DNA of 44,205 nucleotides, taken from positions 1-44,205 of the forward strand of contig CAMCKZ010000017.1 in assembly GCA_945875545.1 (NCBI GenBank), in the 5' to 3' direction. Numbering within the stretch: position 1 is the first letter of the stretch; each line of letters starts with the position of its first letter. The position numbers and the translations under genes were made by a program. The notes beneath the pieces are model-generated. The model was given only the letters and a program-made list of their open reading frames with translations. It was not told the origin of the DNA and searched no databases. The stretch is from Polyangium aurulentum (GTDB lineage: Bacteria > Myxococcota_A > Polyangia > Polyangiales > Polyangiaceae). Shown here piece after piece: positions 1-44,205 of this stretch.

Positions 1-486
1 AGTCTCGTCGATCCTCAGGGCCGTGAGATGTGCCCCGATTTATCGTGGCGTCGCCTTCCTCAAAAGACGCGCAGCGCGGCCCTGCTTCACGGGAGTGCTC
101 ACGAGAGCGGCGTAGCGTTTGCTCTTCGCGCGTGCGCGGGCATGCCGGCGAGTGAACGCCTCGTGGTGCGCCTGCGCGAGGCCTATGTGCGAACGCCCGG
201 GGCCCGGGTGCTCGAGTGGCACCGAAGTCTCGGGCAGGCCGGCGTTGAGCCGTCGCCGCTCGTGCGCCTTAAAGTGGAACGCGGCGAGGGTGTGCCGCCC
301 ATCGAGGCGGTTCGCGCCCGCTTTAACGAGGGGTTTCGGCGAGACGATTCGCGGCCCTTGCTCTACGTCGAAGGCGACATAAAAAACGCCGAGCCCACCG
401 CAGCGGACCCGACGCTCGTGCGGCGCACAGGGAGCGATCGGCTCCAAGTGCGACTCACGTTCGAGGCGCAGGCGCTCACTCCGTAG
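1..486 (+). CDS. C-terminal part of an unrecognised protein (5' truncated by window edge)
   Basis: The frame is open from the first base, so the gene probably begins upstream; an internal ATG at 28 would give 152 residues. The visible part is Arg/Ala-rich with no signal peptide, membrane segment or domain that I recognise. It ends with TAG at 484-486 and overlaps the convergent cyclophilin gene by 11 bp. The reading frame is probably real, because the opposite-strand frame over the same bases shows nothing protein-like. The function is unknown. Confidence 0.5.
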   Translation, partial: SLVDPQGREMCPDLSWRRLPQKTRSAALLHGSAHESGVAFALRACAGMPASERLVVRLREAYVRTPGARVLEWHRSLGQAGVEPSPLVRLKVERGEGVPPIEAVRARFNEGFRRDDSRPLLYVEGDIKNAEPTAADPTLVRRTGSDRLQVRLTFEAQALTP

Positions 487-1051
487 GAACGGTTTCCGAG
501 CGGAAGATTTCGACGCGTTCGAGGGTGATGGTCGTCTTGGGCTTGTCGTTCGGGCCGCGATCGACGTGGGTGATCTTCGAGACGAGCGCGATGCCGGTCA
601 CGACTTTGCCGAAGACCGAGTGTTTGCGGTCCAGCCAAGCCGTCTCTTTTTCGGTGATGAAAAATTGCGAACCATTGGAGCCCGGGCCGGAGTTGGCCAT
701 CGACAAAACGCCGGGCCCATCGTGGCTGAGCGTGGCGTGGAATTCGTCTGCGAAACGGTAGCCGGGGCTCCCCGTTCCTTGGCCGAGGGGGCAGCCGCCC
801 TGAATCATGAAGTCGGGGATGACGCGGTGAAACACAGTGCCCGAGAACAGCGGCTTGCCGGCGGAGGCTTCGTTCGAGCGCGGGTGAACCCACTCTTGCG
901 TGCCGGTTGCGAGGCCCACAAAGTTGCGAACGGTTTTGGGGGCCTTCTCTTCTTCGAGGCGTGCCACCAAGTTGCCCATTGAGGTTACGAACCGTGCGTA
1001 AAGCTGGCCGGTGCCTTCAACGGAAATGTCTGGGAAAGTTGCCTGAGCCAT
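476..1051 (-). CDS. Cyclophilin-type peptidyl-prolyl cis-trans isomerase
   Basis: This 191-residue protein is a single cyclophilin domain that catalyses cis-trans isomerisation of X-Pro bonds. Family hallmarks are the catalytic-Arg motif FHRVIPDFMIQGG (residues 74-86, Arg76), MANSGPGSNGSQFFIT (118-133) and the Trp in AWLDRKHSVFGKV (138-150). There is no signal peptide, so it should be cytoplasmic. The start is supported by an AGGAGG-type ribosome binding site a few bases before the ATG. It stands alone on the minus strand, facing away from the FHA gene. It could be called ppiA or ppiB by annotation pipelines; the sequence does not decide between them. Confidence 0.95.
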   Translation of the reverse strand: MAQATFPDISVEGTGQLYARFVTSMGNLVARLEEEKAPKTVRNFVGLATGTQEWVHPRSNEASAGKPLFSGTVFHRVIPDFMIQGGCPLGQGTGSPGYRFADEFHATLSHDGPGVLSMANSGPGSNGSQFFITEKETAWLDRKHSVFGKVVTGIALVSKITHVDRGPNDKPKTTITLERVEIFRSETVPTE

Positions 1052-1268
1052 GAATCCTCCTGCCGAATAAGCGGCGCTTGTTCCCTATACGCCGTTGAAA
1101 AAAAGAGTGCGGAGATAAAGTGCGTGATCGCGGCAAAACCTGTGTGTTTGCCGCCGGAGGCAGCCTGCCCCTGATTCGTCCCGCCGGTAGCAATTCCTGG
1201 GCAATGAAATGGCGGCACCATTTCGCCGAGCGTCCGGGTATAATGCGCACCCTCATGAGGAGCCCACT

Positions 1269-2423
1269 GTGATCATTTGCCCGAGCTGCGGCACAGAAAA
1301 CCAGGAGCATTTCCGGTTCTGCCAAGGATGCGGTCTGGATATTTCGAACGCTCCACGCGGGCGCGTCAACGCGGCGGCGGTGCCGTTGAAGACGGAGACC
1401 ACCGTCGAAGCCCAGGTCGAAACTCCTGCCGCGGAGGCTCCCAGCGAGGCACCTCCCGAGGCCTTGCACACCCCGCCCGCGCCCATGGTCGTCGCTCGCC
1501 CGGCGCACGTTGAGCCCGCCGCCTCCTCGCATGTGTGCGCGGTTTGCAGCTACGAGAACACCACTGGAAATGTCTTTTGCGGGGGCTGCGGCACGCGAAT
1601 GCCTCCCCCCGTGGCCGCTGCACCTGCCGCACCTGCCGCGCCCGACGCGGCTCTCGCGCCCACCGCGGTGCCTGCTTTTGCGCACGCCCCGAGCCTCGCG
1701 CCGGTGGCTTCTGCCGCCGATTTTGTCCACGACCGAGCCCTCGATCGCACCTCGCTCGGGGGAATTTCGCCCCTCGCCGCGCCGGCGAAATCCGTGCGAT
1801 TCTCCCTCACGCTGCTTCGCGTCGATGGCACCGACGCCGGGGTTTTTTCCTCCACGGAGAGCGTCGTCACCGTCGGGCGCCAAACCGGCGGCGTCTTCTC
1901 CAGCGACGCAACGTTGTCTCCGCTGCATGCCAAATTTGACTACCGCGGCGGGGGGCTATTTGTCACCGATTGCGCGTCTCTGAACGGCGTCTATCGGCGG
2001 CTCGTTCGCAACGTTCCGGCGCTCTTGGAGCACCTTGAGGGCTTCCGGATTGGCCAAGAAATTCTCCGCTACGAAGTCGTGCGCGACGGCGACGTCGGCA
2101 ACGAAGTGCGTACCCTCGGGTCTCCTCGCCACGGGGTGGCTGCGCGAATTGTGAGCATTGTAGGCCGCGGCGACTACGGAAACGCATTTTCGATCCCACC
2201 GACGGGCCTGCTTTTTGGCCGCGAGCGAGGGCACGTATTGTTTCCGGAAGACGGTTACGTTTCCGGGCTCCACTGCCGGATTCACCACGAGGGAATGAGT
2301 GCATTCCTCACGGACTTGGGCTCGTCCAACGGCACGTACATACGCCTTCGCGCCGAGACCGAGGTCGGGGCCGGCGACGTGCTCCTCATGGGGCAGCAAC
2401 TATTCCGCGTAGGCCTCGCATGA
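1269..2423 (+). CDS. Double zinc-ribbon, double FHA-domain protein
   Basis: The protein has 384 residues from a GTG at 1269. I prefer this start to the in-frame ATG at 1209 because a GAGGAG site lies just before it and the first zinc ribbon begins at once. Order: zinc ribbon 1 (Cys4, Cys7, Cys18, Cys21), an Ala/Pro linker, zinc ribbon 2 (about residues 90-107, CAVC and CGGC), another linker, a degenerate FHA domain (about 176-275, with VGRQ and SLNG) and a canonical FHA domain (about 285-384, with FGRE, SGLHC and SSNGTY). FHA domains bind phosphothreonine peptides, so it probably takes part in Ser/Thr-kinase signalling, a style common in Myxococcota. No kinase is nearby. Its stop overlaps the Nudix gene (ATGA), implying co-translation. 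Confidence 0.9.
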   Translation: MIICPSCGTENQEHFRFCQGCGLDISNAPRGRVNAAAVPLKTETTVEAQVETPAAEAPSEAPPEALHTPPAPMVVARPAHVEPAASSHVCAVCSYENTTGNVFCGGCGTRMPPPVAAAPAAPAAPDAALAPTAVPAFAHAPSLAPVASAADFVHDRALDRTSLGGISPLAAPAKSVRFSLTLLRVDGTDAGVFSSTESVVTVGRQTGGVFSSDATLSPLHAKFDYRGGGLFVTDCASLNGVYRRLVRNVPALLEHLEGFRIGQEILRYEVVRDGDVGNEVRTLGSPRHGVAARIVSIVGRGDYGNAFSIPPTGLLFGRERGHVLFPEDGYVSGLHCRIHHEGMSAFLTDLGSSNGTYIRLRAETEVGAGDVLLMGQQLFRVGLA

Positions 2424-2869
2424 TCCGGAGCGACGACGCGGGCCGGCCACTTGTGCGCGTGGTCGCCGCGATGGTCGAACGCGATGGTCGCTATTTGCTC
2501 ACGCAGCGACGAAGTACGGCCGTTCTCCCGCTTTTGTGGGAATTTCCAGGGGGAAAAGTCGAGCGCGGCGAGACAGACGCCGATGCCCTGCGGCGCGAAG
2601 TGCGCCATCGTTTGACCATCGAGCTGACGGTCGGCGCGATGGTTTCGTCGGTACGCCACGCCTACGAGTTCTACGACCTGGAGCTGCACCTCTACGAGTG
2701 TTGGCTTGAGGCGGACACCATCTTGGTGCCCCACACGGTGAACGCGCTCGCGTGGGCACGCAGCGGCGAGTTCGACCAATACGCTTTCACGCCCGCCGAC
2801 GAGCGGTCGATGGCGTTGCTGCTCGGCCTCGTCGAAGAGCGAGCCTCAAAGCCTCGCGTCGCCAGGTAG
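2420..2869 (+). CDS. Nudix-fold protein with a degenerate Nudix box
   Basis: The 149-residue protein has a MutT/Nudix fold: VVAAMVERDGRYLLTQR leads into WEFPGGKVERGET. The Nudix box should read GX5EX7REUXEEXGU. Here residues 59-67 are REVRHRLTI, so the paired metal-binding glutamates are replaced by His63 and Arg64 and the glycine by Thr66. The rest, including GGK..GE and Arg59-Glu60, is intact. Family knowledge predicts weak or no pyrophosphohydrolase activity; a nucleotide-binding or regulatory role is possible but inferred. It overlaps the FHA gene by 4 bp (ATGA) and is the last gene of that pair. Confidence 0.85.
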   Translation: MIRSDDAGRPLVRVVAAMVERDGRYLLTQRRSTAVLPLLWEFPGGKVERGETDADALRREVRHRLTIELTVGAMVSSVRHAYEFYDLELHLYECWLEADTILVPHTVNALAWARSGEFDQYAFTPADERSMALLLGLVEERASKPRVAR

Positions 2870-3139
2870 CGCGGGCCGAGAAGTGTGCTGCGAAACGCGG
2901 ACGCTCCTAAAGCCAGGACAGGCGGAGCTAGGGCTGTTTTAGAAGAGCGGGCTCTGTATTTTGACGACGCAAAACCCCATCCTATCCGATTCTGCTTCGC
3001 ACAATAGGCGATGGGTTCCCGACGATTTGGGGCGGCCCGCCGTTTCCCAGCCGCCTAGCGGTTTTCGTCGAGATAGACCCCCATCGGGGTATTCGACCGA
3101 CGGGATTTGGCGCGCAGCAGGAAGGTGACCGGCGAGGGT
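2870..3139. other. Convergent intergenic gap
   Basis: This 270 bp lies between the Nudix gene and the convergent four-repeat protein gene. I see no credible ORF. ACCCC-CATC-GGGGT near 3086-3099 could form a 5-bp hairpin, but it has no T-tract, so I do not call a terminator. Confidence 0.4.
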
Positions 3140-4240
3140 CTAGTTCGGCGAACCCTTGACGCGCTTGATCATGGCCCACTCTTGCTCGTAGGCCGCGTGG
3201 TTTGTGCGAACGACGTCGAGATTTTGAAGGTTCGTGGCGTTCTCTTCGAGGCGCGCAAGTTCCTCCATTTGTTGAGAAATATCGCCGAGACCGTCGCATA
3301 GCGACGACAAGATCGTCTCGTCCACCTCTGTGCGCGCCTTACCCGCGAAATGTTTTGCGTATTCCGCAAACAGTTGGTTGGCGGCTTCGCCGAGCGCTCC
3401 CATAATGTCGCCGAGGGGGGTTGTCTTTCGCAGTTCGCGAATGGCCACGAGCTCCACGTCGTAGGCCTTGCGACGCTCTTCGACGACCTCGATGTTCTTC
3501 GCGTGCCAGTCGACGAAAAAACCTTGGGCGCTGATGTGGCGCATTTTTCGCTCGATGGAATCGAGGTTAGCGACGACGCGCGCGAGCAGCGCTGGCCGCC
3601 GCGATGCGCGCGACTTGTTGGCGAACTGTTCGGTGTAGACAGCGAACTGGCCATTCGCGAGACCACTGAGGCGACCGGCCTGCTGCTCGAGGGTTCCGCC
3701 GGATTGCGCCTTCTCAACTTCGCCGCGCTCCGCGGAGTACATATTGAGATTTTGCCGCACGACCTCGAGGTCTTTGTCGAAGACGGGATCGCGTTCGCGC
3801 TTACGAATGACGAGCATTTTGCTCTCGATGCTCTCGAGGTCGGTGACCATTTCTGCGAGAAAAGAGAGATCGCGCGTGTCGCGCCCGAGGTTCGCGAAGT
3901 GCCGCGAATAGCGCGCAAAAACGAAGTTTGCTTTCGCCGCGAGGATGCCAAAAGCCTCTTGCGCCGGACTCGCCAAACGCGCGCGCTGCACCTGCGTCAC
4001 TTCTTCAGAAAACATCTTTCGCATGGCCTCCGCGGACGCGCGGCCCTCGGCAAGATCGCGACCGCGTGCCACGGCAGGAATCTGATCGACGCGCGCGATG
4101 ATGTCGTCGACGCGGCGGACCATTTGTTCGAGGGCGGCGAGGTCGCGCGTGGGGCGAGGCTGCCCGGCGAAGTCGCGCTCGTAGGTGGCGTCGAGGTCTG
4201 CGAGTTCCGATTGAATGCGTTCAAGAAACGGGGTGGCCAT
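3140..4240 (-). CDS. Unrecognised all-helical protein with four ~91-residue repeats
   Basis: The 366-residue protein has no recognised family, signal peptide or membrane segment. It contains four copies of a Y-x3-F-A-x3-R signature: YERDFAGQPR (20-29), YSRHFANLGR (111-120), YTEQFANKSR (202-211) and YAKHFAGKAR (294-303). Spacing is 91, 91 and 92 residues. Each is followed by a leucine-rich segment with a Leu-x2-Ile/Val-x3-Met pattern and ends with a conserved VVR/VVE-like helix. The composition (Glu, Arg, Lys, Ala, Leu) predicts helical bundles of spectrin-repeat type. The start ATG lies 6 bp from a perfect 12-bp palindrome (4247-4258). A structural or scaffolding role is only a guess. Confidence 0.75.
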   Translation of the reverse strand: MATPFLERIQSELADLDATYERDFAGQPRPTRDLAALEQMVRRVDDIIARVDQIPAVARGRDLAEGRASAEAMRKMFSEEVTQVQRARLASPAQEAFGILAAKANFVFARYSRHFANLGRDTRDLSFLAEMVTDLESIESKMLVIRKRERDPVFDKDLEVVRQNLNMYSAERGEVEKAQSGGTLEQQAGRLSGLANGQFAVYTEQFANKSRASRRPALLARVVANLDSIERKMRHISAQGFFVDWHAKNIEVVEERRKAYDVELVAIRELRKTTPLGDIMGALGEAANQLFAEYAKHFAGKARTEVDETILSSLCDGLGDISQQMEELARLEENATNLQNLDVVRTNHAAYEQEWAMIKRVKGSPN

Positions 4241-4246
4241 GCGCCA

Positions 4247-4258
4247 TGCGCTAGCGCA
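4247..4258. repeat. 12-bp perfect palindrome at the 5' end of the four-repeat gene
   Basis: TGCGCTAGCGCA sits 7-18 bases upstream of the minus-strand start codon. Its inner ten bases recur at 19525-19534, in the leader upstream of rimP. It could be an operator or a hairpin over the ribosome binding region, but a chance match is not excluded. Confidence 0.3.
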
Positions 4259-4349
4259 GTTTTTCGCATCGGGAACCCCCCTTGGAATTCTCTACGCGCG
4301 CCGCAGGTTCGAGTTCTCCGCGCGGCACGCTGTCTCGCCCCCGCGCCCC

Positions 4350-6443
4350 CTAACGTTCAGCAAAAATGCGCGTTTGCCGCGGTGGAATGAGGGCCTGCGT
4401 GCCGAGGTGCGAGGTGCCCTCCACGAGCTCTTGGAGGGGCGTTGCCGGTAGTCCCGTGACGGTTGCGGCCGCATCCCCGCGGTTGATGGCCACGTAGACC
4501 CCATCTCCCGTGGTGCTGACCCGGTAAAGCCAGGTGTCGTTCGCGACGGCCACGGTCTGCCGCGTGCCGCGTCTCAACGCCGGATGCGCGCCGCGAATTG
4601 CGAAGAGTTTCGCTACGCGATCCCGCAGCCACGTTTGATTCGCGCTCAAACCCGACCACGGCATGAACCGCCGATTGTCCGGGTCACCAGCGCCCGCCAA
4701 TCCGACTTCGTCGCCGTAGTAAACGAGGGGCGCGCCCTTGGTGGTGGCGAGAAGCGCGAACCCATTGGCGACGCGCTCGTAGGCCTCGCGTTCGGCGGGC
4801 CCGGGCATGGGCGGCGACTGCCAAGCGCGGTCTTTTCCGTCGGCCGATTGGTTGTCTCCCCAAGGGCGCGTGTTCGCCGCGAGGTGAATAATGCGGGGCA
4901 AATCGTGGTTGCCGATGAACGTGCTCATGATCGCCTGAGGCCCGTAAAAACCCTCGTTTCCATCAAGAAAAGCCGCCATGTCCGCGAGGCGCATCGTGCG
5001 CATGATGAGGCCCTCGACCACGTGCCGACGGCCGGGAAAATCGAACTGGCCATCGAGCTTGGTGGCCGGGTCCACGTAGGCGCGAAGGGCATCGCGGCTC
5101 CCAAAATCGTAAGTCTCGCCGACCATGTAAAAGCGCTGCCGCGGAGTTTGGAGTGGAACGACCTCGGCCTGAATGCGCGCGCGCAGCTCCGTCAACCAAC
5201 TCGGATCCACGTGCTTGATGGCGTCGAGACGGAAGCCATCGATGCCCACTTGCTTCGCCCATTCGATGGCGTTCGTGACGCTGTACGCGCGCGCGGATCC
5301 ATTCGTGAAATTCCAGTGCGGCAGGTAGTCGGTGAACCAGCAGCGCTCGCGATCGGGCATGGAATCCCACGAGCACCCTTGGCCGCAAATGCAATTCCCG
5401 CCGCGCCCATTGCTATTGGGCCAGAACCAGTCCGCATGCTGCGCGAAGATGCCCGACGACACGTGGGCGTGCACCATCGCGTAGTCGAAGAGAACCTTGA
5501 GCCCCTTGGCATGCGCCTTCGTGACGACGGCCTTCAATTCGTCGAGGGTGCCGAAACAGTTTTCGTGCTGCAACGATGCCGGATTGCTGTTGTCTAGTTT
5601 TGGCCAATACCCGTGATATCCAGAGTAATACTTATCGTCGCCGCCCACTCCCCGGCCACGCTCCGCCGTGTTGTCGAGAGGCACGGTTAGCCAGAGCGTG
5701 TTGACGCCTAAACCATTGAAATAATTAGCATCAATCTTCTGCGCGATGCCCGCCCAATCGCCGCCTTGGTAGGCCGCGATGGGGGCCGACACCCCGCTGA
5801 CCGCGCAGTTGTTGGCCGCATTGCCGTCCAAAAAACGATCGACGAAGGCGAAATAGATGACCGCGTCGCGCCAGTCAAAAACCCCCGCGGGTGGCGGGGC
5901 CGGCTCGTTGCACGTGAAGGTCGTGCAGGTCGTGGGCGCGAGAACATTGTTCACGTTGCCCGACGCATCGGTCTGCGTCGGCTTCGATGCGTCGACGCGC
6001 CACTCGGTGCCGTTGATGACAAACTTCATGAGCGAAGGTCGCCCGTAAGGCACCGTGATCGTCGCGGCCCATTCGTCCGAGGCCGCACCCGTGGACCGGC
6101 GCATCGCCACCCCCTGCTGCCACGTGGCCTCGCCCCCAAAGTCGCCCCGCACTTCAACCGACGTCTCACCGCTGTATGCATACGTCACATCCGCAGCACA
6201 TCCTTTGTAATCGTCTGGGCACACGGGAACCGGAGAGCCTGCATCCACCGCTGGAATGGGGTCGGGCCCGGACGTCGAACCGGAGCCGTAGGACCCGCCG
6301 CTGCCCCCATAGCCCGGGTCGAACGTCGGTGGATCCGGGGGACGGCTGTCGTCCCGATGGCGAAGTGCAGCGTCTCCGCAGGCCGCCAAAATCGCGAACA
6401 GCGGAAGAAAAACCAGAGGAAAAAACGTCACTTGTCGAGGCAT
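4350..6443 (-). CDS. GH13 alpha-amylase-family lipoprotein
   Basis: The 697-residue protein begins with a signal peptide and lipobox (FAILAAC, Cys22), so it is probably anchored to the envelope. A Gly/Ser/Pro linker follows, then an immunoglobulin-like carbohydrate-binding segment (about 75-175) and a GH13 barrel. Conserved regions: I (D320-x4-H325), II (GFRLDAIKH, nucleophile Asp407), III (GETYDFG, acid/base Glu443), IV (GNHD, Asp514). All catalytic residues are present, so it should hydrolyse alpha-1,4-glucans; exact substrate unknown. A four-Cys insert (351, 353, 357, 368) lies between regions I and II and is shared with the upstream paralogue. Its ATG lies 16 bp inside the end of that paralogue, so the two are one operon. 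Confidence 0.92.
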   Translation of the reverse strand: MPRQVTFFPLVFLPLFAILAACGDAALRHRDDSRPPDPPTFDPGYGGSGGSYGSGSTSGPDPIPAVDAGSPVPVCPDDYKGCAADVTYAYSGETSVEVRGDFGGEATWQQGVAMRRSTGAASDEWAATITVPYGRPSLMKFVINGTEWRVDASKPTQTDASGNVNNVLAPTTCTTFTCNEPAPPPAGVFDWRDAVIYFAFVDRFLDGNAANNCAVSGVSAPIAAYQGGDWAGIAQKIDANYFNGLGVNTLWLTVPLDNTAERGRGVGGDDKYYSGYHGYWPKLDNSNPASLQHENCFGTLDELKAVVTKAHAKGLKVLFDYAMVHAHVSSGIFAQHADWFWPNSNGRGGNCICGQGCSWDSMPDRERCWFTDYLPHWNFTNGSARAYSVTNAIEWAKQVGIDGFRLDAIKHVDPSWLTELRARIQAEVVPLQTPRQRFYMVGETYDFGSRDALRAYVDPATKLDGQFDFPGRRHVVEGLIMRTMRLADMAAFLDGNEGFYGPQAIMSTFIGNHDLPRIIHLAANTRPWGDNQSADGKDRAWQSPPMPGPAEREAYERVANGFALLATTKGAPLVYYGDEVGLAGAGDPDNRRFMPWSGLSANQTWLRDRVAKLFAIRGAHPALRRGTRQTVAVANDTWLYRVSTTGDGVYVAINRGDAAATVTGLPATPLQELVEGTSHLGTQALIPPRQTRIFAER

Positions 6444-8545
6444 GGGGAATCCGATGGAAGCCAGATTTCGAAGGTTCTGACGGCGCCCTTTGGGATTGTC
6501 AACTCATCTCTGAGTGACGTTATGCCGCCTTGGAAAAAGCCGCGTGAAGCCCGGTTGTATGGAGCAGCCATAGTTAGACGAATATCGCTCGTGGGTGCCC
6601 TGGCCAAGACGGCGAGAGCGAAATCTTCGCCGACGCGGCGACCGAGAACCAAGGCCTCGCTCGTGGCGTGGAGCACGTCAAAAGAACCCCGACGAAGCGG
6701 CGCGCTGCATCGACGCAGCTGCCCCAGTTGCTGAAGATGACGCTCCAACAAAGTGGCCTCGACGGGCAATGAGTCGCGGGCCGGAAGGGGCCTTCGCGTC
6801 ACCGGATCGCCGGTGCCCGGAAGACCCAGTTCGTCGCCCTGGTACAAAAATGGAAACCCCGGAAGGGTGTAGAGTGCAGTGAACCCGAGGCGAAGCTTCG
6901 CCCAGGTCGCCGGGTCGGTGGAAAAGTCTTCCGTCACGAAGCGCCCGGCGGAACTCCCAGACGCCACAGAGGCGCTCCGGGCTACGTCGTGGTTGCCCAG
7001 AAACGTGGCCATTACTGCCCCTGAGGAGCCCCAAGAAGCCTCTCCGCGGGCGACGGCCTCGGTCACCCACGACAGGGGCGCAGACTCGCTTAGAAACGCC
7101 CCGCGGAGGGCCCAAAAAAGAGGGAAGTGAAACGTGCTCGAAAGACCAAACGGGCCAAGATGATAGCGAAGCGCGTCGTAGGCATCGGGGCCCGTGAAGA
7201 TTTCGCCGAGGGCCAAGAGGTCGGGGCTTCCCGCCGCCGAGGTGTCGCGCAGGCGCTGGATGATGGCGCGGGTTGCGCCGCGTGGCATCATCGGCACCGC
7301 ATCGATGCGCACGCCGTCGAAGGAAAAACGCTCAAGCCAACGCGCGGTCGCGGCGGTCATCGCCTCGGCGGCGTCGTGGTTGTCCCAGTTCACGTCGGGC
7401 AAATACGGGGCGAACCAGCAGCGTTCCTGCGCCGTGTCCCACGGGCAGCGCGCGTCTCCGCAGGTGCAGCTTCCCGGCGTGCCGTTGAACCAACCGTCGC
7501 CGGCGTGGGCCCTCCAAAACGGATGCTCGTCGTGCACATGGTTCGGCACCACGTCGAGGATGACGCGAATCCCGCGGCGGTGCGCCTCGGAAAGCTGCTC
7601 GCGCAGGTTGTCGTCGGTGCCAAGGCTCTCGTCGATGGCGTCGGCGGAAGCGGCCCAATACCCGTGGTAGCCCGTCCCCTCGGCGCCCTCTCCGATGTCA
7701 AAAGAGGAACGTGTATTCTGCACAATGGGCATCAGCCACAGCGTGTTGACCCCGAGGGCCTCAAACGTACCGCGCCGCAGTTCCGCGACCACGCCGGAGA
7801 GCCGTCCGCCGGCGCGCGCCGCGAGGGATGCGGGCATGGCAAGGGCCGCCCCACCTTCGCCGCGAAAGCGATCGGGCAAAATTTGATAGCCCACGCGATC
7901 GCTGTCGGTGAGGCCGTCGGTCCATACAAATGATCGCCGGTCGACGCGCCGGCCCAGGGCATCGGTGGCCTCCACGCGGAACGCGAACCTCTTCGCGGAA
8001 GGCTCGGCGAGGGTCACCGCGAACTCCCCCTGAACCCCATGGGGCACTGGGATTTCGCTGACGTTTCCCGTTTCCTCGTCGCGAAGCGCAAGCCTCGTAA
8101 ACGGGGTTCCGTCGGACGATGGCGACAAGACCGCCGTGAAGCGAAGCGCCGAGGCCTCGATGCGCACCTCGGCGATCGCCAGTTGCGGAAGCGTGCAGTC
8201 TGCAACATCGCGCCGGCTCACGGGCCTTCCTTCGAAGGTCTCCTCGAGGGGTGCCGTGAGGTCTCGAACCCACACGCCATCGCGAATGAACGCGTAGCGA
8301 ACCGGGCCCGCGCCGAGTTTGCGCTCGCCCATGAACCAGCCGTCCGAGCGCGCCTCAAGGCTCACGCCGGGGCGCGCGAAACCGTTCCACGAGCCCACCA
8401 ACTCCACGCGACTTTGAGGGCCTGGGGGACGAATCCAAAACCGCTCGATACACGCCGAATCGACAGCCGCGACAGGCGTGCAACCACTTGAAACTATTGC
8501 GAAAAAAAGAACATGGTGACGCAGCATGTTCCGGGGCCCACTCAC
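6428..8545 (-). CDS. Second GH13 alpha-amylase-family lipoprotein
   Basis: The 705-residue paralogue of the downstream amylase also starts with a lipoprotein signal (IVSSGC, Cys22). The start is either GTG at 8545, overlapping the stop of the previous gene (GTGA), or ATG at 8527; both leave the lipobox intact. A CBM48-like N-terminal segment (VELVGSWNGF, about 47-56) precedes the barrel. Catalytic motifs: DVVPNH (331-336), GVRIDAV (Asp415), GEIF (Glu448), GNHD (Asp520). The four-Cys insert is again present (360, 362, 367, 376). Divergence between the two copies suggests different glucan or oligosaccharide preferences. Three copies of the dispersed palindrome lie inside this gene. Confidence 0.92.
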   Translation of the reverse strand: MSGPRNMLRHHVLFFAIVSSGCTPVAAVDSACIERFWIRPPGPQSRVELVGSWNGFARPGVSLEARSDGWFMGERKLGAGPVRYAFIRDGVWVRDLTAPLEETFEGRPVSRRDVADCTLPQLAIAEVRIEASALRFTAVLSPSSDGTPFTRLALRDEETGNVSEIPVPHGVQGEFAVTLAEPSAKRFAFRVEATDALGRRVDRRSFVWTDGLTDSDRVGYQILPDRFRGEGGAALAMPASLAARAGGRLSGVVAELRRGTFEALGVNTLWLMPIVQNTRSSFDIGEGAEGTGYHGYWAASADAIDESLGTDDNLREQLSEAHRRGIRVILDVVPNHVHDEHPFWRAHAGDGWFNGTPGSCTCGDARCPWDTAQERCWFAPYLPDVNWDNHDAAEAMTAATARWLERFSFDGVRIDAVPMMPRGATRAIIQRLRDTSAAGSPDLLALGEIFTGPDAYDALRYHLGPFGLSSTFHFPLFWALRGAFLSESAPLSWVTEAVARGEASWGSSGAVMATFLGNHDVARSASVASGSSAGRFVTEDFSTDPATWAKLRLGFTALYTLPGFPFLYQGDELGLPGTGDPVTRRPLPARDSLPVEATLLERHLQQLGQLRRCSAPLRRGSFDVLHATSEALVLGRRVGEDFALAVLARAPTSDIRLTMAAPYNRASRGFFQGGITSLRDELTIPKGAVRTFEIWLPSDSPCLDK
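6869..6879. repeat. Dispersed palindrome copy 1: TGTA-GAG-TGCA
   Basis: In the 705-residue amylase (minus strand), encoding TALYT with ACT GCA CTC TAC. Confidence 0.8.
7712..7722. repeat. Dispersed palindrome copy 2: TGTA-TTC-TGCA
   Basis: Same amylase gene, encoding VQNT with GTG CAG AAT ACA. Confidence 0.8.
8194..8204. repeat. Dispersed palindrome copy 3: TGCA-GTC-TGCA
   Basis: Same amylase gene, encoding VADCT with GTT GCA GAC TGC ACG. Confidence 0.8.
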
Positions 8546-9363
8546 GGCTTTAGCAAGGCTTCCACTGCGTCGAAGGCCTCGCTCGGAGCGTCGCCGAGAG
8601 CGCGCGCAAGGGGTAGCTGGGCGCGGGCGGCCTCCGCGTAAAACGACGCCGCGCTCGGCAGTAGTTGCCGTATTGTTATGAGATGCTTTTCGAGTCCCGC
8701 CGCGTCGCCGCGGCGCACGGGCCCCGTGAGGGCTCCGGGCATCCCGAGGGCTTCCACGTTCTCCGCAACGCTTCGCAAGAGGGGCCCCAAGAGGTGCGGA
8801 ATGTCGTCTGCCCGCGCGCCGGAGCGCAGCAAGAGCTCTTGCCCCAAGGCTGCGAGGGCCGCGGCACCATTGGCCACAAGGCCCGCGGCCGCATGGTAGC
8901 CAACGGGGTTAAGCTGAGGAAAAGTCCGGGGAATGAGGCCCACCGAGCGGCAAAATCGGCGCGCGACGGCGACTGCCGCAAGGTCTCCTTCGACGTGCGC
9001 GTGGGCGCCGGTGAGCGCGGGAGAAAACGCGGCGGACGCAAACGCCACCATCGGGTGCATTTGAGCGACGCCCGCACAACTACCCCGAAGGGCATCGAGA
9101 GTTGCGGACGAACGCGCGCCCGCCACGTGCACCACTGCGGTCTTTTTTTTGACCAGGTTCGACGCCGCGAGCTGGGCGGCGAGGGCCTCCAGCTCCTTGT
9201 CGCGCACGGCGAGAATCACGAGATCGGCGGTCAAGGGCCCGGCCGGATGCCAACTGCGAAAAGATGCAATCTGCACGCGATGCCCGGCGCGCCTCGCGGC
9301 GCGATGGAGCGCGACACCGAGCTTTCCGCGGCCCAGAATGAACACTTCGAGTCGTCGTTTCAT
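8542..9363 (-). CDS. Rossmann-fold plus DUF2520 protein
   Basis: The 273-residue protein starts at the ATG overlapping the nadD stop (ATGA at 9360-9363). The longer open frame upstream is only the antisense of nadD. A dinucleotide-binding GxGxxG motif (GRGKLG, 11-16) opens a Rossmann domain. It is followed by an alpha-helical DUF2520 domain with the typical YHAAAGLVANG segment. The family resembles ketopantoate or pyrroline-5-carboxylate reductases and is usually annotated as an uncharacterised NAD(P)-binding oxidoreductase. Tight coupling to nadD (NAD synthesis) and to the amylase operon is visible; the substrate is unknown. Confidence 0.85.
   Translation of the reverse strand: MKRRLEVFILGRGKLGVALHRAARRAGHRVQIASFRSWHPAGPLTADLVILAVRDKELEALAAQLAASNLVKKKTAVVHVAGARSSATLDALRGSCAGVAQMHPMVAFASAAFSPALTGAHAHVEGDLAAVAVARRFCRSVGLIPRTFPQLNPVGYHAAAGLVANGAAALAALGQELLLRSGARADDIPHLLGPLLRSVAENVEALGMPGALTGPVRRGDAAGLEKHLITIRQLLPSAASFYAEAARAQLPLARALGDAPSEAFDAVEALLKP
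9265..9275. repeat. Dispersed palindrome copy 4: TGCA-ATC-TGCA
   Basis: In the DUF2520 gene, encoding VQIAS with GTG CAG ATT GCA TCT; the flanks are AAAG and CGCGATGC. Confidence 0.8.
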
Positions 9364-9911
9364 GCGTCTCCCAAGAGCAGACGAACGGTCTCGGCGTCGA
9401 GGAGCGCGTGCACCGAAGCGGGCACGAGCGACCGCACGGCACCTGGCCCCCCGGCCCGAAGCATGCCGCGAATGACGGTGCTCGACACGCGCGGAAGGAT
9501 CACCGGCACGACGCTCTCGCCGCGAGGCAAGACGAGAAGCGGGGCGAGCTGCACGATCTCGTCGAAACGAAACCATTTGTGCGACTCGGCGACGACGTCG
9601 GTGCCGACGACGAGACGCATGCGCCACGTGGGATGCAAGCGCGCGAGGGCTGTGAGGGTGTGGATACTGCGACTCTCGCCCGAGAGCTCGTACTCGATGG
9701 GGTCGACGGAGCTCTGCGCGACGCAGGAAAACGCCGCTTCCGTGAGCGCCATTCGAAGCGGAAACGGTGCGAGTGGTTTGCCGAAAGCGTGGCGATATGC
9801 AGGAACAACGAGCACGTGGTCGACCTCGCCGGTCGCAAGAATGTACGTTCCGGCCAGCACATGACCCAGGTGGGGCGGATTAAAACTTCCCCCAAATACC
9901 GCAACGCGCAT
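9360..9911 (-). CDS. nadD: Nicotinate-nucleotide adenylyltransferase
   Basis: This 183-residue protein of the nucleotidyltransferase superfamily joins nicotinate mononucleotide with ATP to give deamido-NAD. The HxGH signature is in GGSFNPPHLGH (8-18), and the second signature is SSTVIR (about 143-148), which corresponds to the ISSTxIR motif. The length is normal for the family. It is the first gene of a minus-strand run (nadD, DUF2520, two amylases) linked by overlaps. It is divergent from the DsbD-like gene, with about 180 bp between the two starts. Confidence 0.9.
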   Translation of the reverse strand: MRVAVFGGSFNPPHLGHVLAGTYILATGEVDHVLVVPAYRHAFGKPLAPFPLRMALTEAAFSCVAQSSVDPIEYELSGESRSIHTLTALARLHPTWRMRLVVGTDVVAESHKWFRFDEIVQLAPLLVLPRGESVVPVILPRVSSTVIRGMLRAGGPGAVRSLVPASVHALLDAETVRLLLGDA

Positions 9912-10089
9912 GCGTTGATTCTACACCAAGTTTTACGCCCGTTGAACCGCGCTTCGGCGGAAAGACGAGCCCTTGAGAACGCCATTTTCTTGGGGCGTGA
10001 GGCGATAAAAAGACGCTCCCATGGGCGGCGCTCGTTTCAAAGTGCACGTGGCACCTTGCGGTCCTCCCCGCCTCTGGCAAGGGTGGACG

Positions 10090-11409
10090 ATGGCCCGTCG
10101 CCCTCACCCTCTCGCCCTCGTTTTGGTCGTCGTTCTGGGCTGCGTTTTGCTGCCGAGCCTTGCCTACGCGGGCGATGCATCGATGTTCGAGCGCGCCCTT
10201 CAACGGGGGCTTGGCCCAGCATTTGCGCTGGCATTTGTGAGCGGCCTTGGCCTCACGCTTACCCCGTGTGTGTACCCGATGATCGCCATCACGGTGTCGG
10301 TCTTCGGGGGCGCCGAGGCAGCACCGACTCGGGGTCGCGCAGCGGCTTTGTCGGCGAGCTTTGTGCTCGGAATGGCCGCACTTTTTACGGGGCTCGGCGT
10401 CTTTTTTGCGCTGTCCGGGCAGGTGTTTGGCAGCTTTCTCGGCAACGTTTGGGTCCTGCGGTCTCTCGCGGCGATCTTTTTTGCCCTCGCCCTAAGCATG
10501 TTTGGTGCCTGGGAATTTGCGCTCCCATCGAGCCTTCAGAATCGTCTCGCGTCCGCGGGCGGCCTCGGTTTGGGCGGCGCGTTTGTGCTCGGTTTGGTCA
10601 CGTCGCTCGTGGCCGCGCCCTGCACGGGTCCGTTCATGACCGGGCTCCTTCTTTGGATTTCGACGACCAAAAGTGTGTGGCTCGGCGCGGGCATCATGTT
10701 CGTTTTTGCCCTCGGGCTTGGGGCGCCCTTTTTCCTCGTCGGAACCTTCGCCGTAAGTCTCCCAAAAGGCGGGTCGTGGATGCTCGCCGTGAAGTGGTTC
10801 TTCGGCGTGGCACTCGCCCTCCTCGCGTATTATTTTCTCCGCATCGCGACCCCGAGCCTGCAGCTTCAAACGGCCCCGCCGTCGTTCGCGATGGTCGGCG
10901 CTGCGTGCGCGCTATTGCTAGGGTTTTTGCTGGCAGTTGTGTACGTGGTCTCGGAGCGAAGAAACTCCAAGATTGCCCATCTTGGCAAGCCCGCGCACCT
11001 CGCGAGCATTCCCCTTGGCGTCTTCGGGGCGTGCTTTCTCCTCGCGGCGTTTTTGGTTCCGCCTCCCGCATTGGCGTGGCTCGCCGGCGAGGCCGAGGCG
11101 CTTGAAGTGGCTCGGCGCGATCACAAACCGATGCTCGTGGACTTCGGTGCCGAGTGGTGTGCCGCGTGCAAAGAACTCACAAAATTCACTTTCTCCGATG
11201 AAGCGGTGAGGCAGGAAGCAACCCGCTTTGTTGCCCTCCAAATCGATGCAACCGACGACGATTCACGCATCGACGCGGTCAAAGAAAAGTACAAAGTGGT
11301 CGGGCTCCCGACGGTCGTTCTTCTCGACAGCGACGGAAAAGAAACCAAACGTTTCAATGAGTTCGTGACCCCAGAGGTCATGCTCGATGCCTTGCGCGCG
11401 GTGAAGTAA
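10090..11409 (+). CDS. DsbD-like thiol:disulfide interchange protein (beta and gamma domains)
   Basis: The 439-residue membrane protein starts at ATG 10090, directly before the signal-peptide-like segment MARRPHPLALVLVVV; the in-frame ATG at 10021 adds 23 non-signal residues. A multi-span domain carries the two transport cysteines (TLTPCVYPM, Cys60; AAPCTGPF, Cys178). A C-terminal thioredoxin domain has EWCAAC (Cys357, Cys360) and a cis-Pro in GLPTV. It moves electrons from cytoplasmic thioredoxin to periplasmic thiols. The usual N-terminal DsbD-alpha domain is missing, so an outside partner must take the electrons. It is convergent with tatC. Confidence 0.9.
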   Translation: MARRPHPLALVLVVVLGCVLLPSLAYAGDASMFERALQRGLGPAFALAFVSGLGLTLTPCVYPMIAITVSVFGGAEAAPTRGRAAALSASFVLGMAALFTGLGVFFALSGQVFGSFLGNVWVLRSLAAIFFALALSMFGAWEFALPSSLQNRLASAGGLGLGGAFVLGLVTSLVAAPCTGPFMTGLLLWISTTKSVWLGAGIMFVFALGLGAPFFLVGTFAVSLPKGGSWMLAVKWFFGVALALLAYYFLRIATPSLQLQTAPPSFAMVGAACALLLGFLLAVVYVVSERRNSKIAHLGKPAHLASIPLGVFGACFLLAAFLVPPPALAWLAGEAEALEVARRDHKPMLVDFGAEWCAACKELTKFTFSDEAVRQEATRFVALQIDATDDDSRIDAVKEKYKVVGLPTVVLLDSDGKETKRFNEFVTPEVMLDALRAVK

Positions 11410-11427
11410 CGCGCCGTGGCGGGCGCG
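11410..11427. terminator. Possible bidirectional hairpin between dsbD-like and tatC
   Basis: CGCGCC and GGCGCG form a perfect 6-bp stem with a 6-base loop between two convergent genes. There is no T-tract, so intrinsic termination is doubtful. Confidence 0.25.
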
Positions 11428-11435
11428 CGCGATCC

Positions 11436-12230
11436 CTACGAGGTCTTCGCTTGGCGAGGCTTGAGCAAGAACGCGATCGCGATGGACAGAAAATACAAGG
11501 TCACCAAACAAAGACTCACGAGGATCTGACTGGAAACCTCGGGGCCCGGCGTGGCGATGGCACCGACGATGAACGAGAGCAGAATGGCCCAGCGCGAAAA
11601 CTCGAGGAGCTGCCGTGGGGTCACGAGGCCCGCGAGCACGAGGAACGAAAGAAAGAGGGGCAATTCAAAAACGATGCCCGTCGAAAGAATCAGGCGCGTG
11701 GAAAAATCCAAGTAAAACTCGAATGTTGGGCGCTGCGTGAGAAGCGTTCCGCCTTCGGTTACCGGGCCCAACAGTGAGAAAAAGTAGCCGTATGTCATGG
11801 GTAACATGACGTAAAACGCAAACATTACGCCAGCTATAAAAAGGCCTGAGCTCGAAACCACAAAGGGCACGATCAGTCTCTTCTCGCGGGCGTACAAGCC
11901 GGGGCTAATGAAGGCCCAAAGCTGGTAGAAAATAATCGGTGTGGCGAGGGCCAAACCCGCGGAGAACGCGAGCTGCAGGTAGCTGACGAAGACGTCGGTG
12001 GGCGACAGGGTTTGAAGCTCCGGAAGGCCCGGCAGGCCTCGGTCGATCCAGGCCCGCTCGTAGGGGATGAGGAGCCATCCAAGAATGCGTGTACGTTGCA
12101 CCCATCCAACGATGGTGCACGCGGCGACGGCGATGGCGATGGCGACAACCCGGCGACGCAGTTCGTCGAGGTGCGCAAAAATACTCATCGCAGGACCGAT
12201 GCCGGTCTCGGTCGGAATGCTCTCGCTCAT
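11436..12230 (-). CDS. tatC: Twin-arginine translocase subunit TatC
   Basis: This 264-residue polytopic protein has six predicted membrane spans. The cytoplasmic N-terminus carries the signature HLDELRRR (about 20-27), which contributes to binding of the twin-arginine signal, and FELP occurs in the fourth span. TatC with TatB recognises folded substrates bearing RR signal peptides. Its start overlaps the tatB stop by ATGA (12227-12230), so the two are translationally coupled. No tatA is visible nearby; the single TatB-like protein may serve both roles, or tatA may lie elsewhere. Confidence 0.95.
   Translation of the reverse strand: MSESIPTETGIGPAMSIFAHLDELRRRVVAIAIAVAACTIVGWVQRTRILGWLLIPYERAWIDRGLPGLPELQTLSPTDVFVSYLQLAFSAGLALATPIIFYQLWAFISPGLYAREKRLIVPFVVSSSGLFIAGVMFAFYVMLPMTYGYFFSLLGPVTEGGTLLTQRPTFEFYLDFSTRLILSTGIVFELPLFLSFLVLAGLVTPRQLLEFSRWAILLSFIVGAIATPGPEVSSQILVSLCLVTLYFLSIAIAFLLKPRQAKTS
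12090..12100. repeat. Dispersed palindrome copy 5: TGTA-CGT-TGCA
   Basis: In tatC, encoding VQRT with GTG CAA CGT ACA; the left arm is ATGCG. Confidence 0.8.
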
Positions 12231-12658
12231 GGCGTCTTCTCGGGTTGGCCGGGCTCGCCGCGTTCGTCGGGCTCGCCGTAGGCCGCGAGGTGGGCTGGAA
12301 CAGCGTGCTCCGCGTCAGCGCTTTGGTGAGGAAATTCACTAGGAAAAACGATGGCGTCTGAGTCGCCCCAGCGCGTCGCGCCTTGCGAAGTTCGAGGTTC
12401 GCCGAGGGAGGCGCCGCGGCTGATGCTGTCGATTTCACCTTTGGCCAGGCGGTTGATTTCAGCGAAGTCGGAGCGAAGATTGCTGTCGCGAAGAACCTCG
12501 TCGATGCCGCTTTGCGCGCGAAGTTCTCCGGCCATCAGCCGAAGCTTTCGTGCAAAAGCGCCGGCGCGCCGCAGGTACGCGGGCAAGTCTTTGGGGCCGA
12601 TGACGACGAGAGCCACCATCGCGACCACCACGAGCTCGCCGAGCCCCATGCCGAACAT
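12227..12658 (-). CDS. tatB: Sec-independent translocase protein TatB
   Basis: The protein has 143 residues from ATG 12658; a TTG at 12676 is a longer alternative. A short N-terminal membrane span (MFGMGLGELVVVAMVALVVIG) is followed by the PKDLP hinge and an amphipathic helix (RRAGAFARKLRLMAGELRAQ). The long acidic, Pro-rich tail and the Glu in the span fit TatB rather than TatA. It is coupled to tatC. Its 5' end overlaps that of the divergent RlmN-family gene if that gene uses its upstream ATG (12648); with ATG 12699 the two starts are 40 bp apart. Confidence 0.88.
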   Translation of the reverse strand: MFGMGLGELVVVAMVALVVIGPKDLPAYLRRAGAFARKLRLMAGELRAQSGIDEVLRDSNLRSDFAEINRLAKGEIDSISRGASLGEPRTSQGATRWGDSDAIVFPSEFPHQSADAEHAVPAHLAAYGEPDERGEPGQPEKTP

Positions 12659-12698
12659 AGACGCAGCGCTAGCCAATCTCGCCGCCCCACGTCGAGAA

Positions 12699-13910
12699 AT
12701 GGTGCGGGCCTCGGGGGGGAGATTTTCTGCAAGACTCCAGACATTCGGCTACGCAGGGGATGTGCTGGCCTTGCAAGCGCTCACCGCCGAGATGCTGGTG
12801 CGTTCCGTCGATGGTATTCGCCTCGATGAAGCGCGGCGCATCGTCTCGGCCGTCACGCGCGGCTACCGGCTCGAGGGCCCGCTCGATCAAATGCGCAAGA
12901 CCGTTCTCGCCACGCTGCGGGCCACGGCTCACGTTCCCACGCTGCGCATCAAAGAGGTCGAGGCCAGCGCCGTCGATGCCTTCGCGAAGCTCGCTTTGGT
13001 GACCTCCGACGACCGCGTGATCGAGACCGTGCGCATTCCGCTAGAAGACACCACGCGGGCCAGCGCCTGCGTTTCGAGTCAGGTGGGCTGCGCGCTCGCC
13101 TGCTCCTTTTGCGCGACGGGGCGCATGGGTTTTTTCAGGAATCTCGAGACCTGGGAGATTGTCGAGCAGGTGCGACTCCTGCGCCAAAGCGAGGGGCTCG
13201 GTGCACCTCGGCGCATTCATGGAGTCGTGTTTCAAGGCATGGGCGAGCCGCTCCTCAATCTTGATCGCGTAATCGACTCCATTCGCGTGATGAGCGAGCC
13301 GTCTGGTTTGGCCATCGACATGCGCGCGATGACTATCTGCACGAGTGGTATTCCTGATGGCATACGACGACTAGCCGTAGAGTTGCCGCGGGTCAGGCTT
13401 GGGCTGTCTATAGGCAATGCGCGGCCTCAGAAGCGACGCGAACTTATGCCTGTAGACCGCATGCATCCACTGCGAGAGACCCTCGAGGCGGCGGCGTTTC
13501 ACGCGCAAAAAACCGGGTTGAAACCGCTTTTCGCATACACGCCACTTGAGGGCGTGAACGACACCGACGAAGACGCCGAGGCCCTCGCAGTGTTGCTTGG
13601 CGCGTTCGCGGTGCAGGCCGGCACGGGCGCGCGTCTCACCCTCATTCCCTACAACCGCGAGAACAGCCAAGACCCCTACGAGCGTCAGAGCCTGGCGTCG
13701 CGGGCGCGCTTTCTCGCCGCGTTGCGCGCTCGCGGGCTTCATCCTCACGAGCGGTACAGCGGCTCCGGCGACATCGCGGCGGCGTGCGGTCAGCTCGCGG
13801 CGCGAGGCGAAAATGGGCTCGGTGCCACCATGCGCCGAGGTGTCTCGGGGGCCGTCTCCACGGGGTCCGCCGCGGCCGCCGCAGTTGGCGAAACGGGCAG
13901 CGCGCCATGA
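12699..13910 (+). CDS. RlmN/Cfr-family radical SAM RNA methyltransferase
   Basis: The 403-residue enzyme starts at ATG 12699; an in-frame ATG at 12648 is the alternative. The [4Fe-4S] cysteines are in CALACSFCATG (Cys131, Cys135, Cys138). The two catalytic cysteines are Cys124 (CVSSQVG) and Cys363 in the C-terminal AACGQL. GMGEPLLN is also present. These fit the methyl-transfer mechanism at C2 or C8 of adenine in 23S rRNA or tRNA. The usual SLHAPND segment reads SIGNARPQ here, so it is a divergent paralogue and substrate assignment is uncertain. Its stop overlaps the next gene by ATGA. Confidence 0.88.
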   Translation: MVRASGGRFSARLQTFGYAGDVLALQALTAEMLVRSVDGIRLDEARRIVSAVTRGYRLEGPLDQMRKTVLATLRATAHVPTLRIKEVEASAVDAFAKLALVTSDDRVIETVRIPLEDTTRASACVSSQVGCALACSFCATGRMGFFRNLETWEIVEQVRLLRQSEGLGAPRRIHGVVFQGMGEPLLNLDRVIDSIRVMSEPSGLAIDMRAMTICTSGIPDGIRRLAVELPRVRLGLSIGNARPQKRRELMPVDRMHPLRETLEAAAFHAQKTGLKPLFAYTPLEGVNDTDEDAEALAVLLGAFAVQAGTGARLTLIPYNRENSQDPYERQSLASRARFLAALRARGLHPHERYSGSGDIAAACGQLAARGENGLGATMRRGVSGAVSTGSAAAAAVGETGSAP

Positions 13911-14785
13911 GGCCAGGTGTTGGCTTTTTCCTCGTCATATGGTCGGCGGTGGGCGCAACGGTTTCGCTCGCCCGGGCCGACGATCGCGCCGAAATAGACA
14001 AAGCGCGGTCCGCTTTTCAGCGAAAAGAATACGCCGATGTCGAGAGGCGACTCGGGCACTTCGCCGATGCTTCCACCGCCGGGCTTCGCGATCAGGCCGT
14101 GCTTCCGGAGGCCTATTTTCTTCTGGCGTCGGCGCTCTTTCGTCTCGGGCGACCCGACACCGCCTGGGGCCTCCTTGATGCCATCGCGGCCAAGCGACCC
14201 GACGTGGAGCCCGATGCGCTGCTCTTTCCTCCGGAGGTCGTTGACGGGTTTGCAGACGCGAAGGGGCGCATTCGCGAACGCGTCGCCGAGCAGCAAGTCG
14301 AGCGGGAGCGCTTGCAACGCGAGGCCGTGGAAGCGCGCGCGCGCGATAAGAAAAAGCTGGAGGAACGCATCGCCAAACTCGAGGCGTTTGCCAAGACCGA
14401 GACGCTCGTGGAACAGCACGGGCGAGCGCTGGCCTTCGCACCGTTTGGCCTCGGGCAGTTTCAGAACGGTGACAAAGGCCTCGGCTGGGTGCTCCTGACG
14501 GGCCAGAGCCTTGCGCTCCTGACGTGCGCCATTACCGTCGTCGTCTACGATCGAGCCCTCGACGACGCCTATGCCACGCGCGACCAACCGGGCGTTTCCA
14601 GGCAGTACTTGGCGCGCGCCTCCACGACGCAAACGCTCAACGTCATTTCGGCCATTACGGGCTTGGTGCTTGCGGCCGGCGGCGTCGTCGAGGCCCAGGT
14701 AAACTTCGTTCCGTCGGTGCGCGTGACGCGGGATCGCACGAGCGACGAACTCGCCATTGTCGTGGGCGCCTCCGCGTCGTTTTAG
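13907..14785 (+). CDS. Exported protein with TPR-like region, coiled coil and membrane segment
   Basis: The 292-residue protein starts at the ATG overlapping the previous stop. A signal peptide (GFFLVIWSAVGATVSLARA, cleavage after about residue 23) is followed by a helical-repeat region resembling TPRs and a charged coiled coil (about 120-165). A hydrophobic segment (LLTGQSLALLTCAITVVVY) and a second Gly/Ala-rich span near the C-terminus follow. This architecture is frequent among Myxococcota envelope proteins of unknown role. The function is unknown. Confidence 0.75.
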   Translation: MRPGVGFFLVIWSAVGATVSLARADDRAEIDKARSAFQRKEYADVERRLGHFADASTAGLRDQAVLPEAYFLLASALFRLGRPDTAWGLLDAIAAKRPDVEPDALLFPPEVVDGFADAKGRIRERVAEQQVERERLQREAVEARARDKKKLEERIAKLEAFAKTETLVEQHGRALAFAPFGLGQFQNGDKGLGWVLLTGQSLALLTCAITVVVYDRALDDAYATRDQPGVSRQYLARASTTQTLNVISAITGLVLAAGGVVEAQVNFVPSVRVTRDRTSDELAIVVGASASF

Positions 14786-14842
14786 CAGCGTATTTGCAGC
14801 CTCTTGGCGGTTGGTAACGCGACAGCATACGAAGCGCAGACG

Positions 14843-15724
14843 CTAGCTATGCACCGGATGCGAGGCGTAGTGGGTGAACACATCTTGCAGGCACTTTTTT
14901 TCGCGGGTGACTTCGCGCACGAGCCTTCCCGCAACGACGGCCGTCAGGAGCCCCTCGTCGAGGGCTTCGTCGTTTGTGAACAGGTCGTCGGGACCGCTTG
15001 CATAATGCACGCGTATGCCTCGGTGGTCGCCCGCGAGCAGGGCCTCAAGGGGGCTGTCAACGACGACGCGGCCCTGGTCAATCATGCAAACGTGGGTGCA
15101 CAAATCTTCCGCGTCCGAGAGGACATGCGTGGAAAAAAGCACGGTGCAGCCCTTCTGATGTTCGGAGGCAATGAGGCTTCGAACCTCGGCCCGGCCGATG
15201 GGATCGAGGCCGCTCATCGGCTCATCGAGAATGAGGAGCTCGGGTTCTTCAACGATGGCCGCCGCCAAGCCCACGCGCTGCCCTTGGCCCTTGGAGAGCG
15301 AGGCGGTGGGCCGGTCCCAAGCCGCGACTTCGAGGCCGGATCGCGTGAGCGCCTTCTCGGTCTGACGACCCACGAATTTGGAGCCTTGAATCGTTGCCGC
15401 AAAAGCCACGACCTCGCGGGCGCTCTGATTTGGCGGAAACGAAGGTGACTCGGGCATGAAGCCAATGCGCTCGCGGGCTTTGCGATTCGGCACGGGCACA
15501 CCGAAGAGCGACGCGCGGCCGGAGGTGGGCGCGAGAAGACCCAGGAGAACCTTCATTGTCGTGGTTTTTCCCGCGCCGTTCGCCCCGAGAAAGCCCGTAA
15601 CGGAACCCTTGCGAACGGTAAACGAAACCCCACGCAAGGCCTCCACGCGGCGCCGAAGAAACGGCGAAAAGAAGACCTTGGTGAGGTCTTCCGCCACCAC
15701 AAGCACGTCTCGCGGGTCAGTCAT
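14843..15724 (-). CDS. ABC transporter ATP-binding protein without adjacent permease
   Basis: The 293-residue ATPase has Walker A GANGAGKT (47-54), Q-loop region, signature LSKGQGQR (143-150), Walker B LLILDEPMSGLD (163-174) and a switch His in STHVLSD. The long C-terminal tail is typical of DrrA/CcmA-type drug or lipid exporters. The ATG lies 8 bp inside the end of the upstream sigma-54 regulator, implying coupling. The gene is the last of its strand and faces a convergent gene, so the membrane partner must be encoded elsewhere. Upstream in-frame sequence is antisense of the regulator and is not part of the gene. Confidence 0.88.
   Translation of the reverse strand: MTDPRDVLVVAEDLTKVFFSPFLRRRVEALRGVSFTVRKGSVTGFLGANGAGKTTTMKVLLGLLAPTSGRASLFGVPVPNRKARERIGFMPESPSFPPNQSAREVVAFAATIQGSKFVGRQTEKALTRSGLEVAAWDRPTASLSKGQGQRVGLAAAIVEEPELLILDEPMSGLDPIGRAEVRSLIASEHQKGCTVLFSTHVLSDAEDLCTHVCMIDQGRVVVDSPLEALLAGDHRGIRVHYASGPDDLFTNDEALDEGLLTAVVAGRLVREVTREKKCLQDVFTHYASHPVHS
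14999..15009. repeat. Dispersed palindrome copy 6: TGCA-TAA-TGCA
   Basis: In the ABC ATPase gene, encoding VHYAS with GTG CAT TAT GCA AGC. Confidence 0.8.
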
Positions 15725-17108
15725 GAGACGGAGGCAGCGGGCCGGGGCCCGGCACGCCGTCGTATTCGTGCAGCTTGTATTGAATCTTGCGCGCGGAAAT
15801 TCCGAGAACCATCGCGGCCTTTGAGGTTGACCCGCCGCAGTGCTCGAGGGTGCGCAAAATCGCGTAGCGCTCCAGAGCCTGAATGGTGGAACCCGGAATG
15901 GTCGGCGGGCGATGCGGGTCGTCGTGGGGGGCCACGCTGGACGGCAGGTGGGCCTTGCGAATACGCGGCCCGTCGCACAGGACGACCGCGTGTTCGATGA
16001 CGTTCTCGAGTTCGCGAACATTGCCTGGCCACGCGTAGCGATTCAGCGCTGCGAGGGCGTCTTCGCCGATGCCGTCGATCGGTTTCCCGTTTTCGTTTGC
16101 GTAACGTTTCAAGAAAAACGCGGCCAACGCATTGACGTCGCCGTGTCTCTCACGAAGCGGCGGCAGGGCAATCGTCATGACGTTGAGGCGATAGAAAAGG
16201 TCTTCGCGAAACGTTCCCTTTTTCACATCTTCAAGCAGGTCATGATCGGTCGCCGTCAAGATCCGGACGTCGGCGGTGATGGCCTCTGTACCGCCCACGC
16301 GCTCCAGCGTTTTGGACTCCAAGAGACGAAGCAGCTTGCCTTGAATGAGAGCGCTAATCTCGTGGATATCATCCAGGAAAAGTGTTCCGCCCTCTGCTTG
16401 CGCAATGCGGCCGTCGCGCCTGGCTACGGCGCCACTGAAGGCACCTTTTTCGTGCCCGAAAAGTTCCGATTCCAGGAGGGCGTCGGACAAAGATGCACAA
16501 TGCACGCGAACAAACGGAGCCGCTGCCCGAGGAGAGGCGTTGTGGATCGTCTCGGCGACAAGCTCTTTGCCCGTGCCCGTTTCGCCGACGACGAGGGCCG
16601 TTGCCTTGGACTGACCAATCTGCGTGGCCAGATCGAGCATTTCTCTTACGCGCGCGTCTTCGGTGACAAAGTGCCCGAGCGCGTTTCGTTCATGCAGGCG
16701 TTCGCGTAGCTTGATGGTCTCTTGCACGAGCCGCGCGTTCTCGAGGGCGCGTTGAATCACCGCAATGGCCGCGGGAAAATCGATGGGCTTTGCGAGGTAA
16801 TTATGGGCCCCGCGCTTCATCGCCTCCACAGCGCCCGAGATCGTGCCGAAGGCGGTCATCACGATAACCGACGCATGCGGCACGGCCTTTTTAGCCTTTT
16901 CCAAGAACGTCAGGCCGTCGAGGCCGGGCATCTTGAGATCGGTGATGATGACATCTGGGACAAACTCTTCGAGTTTGCCCAAACCTTTGAAAGCATCTGC
17001 GGCCGTCTCGACCAAGAACCCTTCGTCCTTGAGCAACTCAGCGAAGGCGCTACGCGCATGGATCTCGTCATCAACAACGAGTACTCGTCCTCGACTTTGA
17101 CTCTTCAT
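15717..17108 (-). CDS. Sigma-54-dependent response regulator, NtrC family
   Basis: The 463-residue protein (ATG 17108; 17126 and 17165 are alternatives) has a receiver domain (VVDDE, phospho-acceptor Asp57 in TDLKMP, Lys in AKPI). It is followed by a sigma-54 AAA+ domain (GETGTGK 175-181; FLDD 244-247) and a C-terminal Fis-type helix-turn-helix. The sigma-54-contacting GAFTGA loop reads GAFSGA (222-227), keeping the hydroxyl. Walker B has DD where DE is usual. The family-wide VNCAAL is VHCASL here and coincides with a copy of the dispersed palindrome. It activates sigma-54 promoters; a cognate kinase is not adjacent. Confidence 0.92.
   Translation of the reverse strand: MKSQSRGRVLVVDDEIHARSAFAELLKDEGFLVETAADAFKGLGKLEEFVPDVIITDLKMPGLDGLTFLEKAKKAVPHASVIVMTAFGTISGAVEAMKRGAHNYLAKPIDFPAAIAVIQRALENARLVQETIKLRERLHERNALGHFVTEDARVREMLDLATQIGQSKATALVVGETGTGKELVAETIHNASPRAAAPFVRVHCASLSDALLESELFGHEKGAFSGAVARRDGRIAQAEGGTLFLDDIHEISALIQGKLLRLLESKTLERVGGTEAITADVRILTATDHDLLEDVKKGTFREDLFYRLNVMTIALPPLRERHGDVNALAAFFLKRYANENGKPIDGIGEDALAALNRYAWPGNVRELENVIEHAVVLCDGPRIRKAHLPSSVAPHDDPHRPPTIPGSTIQALERYAILRTLEHCGGSTSKAAMVLGISARKIQYKLHEYDGVPGPGPLPPSHD
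16494..16504. repeat. Dispersed palindrome copy 7: TGCA-CAA-TGCA
   Basis: In the sigma-54 regulator, encoding VHCAS with GTG CAT TGT GCA TCT, where the family normally has VNCAA. Confidence 0.8.
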
Positions 17109-17172
17109 GACGACAGAATCTGCCATCACGAGCGGATTCGGTCGACAGGCGAGTGACATGAGCATCGCAATC

Positions 17173-17184
17173 CCTTCGCGAAGG
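17173..17184. repeat. 12-bp palindrome between divergent ntrC-type and ompA-type genes
   Basis: CCTTCGCGAAGG is a perfect palindrome in the 134-bp divergent promoter region. It is placed where a regulator dimer could act on both genes. This is suggestive only. Confidence 0.35.
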
Positions 17185-17242
17185 CTCTAAGGAGTCATGG
17201 CGGCGTCCGAACCAGGAGCCCACTTTCCCCTCAGGAAGCTCC

Positions 17243-19447
17243 ATGTTTTGCCGCGTTTCCCCATCGATCGTGCTCGCCACCGTTTCTTGTGCCCTGGTCG
17301 TGATTCCAGCGAGGGCAGAACAGACCGTTGACTCCCCGTCGCCCGTTGCCGCCGCGGGGTCGCCCGCTCCAACGGTGCCCGGCGCCTCAGGCGAGACGCA
17401 CGCGGCGGTCGACGCAAGGCCCGCAGGCGATAACCCAGTACCCGTGCATACTGCACCTTTCGATTCCGGCGTCAACGGGAACGACTGGGCCGTTCGCGAT
17501 CGGGCGTTGGCCGAGGCACCGGGGCTCGTCGGTCTTCCGGGAACGTACCGGGCGATCGATGCGGCACCGGGTGTGCCTGGGCAGTTTCGCGTCGGCGTTT
17601 TCGCAGACTGGTACCGCGCATCTTTCCTTTGCCCCGGGGGCCAGCCGTGCCCGTCGGTCACCGGCGGAAAGGCGGTCTCCGATTCCACGACGGGCCATTT
17701 TGGCACCACGTTCGCGCTTTCGTTTGGGCTCGCTGAAGTCGGTTCGGGCACCCTTGAGGGGTACGCGGTGACCACCGCCACGGCCACGAGCGATACGAGC
17801 GGAAAGCCGTCGCTCCTCCAGGCGCTCGGCGATATGAGCCTCGGCTTCAAATACGGCGCGCGGGTTTCACCAAGCATTTCCCTGGGTACGCGCGTTGGAA
17901 TCGACCTGGTGAATGGCGCGGGTTCCGTGGGCCTTGAGGGCGCGGCAACCGGCGCGCACACGGGCTTTCTGCTCAGCTTCGATGGTCGCCGTCTCTCAAC
18001 GCCCGCGCCGATTCGCCTGCATATGAATGTAGGATACACGTTTGACAATCGCGGGTCCGTGGTGGCCGCGACGGAGACCACGCGAGGCGTGCCCGTGTCG
18101 CGGTTTGAGCGTCTTGGACTCGGTGTAAACCGCACGGACCACGTGGATGCCGCTCTCGCACTTGAGGGCCTTGTGGCCGACGGCCGTTTCGCGCCCTTCG
18201 TTGAGGCGTCCACGACGATCCTTGTCAATCGTCAAGATTACAAGTGCCTTCGCGCCAATCCGAGCGCCGATAAATGCCTCGCGGACTCAATGTTGGCGCC
18301 CACGCGTCTTACGATCGGCATGCACGCGCAACCTTTGGCGAACCGGGCGTTTTCGCTCCTCGCGGCGGTCGATGTTGGGCTCTCGGGTTCTTCCGATTTC
18401 ATCGAAGAAGCGATGCCGATTGCTCCCTGGGCCATCGGGGTCGGCGCAAGCTGGAACTTCGATGCGCGGGAGCGTCCGCCGGTTATTAACGTCGTCGAAA
18501 AAGTGATTGATCGAGGCCCCAAGGGAACGCGCGTGCTCGGCCGCGGGGTCGATTCGGTCACGTCCAAGCCTATCGGCTTCGCGCGCGTACACCTGGTCGG
18601 TCACGACGTCGGTCCGGGGTTTCTTGCTGGCGCCGACGGTCAATTTCGAACGGAACCTGTCGAGGCCGCGCAGGTGGAACTCCTCGTAGAAGCAGACGGT
18701 TACAAGGCCTCGCACTGCTCCATTGCGTTTCCGCCAGTGCCCGAGGGCCATGCCCCGGCTGTCGAAGTGGCTGCAGATTGCGCCCTCGAGGGGTTGCCCG
18801 CGATGCTGACGGTGAAGGGCACTTTGCGCGACATGGAAACCGGCGCGCACATGCCCGGCGTCGCGGTGAATCTAAAAGATTCCGGCGGCAAGTCGGTGAC
18901 GGTAACCTCCGACGCCAACGGCGAATTTGCCTTCGAGGGCGTGATGGCGGGGCATTTCCGAATGGATGCGGAACCCGATGGTTTTCTCTTTGCGGGCGTG
19001 TCTTCGGAGGGCAAAGCGCGGACCGAAAAGACGCTCGACATGTACCTGCGCGCGAAGCCAAAGCTGTCACTCGTGTCGCTCGACAAAAACGAGATCGCGA
19101 TCAAGCATCAAGTGCAGTTCGTTGTGAACAACGCTCAGATTCTCCCCGAGTCTTACGGGCTGCTCGCAGAAGTCGCCGACCTCATCGCGCGGACGCCCGC
19201 GCTCAAGCGTCTGGAGGTTCAGGGCCACACCGACAACGCCGGGGCCCCGGATTACAACCAAACGCTCAGCGACAACCGCGCCAAAGCGGTGCGCCAGTGG
19301 CTGCTCGATCACGGCATTGACGCGAACCGTTTGACCGCGAAGGGCTACGGCGAAACCAAGCCTCTCGTGCCGAACCTCACGGCGACCATGAAGGGCAAGA
19401 ACCGCCGCGTGCAATTCATCATCACCGACGGTCCCGGCGCGCGATGA
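17243..19447 (+). CDS. OmpA-family outer-membrane protein with peptidase-regulatory-like domains
   Basis: The 734-residue protein starts at ATG 17243 behind an AGGAAG site. Order: signal peptide (1-25, ending ARA), a Ser/Ala/Pro region, a beta-strand-rich segment likely to form a barrel (about 110-390), two carboxypeptidase-regulatory-like sandwiches (about 415-500 and 515-610), then an OmpA/Pal peptidoglycan-binding domain (about 630-731: VQGHTDNAG, YNQTLSDNRA, GYGE, NRRVQF). It probably tethers outer membrane and peptidoglycan. It is divergent from the sigma-54 regulator, but regulation by it is not shown. Two copies of the dispersed palindrome lie inside. Confidence 0.88.
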   Translation: MFCRVSPSIVLATVSCALVVIPARAEQTVDSPSPVAAAGSPAPTVPGASGETHAAVDARPAGDNPVPVHTAPFDSGVNGNDWAVRDRALAEAPGLVGLPGTYRAIDAAPGVPGQFRVGVFADWYRASFLCPGGQPCPSVTGGKAVSDSTTGHFGTTFALSFGLAEVGSGTLEGYAVTTATATSDTSGKPSLLQALGDMSLGFKYGARVSPSISLGTRVGIDLVNGAGSVGLEGAATGAHTGFLLSFDGRRLSTPAPIRLHMNVGYTFDNRGSVVAATETTRGVPVSRFERLGLGVNRTDHVDAALALEGLVADGRFAPFVEASTTILVNRQDYKCLRANPSADKCLADSMLAPTRLTIGMHAQPLANRAFSLLAAVDVGLSGSSDFIEEAMPIAPWAIGVGASWNFDARERPPVINVVEKVIDRGPKGTRVLGRGVDSVTSKPIGFARVHLVGHDVGPGFLAGADGQFRTEPVEAAQVELLVEADGYKASHCSIAFPPVPEGHAPAVEVAADCALEGLPAMLTVKGTLRDMETGAHMPGVAVNLKDSGGKSVTVTSDANGEFAFEGVMAGHFRMDAEPDGFLFAGVSSEGKARTEKTLDMYLRAKPKLSLVSLDKNEIAIKHQVQFVVNNAQILPESYGLLAEVADLIARTPALKRLEVQGHTDNAGAPDYNQTLSDNRAKAVRQWLLDHGIDANRLTAKGYGETKPLVPNLTATMKGKNRRVQFIITDGPGAR
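17445..17455. repeat. Dispersed palindrome copy 8: TGCA-TAC-TGCA
   Basis: In the ompA-type gene, encoding VHTAP with GTG CAT ACT GCA CCT. Confidence 0.8.
18028..18038. repeat. Dispersed palindrome copy 9: TGTA-GGA-TACA
   Basis: In the ompA-type gene, encoding NVGYT with AAT GTA GGA TAC ACG. Confidence 0.8.
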
Positions 19448-19454
19448 GGCAAAA

Positions 19455-19503
19455 CCCCCTGTTTCTACTGCGAAAATAGCCTTTTTTCAGTTCGGACAGG
19501 GGG
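19455..19503 (+). terminator. Inverted repeat after the ompA-type gene
   Basis: CCCCCTGT (19455-19462) and ACAGGGGG (19496-19503) are a perfect 8-bp inverted repeat just after the stop codon. The loop is 33 bases and contains CTTTTTTC. It may be a large hairpin or an attenuating structure; it is not a classic terminator. Confidence 0.35.
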
Positions 19504-19623
19504 CCTTGCATCTGGCGTTGGGGTGCGCTAGCGCTCTCCGCGTTAGTGTTGTGGGTGTTCTCGCGCGAGTCCCCAAGGGGTCTCGCTTTTTTTTTCCCGG
19601 TTCCGGCCGCAGTCGCCGCAGTC

Positions 19624-19642
19624 GCCGTTTTGCGAAAACGGC
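19624..19642 (+). promoter_or_regulatory. Perfect 8-bp hairpin in the rimP leader
   Basis: GCCGTTTT-GCG-AAAACGGC lies 64 bases before the rimP start, in a 258-bp gap. The symmetry suits either an operator or an RNA hairpin controlling the rimP-nusA-infB operon. It is preceded by a run of eight or more T bases (about 19586-19595). No convincing sigma-70 promoter could be assigned. Confidence 0.45.
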
Positions 19643-19705
19643 AGCGCGCCACCCTCTCTCTCTCTCGCAACTTTTTGCTGCTTTCCCAAGGCACCACCAC
19701 CGACC

Positions 19706-20257
19706 GTGAAGACCCTCTCACCGGAAGACCGAATTCGCCTCGAAGAGATCGCGCGACCCATCGCAGAAGCGCATGGGGCCGAGCTCGTCGACGTGGAGCT
19801 CACGACCGACCGCACCGGGGCCCTTTTGCGTGTTGGTTTGGAGAAGATCGGTGCTCGAGCGGGCCGGTGGACCCCCGCCAATGCAGCCGTCGATCTGGAG
19901 GCCTGTGCGAAGGTCTCCCGCGACCTGAGTCCCGCCCTCGACGTCAACGATTTCTTCCCGTTTCGATACAACCTCGAAGTGGGCTCGCCCGGCGTGGAGC
20001 GGGCCATCAAAACTCTTGACGACTACGACCGCTTTACGGGCCACGAGGCGAAACTGAAGTTGCGCGCCTCGCTCGCGGGCCAGAAGGTCGTAGTTGCGAG
20101 GCTCAAGGGCATCGCCGGAGACGTTGTTCGCCTGGAAGAAGGCGGGCGATCCCACGAACTCCCTCTCAGCGCCATCGACAGCGCGCATCTCGTTTTTTCT
20201 TTCGGCCCCGCGCCCAAGCCGGGCAAGGCCGCGCACCCCAAGAAGCAAAAGAAGTAG
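19706..20257 (+). CDS. rimP: Ribosome maturation factor RimP
   Basis: The 183-residue protein starts at GTG 19706. It has the two-domain RimP layout: an N-terminal alpha/beta domain with AELVDVEL and a C-terminal SH3-like domain after the GSPGVERAI motif (DYDRFTGHEAKLKLR). It assists late 30S subunit assembly. The C-terminus is a Lys/Pro tail (KPGKAAHPKKQKK). It is the first gene of the rimP-nusA-ylxR-infB-rbfA cluster, an order conserved widely in bacteria. Confidence 0.93.
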   Translation: MKTLSPEDRIRLEEIARPIAEAHGAELVDVELTTDRTGALLRVGLEKIGARAGRWTPANAAVDLEACAKVSRDLSPALDVNDFFPFRYNLEVGSPGVERAIKTLDDYDRFTGHEAKLKLRASLAGQKVVVARLKGIAGDVVRLEEGGRSHELPLSAIDSAHLVFSFGPAPKPGKAAHPKKQKK

Positions 20258-20270
20258 TCCCAGAGGAACC

Positions 20271-21641
20271 ATGGCTATCGCGCACACGACGAACGCTTCC
20301 GAACCGACACTCAATCTTTCCCAGGCGATCGACGCCGTGGCCAAAGAAAAAGGGCTTGATCGCGCCCGTCTGTTGGCGACGGTCGAGGAGTCCATTCTTA
20401 AGGCCGCGCAAACGGTCTTCGGTGCCAACCGCGCTCTTGAAGCCAAGTTCAACGACGCCACCGGGCAGGTCGATCTTTTCCAGTACATGCTGGTCGTTGA
20501 CGAAGTTGACGACGACGAGCGAGAAATCTCTCTCGAAGACGCGCAGAAGTACGGCCTTGAAGCGGAGCTCGGAGAAGAGCTGGGCTTCCAGATTTTTTGG
20601 CACCCAAAAGATGCCGCCGACGCGTTGAAACAAGATGCAGAATACGGCGACCTGCTCCAGGTCAAACAGTCTCGCGCCTCGTTCGGCCGCATCGCTGCGC
20701 AGACCGCGAAGCAGGTTCTGATTCAGCGCGTTCGCGACGAAGAGCGCGACATCATTTTCAACGAGTACCAAGACAAAAAAGGCTCGCTGATCAAAGGCAT
20801 CGTTCGCCGTATCGAGCGAGGCAACGCCCTCATCGTCGACCTCGGAAAGACCGAAGCAATCCTCCCGCTCAAGGAGCAGACGCCGCGCGAAAAATACAAC
20901 GCAGGCGAGTCGATCACAGCGCTTCTCAAGAGCCTTGATCGTGAGGCGAAGGGCTCACAGGTTCTCCTTTCGCGGCAAGACCCGGGCCTTGTCGAAAAAT
21001 TGTTCGAGCAGGTCGTCCCTGAAATCTACGACGGCATCGTGAAGATCGTGGCGGTCGCCCGCCAAGCGGGTTCGCGCACAAAAATAGCGGTCATGAGCCG
21101 CGACGCCGACGTCGATCCGGTGGGCGCGTGCATCGGCATGAAGCGCAGTCGCCTCAACGAAGTGATGCAAGAACTCCGCGGCGAAAAGATCGACATCGTT
21201 CCTTACGACCGCGACCCGGCTCGTTTTGTTTGCGCCGCGATTCAACCCGCGGAGGTCAATAAGGTCATCGTCGACGAAGCTGGCGGGCGCATGGAGCTCG
21301 TGGTGAGCGACGACAAGCAGTCGCTGGCCATCGGGCGGCAAGGCCAAAACGTTCGTCTCGCAGCGCAGCTTACGGGCTGGAAGCTCGACATCATCAGCGA
21401 GACCAAGTTCCGCGAACTCGAAGAGACCTCGGTTTCAGCGCTCCAGAGAATCAGCGGCGTCAAAGAGCCCCTCGCACGGAACTTCTTTCGAATGGGTTTC
21501 CGAACGATCGAGGAAATTGCAGATGCCTCGATCGATGAGATCGCGGACGCCGCGACCCTCGACGACGCAACGGCCGAACGCCTTCGCGACGCGGCAATTG
21601 CCATCGTCGATGCACCCGAACAGGGGCACGCGCAGCAGTGA
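20271..21641 (+). CDS. nusA: Transcription termination/antitermination factor NusA
   Basis: The 456-residue protein starts at ATG 20271 with AGAGGAA before it; the longer open frame upstream overlaps rimP and is not used. Order: RNA-polymerase-binding N-terminal domain (about 1-130), S1 domain (LIKGIVRRIERGNALIVDLG), KH1 (with PVGACIGMKRSR) and KH2 (LAIGRQGQNVRLAAQLTGW), then one C-terminal helix-hairpin-helix repeat (LARNFFRMGFRTIEEIADA). One repeat rather than the two of E. coli is common outside Gammaproteobacteria. It modulates pausing, termination and antitermination. Its stop overlaps ylxR (GTGA). Confidence 0.96.
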   Translation: MAIAHTTNASEPTLNLSQAIDAVAKEKGLDRARLLATVEESILKAAQTVFGANRALEAKFNDATGQVDLFQYMLVVDEVDDDEREISLEDAQKYGLEAELGEELGFQIFWHPKDAADALKQDAEYGDLLQVKQSRASFGRIAAQTAKQVLIQRVRDEERDIIFNEYQDKKGSLIKGIVRRIERGNALIVDLGKTEAILPLKEQTPREKYNAGESITALLKSLDREAKGSQVLLSRQDPGLVEKLFEQVVPEIYDGIVKIVAVARQAGSRTKIAVMSRDADVDPVGACIGMKRSRLNEVMQELRGEKIDIVPYDRDPARFVCAAIQPAEVNKVIVDEAGGRMELVVSDDKQSLAIGRQGQNVRLAAQLTGWKLDIISETKFRELEETSVSALQRISGVKEPLARNFFRMGFRTIEEIADASIDEIADAATLDDATAERLRDAAIAIVDAPEQGHAQQ

Positions 21642-22252
21642 GTGAGCGCGTCTTTTCGTCGTCGCGCCCGAAGCGATTGTGTGTAGGTTGCATGGAGTCC
21701 ACAGACCCAGGCAAACTCGTCACGCTGCGCCTCGCGCCGACGCCGGAGGGCGGCGTGGTCGTCATTGTTGGTTCGCATGCCGGCACGGTGGGCCGCGGCG
21801 CCCACGTTCATCCGCGCGTGGCGTGTGTGGAACGCGCCGTCGACGGCCGTCTCTCGAAGGCGTTTCGCCGGGAGATTCGCATCTCCGCGGCCGAACTCGG
21901 CGACGCCATCAGTGCGCGCGAGGCACGCCGCATGGAGGGCCTGATCCTCGCCGCGATTCGTACGCGCCAAGTGGCTCTCGGGGCCGACGCCGCGGCCGAA
22001 GCCCTCGAGCACGGGGCGATAATCGTTGCCGCAAAAGATGCGGGTCGGCTCGTCGATCACCAGCCTTTTCGCGGGGCGCGCGACTCAGGCCGTCTGATTT
22101 TTTGGGGTGATAGGGCACGTCTTGGTGCTTTCACCCGGCGAGACTCGTTGGCCGTGCTAGCGGTCACCGCGCCCTCGCTTGCACAAGCTCTAAGGCACGC
22201 CCATCAGGTCGTGTCCGCTTTCGCTCCCGCGTTCGTCGAGGGAGCACGTTGA
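21638..22252 (+). CDS. YlxR (DUF448) fused to an L7Ae-like domain
   Basis: The 204-residue protein starts at GTG 21638, overlapping the nusA stop. An N-terminal YlxR domain (RLCVGCMESTDPGKLVTLRL, then a GRGAHVHPRVAC segment and LSKAFRR) is followed by an L7Ae/L30e-like domain (about 100-200). The L7Ae part includes AEALEHGAIIVAAKDAG. In many bacteria these are two separate genes (ylxR, ylxQ) between nusA and infB; here they are one polypeptide. RNA binding is expected; the precise role is not settled in the family. A palindrome copy overlies the CVGC codons. Confidence 0.88.
   Translation: MSERVFSSSRPKRLCVGCMESTDPGKLVTLRLAPTPEGGVVVIVGSHAGTVGRGAHVHPRVACVERAVDGRLSKAFRREIRISAAELGDAISAREARRMEGLILAAIRTRQVALGADAAAEALEHGAIIVAAKDAGRLVDHQPFRGARDSGRLIFWGDRARLGAFTRRDSLAVLAVTAPSLAQALRHAHQVVSAFAPAFVEGAR
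21682..21692. repeat. Dispersed palindrome copy 10: TGTA-GGT-TGCA
   Basis: In the YlxR-L7Ae gene, over the conserved CVGC, with TGT GTA GGT TGC. Confidence 0.8.
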
Positions 22253-22277
22253 GGCAAGTATGCAGGCTGGAAGTTCG

Positions 22278-25200
22278 ATGAGCAAGGTTCGCGTTTATGA
22301 GGTTGCCAAGCAATTGGGCCTCGATCCCAAGGCTGCTGTGGCTTTGTTTCAACAGCTTGGCGTGAGTGATGTCAAAAATCACATGAGCTCCGTTGACGGC
22401 GACGCCGTTGAACGTGTCAAGCGGCATTTGGATAAACCGCGGGCGCCTGTCGCCGCCGCCCCACCGGCGCCGCCGACCGAGGCCTCGGGAGACCAGCAAC
22501 GGATCCGGCCCACCGTGGTGAAGCGCAAGGCTCGCCCCGCGGACGACGGCATTCCCGCCGCGGCAACATCCTCCGCGAGCCTGTCCGAGTCCGTCGCCGA
22601 CGCCGCGCCGAGCCACCCACGCATGCCGGCGCCGCCTCCGAGCGCGCACTCGGTGGCCCAGGCTGCCCAGGCTGCCCATGCTACGGGGGCCCACCAGGCC
22701 GTTGTGCCGCCGGCACCTGCCTCGCGCCACGCGGTGCAAGAGAACTCAGTAACGGCGAGCGCGGCGAGCGCGAATGCGGGCGGCCTCGCGATGCCGCGTG
22801 GCGAAGGTCGCGGGTCGCATGAAGGTCACGCCGCGCCATTGCCGCCGGCGCGTTCCAGTGTTCGCGAACTCCCGGTCACGCCCCATGCGCCTTCCGCACC
22901 GGCGAGCGCCCAACGACTTCACGGCGTCGCCGCGGATGTTGGCGCAGGCACCGGTGTATCCGTGCAGAGTGCACAGACCGTTTCGGAGCAAACTGCTACC
23001 GAGTCCGTCGATGTTTCGTCCGCCGCACCGCGCGCCGCCTCCGTAAACGCGGGCGGTCCTGCATCGCCGGCGTCGGCCGTCGCCCCAGGTCTCGCCCCAG
23101 GTCTCGCGCAGGGCCTCGCGCAGGGCCTCGAGTCCGCACCTGCCGCATCGACCGCCGCTGCCCCGGCGCGCGCGCCCCGCCCGGCATCGTCCGCATCGTC
23201 CGCATCGTCCGCGGCGGTCGGCTCTGGCCGCGTGGTGAACGAGGCGGGTCCCCAGCGCCGTGGTCCTGTGTCCCCGGCAGGAGACGCCTCTGGGCGCCCG
23301 TCGCTGGCACCAAAAACGGGCGTCGAGTACTGGACGGGCCGTCCCGGTGTCCCGATGGCGGCACCCACGGCTGCCGGTCGCCCCGGCGCGGGCTCGGCGA
23401 TGGGTCCGCGGCGTGTGCAATACGAAACGCGCGGCCCTGGTGGCGCGCCTCTTGGCCAGCCGCTTCCGCAGGGTCTCCGTCCGGGTCTCCGTCCGGGTCA
23501 AAGCGCACCACTCGGGCGTGGGCCGCACCAAGGCGGCGGGCGTTTCAACGGCCCGGGTTTCGGAAAGGGCCGCAATTCGCCGCCGACCATGCACGCTAGC
23601 ATGAAGCGGGCTGCGAATCCTCTTGACATGGCCGCGCACAAGCGCGTCATCCGCATCGAGGAAAACGTGACCCTCCAAAGCCTTGCGGGCAGCATGTCCC
23701 TCAAGGTCACCGAAGTGCTCATGAAGCTCATCTCCATGGGCATGACGGGCGTGCATATCAACTCGCGAATCGATGCCGAAACGGCGAAAATTCTCGCGTC
23801 CGAATTTGGCTGGGAGGTGGAAGACGTGGCGGTCAGCGACGAAGACTCGCTCACGGCCGCGCGTGGAGGCGACAAGGCCAAAGACGATTCCGCCGACCGC
23901 GAGCCACGCGCTCCCGTCGTCACCGTCATGGGTCACGTCGACCACGGCAAAACCTCCCTCCTCGACCGAATCCGTCGCGCAAATGTGGCGGGCGGCGAGG
24001 CCGGCGGCATTACGCAGCACATTGGTGCGTACAAAGTCCAGACAACCCAGGGAGTCCTGGTATTTCTCGACACACCAGGCCACGAGGCCTTCACGGCAAT
24101 GCGAGCCCGCGGCGCCTCCGTGACCGACATCGTCGTTCTCGTTGTCGCCGCCGACGACGGCGTTATGCCTCAAACGCGCGAAGCGGTGAACCACGCGAAG
24201 GCCGCGAGGGTTCCTGTCATCGTTGCGGTGAACAAGTGCGACAAACCCGGTGCAGAACCGGAGCGCGTGCGCCGTGAACTCACCGACCTCGGGCTGATGC
24301 CCGAAGAGTGGGGCGGCGACACCATCTTTGTGAACGTCTCCGCGGCCACGGGCGATGGCGTCAATTCGCTGTTGGAGAGCATCGGGCTGCAAGCAGAGGT
24401 TCTCGAACTTCGCGCGAGCCCCACCAAGCCTGCCACGGGCACGGTTGTTGAGGCCTTGCTCGATCGCGGGCGCGGGCCTGTGGCGCGCGTGCTCGTTCAG
24501 GAAGGCACGCTAAAAGTCGGCGATTTCGTGTTGGCGGGCATGGGTTTCGGAAAAGTCCGCGCCATGACCAACGAGCACGGCAAGCAGGTTCAGCAGGCCG
24601 GGCCGTCAACGCCCGTCGAAATTTTGGGCCTCTCAGACGTACCGAACGCCGGCGACGCACTCCACGTGGTTCGCGATCCCAAGAAGGCGCAAGAACTCGC
24701 CGAGCAACGCAAGTCCAAGGCGTCGCGCAGCCTCATTCCGGCCAGCGCAAAGGTCTCCCTCGAAGAGCTCTCCAAGCGCATCAGCGAACAGGCCCAGTGC
24801 GAGCTTCGCATCATCATCAAAGCCGACGTCCAGGGCTCCGTAGAGGCCATGAGCGAGGCGCTCGCGCGGCTCTCGTGCGAGAAGGTCAAACTCACGGTCA
24901 TCAATGCGGCGGTCGGTGCCATCACCGAGGGCGACATCAACCTCGCCATCGCGGCGCGCGCCATTCTCGTGGGCTTCAACGTGCGTCCCGCGGGGAAATC
25001 TGCGGCACTCGCCGAAGAGAGTCGCATTGAGATCCGGCTCTACTCGATCATCTACAACGCCATCGACGACGTCAAATCCGCGATGGAAGGCCTTCTCCCA
25101 CCGAAGCTCGTGGAACGGCCCGCGGCCTCTGCGCAGGTTCGCCAGCTGTTCAAGCTCAAGGTCGGCATGATTGCGGGCTGTTACGTCACCCAAGGCACGA

Positions 25201-25406
25201 TCAAGCGTGGCTCCAGGGTGCGCGTGCTCCGCGACGGCGCCATCCTCCACGACGGCAAGATCGGCGCAATTCGCCGATTCAAAGACGACGCGAAAGAGGT
25301 TGCAGAGGGTTTCGAGTGCGGCATCGCAGTCGACGGCTTCAGCGACTTTCGCGAGGGCGACTCGCTCGATACATACGATCTCGAAGAAGTCAAGCAGACG
25401 CTCTGA
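22278..25406 (+). CDS. infB: Translation initiation factor IF-2
   Basis: The 1042-residue GTPase starts at ATG 22278, before the family's N-terminal motif [19 protein letters not shown] 22260 is an alternative. After a short N-domain comes an Ala/Pro/Gly-rich linker of about 400 residues built from DNA repeats (for example GCATCGTCC three times near 23188-23214). Next are the IF2 N2-type segment, the G domain (GHVDHGKT at about 552, [14 protein letters not shown]), and domains II, III and IV. It delivers fMet-tRNA to the 30S subunit. It is longer than the E. coli protein (890 residues), because of the linker. Confidence 0.96.
22963..22973. repeat. Dispersed palindrome copy 11: TGCA-GAG-TGCA
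   Basis: In the infB linker, encoding VQSAQ with GTG CAG AGT GCA CAG. Confidence 0.8.
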
Positions 25407-25424
25407 CCTGAAAGAAGGCCATCC

Positions 25425-25793
25425 ATGGTTGCTACCGACGGGCGTCGGCCAGCGCGCGTTGCCGAACGGGTTCGCGATGTCATCGCGGAGGTGTTCCAGC
25501 GCGTCGTGAACGATCCGCGCCTTCGAGGCCTCACCGTAACCGACGTGGAAATCACCGACGACCTGCGCATGGTGCGGGTCGGCGTGCGGTCCATCGTCGT
25601 GGCTGATTCCGAAGCACGGCGTAAAGAAATCGTGAAGGCCCTCGAGCGCGCCTCGGGGGTCATTCGCCGTGAGGTTACAACGCGCGCTCAGCTGCGTTTT
25701 GCCCCAGAACTGCGCTTTCGCTACGACGAGGGCGGCGACGCGCAAACGCGCGTGGACGACCTGCTCGCGGAGATTAAATCCACGGGCGGGTGA
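25425..25793 (+). CDS. rbfA: Ribosome-binding factor A
   Basis: The 122-residue KH-fold protein carries RPARVAERVRDVIAEVF at the start, DPRLRGLTVTDVEITDDLRMVRV in the middle and LRFAPELRFRYDEG near the end, all typical of RbfA. It binds immature 30S subunits during cold adaptation and 16S maturation. The start ATG follows GAAAGAAGG and lies 18 bp after infB. It is the last gene of the operon and is convergent with the histidine kinase. Confidence 0.95.
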   Translation: MVATDGRRPARVAERVRDVIAEVFQRVVNDPRLRGLTVTDVEITDDLRMVRVGVRSIVVADSEARRKEIVKALERASGVIRREVTTRAQLRFAPELRFRYDEGGDAQTRVDDLLAEIKSTGG

Positions 25794-25853
25794 GTCAACG
25801 CGCGTGCGCGGCATGCGCTGCGTGAGGCCCAGCGTGAGGCCACGGGCACAGGT

Positions 25854-27623
25854 TCACGAGACGCCGGGAGGCAGCGAACCCGCAGCGGGAACCGCGGGCA
25901 GGTCGAGGTGGAAGACCGTGCCTTTTCCGAGTTCGCTGTCCACGGAGATGTGACCACCGAGGCCCTCCACGAGATGCTTCACGATGGCGAGGCCAAGGCC
26001 CGTTCCGCTGGGGTCCCGCGAACGACTGGAATCGACGCGGTAAAAGCGTTCAAAAATGCGCGGGAGTTGGGCCGCTGAAATGCCTGGACCCGTGTCTGCG
26101 ACCTCGATGAGCGTGCGTCCGTTGACGAGGGTCGTGCGCAGTGTGACCGTGCTGTCGGGGCAGTATTTGATCGCGTTTTCGACGAGATTCGTGAAAATTT
26201 GCTCGAGCGCATGCGCATCGCACCACACGGGCGGATGCATGTAAGGTGCATCGAGAACAATGCGGACCCCTCGCCGTTCGGCGCGTTCGCGAAGCAGCAG
26301 GAGCACCGGCGCAGCGACCGAGGCGGGGGCCAAGTGACGCAGCGCGAAGTTGAATTGCTTGGCCTCGATGCGCGACAGAAAGAGCAAATCGTCGATGCAC
26401 GCTTGAAGGCGGGAGGCATTTCGCTCGATGATGTCGATGAAACGTAGCGCCGACTTCGGATCGTTTTCCACGGCGCTTCGCAGGGTTTCCGCCGCAGAAC
26501 GAACGGCGGTCACGGGCGTACGAAGCTCGTGCGACACGTTCGCCACGAAGTCGCGGCGAAGGTTTTCGAGGCGCCGAACCTCGGTCACGTCGAAGAAAAC
26601 AGCGACCTCGCCCCCCCTCGACGGCAGGAGCCGCGACGCGTGCGCGAGAACGTGCCGCGGCTTGAGCCCGGGCAAATCCAGCTCTGCGACGGAGGAGCCT
26701 TTTCGCCGCGCATCGGCGAGCAGCGGAACAATTTCTGCGTTGTTAACGGCCTCCGAAATGGGCCGACCCACTGTGTCGGAGCCTATCAAAAGCATCTCGC
26801 GCAGCGCCCGGTTCAAGAGCTGCAAGCGCCCCTCGCGGTCGGTCACGAGAACCCCCTCCTGCATGCCCTCGAGAAGGCCCGAAAGCAGGTCTTTTTCCGC
26901 GCGAATCGCCTCCATCGCCGACGACAGTTCCGACGCCAGTTTGTCCAGCGCTTGACCGAGTCCCGCGAGCTCTCCATCGCCTGTAAGACCCGATCGGACG
27001 CTTAGGTCACCGGAGGCCATGCGGTCGGCGGTCACGGTGAGCGAGCGAACGACGCGCGTCATTGATGCGGCGGCCGACGCGGACACGGCAAGGGCCAAGA
27101 AAATCGCCACGAGGGCACCGACGAAAACAAGCTGATTGACCGCGGCACCTTCGAGCCGCACCGACCGCGTGGGAACAGCGCAGCGCAGGACGACGGGCTT
27201 GCGGCCCGCGAGGTCTACGCGTGCGGCCACATAGGTAAACTCCTCGTGGACAGTCGCGCTCGCGCGCTGATTAATGCCGAAACCCGTGCGAAAAGCCTCG
27301 GCAATTTCGGGCCGGGACCCATGGTTGTCGGCGCGCGCAAGACCCTCTGCATCGAGCGCTGAATCGCCGAGCAAAGTCCCGTCGGTATCGACGAGAGAGA
27401 CGCGCACGTGCGCCGCCGCGGAGAGATCGTCCGCGAGAGCATCGTCGACAACGGGCGCGCCCAGCACGACGAACCGGCCGATCTCCGCCAGTTGATGAAG
27501 GTCAGACTGGGCATGGGCCTCGACGCGAAGGCCCACATCGCGAACAATATGAATGCCCCCGGCCGTCAGCACGAGCAGCGTGAGGCCAAGGGACACAAGA
27601 AAATAGCGAGTCTGGATGCGCAC
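25854..27623 (-). CDS. PhoR-like sensor histidine kinase
   Basis: The 589-residue kinase has a membrane span at about 8-28, a periplasmic sensor segment, a second span (about 163-187), HAMP, a PAS domain (about 250-345), HisKA with VSHELRTP (His near 364), and HATPase motifs NLVENAIKY, DTGPGIS and GTGLGLAIV. The arrangement equals PhoR, the phosphate sensor, but no phoB, pst or phoU gene is in the window, so the signal is unproven. The gene stands alone: convergent with rbfA and downstream of an unrelated Clp-type gene. Confidence 0.9.
   Translation of the reverse strand: MRIQTRYFLVSLGLTLLVLTAGGIHIVRDVGLRVEAHAQSDLHQLAEIGRFVVLGAPVVDDALADDLSAAAHVRVSLVDTDGTLLGDSALDAEGLARADNHGSRPEIAEAFRTGFGINQRASATVHEEFTYVAARVDLAGRKPVVLRCAVPTRSVRLEGAAVNQLVFVGALVAIFLALAVSASAAASMTRVVRSLTVTADRMASGDLSVRSGLTGDGELAGLGQALDKLASELSSAMEAIRAEKDLLSGLLEGMQEGVLVTDREGRLQLLNRALREMLLIGSDTVGRPISEAVNNAEIVPLLADARRKGSSVAELDLPGLKPRHVLAHASRLLPSRGGEVAVFFDVTEVRRLENLRRDFVANVSHELRTPVTAVRSAAETLRSAVENDPKSALRFIDIIERNASRLQACIDDLLFLSRIEAKQFNFALRHLAPASVAAPVLLLLRERAERRGVRIVLDAPYMHPPVWCDAHALEQIFTNLVENAIKYCPDSTVTLRTTLVNGRTLIEVADTGPGISAAQLPRIFERFYRVDSSRSRDPSGTGLGLAIVKHLVEGLGGHISVDSELGKGTVFHLDLPAVPAAGSLPPGVS
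26240..26250. repeat. Dispersed palindrome copy 12: TGTA-AGG-TGCA
   Basis: In the PhoR-like kinase gene, encoding DAPYMH with GAT GCA CCT TAC ATG CAT; part of a 19-bp near-identical pair with copy 22. Confidence 0.8.
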
Positions 27624-27695
27624 ATCGCCATCCTAGGGGCAGGGGACCAAACGCGCACGCCCGGAAACACCTTGCCTCGCGCTCGTCACACGACG

Positions 27696-27744
27696 CACAT
27701 ACGACGTGAACCGTGTAACGGTCGTAGGCTGCGTGAGGTATGTG
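27696..27744 (-). promoter_or_regulatory. Nested inverted repeats upstream of the kinase gene
   Basis: CACATAC/GTATGTG (27696-27702, 27738-27744), TACGAC/GTCGTA (27700-27705, 27721-27726) and ACCGT-GTA-ACGGT (27710-27722) are nested in the 129 bp between the clp-type stop and the kinase start. The structure could terminate the first gene or regulate the second. Confidence 0.35.
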
Positions 27745-27752
27745 TACTATCT

Positions 27753-30221
27753 CTAACCGGCGCGCACCGCTGCTCGGTCCCCGCGGGCTCTGTCCCGCGG
27801 AAGTTTGGCGGCGAAGTGTATCGCGCCATCCCGCAGGTCGAGCCGCAGTTTCCCGCCCTCGACCACGGTTCCCGTCAGCAAGTGTTCCGCGAGTGGCGTC
27901 TCGATAAGGCGTCCAATCGTGCGGCGCATGGGGCGAGCGCCGTAGGCTGCATCGAAGCCTCCGTTTGCGAGCAGGTGTTCGACGATGGCGTCGCTCCACG
28001 CGAGGTCCACGTGCCGCGATTCTTTGAGCCTTGCGGCCAAATCCGCGAGCATCCGGCGCGCCACTTCGCGCACGTCGTCTTCTTGGAGCGCGTCGAAAAC
28101 AAGAATGTCGTCGAAGCGGTTCACGAGCTCCGGCGGGAGTGCGCTCTTCGCCTTCTCGAGGGCGAGAGCCCGCCGATCGTCGACGCCCGCCGTTTTCATT
28201 CCGCCAAATCCGATGGCTTGCCGGGCGCCGTTCTTGCTGAAAACGTCCGCGCCCAAGTTCGACGTGAGCAGGATCACCGTCTGACGAAAATCGACCGTGC
28301 GCCCGCGGCCGTCGGTCATGCGACCTTCATCAAACACCTGCAAAAATGCTTCCAAAACATCGCGATGGGCCTTCTCGATCTCGTCGAGAAGAATCACCTG
28401 ATACGGCCGCTTTCGCACGGCCTCGGTCAGTTGCCCGCCCGCATCGTGACCGACGTAACCTGGGGGCGCGCCCACGAGCCGAGCGACCGCATGCGCCTCC
28501 GCGTACTCAGAAAAATCGAGGCGTGTCATGGAGTGCGCGGAGCCAAACAGCGACTCGGCCACGGCCTTCGCCGTCTCTGTTTTTCCCACGCCCGTCGGTC
28601 CGAGCAAAAGAAATGTACCGAGGGGTCGCTCGCTTCGAAGGCCCGAAGCCGACCGGCGCAGAACCTGGGCAAGGCGCCCGAGGGATTCGCGGTGGCCCAC
28701 CACACGCTTGGCCAGATGATCCTCCAGATGAAGCATGCGCTCTGCATCTGTTTCGAGCAGCCGATCAAGGGGCACCGCGGCGAGATCCGCCACCACTTGG
28801 GCGACGTGAGGCACGTCGACCGCGTCGGCCTTTTTGCGCTTGGCGCGGGCCGCGGCCAGGTCCAAAATTGTCAAAGCTTTGTCGGGAAAGACACGCTCGC
28901 TCATATAGCGCTCGGCCCAGGAAATACAGGCACCGCGGGCCGCCGACGTGATGGGCACATCGTGATGGGCACCGAGTTCCGCCGACGCATTGGCCACGAC
29001 CTCAATCACGCGATCACGGGGAAGTTCCGCGAGTTCAATGACTGTCAATCGGCGCAGCATCACGCCGTCGATCTCGACGTGACGGCGAAACTCGTCGGGC
29101 GACGACGTCAAGACCAAGCGCGTGGTTCCTCGGGCGAGCAAGCCGCGAACCTCCGCGACGGTTTCCTCGCTCGCATCCGCGCCGAGCAGAGCGCCCACGC
29201 CGTCGACCACGACGACCGTGCGGCCCGGCAACGCCTCGAGCTCGCGACGCAGGCGCGCGAAGCGGTCCGTCATCGCGCCGCGCGATGCAGCGCCCGCCAA
29301 AAGTGCGCTGGGCTCGAGTTCAAGAACGCGGGTGCCAACCTTGGAAAGCGTTCGCGCGAGACCCTGAATGAGCGCCGTTTTGCCAATGCCAGGAGGCCCG
29401 ACGACAAGCGCATGGTGCGCATCGCGGCGCTCGAGAATGTCCTGAATGCGCTCAACTTCTGCCTCCCGCCCGACAATCTTTCCGCCGGTCTCCGACCCGA
29501 TCTCATGCGTGCATACTGCAAGCATCGATGGCCTGACCTCGCTGGGTGGGGGTGGAGTCCCGAGGGAGGTCGCGAACGCCGGCTCCGATGGCGCGATGGG
29601 AGGCACGCTAGGCACGCTGGGAGGCCGCCCATGGGTCTCGAGAGCCACGGGGCGGGTGAGCGTGGGGCCGGCGGATGAAGCGCGCGGACGGGGCCTTGGA
29701 GGCGGCGCCGTCTTCGTAAGCGGAACGGGCGACACGCGTGGCCGGGCGCGTTCGGTGGCGATGGTGGTGCGCGCAACCCTGGGCTCCGTGAGGGGCGTGA
29801 CGCGGCGCGGATTGACGATGCCCATCGCGAGCTGCATGACGGTGCCGCGGAGCTTCGCAACGTCCACGCCGCCGCGCTCAAGAATGCGGTGAGCCTCCGA
29901 GCCGCGTTCTTGGCAAAGGGCGAACAGCATGTGGATCGGAGATGCGCACTTGTTCTCGCCGCGCGACGCAAAATCCCGGGCGCGCTGCATGGTGCGCGCG
30001 ATGGCGTCCGGGGTGTCCTGGCCCGTGGCCTGGAGGTCCTCCAAAATCCTGGCCGCATCGAGGCCCCGATCGAGGAGCAGGAGGCTCGCGGGTTCCGACG
30101 GAAGCTCCGCCACCGCCGCGAGAAGGTGAGGCGTCCTCAACGACTCGCGACGAGACGCCGCAAGTTCTTCCGCACGACGACGCAACGACTGAAGTTCCTT
30201 GTCGGCCACACGCATTTCCAT
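27753..30221 (-). CDS. ClpA/ClpC-type double AAA+ protein with altered first Walker B
   Basis: The protein has 822 residues from ATG 30221; GTG 30263 is an alternative. An N-terminal Clp repeat domain (LRTPHLLAAVAE, SPIHMLFALCQE) is followed by a Pro-rich linker of about 90 residues and two AAA+ modules. D1 has Walker A GPPGIGKT (275-282), but its Walker B is VVVVDG (Asp340, Gly341), lacking the catalytic Glu. D2 is canonical (GPTGVGKT 541-548; LLDE 611-614). There is no ClpB middle domain. IGFG (670-673) resembles the ClpP-docking loop. It is probably an unfoldase for ClpP in which D1 binds ATP without hydrolysing it; both points are inferred. Confidence 0.88.
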   Translation of the reverse strand: MEMRVADKELQSLRRRAEELAASRRESLRTPHLLAAVAELPSEPASLLLLDRGLDAARILEDLQATGQDTPDAIARTMQRARDFASRGENKCASPIHMLFALCQERGSEAHRILERGGVDVAKLRGTVMQLAMGIVNPRRVTPLTEPRVARTTIATERARPRVSPVPLTKTAPPPRPRPRASSAGPTLTRPVALETHGRPPSVPSVPPIAPSEPAFATSLGTPPPPSEVRPSMLAVCTHEIGSETGGKIVGREAEVERIQDILERRDAHHALVVGPPGIGKTALIQGLARTLSKVGTRVLELEPSALLAGAASRGAMTDRFARLRRELEALPGRTVVVVDGVGALLGADASEETVAEVRGLLARGTTRLVLTSSPDEFRRHVEIDGVMLRRLTVIELAELPRDRVIEVVANASAELGAHHDVPITSAARGACISWAERYMSERVFPDKALTILDLAAARAKRKKADAVDVPHVAQVVADLAAVPLDRLLETDAERMLHLEDHLAKRVVGHRESLGRLAQVLRRSASGLRSERPLGTFLLLGPTGVGKTETAKAVAESLFGSAHSMTRLDFSEYAEAHAVARLVGAPPGYVGHDAGGQLTEAVRKRPYQVILLDEIEKAHRDVLEAFLQVFDEGRMTDGRGRTVDFRQTVILLTSNLGADVFSKNGARQAIGFGGMKTAGVDDRRALALEKAKSALPPELVNRFDDILVFDALQEDDVREVARRMLADLAARLKESRHVDLAWSDAIVEHLLANGGFDAAYGARPMRRTIGRLIETPLAEHLLTGTVVEGGKLRLDLRDGAIHFAAKLPRDRARGDRAAVRAG
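29510..29520. repeat. Dispersed palindrome copy 13: TGCA-TAC-TGCA
   Basis: In the Clp-type gene linker end, encoding LAVCT with CTT GCA GTA TGC ACG; both arms extend (ATGCG left, AGCATC right). Confidence 0.8.
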
Positions 30222-30288
30222 GCGGTCGCATGCTCCGCGCCGGGGGGCCAAGTTCACGCGCACGGGGAGTGGCCGCGCGAGCGACGCC

Positions 30289-30966
30289 CTAAATCTCCGT
30301 ACCTATTGCGAATTTCCTCAAAAAAAGCGCAATCGTTCGCTCCCGATCACTCAGGGCCAGGCGGTAGGAACGAAGCTCTACGAGCTGCGCCATCGCGTCT
30401 TCGGGCACGGGCTCTTTGGCGAGAAGCACCGCGATGGTCGTGCCCGGTCTCACCCGTTCGCACGCCGCCGACAGCCACTCGCTGGGCGCAAATGTGGCGC
30501 GCGAAAAAACAAAAGATGCAGTCTGCATGCAGTCGTCCGCGTGCGAGAGTCGCCCGTGAACAAGTTTGACGCCGGGGCGCTTGGCCTTTGCGAGGGCTTG
30601 GCGAAGAAATGCGCAGCGTTTTTGCAGAGGTTCAACCAATGTGACGGCGAGGTCGGGCCGCACGCAAGCGAGGCCAACACCGGGTGCCCCAGCCCCCGTT
30701 CCAACGTCCACGACCACAGCGTTCAGGGGAATCACCCGCGCCAGTTCGAGCGCGTCCCCGACCATCAGCTCCACAAGTTCGGGCACGGTTTTCGCCGCGG
30801 TGAGGTCGAGCCGCGCATTCCACAGGGTGAGTTCTTGGAGCCAACCCTCGAGGGCCTGAAAGCTCTCGGCCGACGCTTCAAAGTTCGCGCGTTGAGCATA
30901 TTGCCTCAGTTCAGGGCCCAGTGGCTCCGGGGATTTCAACGTCATGACGGCCTCGTGGTAGCCCAT
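30289..30966 (-). CDS. rsmG: 16S rRNA (guanine-N7) methyltransferase RsmG
   Basis: The protein has 225 residues from ATG 30966; ATG 30945 is an alternative. It has the family's LTAAK..ELVELMVGDALEL segment and a SAM-binding VVDVGTGAGAPG motif, followed by VEPLQKRCAFLRQAL. RsmG makes m7G527 in 16S rRNA; its loss confers low-level streptomycin resistance in other bacteria. The typical neighbours (gidA, parA, parB) are absent. The region around DDCMQTASF carries a palindrome copy. With ATG 30966 only 5 bp separate it from the divergent kinase gene. Confidence 0.88.
   Translation of the reverse strand: MGYHEAVMTLKSPEPLGPELRQYAQRANFEASAESFQALEGWLQELTLWNARLDLTAAKTVPELVELMVGDALELARVIPLNAVVVDVGTGAGAPGVGLACVRPDLAVTLVEPLQKRCAFLRQALAKAKRPGVKLVHGRLSHADDCMQTASFVFSRATFAPSEWLSAACERVRPGTTIAVLLAKEPVPEDAMAQLVELRSYRLALSDRERTIALFLRKFAIGTEI
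30517..30527. repeat. Dispersed palindrome copy 14: TGCA-GTC-TGCA
   Basis: In rsmG, encoding MQTAS with ATG CAG ACT GCA TCT. Confidence 0.8.
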
Positions 30967-30971
30967 TCCGA

Positions 30972-32000
30972 ATGCAAGCGAAGGTCTTCGAACGCGCCGC
31001 TCTCGATGCACTTGTGACCGAGGCTTTTGGTGGTGCGCCGCAAACCGTGGAGGCGATGGAAGGCGGAGCGTCGTCGCGAAAGTACTTTCGCGTCACAGTC
31101 CCGGGCGGAAAAACGGCCGTCGTGATGTTCGTTCCTGACGGCCTGACGCCGGAAGAAGCGTCAAAGGAGCGGGCCTCGCGGTGGCCTTTTCTCGAGGTCC
31201 ATGAGCTCCTCGTGAAGGCGCGCGTCGCGGTGCCGATAATTTACGCCGATGCGTCGCCGCAAGGGTATTTGCTGCTTGAAGACCTGGGCGAGCGCACCCT
31301 CGCGCAGGTTGTCGCGAGTGAACCCGCGCGCAAAGAGGCGCTGTACCGGCGAGCGGTGAGCGATTCCGTCGCCGCGCAACTGCAGTTGGCACCGCTCGCG
31401 GCGGGCACGATTGTCGCCACGCGGCGCTTCGATGAAGAGCTGTTGAAGTGGGAGCTCGATCACTTTCGCGAGTGGGGCCTCGATGCCCGCGGAGTCACGC
31501 TTGGCGACAACGCGCGCGGCCGTTTTGAGCGCCTCACCACAGCCCTTGCGCGGGAGATCGCCGCGATGCCCACGGCGATTGTGCACCGCGATTATCAGTC
31601 GCGAAATCTCATGGTTCGAGGCGACGGAACCCTTGTGTGGATCGACTTTCAGGACGCGCTCATTGGGCCGCGGGTTTACGATTTGGTTGCCCTTCTCAAC
31701 GACAGCTACCAGTCGTTTGAGCCGGCTTTTATTGGGCAACGAATCGTCGAGGCCGCGGAGGCCCAAGGGCTCCACCCGGAGACTTTGGCCTTTGAGTTTC
31801 ACCTCGTCACCGTGCAGCGCAAGCTCAAAGACGCGGGCCGATTTGTCTTCATCGACCGCGTGAAGGGCAATCCGAATTTTCTTCCGTTCGTTGACCCCAC
31901 GCTGCGAAAAGTGCGCCGCTCCATGGCGGCTATCGGCGCAAAGCATCCGGTCGTCGAGGAGCTCGCTTCGATTTTGGATCCCTACCTCCCCGCAGACTGA
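30972..32000 (+). CDS. APH-family sugar kinase resembling AmgK
   Basis: The 342-residue aminoglycoside-phosphotransferase-fold protein has a nucleotide-binding N-lobe (GGASSRKYFRV). Its catalytic loop is HRDYQSRN (205-212, Asp207), and its metal-binding motif is WIDFQDALIGPRVYDL (Asp225). The QDALIGP wording fits AmgK, the anomeric MurNAc/GlcNAc kinase of a peptidoglycan recycling route. The partner nucleotidyltransferase MurU is not nearby, so the assignment is tentative. Other APH-type kinases cannot be excluded. Confidence 0.8.
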   Translation: MQAKVFERAALDALVTEAFGGAPQTVEAMEGGASSRKYFRVTVPGGKTAVVMFVPDGLTPEEASKERASRWPFLEVHELLVKARVAVPIIYADASPQGYLLLEDLGERTLAQVVASEPARKEALYRRAVSDSVAAQLQLAPLAAGTIVATRRFDEELLKWELDHFREWGLDARGVTLGDNARGRFERLTTALAREIAAMPTAIVHRDYQSRNLMVRGDGTLVWIDFQDALIGPRVYDLVALLNDSYQSFEPAFIGQRIVEAAEAQGLHPETLAFEFHLVTVQRKLKDAGRFVFIDRVKGNPNFLPFVDPTLRKVRRSMAAIGAKHPVVEELASILDPYLPAD

Positions 32001-32011
32001 TAGGCGTTTTC

Positions 32012-33220
32012 TCAGCGAAAACCCACGCCGCTGCGTTGCCCCACGAGGTGCTTCGCGGCGTCGTCGAGGCCCTGCACGGTCAGCGCAAACATCGGAAAGA
32101 GCTCGGACAGGGTCTCCGCTGTTCCTCCGCGCCAATACTGCGGCGGGTCCGGATTGAGCCACGCGCGCCGCTCGAAATGCCCCGCGAGCTGTTCCATCCA
32201 GCCCACTCCAGGTTGCGCTCTCCGGGCATCTGCGGAGTGAAACGAATAATCGCCGTAACCAAAAAGCTCCGCCGGATTCATGGCGCCGTCGCCGACGACC
32301 ACGAGCTTCCAGAGGGGCCCACAGCGATGGATCAAGTCGTCGATTGACACGGGCTCGCTGAAGTTCGCGGTACCAAAAACGTGCCCGTAGACGCAGTTGT
32401 GAAAATAATAGGGCTTCACTTCGCGCAGGTGCGACGCGCGCTTTGTGGCAGAAAAAAGCCTGCTCACAACCTCGGCGTACGGGTCCATGCTGCCCCCCAC
32501 ATCCATCAAAAGTACGACCCGCACCGAGGAGCGCCGCGGCGCCCGCAGAATGATATCGAGTTCACCCGCGTTCTTCCCGGTGGCAATCACGGTCTCCTCG
32601 ACGTCGAGCTCATTGGGCCTGCCGTCACGGGCCAATTGGCGCAGCTTTCGGAGCGCGACTTCGAACTGCCGAACATCGAGCACGGCGTCTTCGCGGTAAG
32701 GCCGAAAGCGCCTCGAACGCGCGAGAGCCATCGCGGTCCGCGACCCTGCACCCTCGCCGACCAGCATGCCCGTGGGATGCGTTCCGCCGCGGCCAAAAGG
32801 GCTTGTGCCACCGGTGCCAATCCACCGGTTTCCGCCGTCGTGACGCCCTCGCTGTTCGCGCAGGCGCTCTTCAAATTGCCCCTGCAATTCTTCAAGCGAA
32901 AGGGCCTCGAGAGCCTCTCGCTGTGCGTCGCTCAATTCGCGTTTTTGCTTCGGGTCTGAGAGCCACGAAAGGAGCTCGCTCGTCAGCGCCAAGGCGGCCC
33001 GCTCCACGCCCTCAAAGTGAGCTGCAAACGCGACGTCGAAGGCATCGAGATCACCCTCGCGGTGCACGCAGAGGGCCCGCGCCACATGGTAAAAACGCTC
33101 GAGCGAGTTGTCGTGGGCACCCTTCGCCAATGCCTTCGCGAGGGCCAATGCCTCCGCGGCACCCACCTTGAGTTTGCGCGCGCGAAGTTCGTATAGAAAT
33201 GGTACGACGAAATCGCTCAT
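32012..33220 (-). CDS. VWA-domain (CoxE-like) protein
   Basis: The protein has 402 residues from ATG 33220; the open frame reaches 33244. A helical N-terminal half is followed by a Gly-rich linker and a von Willebrand A domain with a metal-site-like motif MDVGGSM (about residue 236). Such CoxE-like proteins usually act with a MoxR-type AAA+ chaperone in maturing metalloenzymes or complexes. No MoxR gene is seen in the window, so its partner is unknown. It is convergent with the AmgK-like gene, 11 bp apart. Confidence 0.82.
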   Translation of the reverse strand: MSDFVVPFLYELRARKLKVGAAEALALAKALAKGAHDNSLERFYHVARALCVHREGDLDAFDVAFAAHFEGVERAALALTSELLSWLSDPKQKRELSDAQREALEALSLEELQGQFEERLREQRGRHDGGNRWIGTGGTSPFGRGGTHPTGMLVGEGAGSRTAMALARSRRFRPYREDAVLDVRQFEVALRKLRQLARDGRPNELDVEETVIATGKNAGELDIILRAPRRSSVRVVLLMDVGGSMDPYAEVVSRLFSATKRASHLREVKPYYFHNCVYGHVFGTANFSEPVSIDDLIHRCGPLWKLVVVGDGAMNPAELFGYGDYSFHSADARRAQPGVGWMEQLAGHFERRAWLNPDPPQYWRGGTAETLSELFPMFALTVQGLDDAAKHLVGQRSGVGFR

Positions 33221-33385
33221 GGGGTCATATACCGTATGACGCAATGGTGGCGCCGGTCAGTCTTGGCCTAGCCCCCCTATTCGCTCACGTCGAGGCGCAC
33301 CGCCTTCTGGGTGCATCGCCTGGATGCAGAAATGCCGCCTCGCCGCCGAAGCGGGTGAGCGGCAGTCGGCACGCACGCGACCCCG

Positions 33386-33871
33386 TTACGTTGCGATGAG
33401 CGAGAGTTTACCCGCGGGCGAGTAGCCCTCGATGGTGACGTCTGCGTGGATGACCTGGGGCGGCTTCATGATCATCGCCATGAGGCCCGGCGGCAGAACG
33501 GGCGGCACGGGGTGGACGGTCTTGAGGGTAATACGCGGACCACCGCCGAGCATGAAAAGCCCTACGCCGATGTTAAACACCTCGTTGGCGTTCTCCAAAA
33601 GATTGGCCTCGAGCTTGCCCCTCTTCACGCTCTCGCCCGCGACGGTTGCAGGAATTCGCGTCAACGCAGCTGCGGAGGCCGCAGCAAACGCAATGCTCAT
33701 CATGCAAACCGCTGCGGGTCGACCTTGCTCGTTGAAATACACACCGACAATGCCCGGAGCTTTGAGGCTCGGGAGGTACGGAGCAGCTTTGTTGGACTCA
33801 ACTTTCCGGTCCAGGAGCGACTGCACGAAGTCGTCGATCTGTTCAAAGCTTGGCAGCGTGTACGTCGCCAT
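33386..33871 (-). CDS. CheX/CheC-like protein (divergent)
   Basis: The 161-residue protein has a partial phosphatase signature, E-x3-E-x2-N (LLENANEVFN, about 92-101), with prolines about 20 residues later. In CheC/CheX/FliY proteins the ExxN pair dephosphorylates CheY-P. The first acidic position is Glu rather than Asp or Ser, so activity is uncertain. It lies 6 bp after the second CheX-like gene in a run that starts with a CheY-like regulator, which supports a chemotaxis or motility role. Confidence 0.65.
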   Translation of the reverse strand: MATYTLPSFEQIDDFVQSLLDRKVESNKAAPYLPSLKAPGIVGVYFNEQGRPAAVCMMSIAFAAASAAALTRIPATVAGESVKRGKLEANLLENANEVFNIGVGLFMLGGGPRITLKTVHPVPPVLPPGLMAMIMKPPQVIHADVTIEGYSPAGKLSLIAT

Positions 33872-33877
33872 CGTGAC

Positions 33878-34366
33878 TTAGCCCATTCTCTTTTGGCGAA
33901 GGGTCAGGAGGTAACCGTGCACCGACCCGAGGGTGATGCGGTTCGCCGCCTGCTCCGTCTCTTTGACGGGCTCTACGTGGCCGTCGATGAACATCGGGAG
34001 ACCGAGTTTGAAACCCGAATCGCGGGTTGCCATGCGGGTTTTCACGCCGCCGGCCACAATGTTGATGATCTCGCCCATGGCATCGGCGATGTCGCTTTCG
34101 GCGAGGCCGTCTTCGTCGCCGACCATGCCGAGGAGCGCGCCGGACAACAGGCGGCAGCCCTCCATGTCGGACACAATGGCAAGTTGAAGCGTTTGATCGT
34201 TGCCAACCATCGCGAGATATGCACCGGCCGTTGGCGGCGGGTACGGAACCTGTGGAAGAAGCTCGTCGACTTGGCAGCCTTCGAAGCCGAGGGTGGTGGT
34301 GGCGAGTTCGTCGGTGGCGGCGGTAAAGGCGTCGAGCCAAGCCTTGAGGGAAGGGTCTATTTCCAT
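33878..34366 (-). CDS. CheX-like CheY-P phosphatase
   Basis: The 162-residue protein matches the CheC/CheX consensus D-x3-E-x2-N-x21-P exactly: DAMGEIIN (about 98-105), then Pro in GLPMFIDG. It should remove phosphate from a CheY-like protein. It follows the response regulator gene with only one base between them, and precedes a divergent CheX-like paralogue. No CheA, receptor or CheW is in the window. Confidence 0.8.
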   Translation of the reverse strand: MEIDPSLKAWLDAFTAATDELATTTLGFEGCQVDELLPQVPYPPPTAGAYLAMVGNDQTLQLAIVSDMEGCRLLSGALLGMVGDEDGLAESDIADAMGEIINIVAGGVKTRMATRDSGFKLGLPMFIDGHVEPVKETEQAANRITLGSVHGYLLTLRQKRMG

Positions 34367-34367
34367 T

Positions 34368-34730
34368 TCAGCCCACGTACTGGCCGATGGCCTCTTGAAA
34401 GGAGTCTGGCGTGAAGGGCTTGGTAATCAAGAAAAGCGCGCCTTCGCCGAGGGCGAGGTCGCGGGTTTCTTGTGTGCCTTCGGAGGTCACGAAGCCGAAC
34501 TTCGTGGTGTTGCCCTCGGCTCGAAGCGCCCGGAGGAACTCGATGCCCGACATCACGGGCATGTTCCAGTCGGAGAGCACGAGCCCAGGAACTTCGGACT
34601 TCACCTTCTGCAAACCTTCGGAACCGTTACCGGCCTCGATGAATTCGTGGTCGCCGAAGCCGGCTTGGCGGAGCGTCCGCATGACAATCATGCGCATCGC
34701 CTTGCTGTCGTCGACAATGAGAATTTTCAT
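34368..34730 (-). CDS. CheY-like single-domain response regulator
   Basis: The 120-residue receiver has the acidic pocket (IVDDS), phospho-acceptor Asp in SDWNMPVMSG, Thr/Ser in FVTSEG and Lys in TKPF. These are CheY-type features. The start ATG 34730 is preceded by GGAGAG; the open frame continues upstream but has no coding character. It leads a cheY-cheX-cheX operon next to flagellar and flagellin-sugar genes, so it probably controls motor switching; the kinase must be elsewhere. Confidence 0.88.
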   Translation of the reverse strand: MKILIVDDSKAMRMIVMRTLRQAGFGDHEFIEAGNGSEGLQKVKSEVPGLVLSDWNMPVMSGIEFLRALRAEGNTTKFGFVTSEGTQETRDLALGEGALFLITKPFTPDSFQEAIGQYVG

Positions 34731-34810
34731 CGATCTCTCCTCAGTGAACCGCTCGCGGCTTGCTGCTGTTTTCGTTACGCTCAGGGCGGCGCCGCGAACG
34801 TCGACAGCGT

Positions 34811-34836
34811 TAAAAGATGCTATCGAAAACCGATAA
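34811..34836 (+). promoter_or_regulatory. Candidate sigma-28 (FliA) promoter
   Basis: TAAA (34811-34814) is followed after 14 bases by ACCGATAA (34829-34836). The E. coli-type consensus is TAAA-N15-GCCGATAA, so the -10 matches 7 of 8 with spacing one base short. It points toward the flgJ-pseB-pseC genes. Confidence 0.45.
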
Positions 34837-35019
34837 TACCGACTCAGCGGCCTCCCGGAAGCCCCATTCCATCGCCCACCGGTGCATTTTTTCCCGGCAC
34901 CGCCGTCCGCGTTTACGGAAGTGAGTCCCGCGTCAAGGAATCGACGCCCCACGACGCCACGTTGACGCTTTTCGGCCCGGCTCATGCCATGCGGTAACCT
35001 TTCGCCAGGAAGATTAGTT

Positions 35020-35035
35020 TGGCACGCATCTTGAT
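35020..35035 (+). promoter_or_regulatory. Candidate sigma-54 promoter
   Basis: TGGCACG-CATC-TTGAT matches the -24/-12 consensus TGGCACG-N4-TTGCW at all but one base. Transcription would begin near 35045, about five bases before the GTG start of the flgJ-like gene, which implies an almost leaderless mRNA. Confidence 0.6.
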
Positions 35036-35049
35036 TATGGGACCGTGTC

Positions 35050-35970
35050 GTGTCCTCCACCTTCGCCCTCCCTCCGGTTCTTCAAGACTACGCCGCCGTA
35101 GGGCGCGTCGTTGATGCGCAGCAGCGCCCGCCCAGCGCGGATTTTCGCTCCCTTCTTGAGGGTGCGGTCGCAAAGCCCGAGGCGGGAACACCTGCAAAAC
35201 GCCCCATTACCGTGGTGGCACCTCGCACCACGAGGCTAAGCGGAAGCGAGGCTAAATCAGCGCTCGCGCAGGGTTGGCGAAACGTATTTGGCGAAGAGCC
35301 ATCGGACAAAACCTCGCAGTTGTTGCTCGCCCAGTGGTCTCTGGAGACGGGCCGCGGCAAGGCGATGATGAACAACAACTTCGGCGGCATTAAGGGCGCC
35401 GGGCCCACGGGACTCACGGCCCGCTACGGAACGCACGAAGTTGAAAACGGCAAGACCGTGGCGATCACCGATGGCTTCCGCGCGTACGAATCGCCGGAGC
35501 AAGGGGCGACCGATTACGTGAAACTGCTGTCCAAGCGGTATGGCAGCGCGCTTGATTCTGCGCGCGCCGGCGACGCGCAAGGATTTGTGCACGGCCTGAA
35601 AAAGGGCGGGTACTTTACGGCCCCGGAAGCCCAGTATTCCAGCGCGATTTCCTCGCTTGCGAGCCGCGCAGCTTCGCTTGGTGCAGACGCGATTGGAGAG
35701 GCGGGCGAGGGCGCTGCAGGACCCGCGAGTTCCGGATCGGCGTCGGTCAATGGCGCCCCAAATCATGGCGTGCATTCTGCAAGTTATCGCGCGCGGGCCT
35801 TGAACGGAGCGTTTCCGCCGTCGGCCTTCGGCTTTTCCCCCAACCGTTTGAGCGGCGAGCAACTCATGGAGAGCATCGCCGACGCCGCGCTCAATATTGC
35901 ACGCGGCCCTCGCAACCAAGAAGACACGGGGCGTCGCTCTTTTGACGATGCTTTTGAGCGGAGGTTCTGA
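35050..35970 (+). CDS. FlgJ-like glucosaminidase (flagellar peptidoglycan hydrolase)
   Basis: The 306-residue protein uses GTG 35050, the only start in frame before the domain; no ribosome binding site is visible. After a disordered N-terminus comes a glucosaminidase domain (LLAQWSLETGRGKAMMNNNFGGIKG, about 95-119; then FRAYESPEQGATDYVKLL) that cuts peptidoglycan. The catalytic Glu is in SLETGRG. The C-terminal third is Ala/Ser-rich. Its place before pseB/pseC and beside chemotaxis genes suggests a rod-assembly role as for FlgJ; another autolysin role is possible. Confidence 0.78.
   Translation: MSSTFALPPVLQDYAAVGRVVDAQQRPPSADFRSLLEGAVAKPEAGTPAKRPITVVAPRTTRLSGSEAKSALAQGWRNVFGEEPSDKTSQLLLAQWSLETGRGKAMMNNNFGGIKGAGPTGLTARYGTHEVENGKTVAITDGFRAYESPEQGATDYVKLLSKRYGSALDSARAGDAQGFVHGLKKGGYFTAPEAQYSSAISSLASRAASLGADAIGEAGEGAAGPASSGSASVNGAPNHGVHSASYRARALNGAFPPSAFGFSPNRLSGEQLMESIADAALNIARGPRNQEDTGRRSFDDAFERRF
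35771..35781. repeat. Dispersed palindrome copy 15: TGCA-TTC-TGCA
   Basis: In the flgJ-like gene's disordered C-terminal part, encoding VHSAS with GTG CAT TCT GCA AGT. Confidence 0.8.
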
Positions 35971-36956
35971 TGATCGACTGGAGCCAAAAAACCATTCTCG
36001 TTACCGGCGGCACCGGAAGTTTCGGTCGCCAGTTCGTCGCCACGATGCTTGAGAAGTTCAAGCCCAAGAAGGTGATTATCTTCAGCCGCGACGAGCTGAA
36101 ACAGCACGAAATGCGCACAAGTGGCTTCGACCACCCGAGCCTGCGCTACTTCATTGGAGACGTGCGCGATGTGGATCGCCTGCGGCGCGCCATGAACGGT
36201 GTCGACATCGTCGTGCACGCCGCTGCCCTCAAGCAAGTGGTCGCCTGCGAGTACAATCCAATCGAAGCGGTGAAGACCAACATCGACGGCGCGCGCAACA
36301 TCATCGAGGCCTCTATCGATGCGAAGGTCCAAAAAGTGTTGGCGCTCAGCACCGACAAAGCCGTCTCGCCGGTGAATCTCTACGGCGCGACCAAACTTGT
36401 GGCGGAGAAACTCTTCATCCAAGCGAATGCGTACGTCGGCGGCGGCGCGCCAAAGTTCTCGTGCGTTCGTTACGGCAACGTCGTCGGCAGTCGAGGCAGC
36501 GTCGTTCCCGTCTTTTTGGAACAGCGTAAAACGGGCCGCGTGACCGTCACCGACAAACGCATGACGCGCTTCTGGATAACCCTTGAAGACGGCGTGAAGC
36601 TCGTCACCAACGGCCTCGAGCGGATGCACGGCGGGGAGATCTTCGTCCCAAAAATCACCGCGATGAACATCATGGATCTCGTGAAAATCGTCGCGCCTTC
36701 GTGCGTTGTCGACGAAGTGGGCATTCGCCCCGGTGAGAAACTTCACGAAGCGCTTTTGTCGGACGAAGAGGCAACACATACGGTAGATGCTGGCGAGCAA
36801 TACGTTGTATTACCTGTGCATCCGTGGTGGCCGAATGACGCGTGGAAGAACGCTGTGCCCGTCGGTTCCGAGTTTCGCTACGTGAGCAATCTCGACGGAA
36901 ATTGGATGACCGAAGAGCAGCTGCGCGCCATGGTTCGCAGCTACGAGAATCCGTGA
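35970..36956 (+). CDS. pseB: UDP-GlcNAc 4,6-dehydratase (inverting) PseB
   Basis: The 328-residue short-chain dehydrogenase/reductase has GGTGSFG (13-19), TDK (128-130) and NLYGATK with Tyr138 and Lys142. RNG-type dehydratases with SRDELKQHEM are PseB-like. It converts UDP-GlcNAc to the 4-keto-6-deoxy-L-arabino sugar, step one of pseudaminic acid synthesis used to glycosylate flagellin. The ATG overlaps the flgJ-like stop by one base (TGATG). Its stop overlaps the pseC GTG. Confidence 0.93.
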   Translation: MIDWSQKTILVTGGTGSFGRQFVATMLEKFKPKKVIIFSRDELKQHEMRTSGFDHPSLRYFIGDVRDVDRLRRAMNGVDIVVHAAALKQVVACEYNPIEAVKTNIDGARNIIEASIDAKVQKVLALSTDKAVSPVNLYGATKLVAEKLFIQANAYVGGGAPKFSCVRYGNVVGSRGSVVPVFLEQRKTGRVTVTDKRMTRFWITLEDGVKLVTNGLERMHGGEIFVPKITAMNIMDLVKIVAPSCVVDEVGIRPGEKLHEALLSDEEATHTVDAGEQYVVLPVHPWWPNDAWKNAVPVGSEFRYVSNLDGNWMTEEQLRAMVRSYENP

Positions 36957-38080
36957 TTCCGTACGGTCGCCAGACCGTCGACGACGACGACATTCAAGCC
37001 GTTGTCGAGGTGCTGCGGAGCTCGTGGCTCACCACCGGGCCGAGCGTCGAGCTGTTCGAACGCGCGGTGGCCGATGTGGCCGGCACCAAACACGCCATCG
37101 CTGTGTCGTCGGGCACCGCGGCCCTTCACTGCGCCATGCACGCCCTTCGTGTCGGCCCCGGCGACGAGGTCATCGTTCCCGCAATCACCTTTGTAGCCAC
37201 GGCAAATGCCGCGGTTTTCGAGGGCGCAACGCCGGTTTTTGCCGACGTGGAACACGACACGCTGACCGTTGACGTCGCGTCTGTGGCGTCCAAAATTTCG
37301 CCGCGCACGAAGGCCATTGTTGGCGTCGATTACGCGGGGCAACCCTGCGCGTGGCGCGAGCTTCAGGCCCTCGCGGAGTCGCACCGCATACCGCTCGTCG
37401 CCGATGGTTGCCATGCACTAGGTGCAGTCTACAACGATCGTCCCGTGGGGTCGCTGGCGGCGATGACCACGTTTAGCTTTCACCCTGTCAAGCATGTCAC
37501 GACGGGGGAGGGCGGTGCCATCACGACGGACGACGACGCCCTCGCCGCGCGGCTACGCATGTTTCGCGCCCACGGCATCGCGAGTGATCACCGCGCCCGC
37601 GAACAGCGAGGAACCTTTCACTACGAGATGGTCGAACTCGGCTTCAATTACCGCATCTGCGACATCCAGTGCGCCCTCGGTATTTCGCAGATTAAGAAGC
37701 TTTTTTCCTGGGTTGAGCGACGTAGAGCGATCGCCGCGCGCTACCGAGAAGCCCTCGCGTCGATCAATGGTCTTGAGGTTCTTCGCGACCGGCCCGAGGC
37801 GAAAAATGCCTACCACTTGTTCGTCGTGAAGCTGCCACCGAGCGCCGACAGGGCAGCGGTGCACCGCAAACTTCGCGAGAGTGGAATAGCCGCCAACGTG
37901 CATTACATGCCCGTGCACTTGCACCCGTTCTACCGCGATCGTTTTCACACCGAGCCCGGCATGTGCCCCGTCGCCGAACGGGAGTGGCAGCGCATTCTGT
38001 CCATCCCGATGTACCCGGCGCTCACCGACCACGATGTCGACCAGGTGGTAGACGCGCTTAAGGCAGCTCTTCGCGCGTGA
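36953..38080 (+). CDS. pseC: PLP-dependent aminotransferase PseC
   Basis: The 375-residue DegT/DnrJ/EryC1/StrS-family enzyme starts at GTG 36953, overlapping the pseB stop (GTGA). Markers are SSGTAALHCAM, the Asp in VADGCHALGAVY (Asp151) and the PLP lysine in SFHPVKH (Lys180). It aminates the PseB product to the 4-amino sugar. The later steps (PseH, PseG, PseI, PseF) are not in the window and may follow elsewhere. It is convergent with the HEAT-like gene, overlapping by 23 bp. Confidence 0.93.
   Translation: MIPYGRQTVDDDDIQAVVEVLRSSWLTTGPSVELFERAVADVAGTKHAIAVSSGTAALHCAMHALRVGPGDEVIVPAITFVATANAAVFEGATPVFADVEHDTLTVDVASVASKISPRTKAIVGVDYAGQPCAWRELQALAESHRIPLVADGCHALGAVYNDRPVGSLAAMTTFSFHPVKHVTTGEGGAITTDDDALAARLRMFRAHGIASDHRAREQRGTFHYEMVELGFNYRICDIQCALGISQIKKLFSWVERRRAIAARYREALASINGLEVLRDRPEAKNAYHLFVVKLPPSADRAAVHRKLRESGIAANVHYMPVHLHPFYRDRFHTEPGMCPVAEREWQRILSIPMYPALTDHDVDQVVDALKAALRA
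37423..37433. repeat. Dispersed palindrome copy 16: TGCA-GTC-TACA
   Basis: In pseC next to the PLP-binding Asp, encoding GAVYN with GGT GCA GTC TAC AAC. Confidence 0.8.
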
Positions 38081-39467
38081 CGTCTTCGGCCGCCGCGGGC
38101 CCTGCGGTGCCGAGTCGTTTGGCCCTCTCACTTCGGCGGAGAGTCTCGCCGCCTATGCCAAAAATAAGCGTGCAGAGTGCAAGGAGATAAAGCAGCGCCA
38201 TTTGCGATGGCGAGCGCGTCGCTCCGGCCGTAGCCAAATTGGCAACGGAGCCGCCGCCCGCTGTGGTCCCACCGGCAACGTCTCCGGTCGCCGGGTGCTG
38301 CGCGCCTGCGGTGAGCGAATTTGCAGCAATAGACGCGGAAATCTCTTCGCCCCCGGCCCAGACTGCGTGGTCCAGAATCCGCGCCCGTGCCCCAGCGGCG
38401 AGCGACGGATCGGTGCCGCGGGCCAAGAGGTATGTGGCCAATTCTTTGCGCTCCGGGTGGTCCGGCGCGAGGAGCAACGCGTGCTCGGCGGCCTCGGCGG
38501 CCTCGCGCGTTTGGCCACTTTTCGACAAGTCGCGGGCCTTCTCGAGGGAGTCCATCGCGGGGCCCAGTCGTCGCTTGTCGAGGCGCGCATAGAGCTCGTC
38601 GGCGAGGCGCTTGGAGAACCAGTCGTCCGGCGCCGCTTCGCCGCTGACCTCGCGCAACGCCTCGCGAAGTTTCCAGATTCCTTCGCGCCCGTAAGCGCGA
38701 AGCGCCGCGCGGGCCGCCGAGCGAACTTCGCGTCTGTCCGCATCCACGCGCTCGACAATGAGCCCAAGGGCCTCCGGGTCTCGCCATGCACCAAATACGT
38801 CGATGACCCGCGCCAGGGCCGCGGCATTGCCAAGCGTGGCCACGTCTGCGGGTCTTCGCCGATGCAGCCCATCGAGCCGTGCCGCCGCCCACTTCTTGAG
38901 AGGCGGAGAGCCGTCGCGGCGAACCATGTAGAGTGCAGCAATCGCCTCGTCGCCCCCGGCCTTGAGCGTGAGGCCCACCGCGGACTCAAAAGCGCCGCGC
39001 GCGTCGAGCGCCATCGAGGCTGCGAGGGCCTGTCCGTCGATGGTTTTCACCGCACGGGCACCGAGAAGCACACACGCGAATTCCACGGCACTCTTGGCAT
39101 TTATCGTGGTTTTTCCCTGAAGATTCTCCAGGAGACACGCAAGCCACGCGTCGGTATTTGGCACGGCGGGCCGGCACGCGTGCCTCGGGTCTTCGAGCAT
39201 ACGGGCCACGCCCTCGCCGGGCACGCGACGCGCTTCGGCGAGGAGAAGATGGAGCTCCGGAAGGTCGCGTGCGGTCGCATTTCGGAACCGGTCGACGGCC
39301 TCTGCCCGGGTCTCAGAAATGCGTGCAGATTGCACCCAGTCTCGCAGCGAGCGGTCCCTCGACGCCGCGCCACCCGCCGTGCTTTGGGCGCGAAGAGGCG
39401 CACTCAGGGTAGCCGCGGCGCACGCGACGGTGACGACCATTCGCCTCACAACCAACGCCACCTTCAT
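38058..39467 (-). CDS. HEAT-repeat-like membrane-anchored protein
   Basis: The protein has 469 residues from ATG 39467; the open frame continues upstream but is antisense of the exonuclease gene. A signal peptide (VVRRMVVTVACAAATLSAPLRA) is followed by Ala/Arg/Leu-rich helical repeats of HEAT/TPR type (for example RSAARAALRAYGREGIWKLREAL). A C-terminal span (ALLYLLALCTLIFGIGG) and a short charged tail end the protein. Function unknown. Three copies of the dispersed palindrome fall within this gene. Confidence 0.75.
   Translation of the reverse strand: MKVALVVRRMVVTVACAAATLSAPLRAQSTAGGAASRDRSLRDWVQSARISETRAEAVDRFRNATARDLPELHLLLAEARRVPGEGVARMLEDPRHACRPAVPNTDAWLACLLENLQGKTTINAKSAVEFACVLLGARAVKTIDGQALAASMALDARGAFESAVGLTLKAGGDEAIAALYMVRRDGSPPLKKWAAARLDGLHRRRPADVATLGNAAALARVIDVFGAWRDPEALGLIVERVDADRREVRSAARAALRAYGREGIWKLREALREVSGEAAPDDWFSKRLADELYARLDKRRLGPAMDSLEKARDLSKSGQTREAAEAAEHALLLAPDHPERKELATYLLARGTDPSLAAGARARILDHAVWAGGEEISASIAANSLTAGAQHPATGDVAGGTTAGGGSVANLATAGATRSPSQMALLYLLALCTLIFGIGGETLRRSERAKRLGTAGPAAAEDVTREELP
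38171..38181. repeat. Dispersed palindrome copy 17: TGCA-GAG-TGCA
   Basis: In the HEAT-like gene, in its C-terminal membrane span (LALCT, CTT GCA CTC TGC ACG). Confidence 0.8.
38927..38937. repeat. Dispersed palindrome copy 18: TGTA-GAG-TGCA
   Basis: In the HEAT-like gene, encoding AALYM with GCT GCA CTC TAC ATG. Confidence 0.8.
39324..39334. repeat. Dispersed palindrome copy 19: TGCA-GAT-TGCA
   Basis: In the HEAT-like gene near its signal peptide, encoding VQSAR with GTG CAA TCT GCA CGC; the left arm is ATGCG. Confidence 0.8.
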
Positions 39468-39624
39468 GAATACGAAACTCCTCGCGAGGCGGCAGGGCGC
39501 GCCGCCATGAGGCGGGCTCCTAGCATCAGCCACGACGGGTATTGGCGCTGTTTCTGGCCGTGGGCCCGAGCCCAGCGATGGTTCACGACCCCGGGCCGGC
39601 GGGAACTCCGCTAATGCGGCCAGG

Positions 39625-40464
39625 ATGAAGCGCGCGCCAATTTCGCCACGTGTTCCCCGGGAAGGAAAACCTTGGGACGGGCCTCTCGCGGAGGCGCCGC
39701 TGGTCTTCGTCGATCTTGAAATGAGCGGGCTCGTGCTCGGCCTCGATCGGGTCATCGAGGTGTGCGTCGAACGGGTCGAAAACGGCGAGGTGGTGGAACG
39801 CCTTGAGAGCCTCGTGAAACCCCCGGCGGGCGTCATCGTTCCGCAGACCGTGCACGGCATCGACGACGCGATGCTCGCCGATGCTCCCCCGTTTGCGGAT
39901 CTCGCCGACGACGTTACGCGCATTCTTTCGGGCGGTGTCGTCGTGGCGCATGCAGCCCCGTGGGACGTGGCGTTCCTTGAGGGCGAACTTTTCTTTTGCG
40001 ATAAACCCCTGAAGATTCCCGGGTGGATCGATACGCTCGTTCTTAGCCGACGCGCCTTTGCCTTTGAGCGGCATTCGCTCGAGGCTCTCTGCGGCGAGTT
40101 CGGTATCGAGCGTGCGCGAACGCATCGGGCGGGCGATGACGTCGCGGCGCTGCGGCAAGTGTTTGCAAAATGCATCGATGTTTTGGAGCCGCGCTCCGTG
40201 CGCGATCTCACGGGACTCGGGCCACGAAGCACAAAGGTTTTGGCCGAGTTGGCGAGCCGGTGCCGTGACGCGTTGGCCCAGGAAACCCCCCTCGTTGTGA
40301 CGTACCGCGTGCCCGGCAAGAGCCAGCAAAAGATGGTGATGCAGCTCAAGGCGCTGACCGGAGATGAGGCCCAGGGGTTCGCGATGGAGGGCTACTGCGT
40401 GACGACGCGCGGCCGGCATGTGCTGCGGCTGGAGCGCGTTATTTCAGTCGAGGCGTCCACCTAG
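39625..40464 (+). CDS. DnaQ-type 3'-5' exonuclease (DEDDh)
   Basis: The 279-residue protein carries all DEDDh residues: Asp30 and Glu32 (FVDLEMSGL), Asp114 (HAAPWDVAFL), His167 and Asp172 (HRAGDDV). It may act in proofreading, DNA repair or RNA trimming. The C-terminal 70 residues form a separate small domain of beta-rich character (VVTYRVPGKSQQKMVMQLKAL). The start ATG at 39625 has no clear Shine-Dalgarno. No polymerase gene is adjacent. Confidence 0.85.
   Translation: MKRAPISPRVPREGKPWDGPLAEAPLVFVDLEMSGLVLGLDRVIEVCVERVENGEVVERLESLVKPPAGVIVPQTVHGIDDAMLADAPPFADLADDVTRILSGGVVVAHAAPWDVAFLEGELFFCDKPLKIPGWIDTLVLSRRAFAFERHSLEALCGEFGIERARTHRAGDDVAALRQVFAKCIDVLEPRSVRDLTGLGPRSTKVLAELASRCRDALAQETPLVVTYRVPGKSQQKMVMQLKALTGDEAQGFAMEGYCVTTRGRHVLRLERVISVEAST
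40164..40174. repeat. Dispersed palindrome copy 20: TGCA-AAA-TGCA
   Basis: In the exonuclease gene, encoding FAKCI with TTT GCA AAA TGC ATC. The flanks are weak, so this may be a chance match. Confidence 0.6.
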
Positions 40465-40479
40465 ACGCCGGTCGAAGAG

Positions 40480-40490
40480 TGTAGAATGCA
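40480..40490. repeat. Dispersed palindrome copy 21: TGTA-GAA-TGCA
   Basis: The only copy outside an intact gene, 16 bp after the exonuclease stop; a one-mismatch copy (TGCG-GAC-TGCA) follows at 40495-40505, and another (GGTA-GGT-TGCA) lies at 40619-40629. Confidence 0.8.
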
Positions 40491-40539
40491 CGCATGCGGA
40501 CTGCACCCCGGAACAGCGTCAGTCGTCGACGATGCCCTC

Positions 40540-40652
40540 GAGGAGGCCCCCGGCTGGAGGTCGAGTTCCCCGTCCACGACCTGAGCCACCCGGTGCTCCG
40601 GCGCGTTCAGAACATCGCGGTAGGTTGCACGCTTTCGCGCGGCGTCGGCCAT
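40540..40652 (-). pseudogene. N-terminal remnant of a Uma2-family endonuclease
   Basis: From ATG 40652 the frame reads MADAARKRATYRDVLNAPEHR and then VAQVVDGELDLQPG. This matches the start of Uma2 (DUF820) restriction-endonuclease-fold proteins. After about 37 residues the similarity ends, and the frame runs on without recognisable content to 40461. The catalytic part is missing, so this is a decayed fragment. Near copies of the dispersed palindrome surround it. Confidence 0.55.
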
Positions 40653-40751
40653 CAGAAGATTGCAGCACGCGAGGGCCGGGGCGATGACCCTCGACCCCGC
40701 TTCGCCCCCCGCTCACGAAAACACGCTCACACCGGTTTCGTTCGCGCGTTT

Positions 40752-41465
40752 CTAGCGGACCTCGGCCTTTCTGCTTCCGCGCGAAGTCACGGCCCGGCGC
40801 GCCAGTTCGTCTGCTTTCTCGTTGAGCGCGTGGCCCGCATGGGCGCGCACGTATTCGAGGCGAACCTGCCCACGGGCGGCGATTCGTTGCTTTGCGAGCG
40901 CGATGAGCTCGGGGTTCGCCTTGGCCTTCCAGCCCTTTTGAAGCACGCCGATCGCGTATTGGCTGTCGGTGTAAACCAGCAGCGGTCCCTCCGCCGGCGC
41001 CCACTCGATGGCCCGCAAAATCCCCGTGAGCTCGCCGACATTGTTCGTCGAGTTTCCGAGGTACTCGTAGCCCTCCGTCGTGGCACCGCTCGGCGATACC
41101 AAGACAACGCCGCTTCCGGCGGGCCCAGGATTTCCTGAACAAGCGCCATCGGTATACGCCATCCATCCGGCGTACGCGCCTTGTATCTCCTTCGGAATAC
41201 CTGACGCCTTGGGGGCACTTTTGCTGCGCGCTTTTGGGGCCTCGACACTGGCTGCGGTCGCCTCTCCTGCGGGGCCAAAAGCCTCGTCGCCCACGAGCTC
41301 CTCGGTGAGGCGTTCAAGATTGTGCGTTGCCGCGCGGTACGCTTTTTCGTGGCCGAGACCATAGCGAATTTCGACGCGCCCACCGGCCTCGGCAAGCAAC
41401 GAGCCGTCCGCAGACGCGCGTGCGAGAACGCGGGTGCCCCGAAGAAGTGCCCACGCCCAGGGCAT
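40752..41465 (-). CDS. rnhA: Ribonuclease HI with an unusual N-terminal extension
   Basis: The 237-residue protein has the RNase H domain in residues 101-225: Asp106 (YTDGACSGNPG), Glu145 (VGELTGIL), Asp167 (YTDSQYAI), His209 region (VRAHAGH) and Asp219 (EKADELA). It degrades RNA of RNA-DNA hybrids. The first 95 residues are not the usual hybrid-binding domain and carry a Lys/Ala/Ser-rich linker. The ATG shares one base with the hmgA stop, so it is in the hpd-hmgA operon, an unusual linkage. Confidence 0.9.
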   Translation of the reverse strand: MPWAWALLRGTRVLARASADGSLLAEAGGRVEIRYGLGHEKAYRAATHNLERLTEELVGDEAFGPAGEATAASVEAPKARSKSAPKASGIPKEIQGAYAGWMAYTDGACSGNPGPAGSGVVLVSPSGATTEGYEYLGNSTNNVGELTGILRAIEWAPAEGPLLVYTDSQYAIGVLQKGWKAKANPELIALAKQRIAARGQVRLEYVRAHAGHALNEKADELARRAVTSRGSRKAEVR

Positions 41466-42655
41466 CAGGCGCTCGGGCGGCGCCAGCTGGCGTGGTAGTT
41501 GGGGTCTTCGAGGGCGCGGGCCTGTTCGGTGACGAGGAGCGGCTTATCGGTGTCGATCATGACCGCGGTTTCGTCGGTGCGCGTGTGCCCGATGCTCGCC
41601 TCGTAGGCACCGGGATGCGGCGCGTGCGGTGTGCCCGCGGGATGAAACGAAATCGCCCCGGGCCCAACGCCCCGGCGACTCGTGAAGTTTCCGCGCAGGT
41701 AAAGAATCACTTCGTCGCAGTCGACGGAGGTGTGCGGATAGGGGCACGGGATGGCTTGCGGATGAAAGTCGGTCATGCGCGGGACGAACGAACAGACGAG
41801 CGCACCCTTCGCCGCGAACGTCGTGTGAATGGTCGGCGGCAAATGCACAAGCCCTGTTTTGGGCTGGTAATTCGCTATGGGAAACGCCCAAGGGTAGACG
41901 AAGCCGTCCCATCCGACGACGTCCATCGGGGAGCGGTCAAGGAGGGTTTCCGTGAAGCGCCCGCGGGTCTTGGAGACGATGGTGCGCGGGCCTTCAAGCT
42001 CGCGGTCGAACGCGTGAATGGGGCCGCTCGTGCCCGCGCGTTTGAAATCGCGATGCGTGTAAGGTGCATCCATCACGAGCTGGCCGCACGCGTTGCGAAA
42101 CTGGGTGGGGATATGCAGCCCGCCGGAGAATTCGAAAATGAGGGCGCGCAGTTCGGTGCCGATCAAATGCCAGCGGTGCGCGAGGCCCTTCGGAACCCAC
42201 ACGTAATCACCGGCTTCGACGGAGAGCCAACCGCACACGCTCTCAAGTTTGGCCGAGCCTTCGTGAATGAACCAAAGCTCGTCGCCGTCGCCGTTTGAGA
42301 AGTAGACGTCGTCGGAGCGCATGGGGCGCGCAAGAAGCACGACGAGGTCGGAGTTCACGAGCAGGGGCGTGCGGTCATCGAGGAAACACCCGCCCGCAGG
42401 CACGGCATCGCTGCTGAACAGGCGACGAAGAATCGGATGGTTACTGTCTTCGCTGGTGATAGGCCGCGCCCAGCCGCGGGAAGACGCAAACACCTCGACG
42501 TGATCGGTGGTGGGAAACCGGTGATAGAGGTAGCTGAAAGCGCCGGCAAAGCCGCCTCGTGTCAGCATTTCTTCGTAAACAATGGCGCCGTCGGGCGAGC
42601 GAAAAACAGTGTGCGGTTTGGGCGGAAAGACTCCGGCGCAGTGGCGGTCGATCAT
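41465..42655 (-). CDS. hmgA: Homogentisate 1,2-dioxygenase
   Basis: The 396-residue cupin-fold enzyme opens the ring of homogentisate to maleylacetoacetate. Iron-ligand segments are visible: CPYPHTSVDCDEVILYLRGNF (His and Glu) and the later FHPAGTPHAPHPG (His). It lies 9 bp after hpd, and the pair supplies two successive steps of tyrosine degradation. The maleylacetoacetate isomerase and fumarylacetoacetase genes are not in the window. A palindrome copy overlies MDAPYTH. Confidence 0.93.
   Translation of the reverse strand: MIDRHCAGVFPPKPHTVFRSPDGAIVYEEMLTRGGFAGAFSYLYHRFPTTDHVEVFASSRGWARPITSEDSNHPILRRLFSSDAVPAGGCFLDDRTPLLVNSDLVVLLARPMRSDDVYFSNGDGDELWFIHEGSAKLESVCGWLSVEAGDYVWVPKGLAHRWHLIGTELRALIFEFSGGLHIPTQFRNACGQLVMDAPYTHRDFKRAGTSGPIHAFDRELEGPRTIVSKTRGRFTETLLDRSPMDVVGWDGFVYPWAFPIANYQPKTGLVHLPPTIHTTFAAKGALVCSFVPRMTDFHPQAIPCPYPHTSVDCDEVILYLRGNFTSRRGVGPGAISFHPAGTPHAPHPGAYEASIGHTRTDETAVMIDTDKPLLVTEQARALEDPNYHASWRRPSA
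42058..42068. repeat. Dispersed palindrome copy 22: TGTA-AGG-TGCA
   Basis: In hmgA, encoding DAPYTH with GAT GCA CCT TAC ACG CAT. Confidence 0.8.
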
Positions 42656-42664
42656 GGTTCTCGC

Positions 42665-43828
42665 TCAGGTCGCGGCGCGCGTTTTTTCGGCCCGCTGGGC
42701 GCGCTCGATGCTCTCGAACAGTGCGCGAAAGTTTCCGTAGCCGAAGCCCGGGTCGCCGGCGCGCTGAATGATCTCGTAGAAGAAAGGCCCCGCGCGATCA
42801 TCGGCGTAGAGCGTGCACGCCTCGCGCAAGAAGATCTGAAGCATGTAGCGGTCGTTCGCGCCGTCGACGAGAATCTGCAACCGTTCGAGCTCGGCGAGTT
42901 CTTCGCGCACGTTCGTGATGCCGAGGTTCGCCAAGCGCTCAGGAAGGTCTTCGTAATACGATTTCGGCGTGTTGAGAAACTCCACGCTGCGGCCGCGGAG
43001 TGTCTCGATGGTGCTGATAATGTTCGGCACCGCGAAGGCGATATGCTGCACGCCCGCGCCCGCGTTGGCGTCGACGAATTTCGCGATTTGCGAGTCGCGG
43101 TAAAAGGGACGCAGCGGCTCGTTGGTCGCAAATTTAATGCCCGACGCGGGGTCCCACATGACGATGGACCGAAGGCCCGATCCGCTGGCGCGCTCGGCTG
43201 CGATGTCTTTGGTATGAAAGCTGATTTCCCAGAACGGCTCGAAGCCCAGCACCTCTTTGTACCAAGATACGATGGGCTGCATCGTGTAGCCGTTGGAGGT
43301 GATGTGGTCGATTTGCGAAATGCCGAACTCGTTTGGCACCGCCGCTTCGTTGCCGAGCCCCACGTCTTCGAAGCCCGGCGCAAAGTTGCGGTAGTTCGTC
43401 TTCTCAATGAAGCGAAAAGCTACGTCGCCGATGGCGGTTGCTATTTCGACAGACCGGTAGTGCCCGCCGCGATCGTCAAAGGCCTCGACCGGGTCTTGGA
43501 GAAATGTGCCGCCGCGACGGTCAAGAAACTCCATGGTTTCGTCGAGGTTCTCCACGCGAAATCCGACGGACATCACGCCGGATGGATGGCGCGAGAGGTA
43601 GCGCGACGCCTTGCTTTTTTGCGTTACTTTGGTGGAAACGCACACGCGCACCTGCCCGGCGCCGTACACCTTGGACCGCTGCCCCGACCGCGCGATGAAG
43701 TCGTCGGTTGCTTTGGCCACTTCGGACATGCCCAGTTTCTGCGTGTAGAATACACCTGATCGCTCAAGGTCTTCTACGCAGAAGTGAAAGTGATCGTAGC
43801 CGAGGATGCCTAACTTCGCGGAGCTCAT
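42665..43828 (-). CDS. hpd: 4-hydroxyphenylpyruvate dioxygenase
   Basis: The 387-residue vicinal-oxygen-chelate enzyme converts 4-hydroxyphenylpyruvate to homogentisate. Start ATG 43828 gives MSSAKLGILGYDHFHF; the upstream open frame is not conserved. Iron ligands are in IDHITSNG, GVQHIAF and FFYEIIQR. It heads the operon hpd-hmgA-rnhA, divergent from pyrG across a 297-bp gap. Confidence 0.95.
   Translation of the reverse strand: MSSAKLGILGYDHFHFCVEDLERSGVFYTQKLGMSEVAKATDDFIARSGQRSKVYGAGQVRVCVSTKVTQKSKASRYLSRHPSGVMSVGFRVENLDETMEFLDRRGGTFLQDPVEAFDDRGGHYRSVEIATAIGDVAFRFIEKTNYRNFAPGFEDVGLGNEAAVPNEFGISQIDHITSNGYTMQPIVSWYKEVLGFEPFWEISFHTKDIAAERASGSGLRSIVMWDPASGIKFATNEPLRPFYRDSQIAKFVDANAGAGVQHIAFAVPNIISTIETLRGRSVEFLNTPKSYYEDLPERLANLGITNVREELAELERLQILVDGANDRYMLQIFLREACTLYADDRAGPFFYEIIQRAGDPGFGYGNFRALFESIERAQRAEKTRAAT
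43744..43754. repeat. Dispersed palindrome copy 23: TGTA-GAA-TACA
   Basis: In hpd, encoding GVFYT with GGT GTA TTC TAC ACG; a fully symmetric copy with GTG and CAC ends. Confidence 0.8.
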
Positions 43829-43956
43829 GGCGCGGCACACTGCCACAAGCGCGACGCCCGCCGACGACCAATTTCGCCGCGACTTCTTGTTGCATTCCAC
43901 GCGGTGCGTCAGCGCAAACCCTTCGCCTCGCGAGAACTTCGCGCGGGCATTGGCCC

Positions 43957-43982
43957 CCCGAGCCCTTCGTTGGGCGCTCGGG
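43957..43982. repeat. 7-bp inverted repeat in the hpd-pyrG divergent region
   Basis: CCCGAGC (43957-43963) and GCTCGGG (43976-43982) flank a 12-base spacer in a gene-free gap (43829-44125). It may act as an operator for hpd or as a leader hairpin. I see nothing else definite in the gap except the pyrG ribosome binding site (GAAGGAG, about 44112-44118). Confidence 0.3.
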
Positions 43983-44125
43983 AAAACGCCAATTTGAAAA
44001 AGCACCGAAATCCGCATTGGACCCGCGCGGGGCAGGCGCTTTTGGAGGATGCTCGCAAGCATTTGTTCGATGTTCGTGCTAGCGGGGCGCGATCGGGCGC
44101 AGAGTCGCGAAAGAAGGAGCTTGCA

Positions 44126-44205
44126 ATGAGCCGAAAGCAAACGAAGTTCATCTTCGTCACGGGCGGTGTGGTCTCCTCCATCGGAAAGGGCCTGTCGGCG
44201 GCCTC
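44126..44205 (+). CDS. pyrG: CTP synthase, N-terminal fragment (truncated by window edge)
   Basis: The first 26 residues contain KFIFVTGGVVSSIGKGLSAA, the near-invariant N-terminal ATP-binding signature of CTP synthase. The enzyme makes CTP from UTP with glutamine. The start ATG follows GAAGGAG at good spacing. The rest lies beyond the window. Confidence 0.92.
   Translation, partial: MSRKQTKFIFVTGGVVSSIGKGLSAA

Follow-up and report, generated by a model that had tools for sequence, protein, structure and literature searches.

The gene at 3140-4240 on the minus strand of the window (the whole 44,205-nucleotide stretch of Polyangium aurulentum DNA that we analysed) encodes P0001, a protein of 366 amino acids counted from the ATG (coding positions 3143-4240, plus the stop) that is made of four similar repeats. 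The four-repeat family to which it belongs is conserved, undescribed and of an ordinary fold class. We believe, with a probability of roughly 0.55, that P0001 is a soluble scaffold or adaptor of the cytoplasm, stand-alone and without enzymatic activity, built from four three-helix bundles in a folded-back arrangement. A scaffold is the simplest reading of a protein that lacks export and membrane signals, matches no enzyme family, has a near-fixed number of modules and conserved residues that look structural, and for which no common partner gene was found. The rigid four-module unit would offer binding surfaces to one partner or several.

The four-repeat gene is conserved and under selection

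The four-repeat open reading frame is a real gene under purifying selection. Near-full-length homologues of P0001 were 36-71% identical to it, those of two sister genomes being 70-71% identical over residues 1-364, and dN/dS was about 0.19 in all three within-genus comparisons. We rejected the antisense open reading frame at 3350-4390 as a gene on the basis of this dN/dS and because homologues matched the minus-strand protein instead. In all three members of the genus the antisense frame was nearly open, with 1, 1 and 0 stops over the length of the gene, and its openness therefore does not decide between the strands.

The gene is widespread among relatives of the window's genome. At the level of the order, 53 of 183 genomes had a match to P0001 (E ≤ 1e-5). 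A profile of 31 sequences matched 120 of the 377 genomes sampled from the phylum, presumably Myxococcota (E ≤ 1e-3), a few of them only partially, and gave no match in the other 257, many of which are incomplete. P0001 was single-copy in its own genome, and the one named record among the homologue loci was the uncultured delta proteobacterium MAG Kiruna3_bin-1548. The plasmids, phages and viral contigs that we searched contained no relative of the protein. We expect neither a signal peptide nor a membrane helix, the best 19-residue Kyte-Doolittle mean being 0.89 (at residue 127); GRAVY was -0.44 and the pI 5.8.

P0001 contains four copies of one repeat

The repetition in P0001 is regular and far beyond what shuffled sequences contained. 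An earlier note on this DNA had placed the motif Y-x3-F-A-x3-R at residues 20, 111, 202 and 294 with near-constant spacing. We found the motif at exactly these positions, with spacings of 91, 91 and 92 residues. Translating the window in all six frames (88,406 residues) gave six copies, four of them inside P0001, and among 20,000 shuffles of P0001, 76 had one copy and none had two. The four-fold repetition itself, also claimed in that note, was upheld by self-similarity and by profile comparison. Ungapped self-similarity peaked at offsets 91, 183 and 274 (0.258, 0.240 and 0.326), all three values lying above the maximum over 500 shuffles (0.031), and pairwise hhalign between the family profiles of the four repeats gave probabilities of 99.2-99.7%.

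We counted repeats across genomes with a single-repeat profile (100 sequences), scoring up to 22 candidates per genome. The profile matched 91 of 235 genomes; 75 of these had exactly four matches, 2 had three and 14 had more than four. In the search with the 31-sequence profile, 13 of the 14 had at least one further homologue, and the remaining one (G337) was represented by two partial pieces. In most rows, repeat 1 of other species was nearer to repeat 1 of the window protein than the window protein's own repeats 2-4 were, as expected of an old duplication. The four modules were probably generated by duplication before the sampled lineages diverged. The clean internal four-fold repeat and near-fixed copy number make the protein an easy target for structure work.

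All four repeats are encoded on the minus strand; the helices given here are those predicted by AlphaFold2. Repeat 1 (residues 1-91; 3968-4240) has helices at residues 4-24, 34-52 and 61-89 and is marked by Y20, R29, R32 and E80. Repeat 2 (residues 92-182; 3695-3967) has helices at 92-115, 125-148 and 152-180, with Y111, R120, R123, D124 and E171. Helices of repeat 3 (residues 183-274; 3419-3694) are at 184-205, 216-238 and 244-273, and its marked residues are N196, Y202, R211, R214, R215, N249 and E263. The last repeat (residues 275-366; 3143-3418) has helices at 276-298, 308-331 and 335-362, with N288, Y294, R303, N337, N340 and E354.

An arginine and a glutamate are kept in nearly every repeat. 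Conservation was measured on 200 profile-matched open reading frames, reduced to 195 rows with fewer than 60 gaps and then to 145 non-redundant homologues by dropping sequences more than 97% identical; loci L074-L077, which are divergent or split, are not in alignment A1. The loop Arg (R29, R120, R211 and R303) was kept at 99, 100, 97 and 95%, and the paired helix C Glu (E80, E171, E263 and E354) at 97, 100, 99 and 95%. This Glu sits about 51 residues after the Arg, and the signature is larger than previously described. The signature Tyr was kept at 97, 96, 86 and 90% in repeats 1-4, and the Gly after F-A at 94, 94, 79 and 85%; the window protein has Asn at the latter position in repeats 2 and 3. 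A second Arg (R32, R123 and R214) was kept at 97, 99 and 97%, and its equivalent in repeat 4, which is Val in the window protein, at just 60%.

Loss of the Arg and loss of the Glu tended to coincide. Both residues were present in 563 of 580 repeats, exactly one was lost in 9, and both were lost in 8, compared with about 0.3 joint losses expected if the two were independent. Of the 8 joint losses, three fall in the related paralogues L212-L214 and a further two in a single divergent protein, L208. Because of this clustering, the joint losses, which are few events, may partly reflect decay of whole repeats and not mutual dependence of the residues. In one family (f26), second and more divergent homologues (L209 and L211-L214) lack one or both residues of the pair in repeats 1, 3 or 4, and these proteins are a natural test of its role.

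Each repeat is predicted to be a three-helix bundle

AlphaFold2 predicted 12 helices in P0001, three per repeat, in keeping with the long helices that had been noticed earlier. The full-length model (31 sequences) had a pLDDT of 89.7 and a pTM of 0.72, and a model of repeats 2-3 (99 sequences: the window protein and 98 of 119 selected homologues) had a pLDDT of 96.7 and a pTM of 0.86. Covariation pooled over the 145 homologues was consistent with this fold: of the 30 strongest inter-helix couplings, 28 agreed with an up-down-up bundle, compared to 42% of all such pairs, with register constants chosen after the coupling list had been viewed. Pair 29-80 was the top coupling by pooled DCA and pairs 20-29, 20-80, 24-80 and 24-84 were high, a signal that can arise in part from mixing different repeats; within-repeat MI retained pair 29-80, at 3.9 standard deviations. 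Each repeat is predicted to have its A-B loop close to the lower part of helix C.

Couplings between different repeats were rejected as evidence. DCA pairs such as 22-39 can be created by pooling different repeats. Packing of repeat 2 against repeat 4, as might be read from couplings such as 103-322, was rejected since the residue classes track the clades (30 and 25 changes when counted separately, 47 jointly).

The conserved residues probably hold the bundle together. E80 is on a conserved stripe of helix C (77-80-84-87), and for this reason we read the Arg, Glu and Tyr as a structural staple, the Arg-Glu pair probably facing the core; this orientation comes from the stripe rather than from model coordinates. 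The Arg of the A-B loop would reach the Glu of helix C, and these two and the Tyr of helix A would form a polar staple closing one end of each bundle. G26 would cap helix A and T31 would cap helix B.

Four ligand sites could explain the near-total conservation of the Arg, Glu and Tyr equally well. By analogy with 14-3-3 proteins, which hold phosphate via Arg and Tyr, the four Y/R/R/E clusters would be equivalent sites, binding a repeated ligand that is anionic or phosphorylated. We consider this unlikely, although it is the alternative that fares best. The first Arg reaches 95-100% and the second, in the first three repeats, 97-99%, in a family whose overall identity to the window protein is about 40%, and the last repeat retains its Arg and Glu even though no repeat follows it. 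However, the second Arg is poorly kept in that same repeat, and with Arg and Glu lost together in 8 of the 17 repeats that have lost either, and with E80 on the core-side stripe, a structural pair is simpler. 14-3-3 chains were among the structure matches (Z of 8.1-8.5), but these matches cover 74-75 residues in one comparison and 74-140 in another, the longer ones at 8-15 Å, and lie amid many unrelated helical proteins.

The bundles are probably not joined as in spectrin

Single modules of P0001 resemble spectrin repeats. Over 86-90 residues they aligned at 2.6-3.0 Å to spectrin repeats of plectin and of Entamoeba, and like the spectrin family they are predicted to be antiparallel three-helix bundles, with 91-92 residues being somewhat under the approximately 100-120 of spectrin. 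The linkage appears to differ. In spectrin, helix C runs on into the next helix A, whereas the predicted models here break at every junction: the full model at 90-91, 181-183 and 274-275, with 2-3 residues between helix C and the next helix A, and the two-repeat model at its one junction. Gly or Pro was preferred at the first two junctions (a G91 equivalent in 74%, P92 in 71% and G182 in 62%) and not at the third. Tandem spectrin pairs (2odu, 6xf1, 1s35 and 5j1g) superimposed on the two-repeat model with an rmsd of 18.9-25.8 Å over 167-172 residues. P0001 also differs from spectrin in that its repeats are strongly similar in sequence to one another and share a near-invariant R/E/Y motif, and in a family copy number nearly fixed at four. 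The Pfam spectrin profile did not match P0001 at E up to 1, and ANC1_spectrin matched 4 of the 31 homologues (E ≤ 0.1, best 2.2e-6) but none of 100 single repeats (E ≤ 0.01).

Based on the junction breaks and the misfit of tandem spectrin pairs in these models, a spectrin-type rod is unlikely. Of the "rod or bundle" suggested in the earlier note, the bundle has therefore held up, as three helices up-down-up per repeat, and the rod has not. The repeats are probably packed in a bent or compact arrangement, as judged from these comparisons rather than from model coordinates. By folding back at each helix break, successive bundles would form a four-module unit that is compact or curved. Single modules like those of spectrin with a different linkage would test how bacteria build multi-bundle scaffolds.

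Comparison with known structures gave only general likenesses. At an E cut-off of 0.001, Foldseek matched the full model to nothing in the PDB or among viral structures, and the two-repeat model to nothing in the PDB. The top structural Z values, 11.8 and 11.4, were inside the range that the tool gives unrelated helical models. Designed helical-repeat and toroid proteins (6e9z, 6xr1 and 6xr2) were among the better local matches, 6xr1 aligning 167 residues of the model range 91-362 at 4.3 Å; these are artificial designs that share only a common arrangement, with Z within the range for unrelated helical repeats.

Sequence searches assign P0001 to no named family

P0001 had no match above cut-off in Pfam, NCBIfam, PHROGs or PADLOC, in line with the earlier statement that no family could be recognised; a well-conserved family is thus nameless in all four libraries searched. 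Literature searches listed no paper on it. With E up to 1, Pfam returned only KxDL, Wbp11 and ABA_WDS for P0001, all below cut-off. Among the best 25 of 43 families matched by the 31 homologues (E ≤ 0.1), the commonest were DUF2408 in 10 of 31 (best 4.5e-5), Dad4 in 8 of 31 (best 1.2e-4) and the ANC1_spectrin already mentioned, and no NCBIfam family was matched by more than 3 of the 31 (best 2.2e-4). Pfam matches to single repeats were sparse, with Dad4 in 3 of 100, Rop in 2 and six other families in 1 each (E ≤ 0.01), and DUF2408 in none at the same threshold. In our judgement, the scattered Pfam and NCBIfam matches are chance likeness between helical sequences.

Among PDB sequence profiles, the full-length profile matched 3kdw at E 0.0015. 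With the single-repeat profile, the designed circular repeat protein 7rdr reached E 6.7e-9 and sc-apCC-4 reached E 1.4e-5. We discounted the latter two because no single stretch of either passes by itself, the best being 34 and 25 residues, respectively, of one helix.

One divergent homologue, P0002 (G111, L074 8235-10202), has an extra C-terminal region of about 290 residues that is Cys-rich at its end. This region had no match in Pfam (E ≤ 1e-3), PHROGs or PADLOC (E ≤ 0.1). P0002 is possibly the four-repeat module fused to a further domain.

Neighbouring genes differ between families

We found no gene partner conserved across the four-repeat family in 71 anchored loci and 64 scanned close same-strand neighbours; the gene calls in these neighbourhoods came from a simple script rather than from annotation. 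Neighbours differed between families. Pfam matches among the 64 were to DUF2334 (7), aminotransferase (3), alpha-amylase (3) and peptidase M23 (3), with 2 each for the remaining families among the best 25 of 53. The scan left out 3 of 67 neighbours: a gene of the amylase cluster in L054 and one short open reading frame each of L068 and L074. Inspection by eye of the paralogue neighbourhoods (L207-L214; L213 had no called gene) turned up no lead.

In four genomes of two genera in one family (G061, G062, G063 and G065), ftsZ is followed by a PP2C gene and then the four-repeat gene on the same strand. ftsA was in view in three of the four, in three longer loci from two genera, where ftsA, ftsZ, PP2C and the four-repeat gene form a row on one strand (L066 5525-10679, L067 8989-14105 and L083 9948-15019; also L052/L091). 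The names ftsA, ftsZ and PP2C come from reading the sequences, and PP2C also from the Pfam tally. A PP2C gene directly after ftsZ is noteworthy by itself.

This gene order raises the question of whether P0001 is a cell-division regulator like EzrA, that is, a helical-repeat scaffold for FtsZ or FtsA. We regard this as a weak lead and quite improbable. EzrA carries an N-terminal membrane anchor, which is absent from P0001 (maximum 19-residue hydropathy 0.89). Only 3 of the 71 anchored loci had ftsZ near the four-repeat gene (in G061 the view was limited to a short flank), and the 257 phylum genomes that gave no match, many of them incomplete, also speak against a division role. The EzrA Pfam profile was not among the matches to P0001 at E up to 1. 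EzrA was not among the structure matches listed for the full and two-repeat models, which excludes nothing. Both are bacterial proteins of serial three-helix repeats: EzrA is reported to consist of five triple-helical repeats of about 100 residues, to be semicircular and to bind FtsZ (PMC4243239). The same paper describes a C-terminal four-helix bundle, in contrast to the four repeats and nothing else of P0001, and EzrA repeats without meaningful sequence homology to each other, unlike those of P0001 (PMC4243239). Based on these differences and those from spectrin, P0001 is filed under neither EzrA nor spectrin.

A bolder reading is more improbable still. In 2014, the authors of the EzrA structure stated that, to their knowledge, no other bacterial protein consisted of serial spectrin-like repeats (PMC4243239). 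P0001 might be a second, independently evolved bacterial scaffold of serial three-helix repeats, a closed four-module unit and not a rod, whose four identical Arg/Glu/Tyr clusters would be equivalent docking sites, organising the division ring or another cytoskeletal polymer in the window's phylum.

The least probable alternative, a glycogen- or starch-use accessory working with neighbouring alpha-amylase-domain proteins, draws on an amylase-domain gene (4350-6443, minus strand) that ends 110 bases upstream of the four-repeat gene on the same strand, is adjacent in both sister genomes and is adjacent in one locus of another family (L071), but the order is reversed in L071, the domain is in only 3 of the 64 scanned neighbours (a fourth, in L054, clusters with them and lies outside the scan), and these proteins begin like lipoproteins as read by eye, whereas P0001 has no export signal. 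The scaffold or adaptor reading remains the one that we prefer.

Several other features of these neighbourhoods were observed. Two adjacent alpha-amylase-domain genes, overlapping at 6428-6443, occupy 4350-8545 (minus strand) of the window just upstream of the four-repeat gene, and both products have lipoprotein-like N-termini and weak matches to glycogen-binding domains. Downstream, a NUDIX hydrolase gene (2420-2869, plus strand) is convergent with the four-repeat gene and is the same neighbour in the two sister loci. Positions 1209-2423 encode a protein with two zinc-ribbon and two FHA stretches, which suggests a phospho-reader. Glutaredoxin and BolA genes are often paired, and in two genomes (L056 6427-8722 and L063 7460-10156) a glutaredoxin-type and a BolA-type gene are split by the four-repeat gene, which lies between them.
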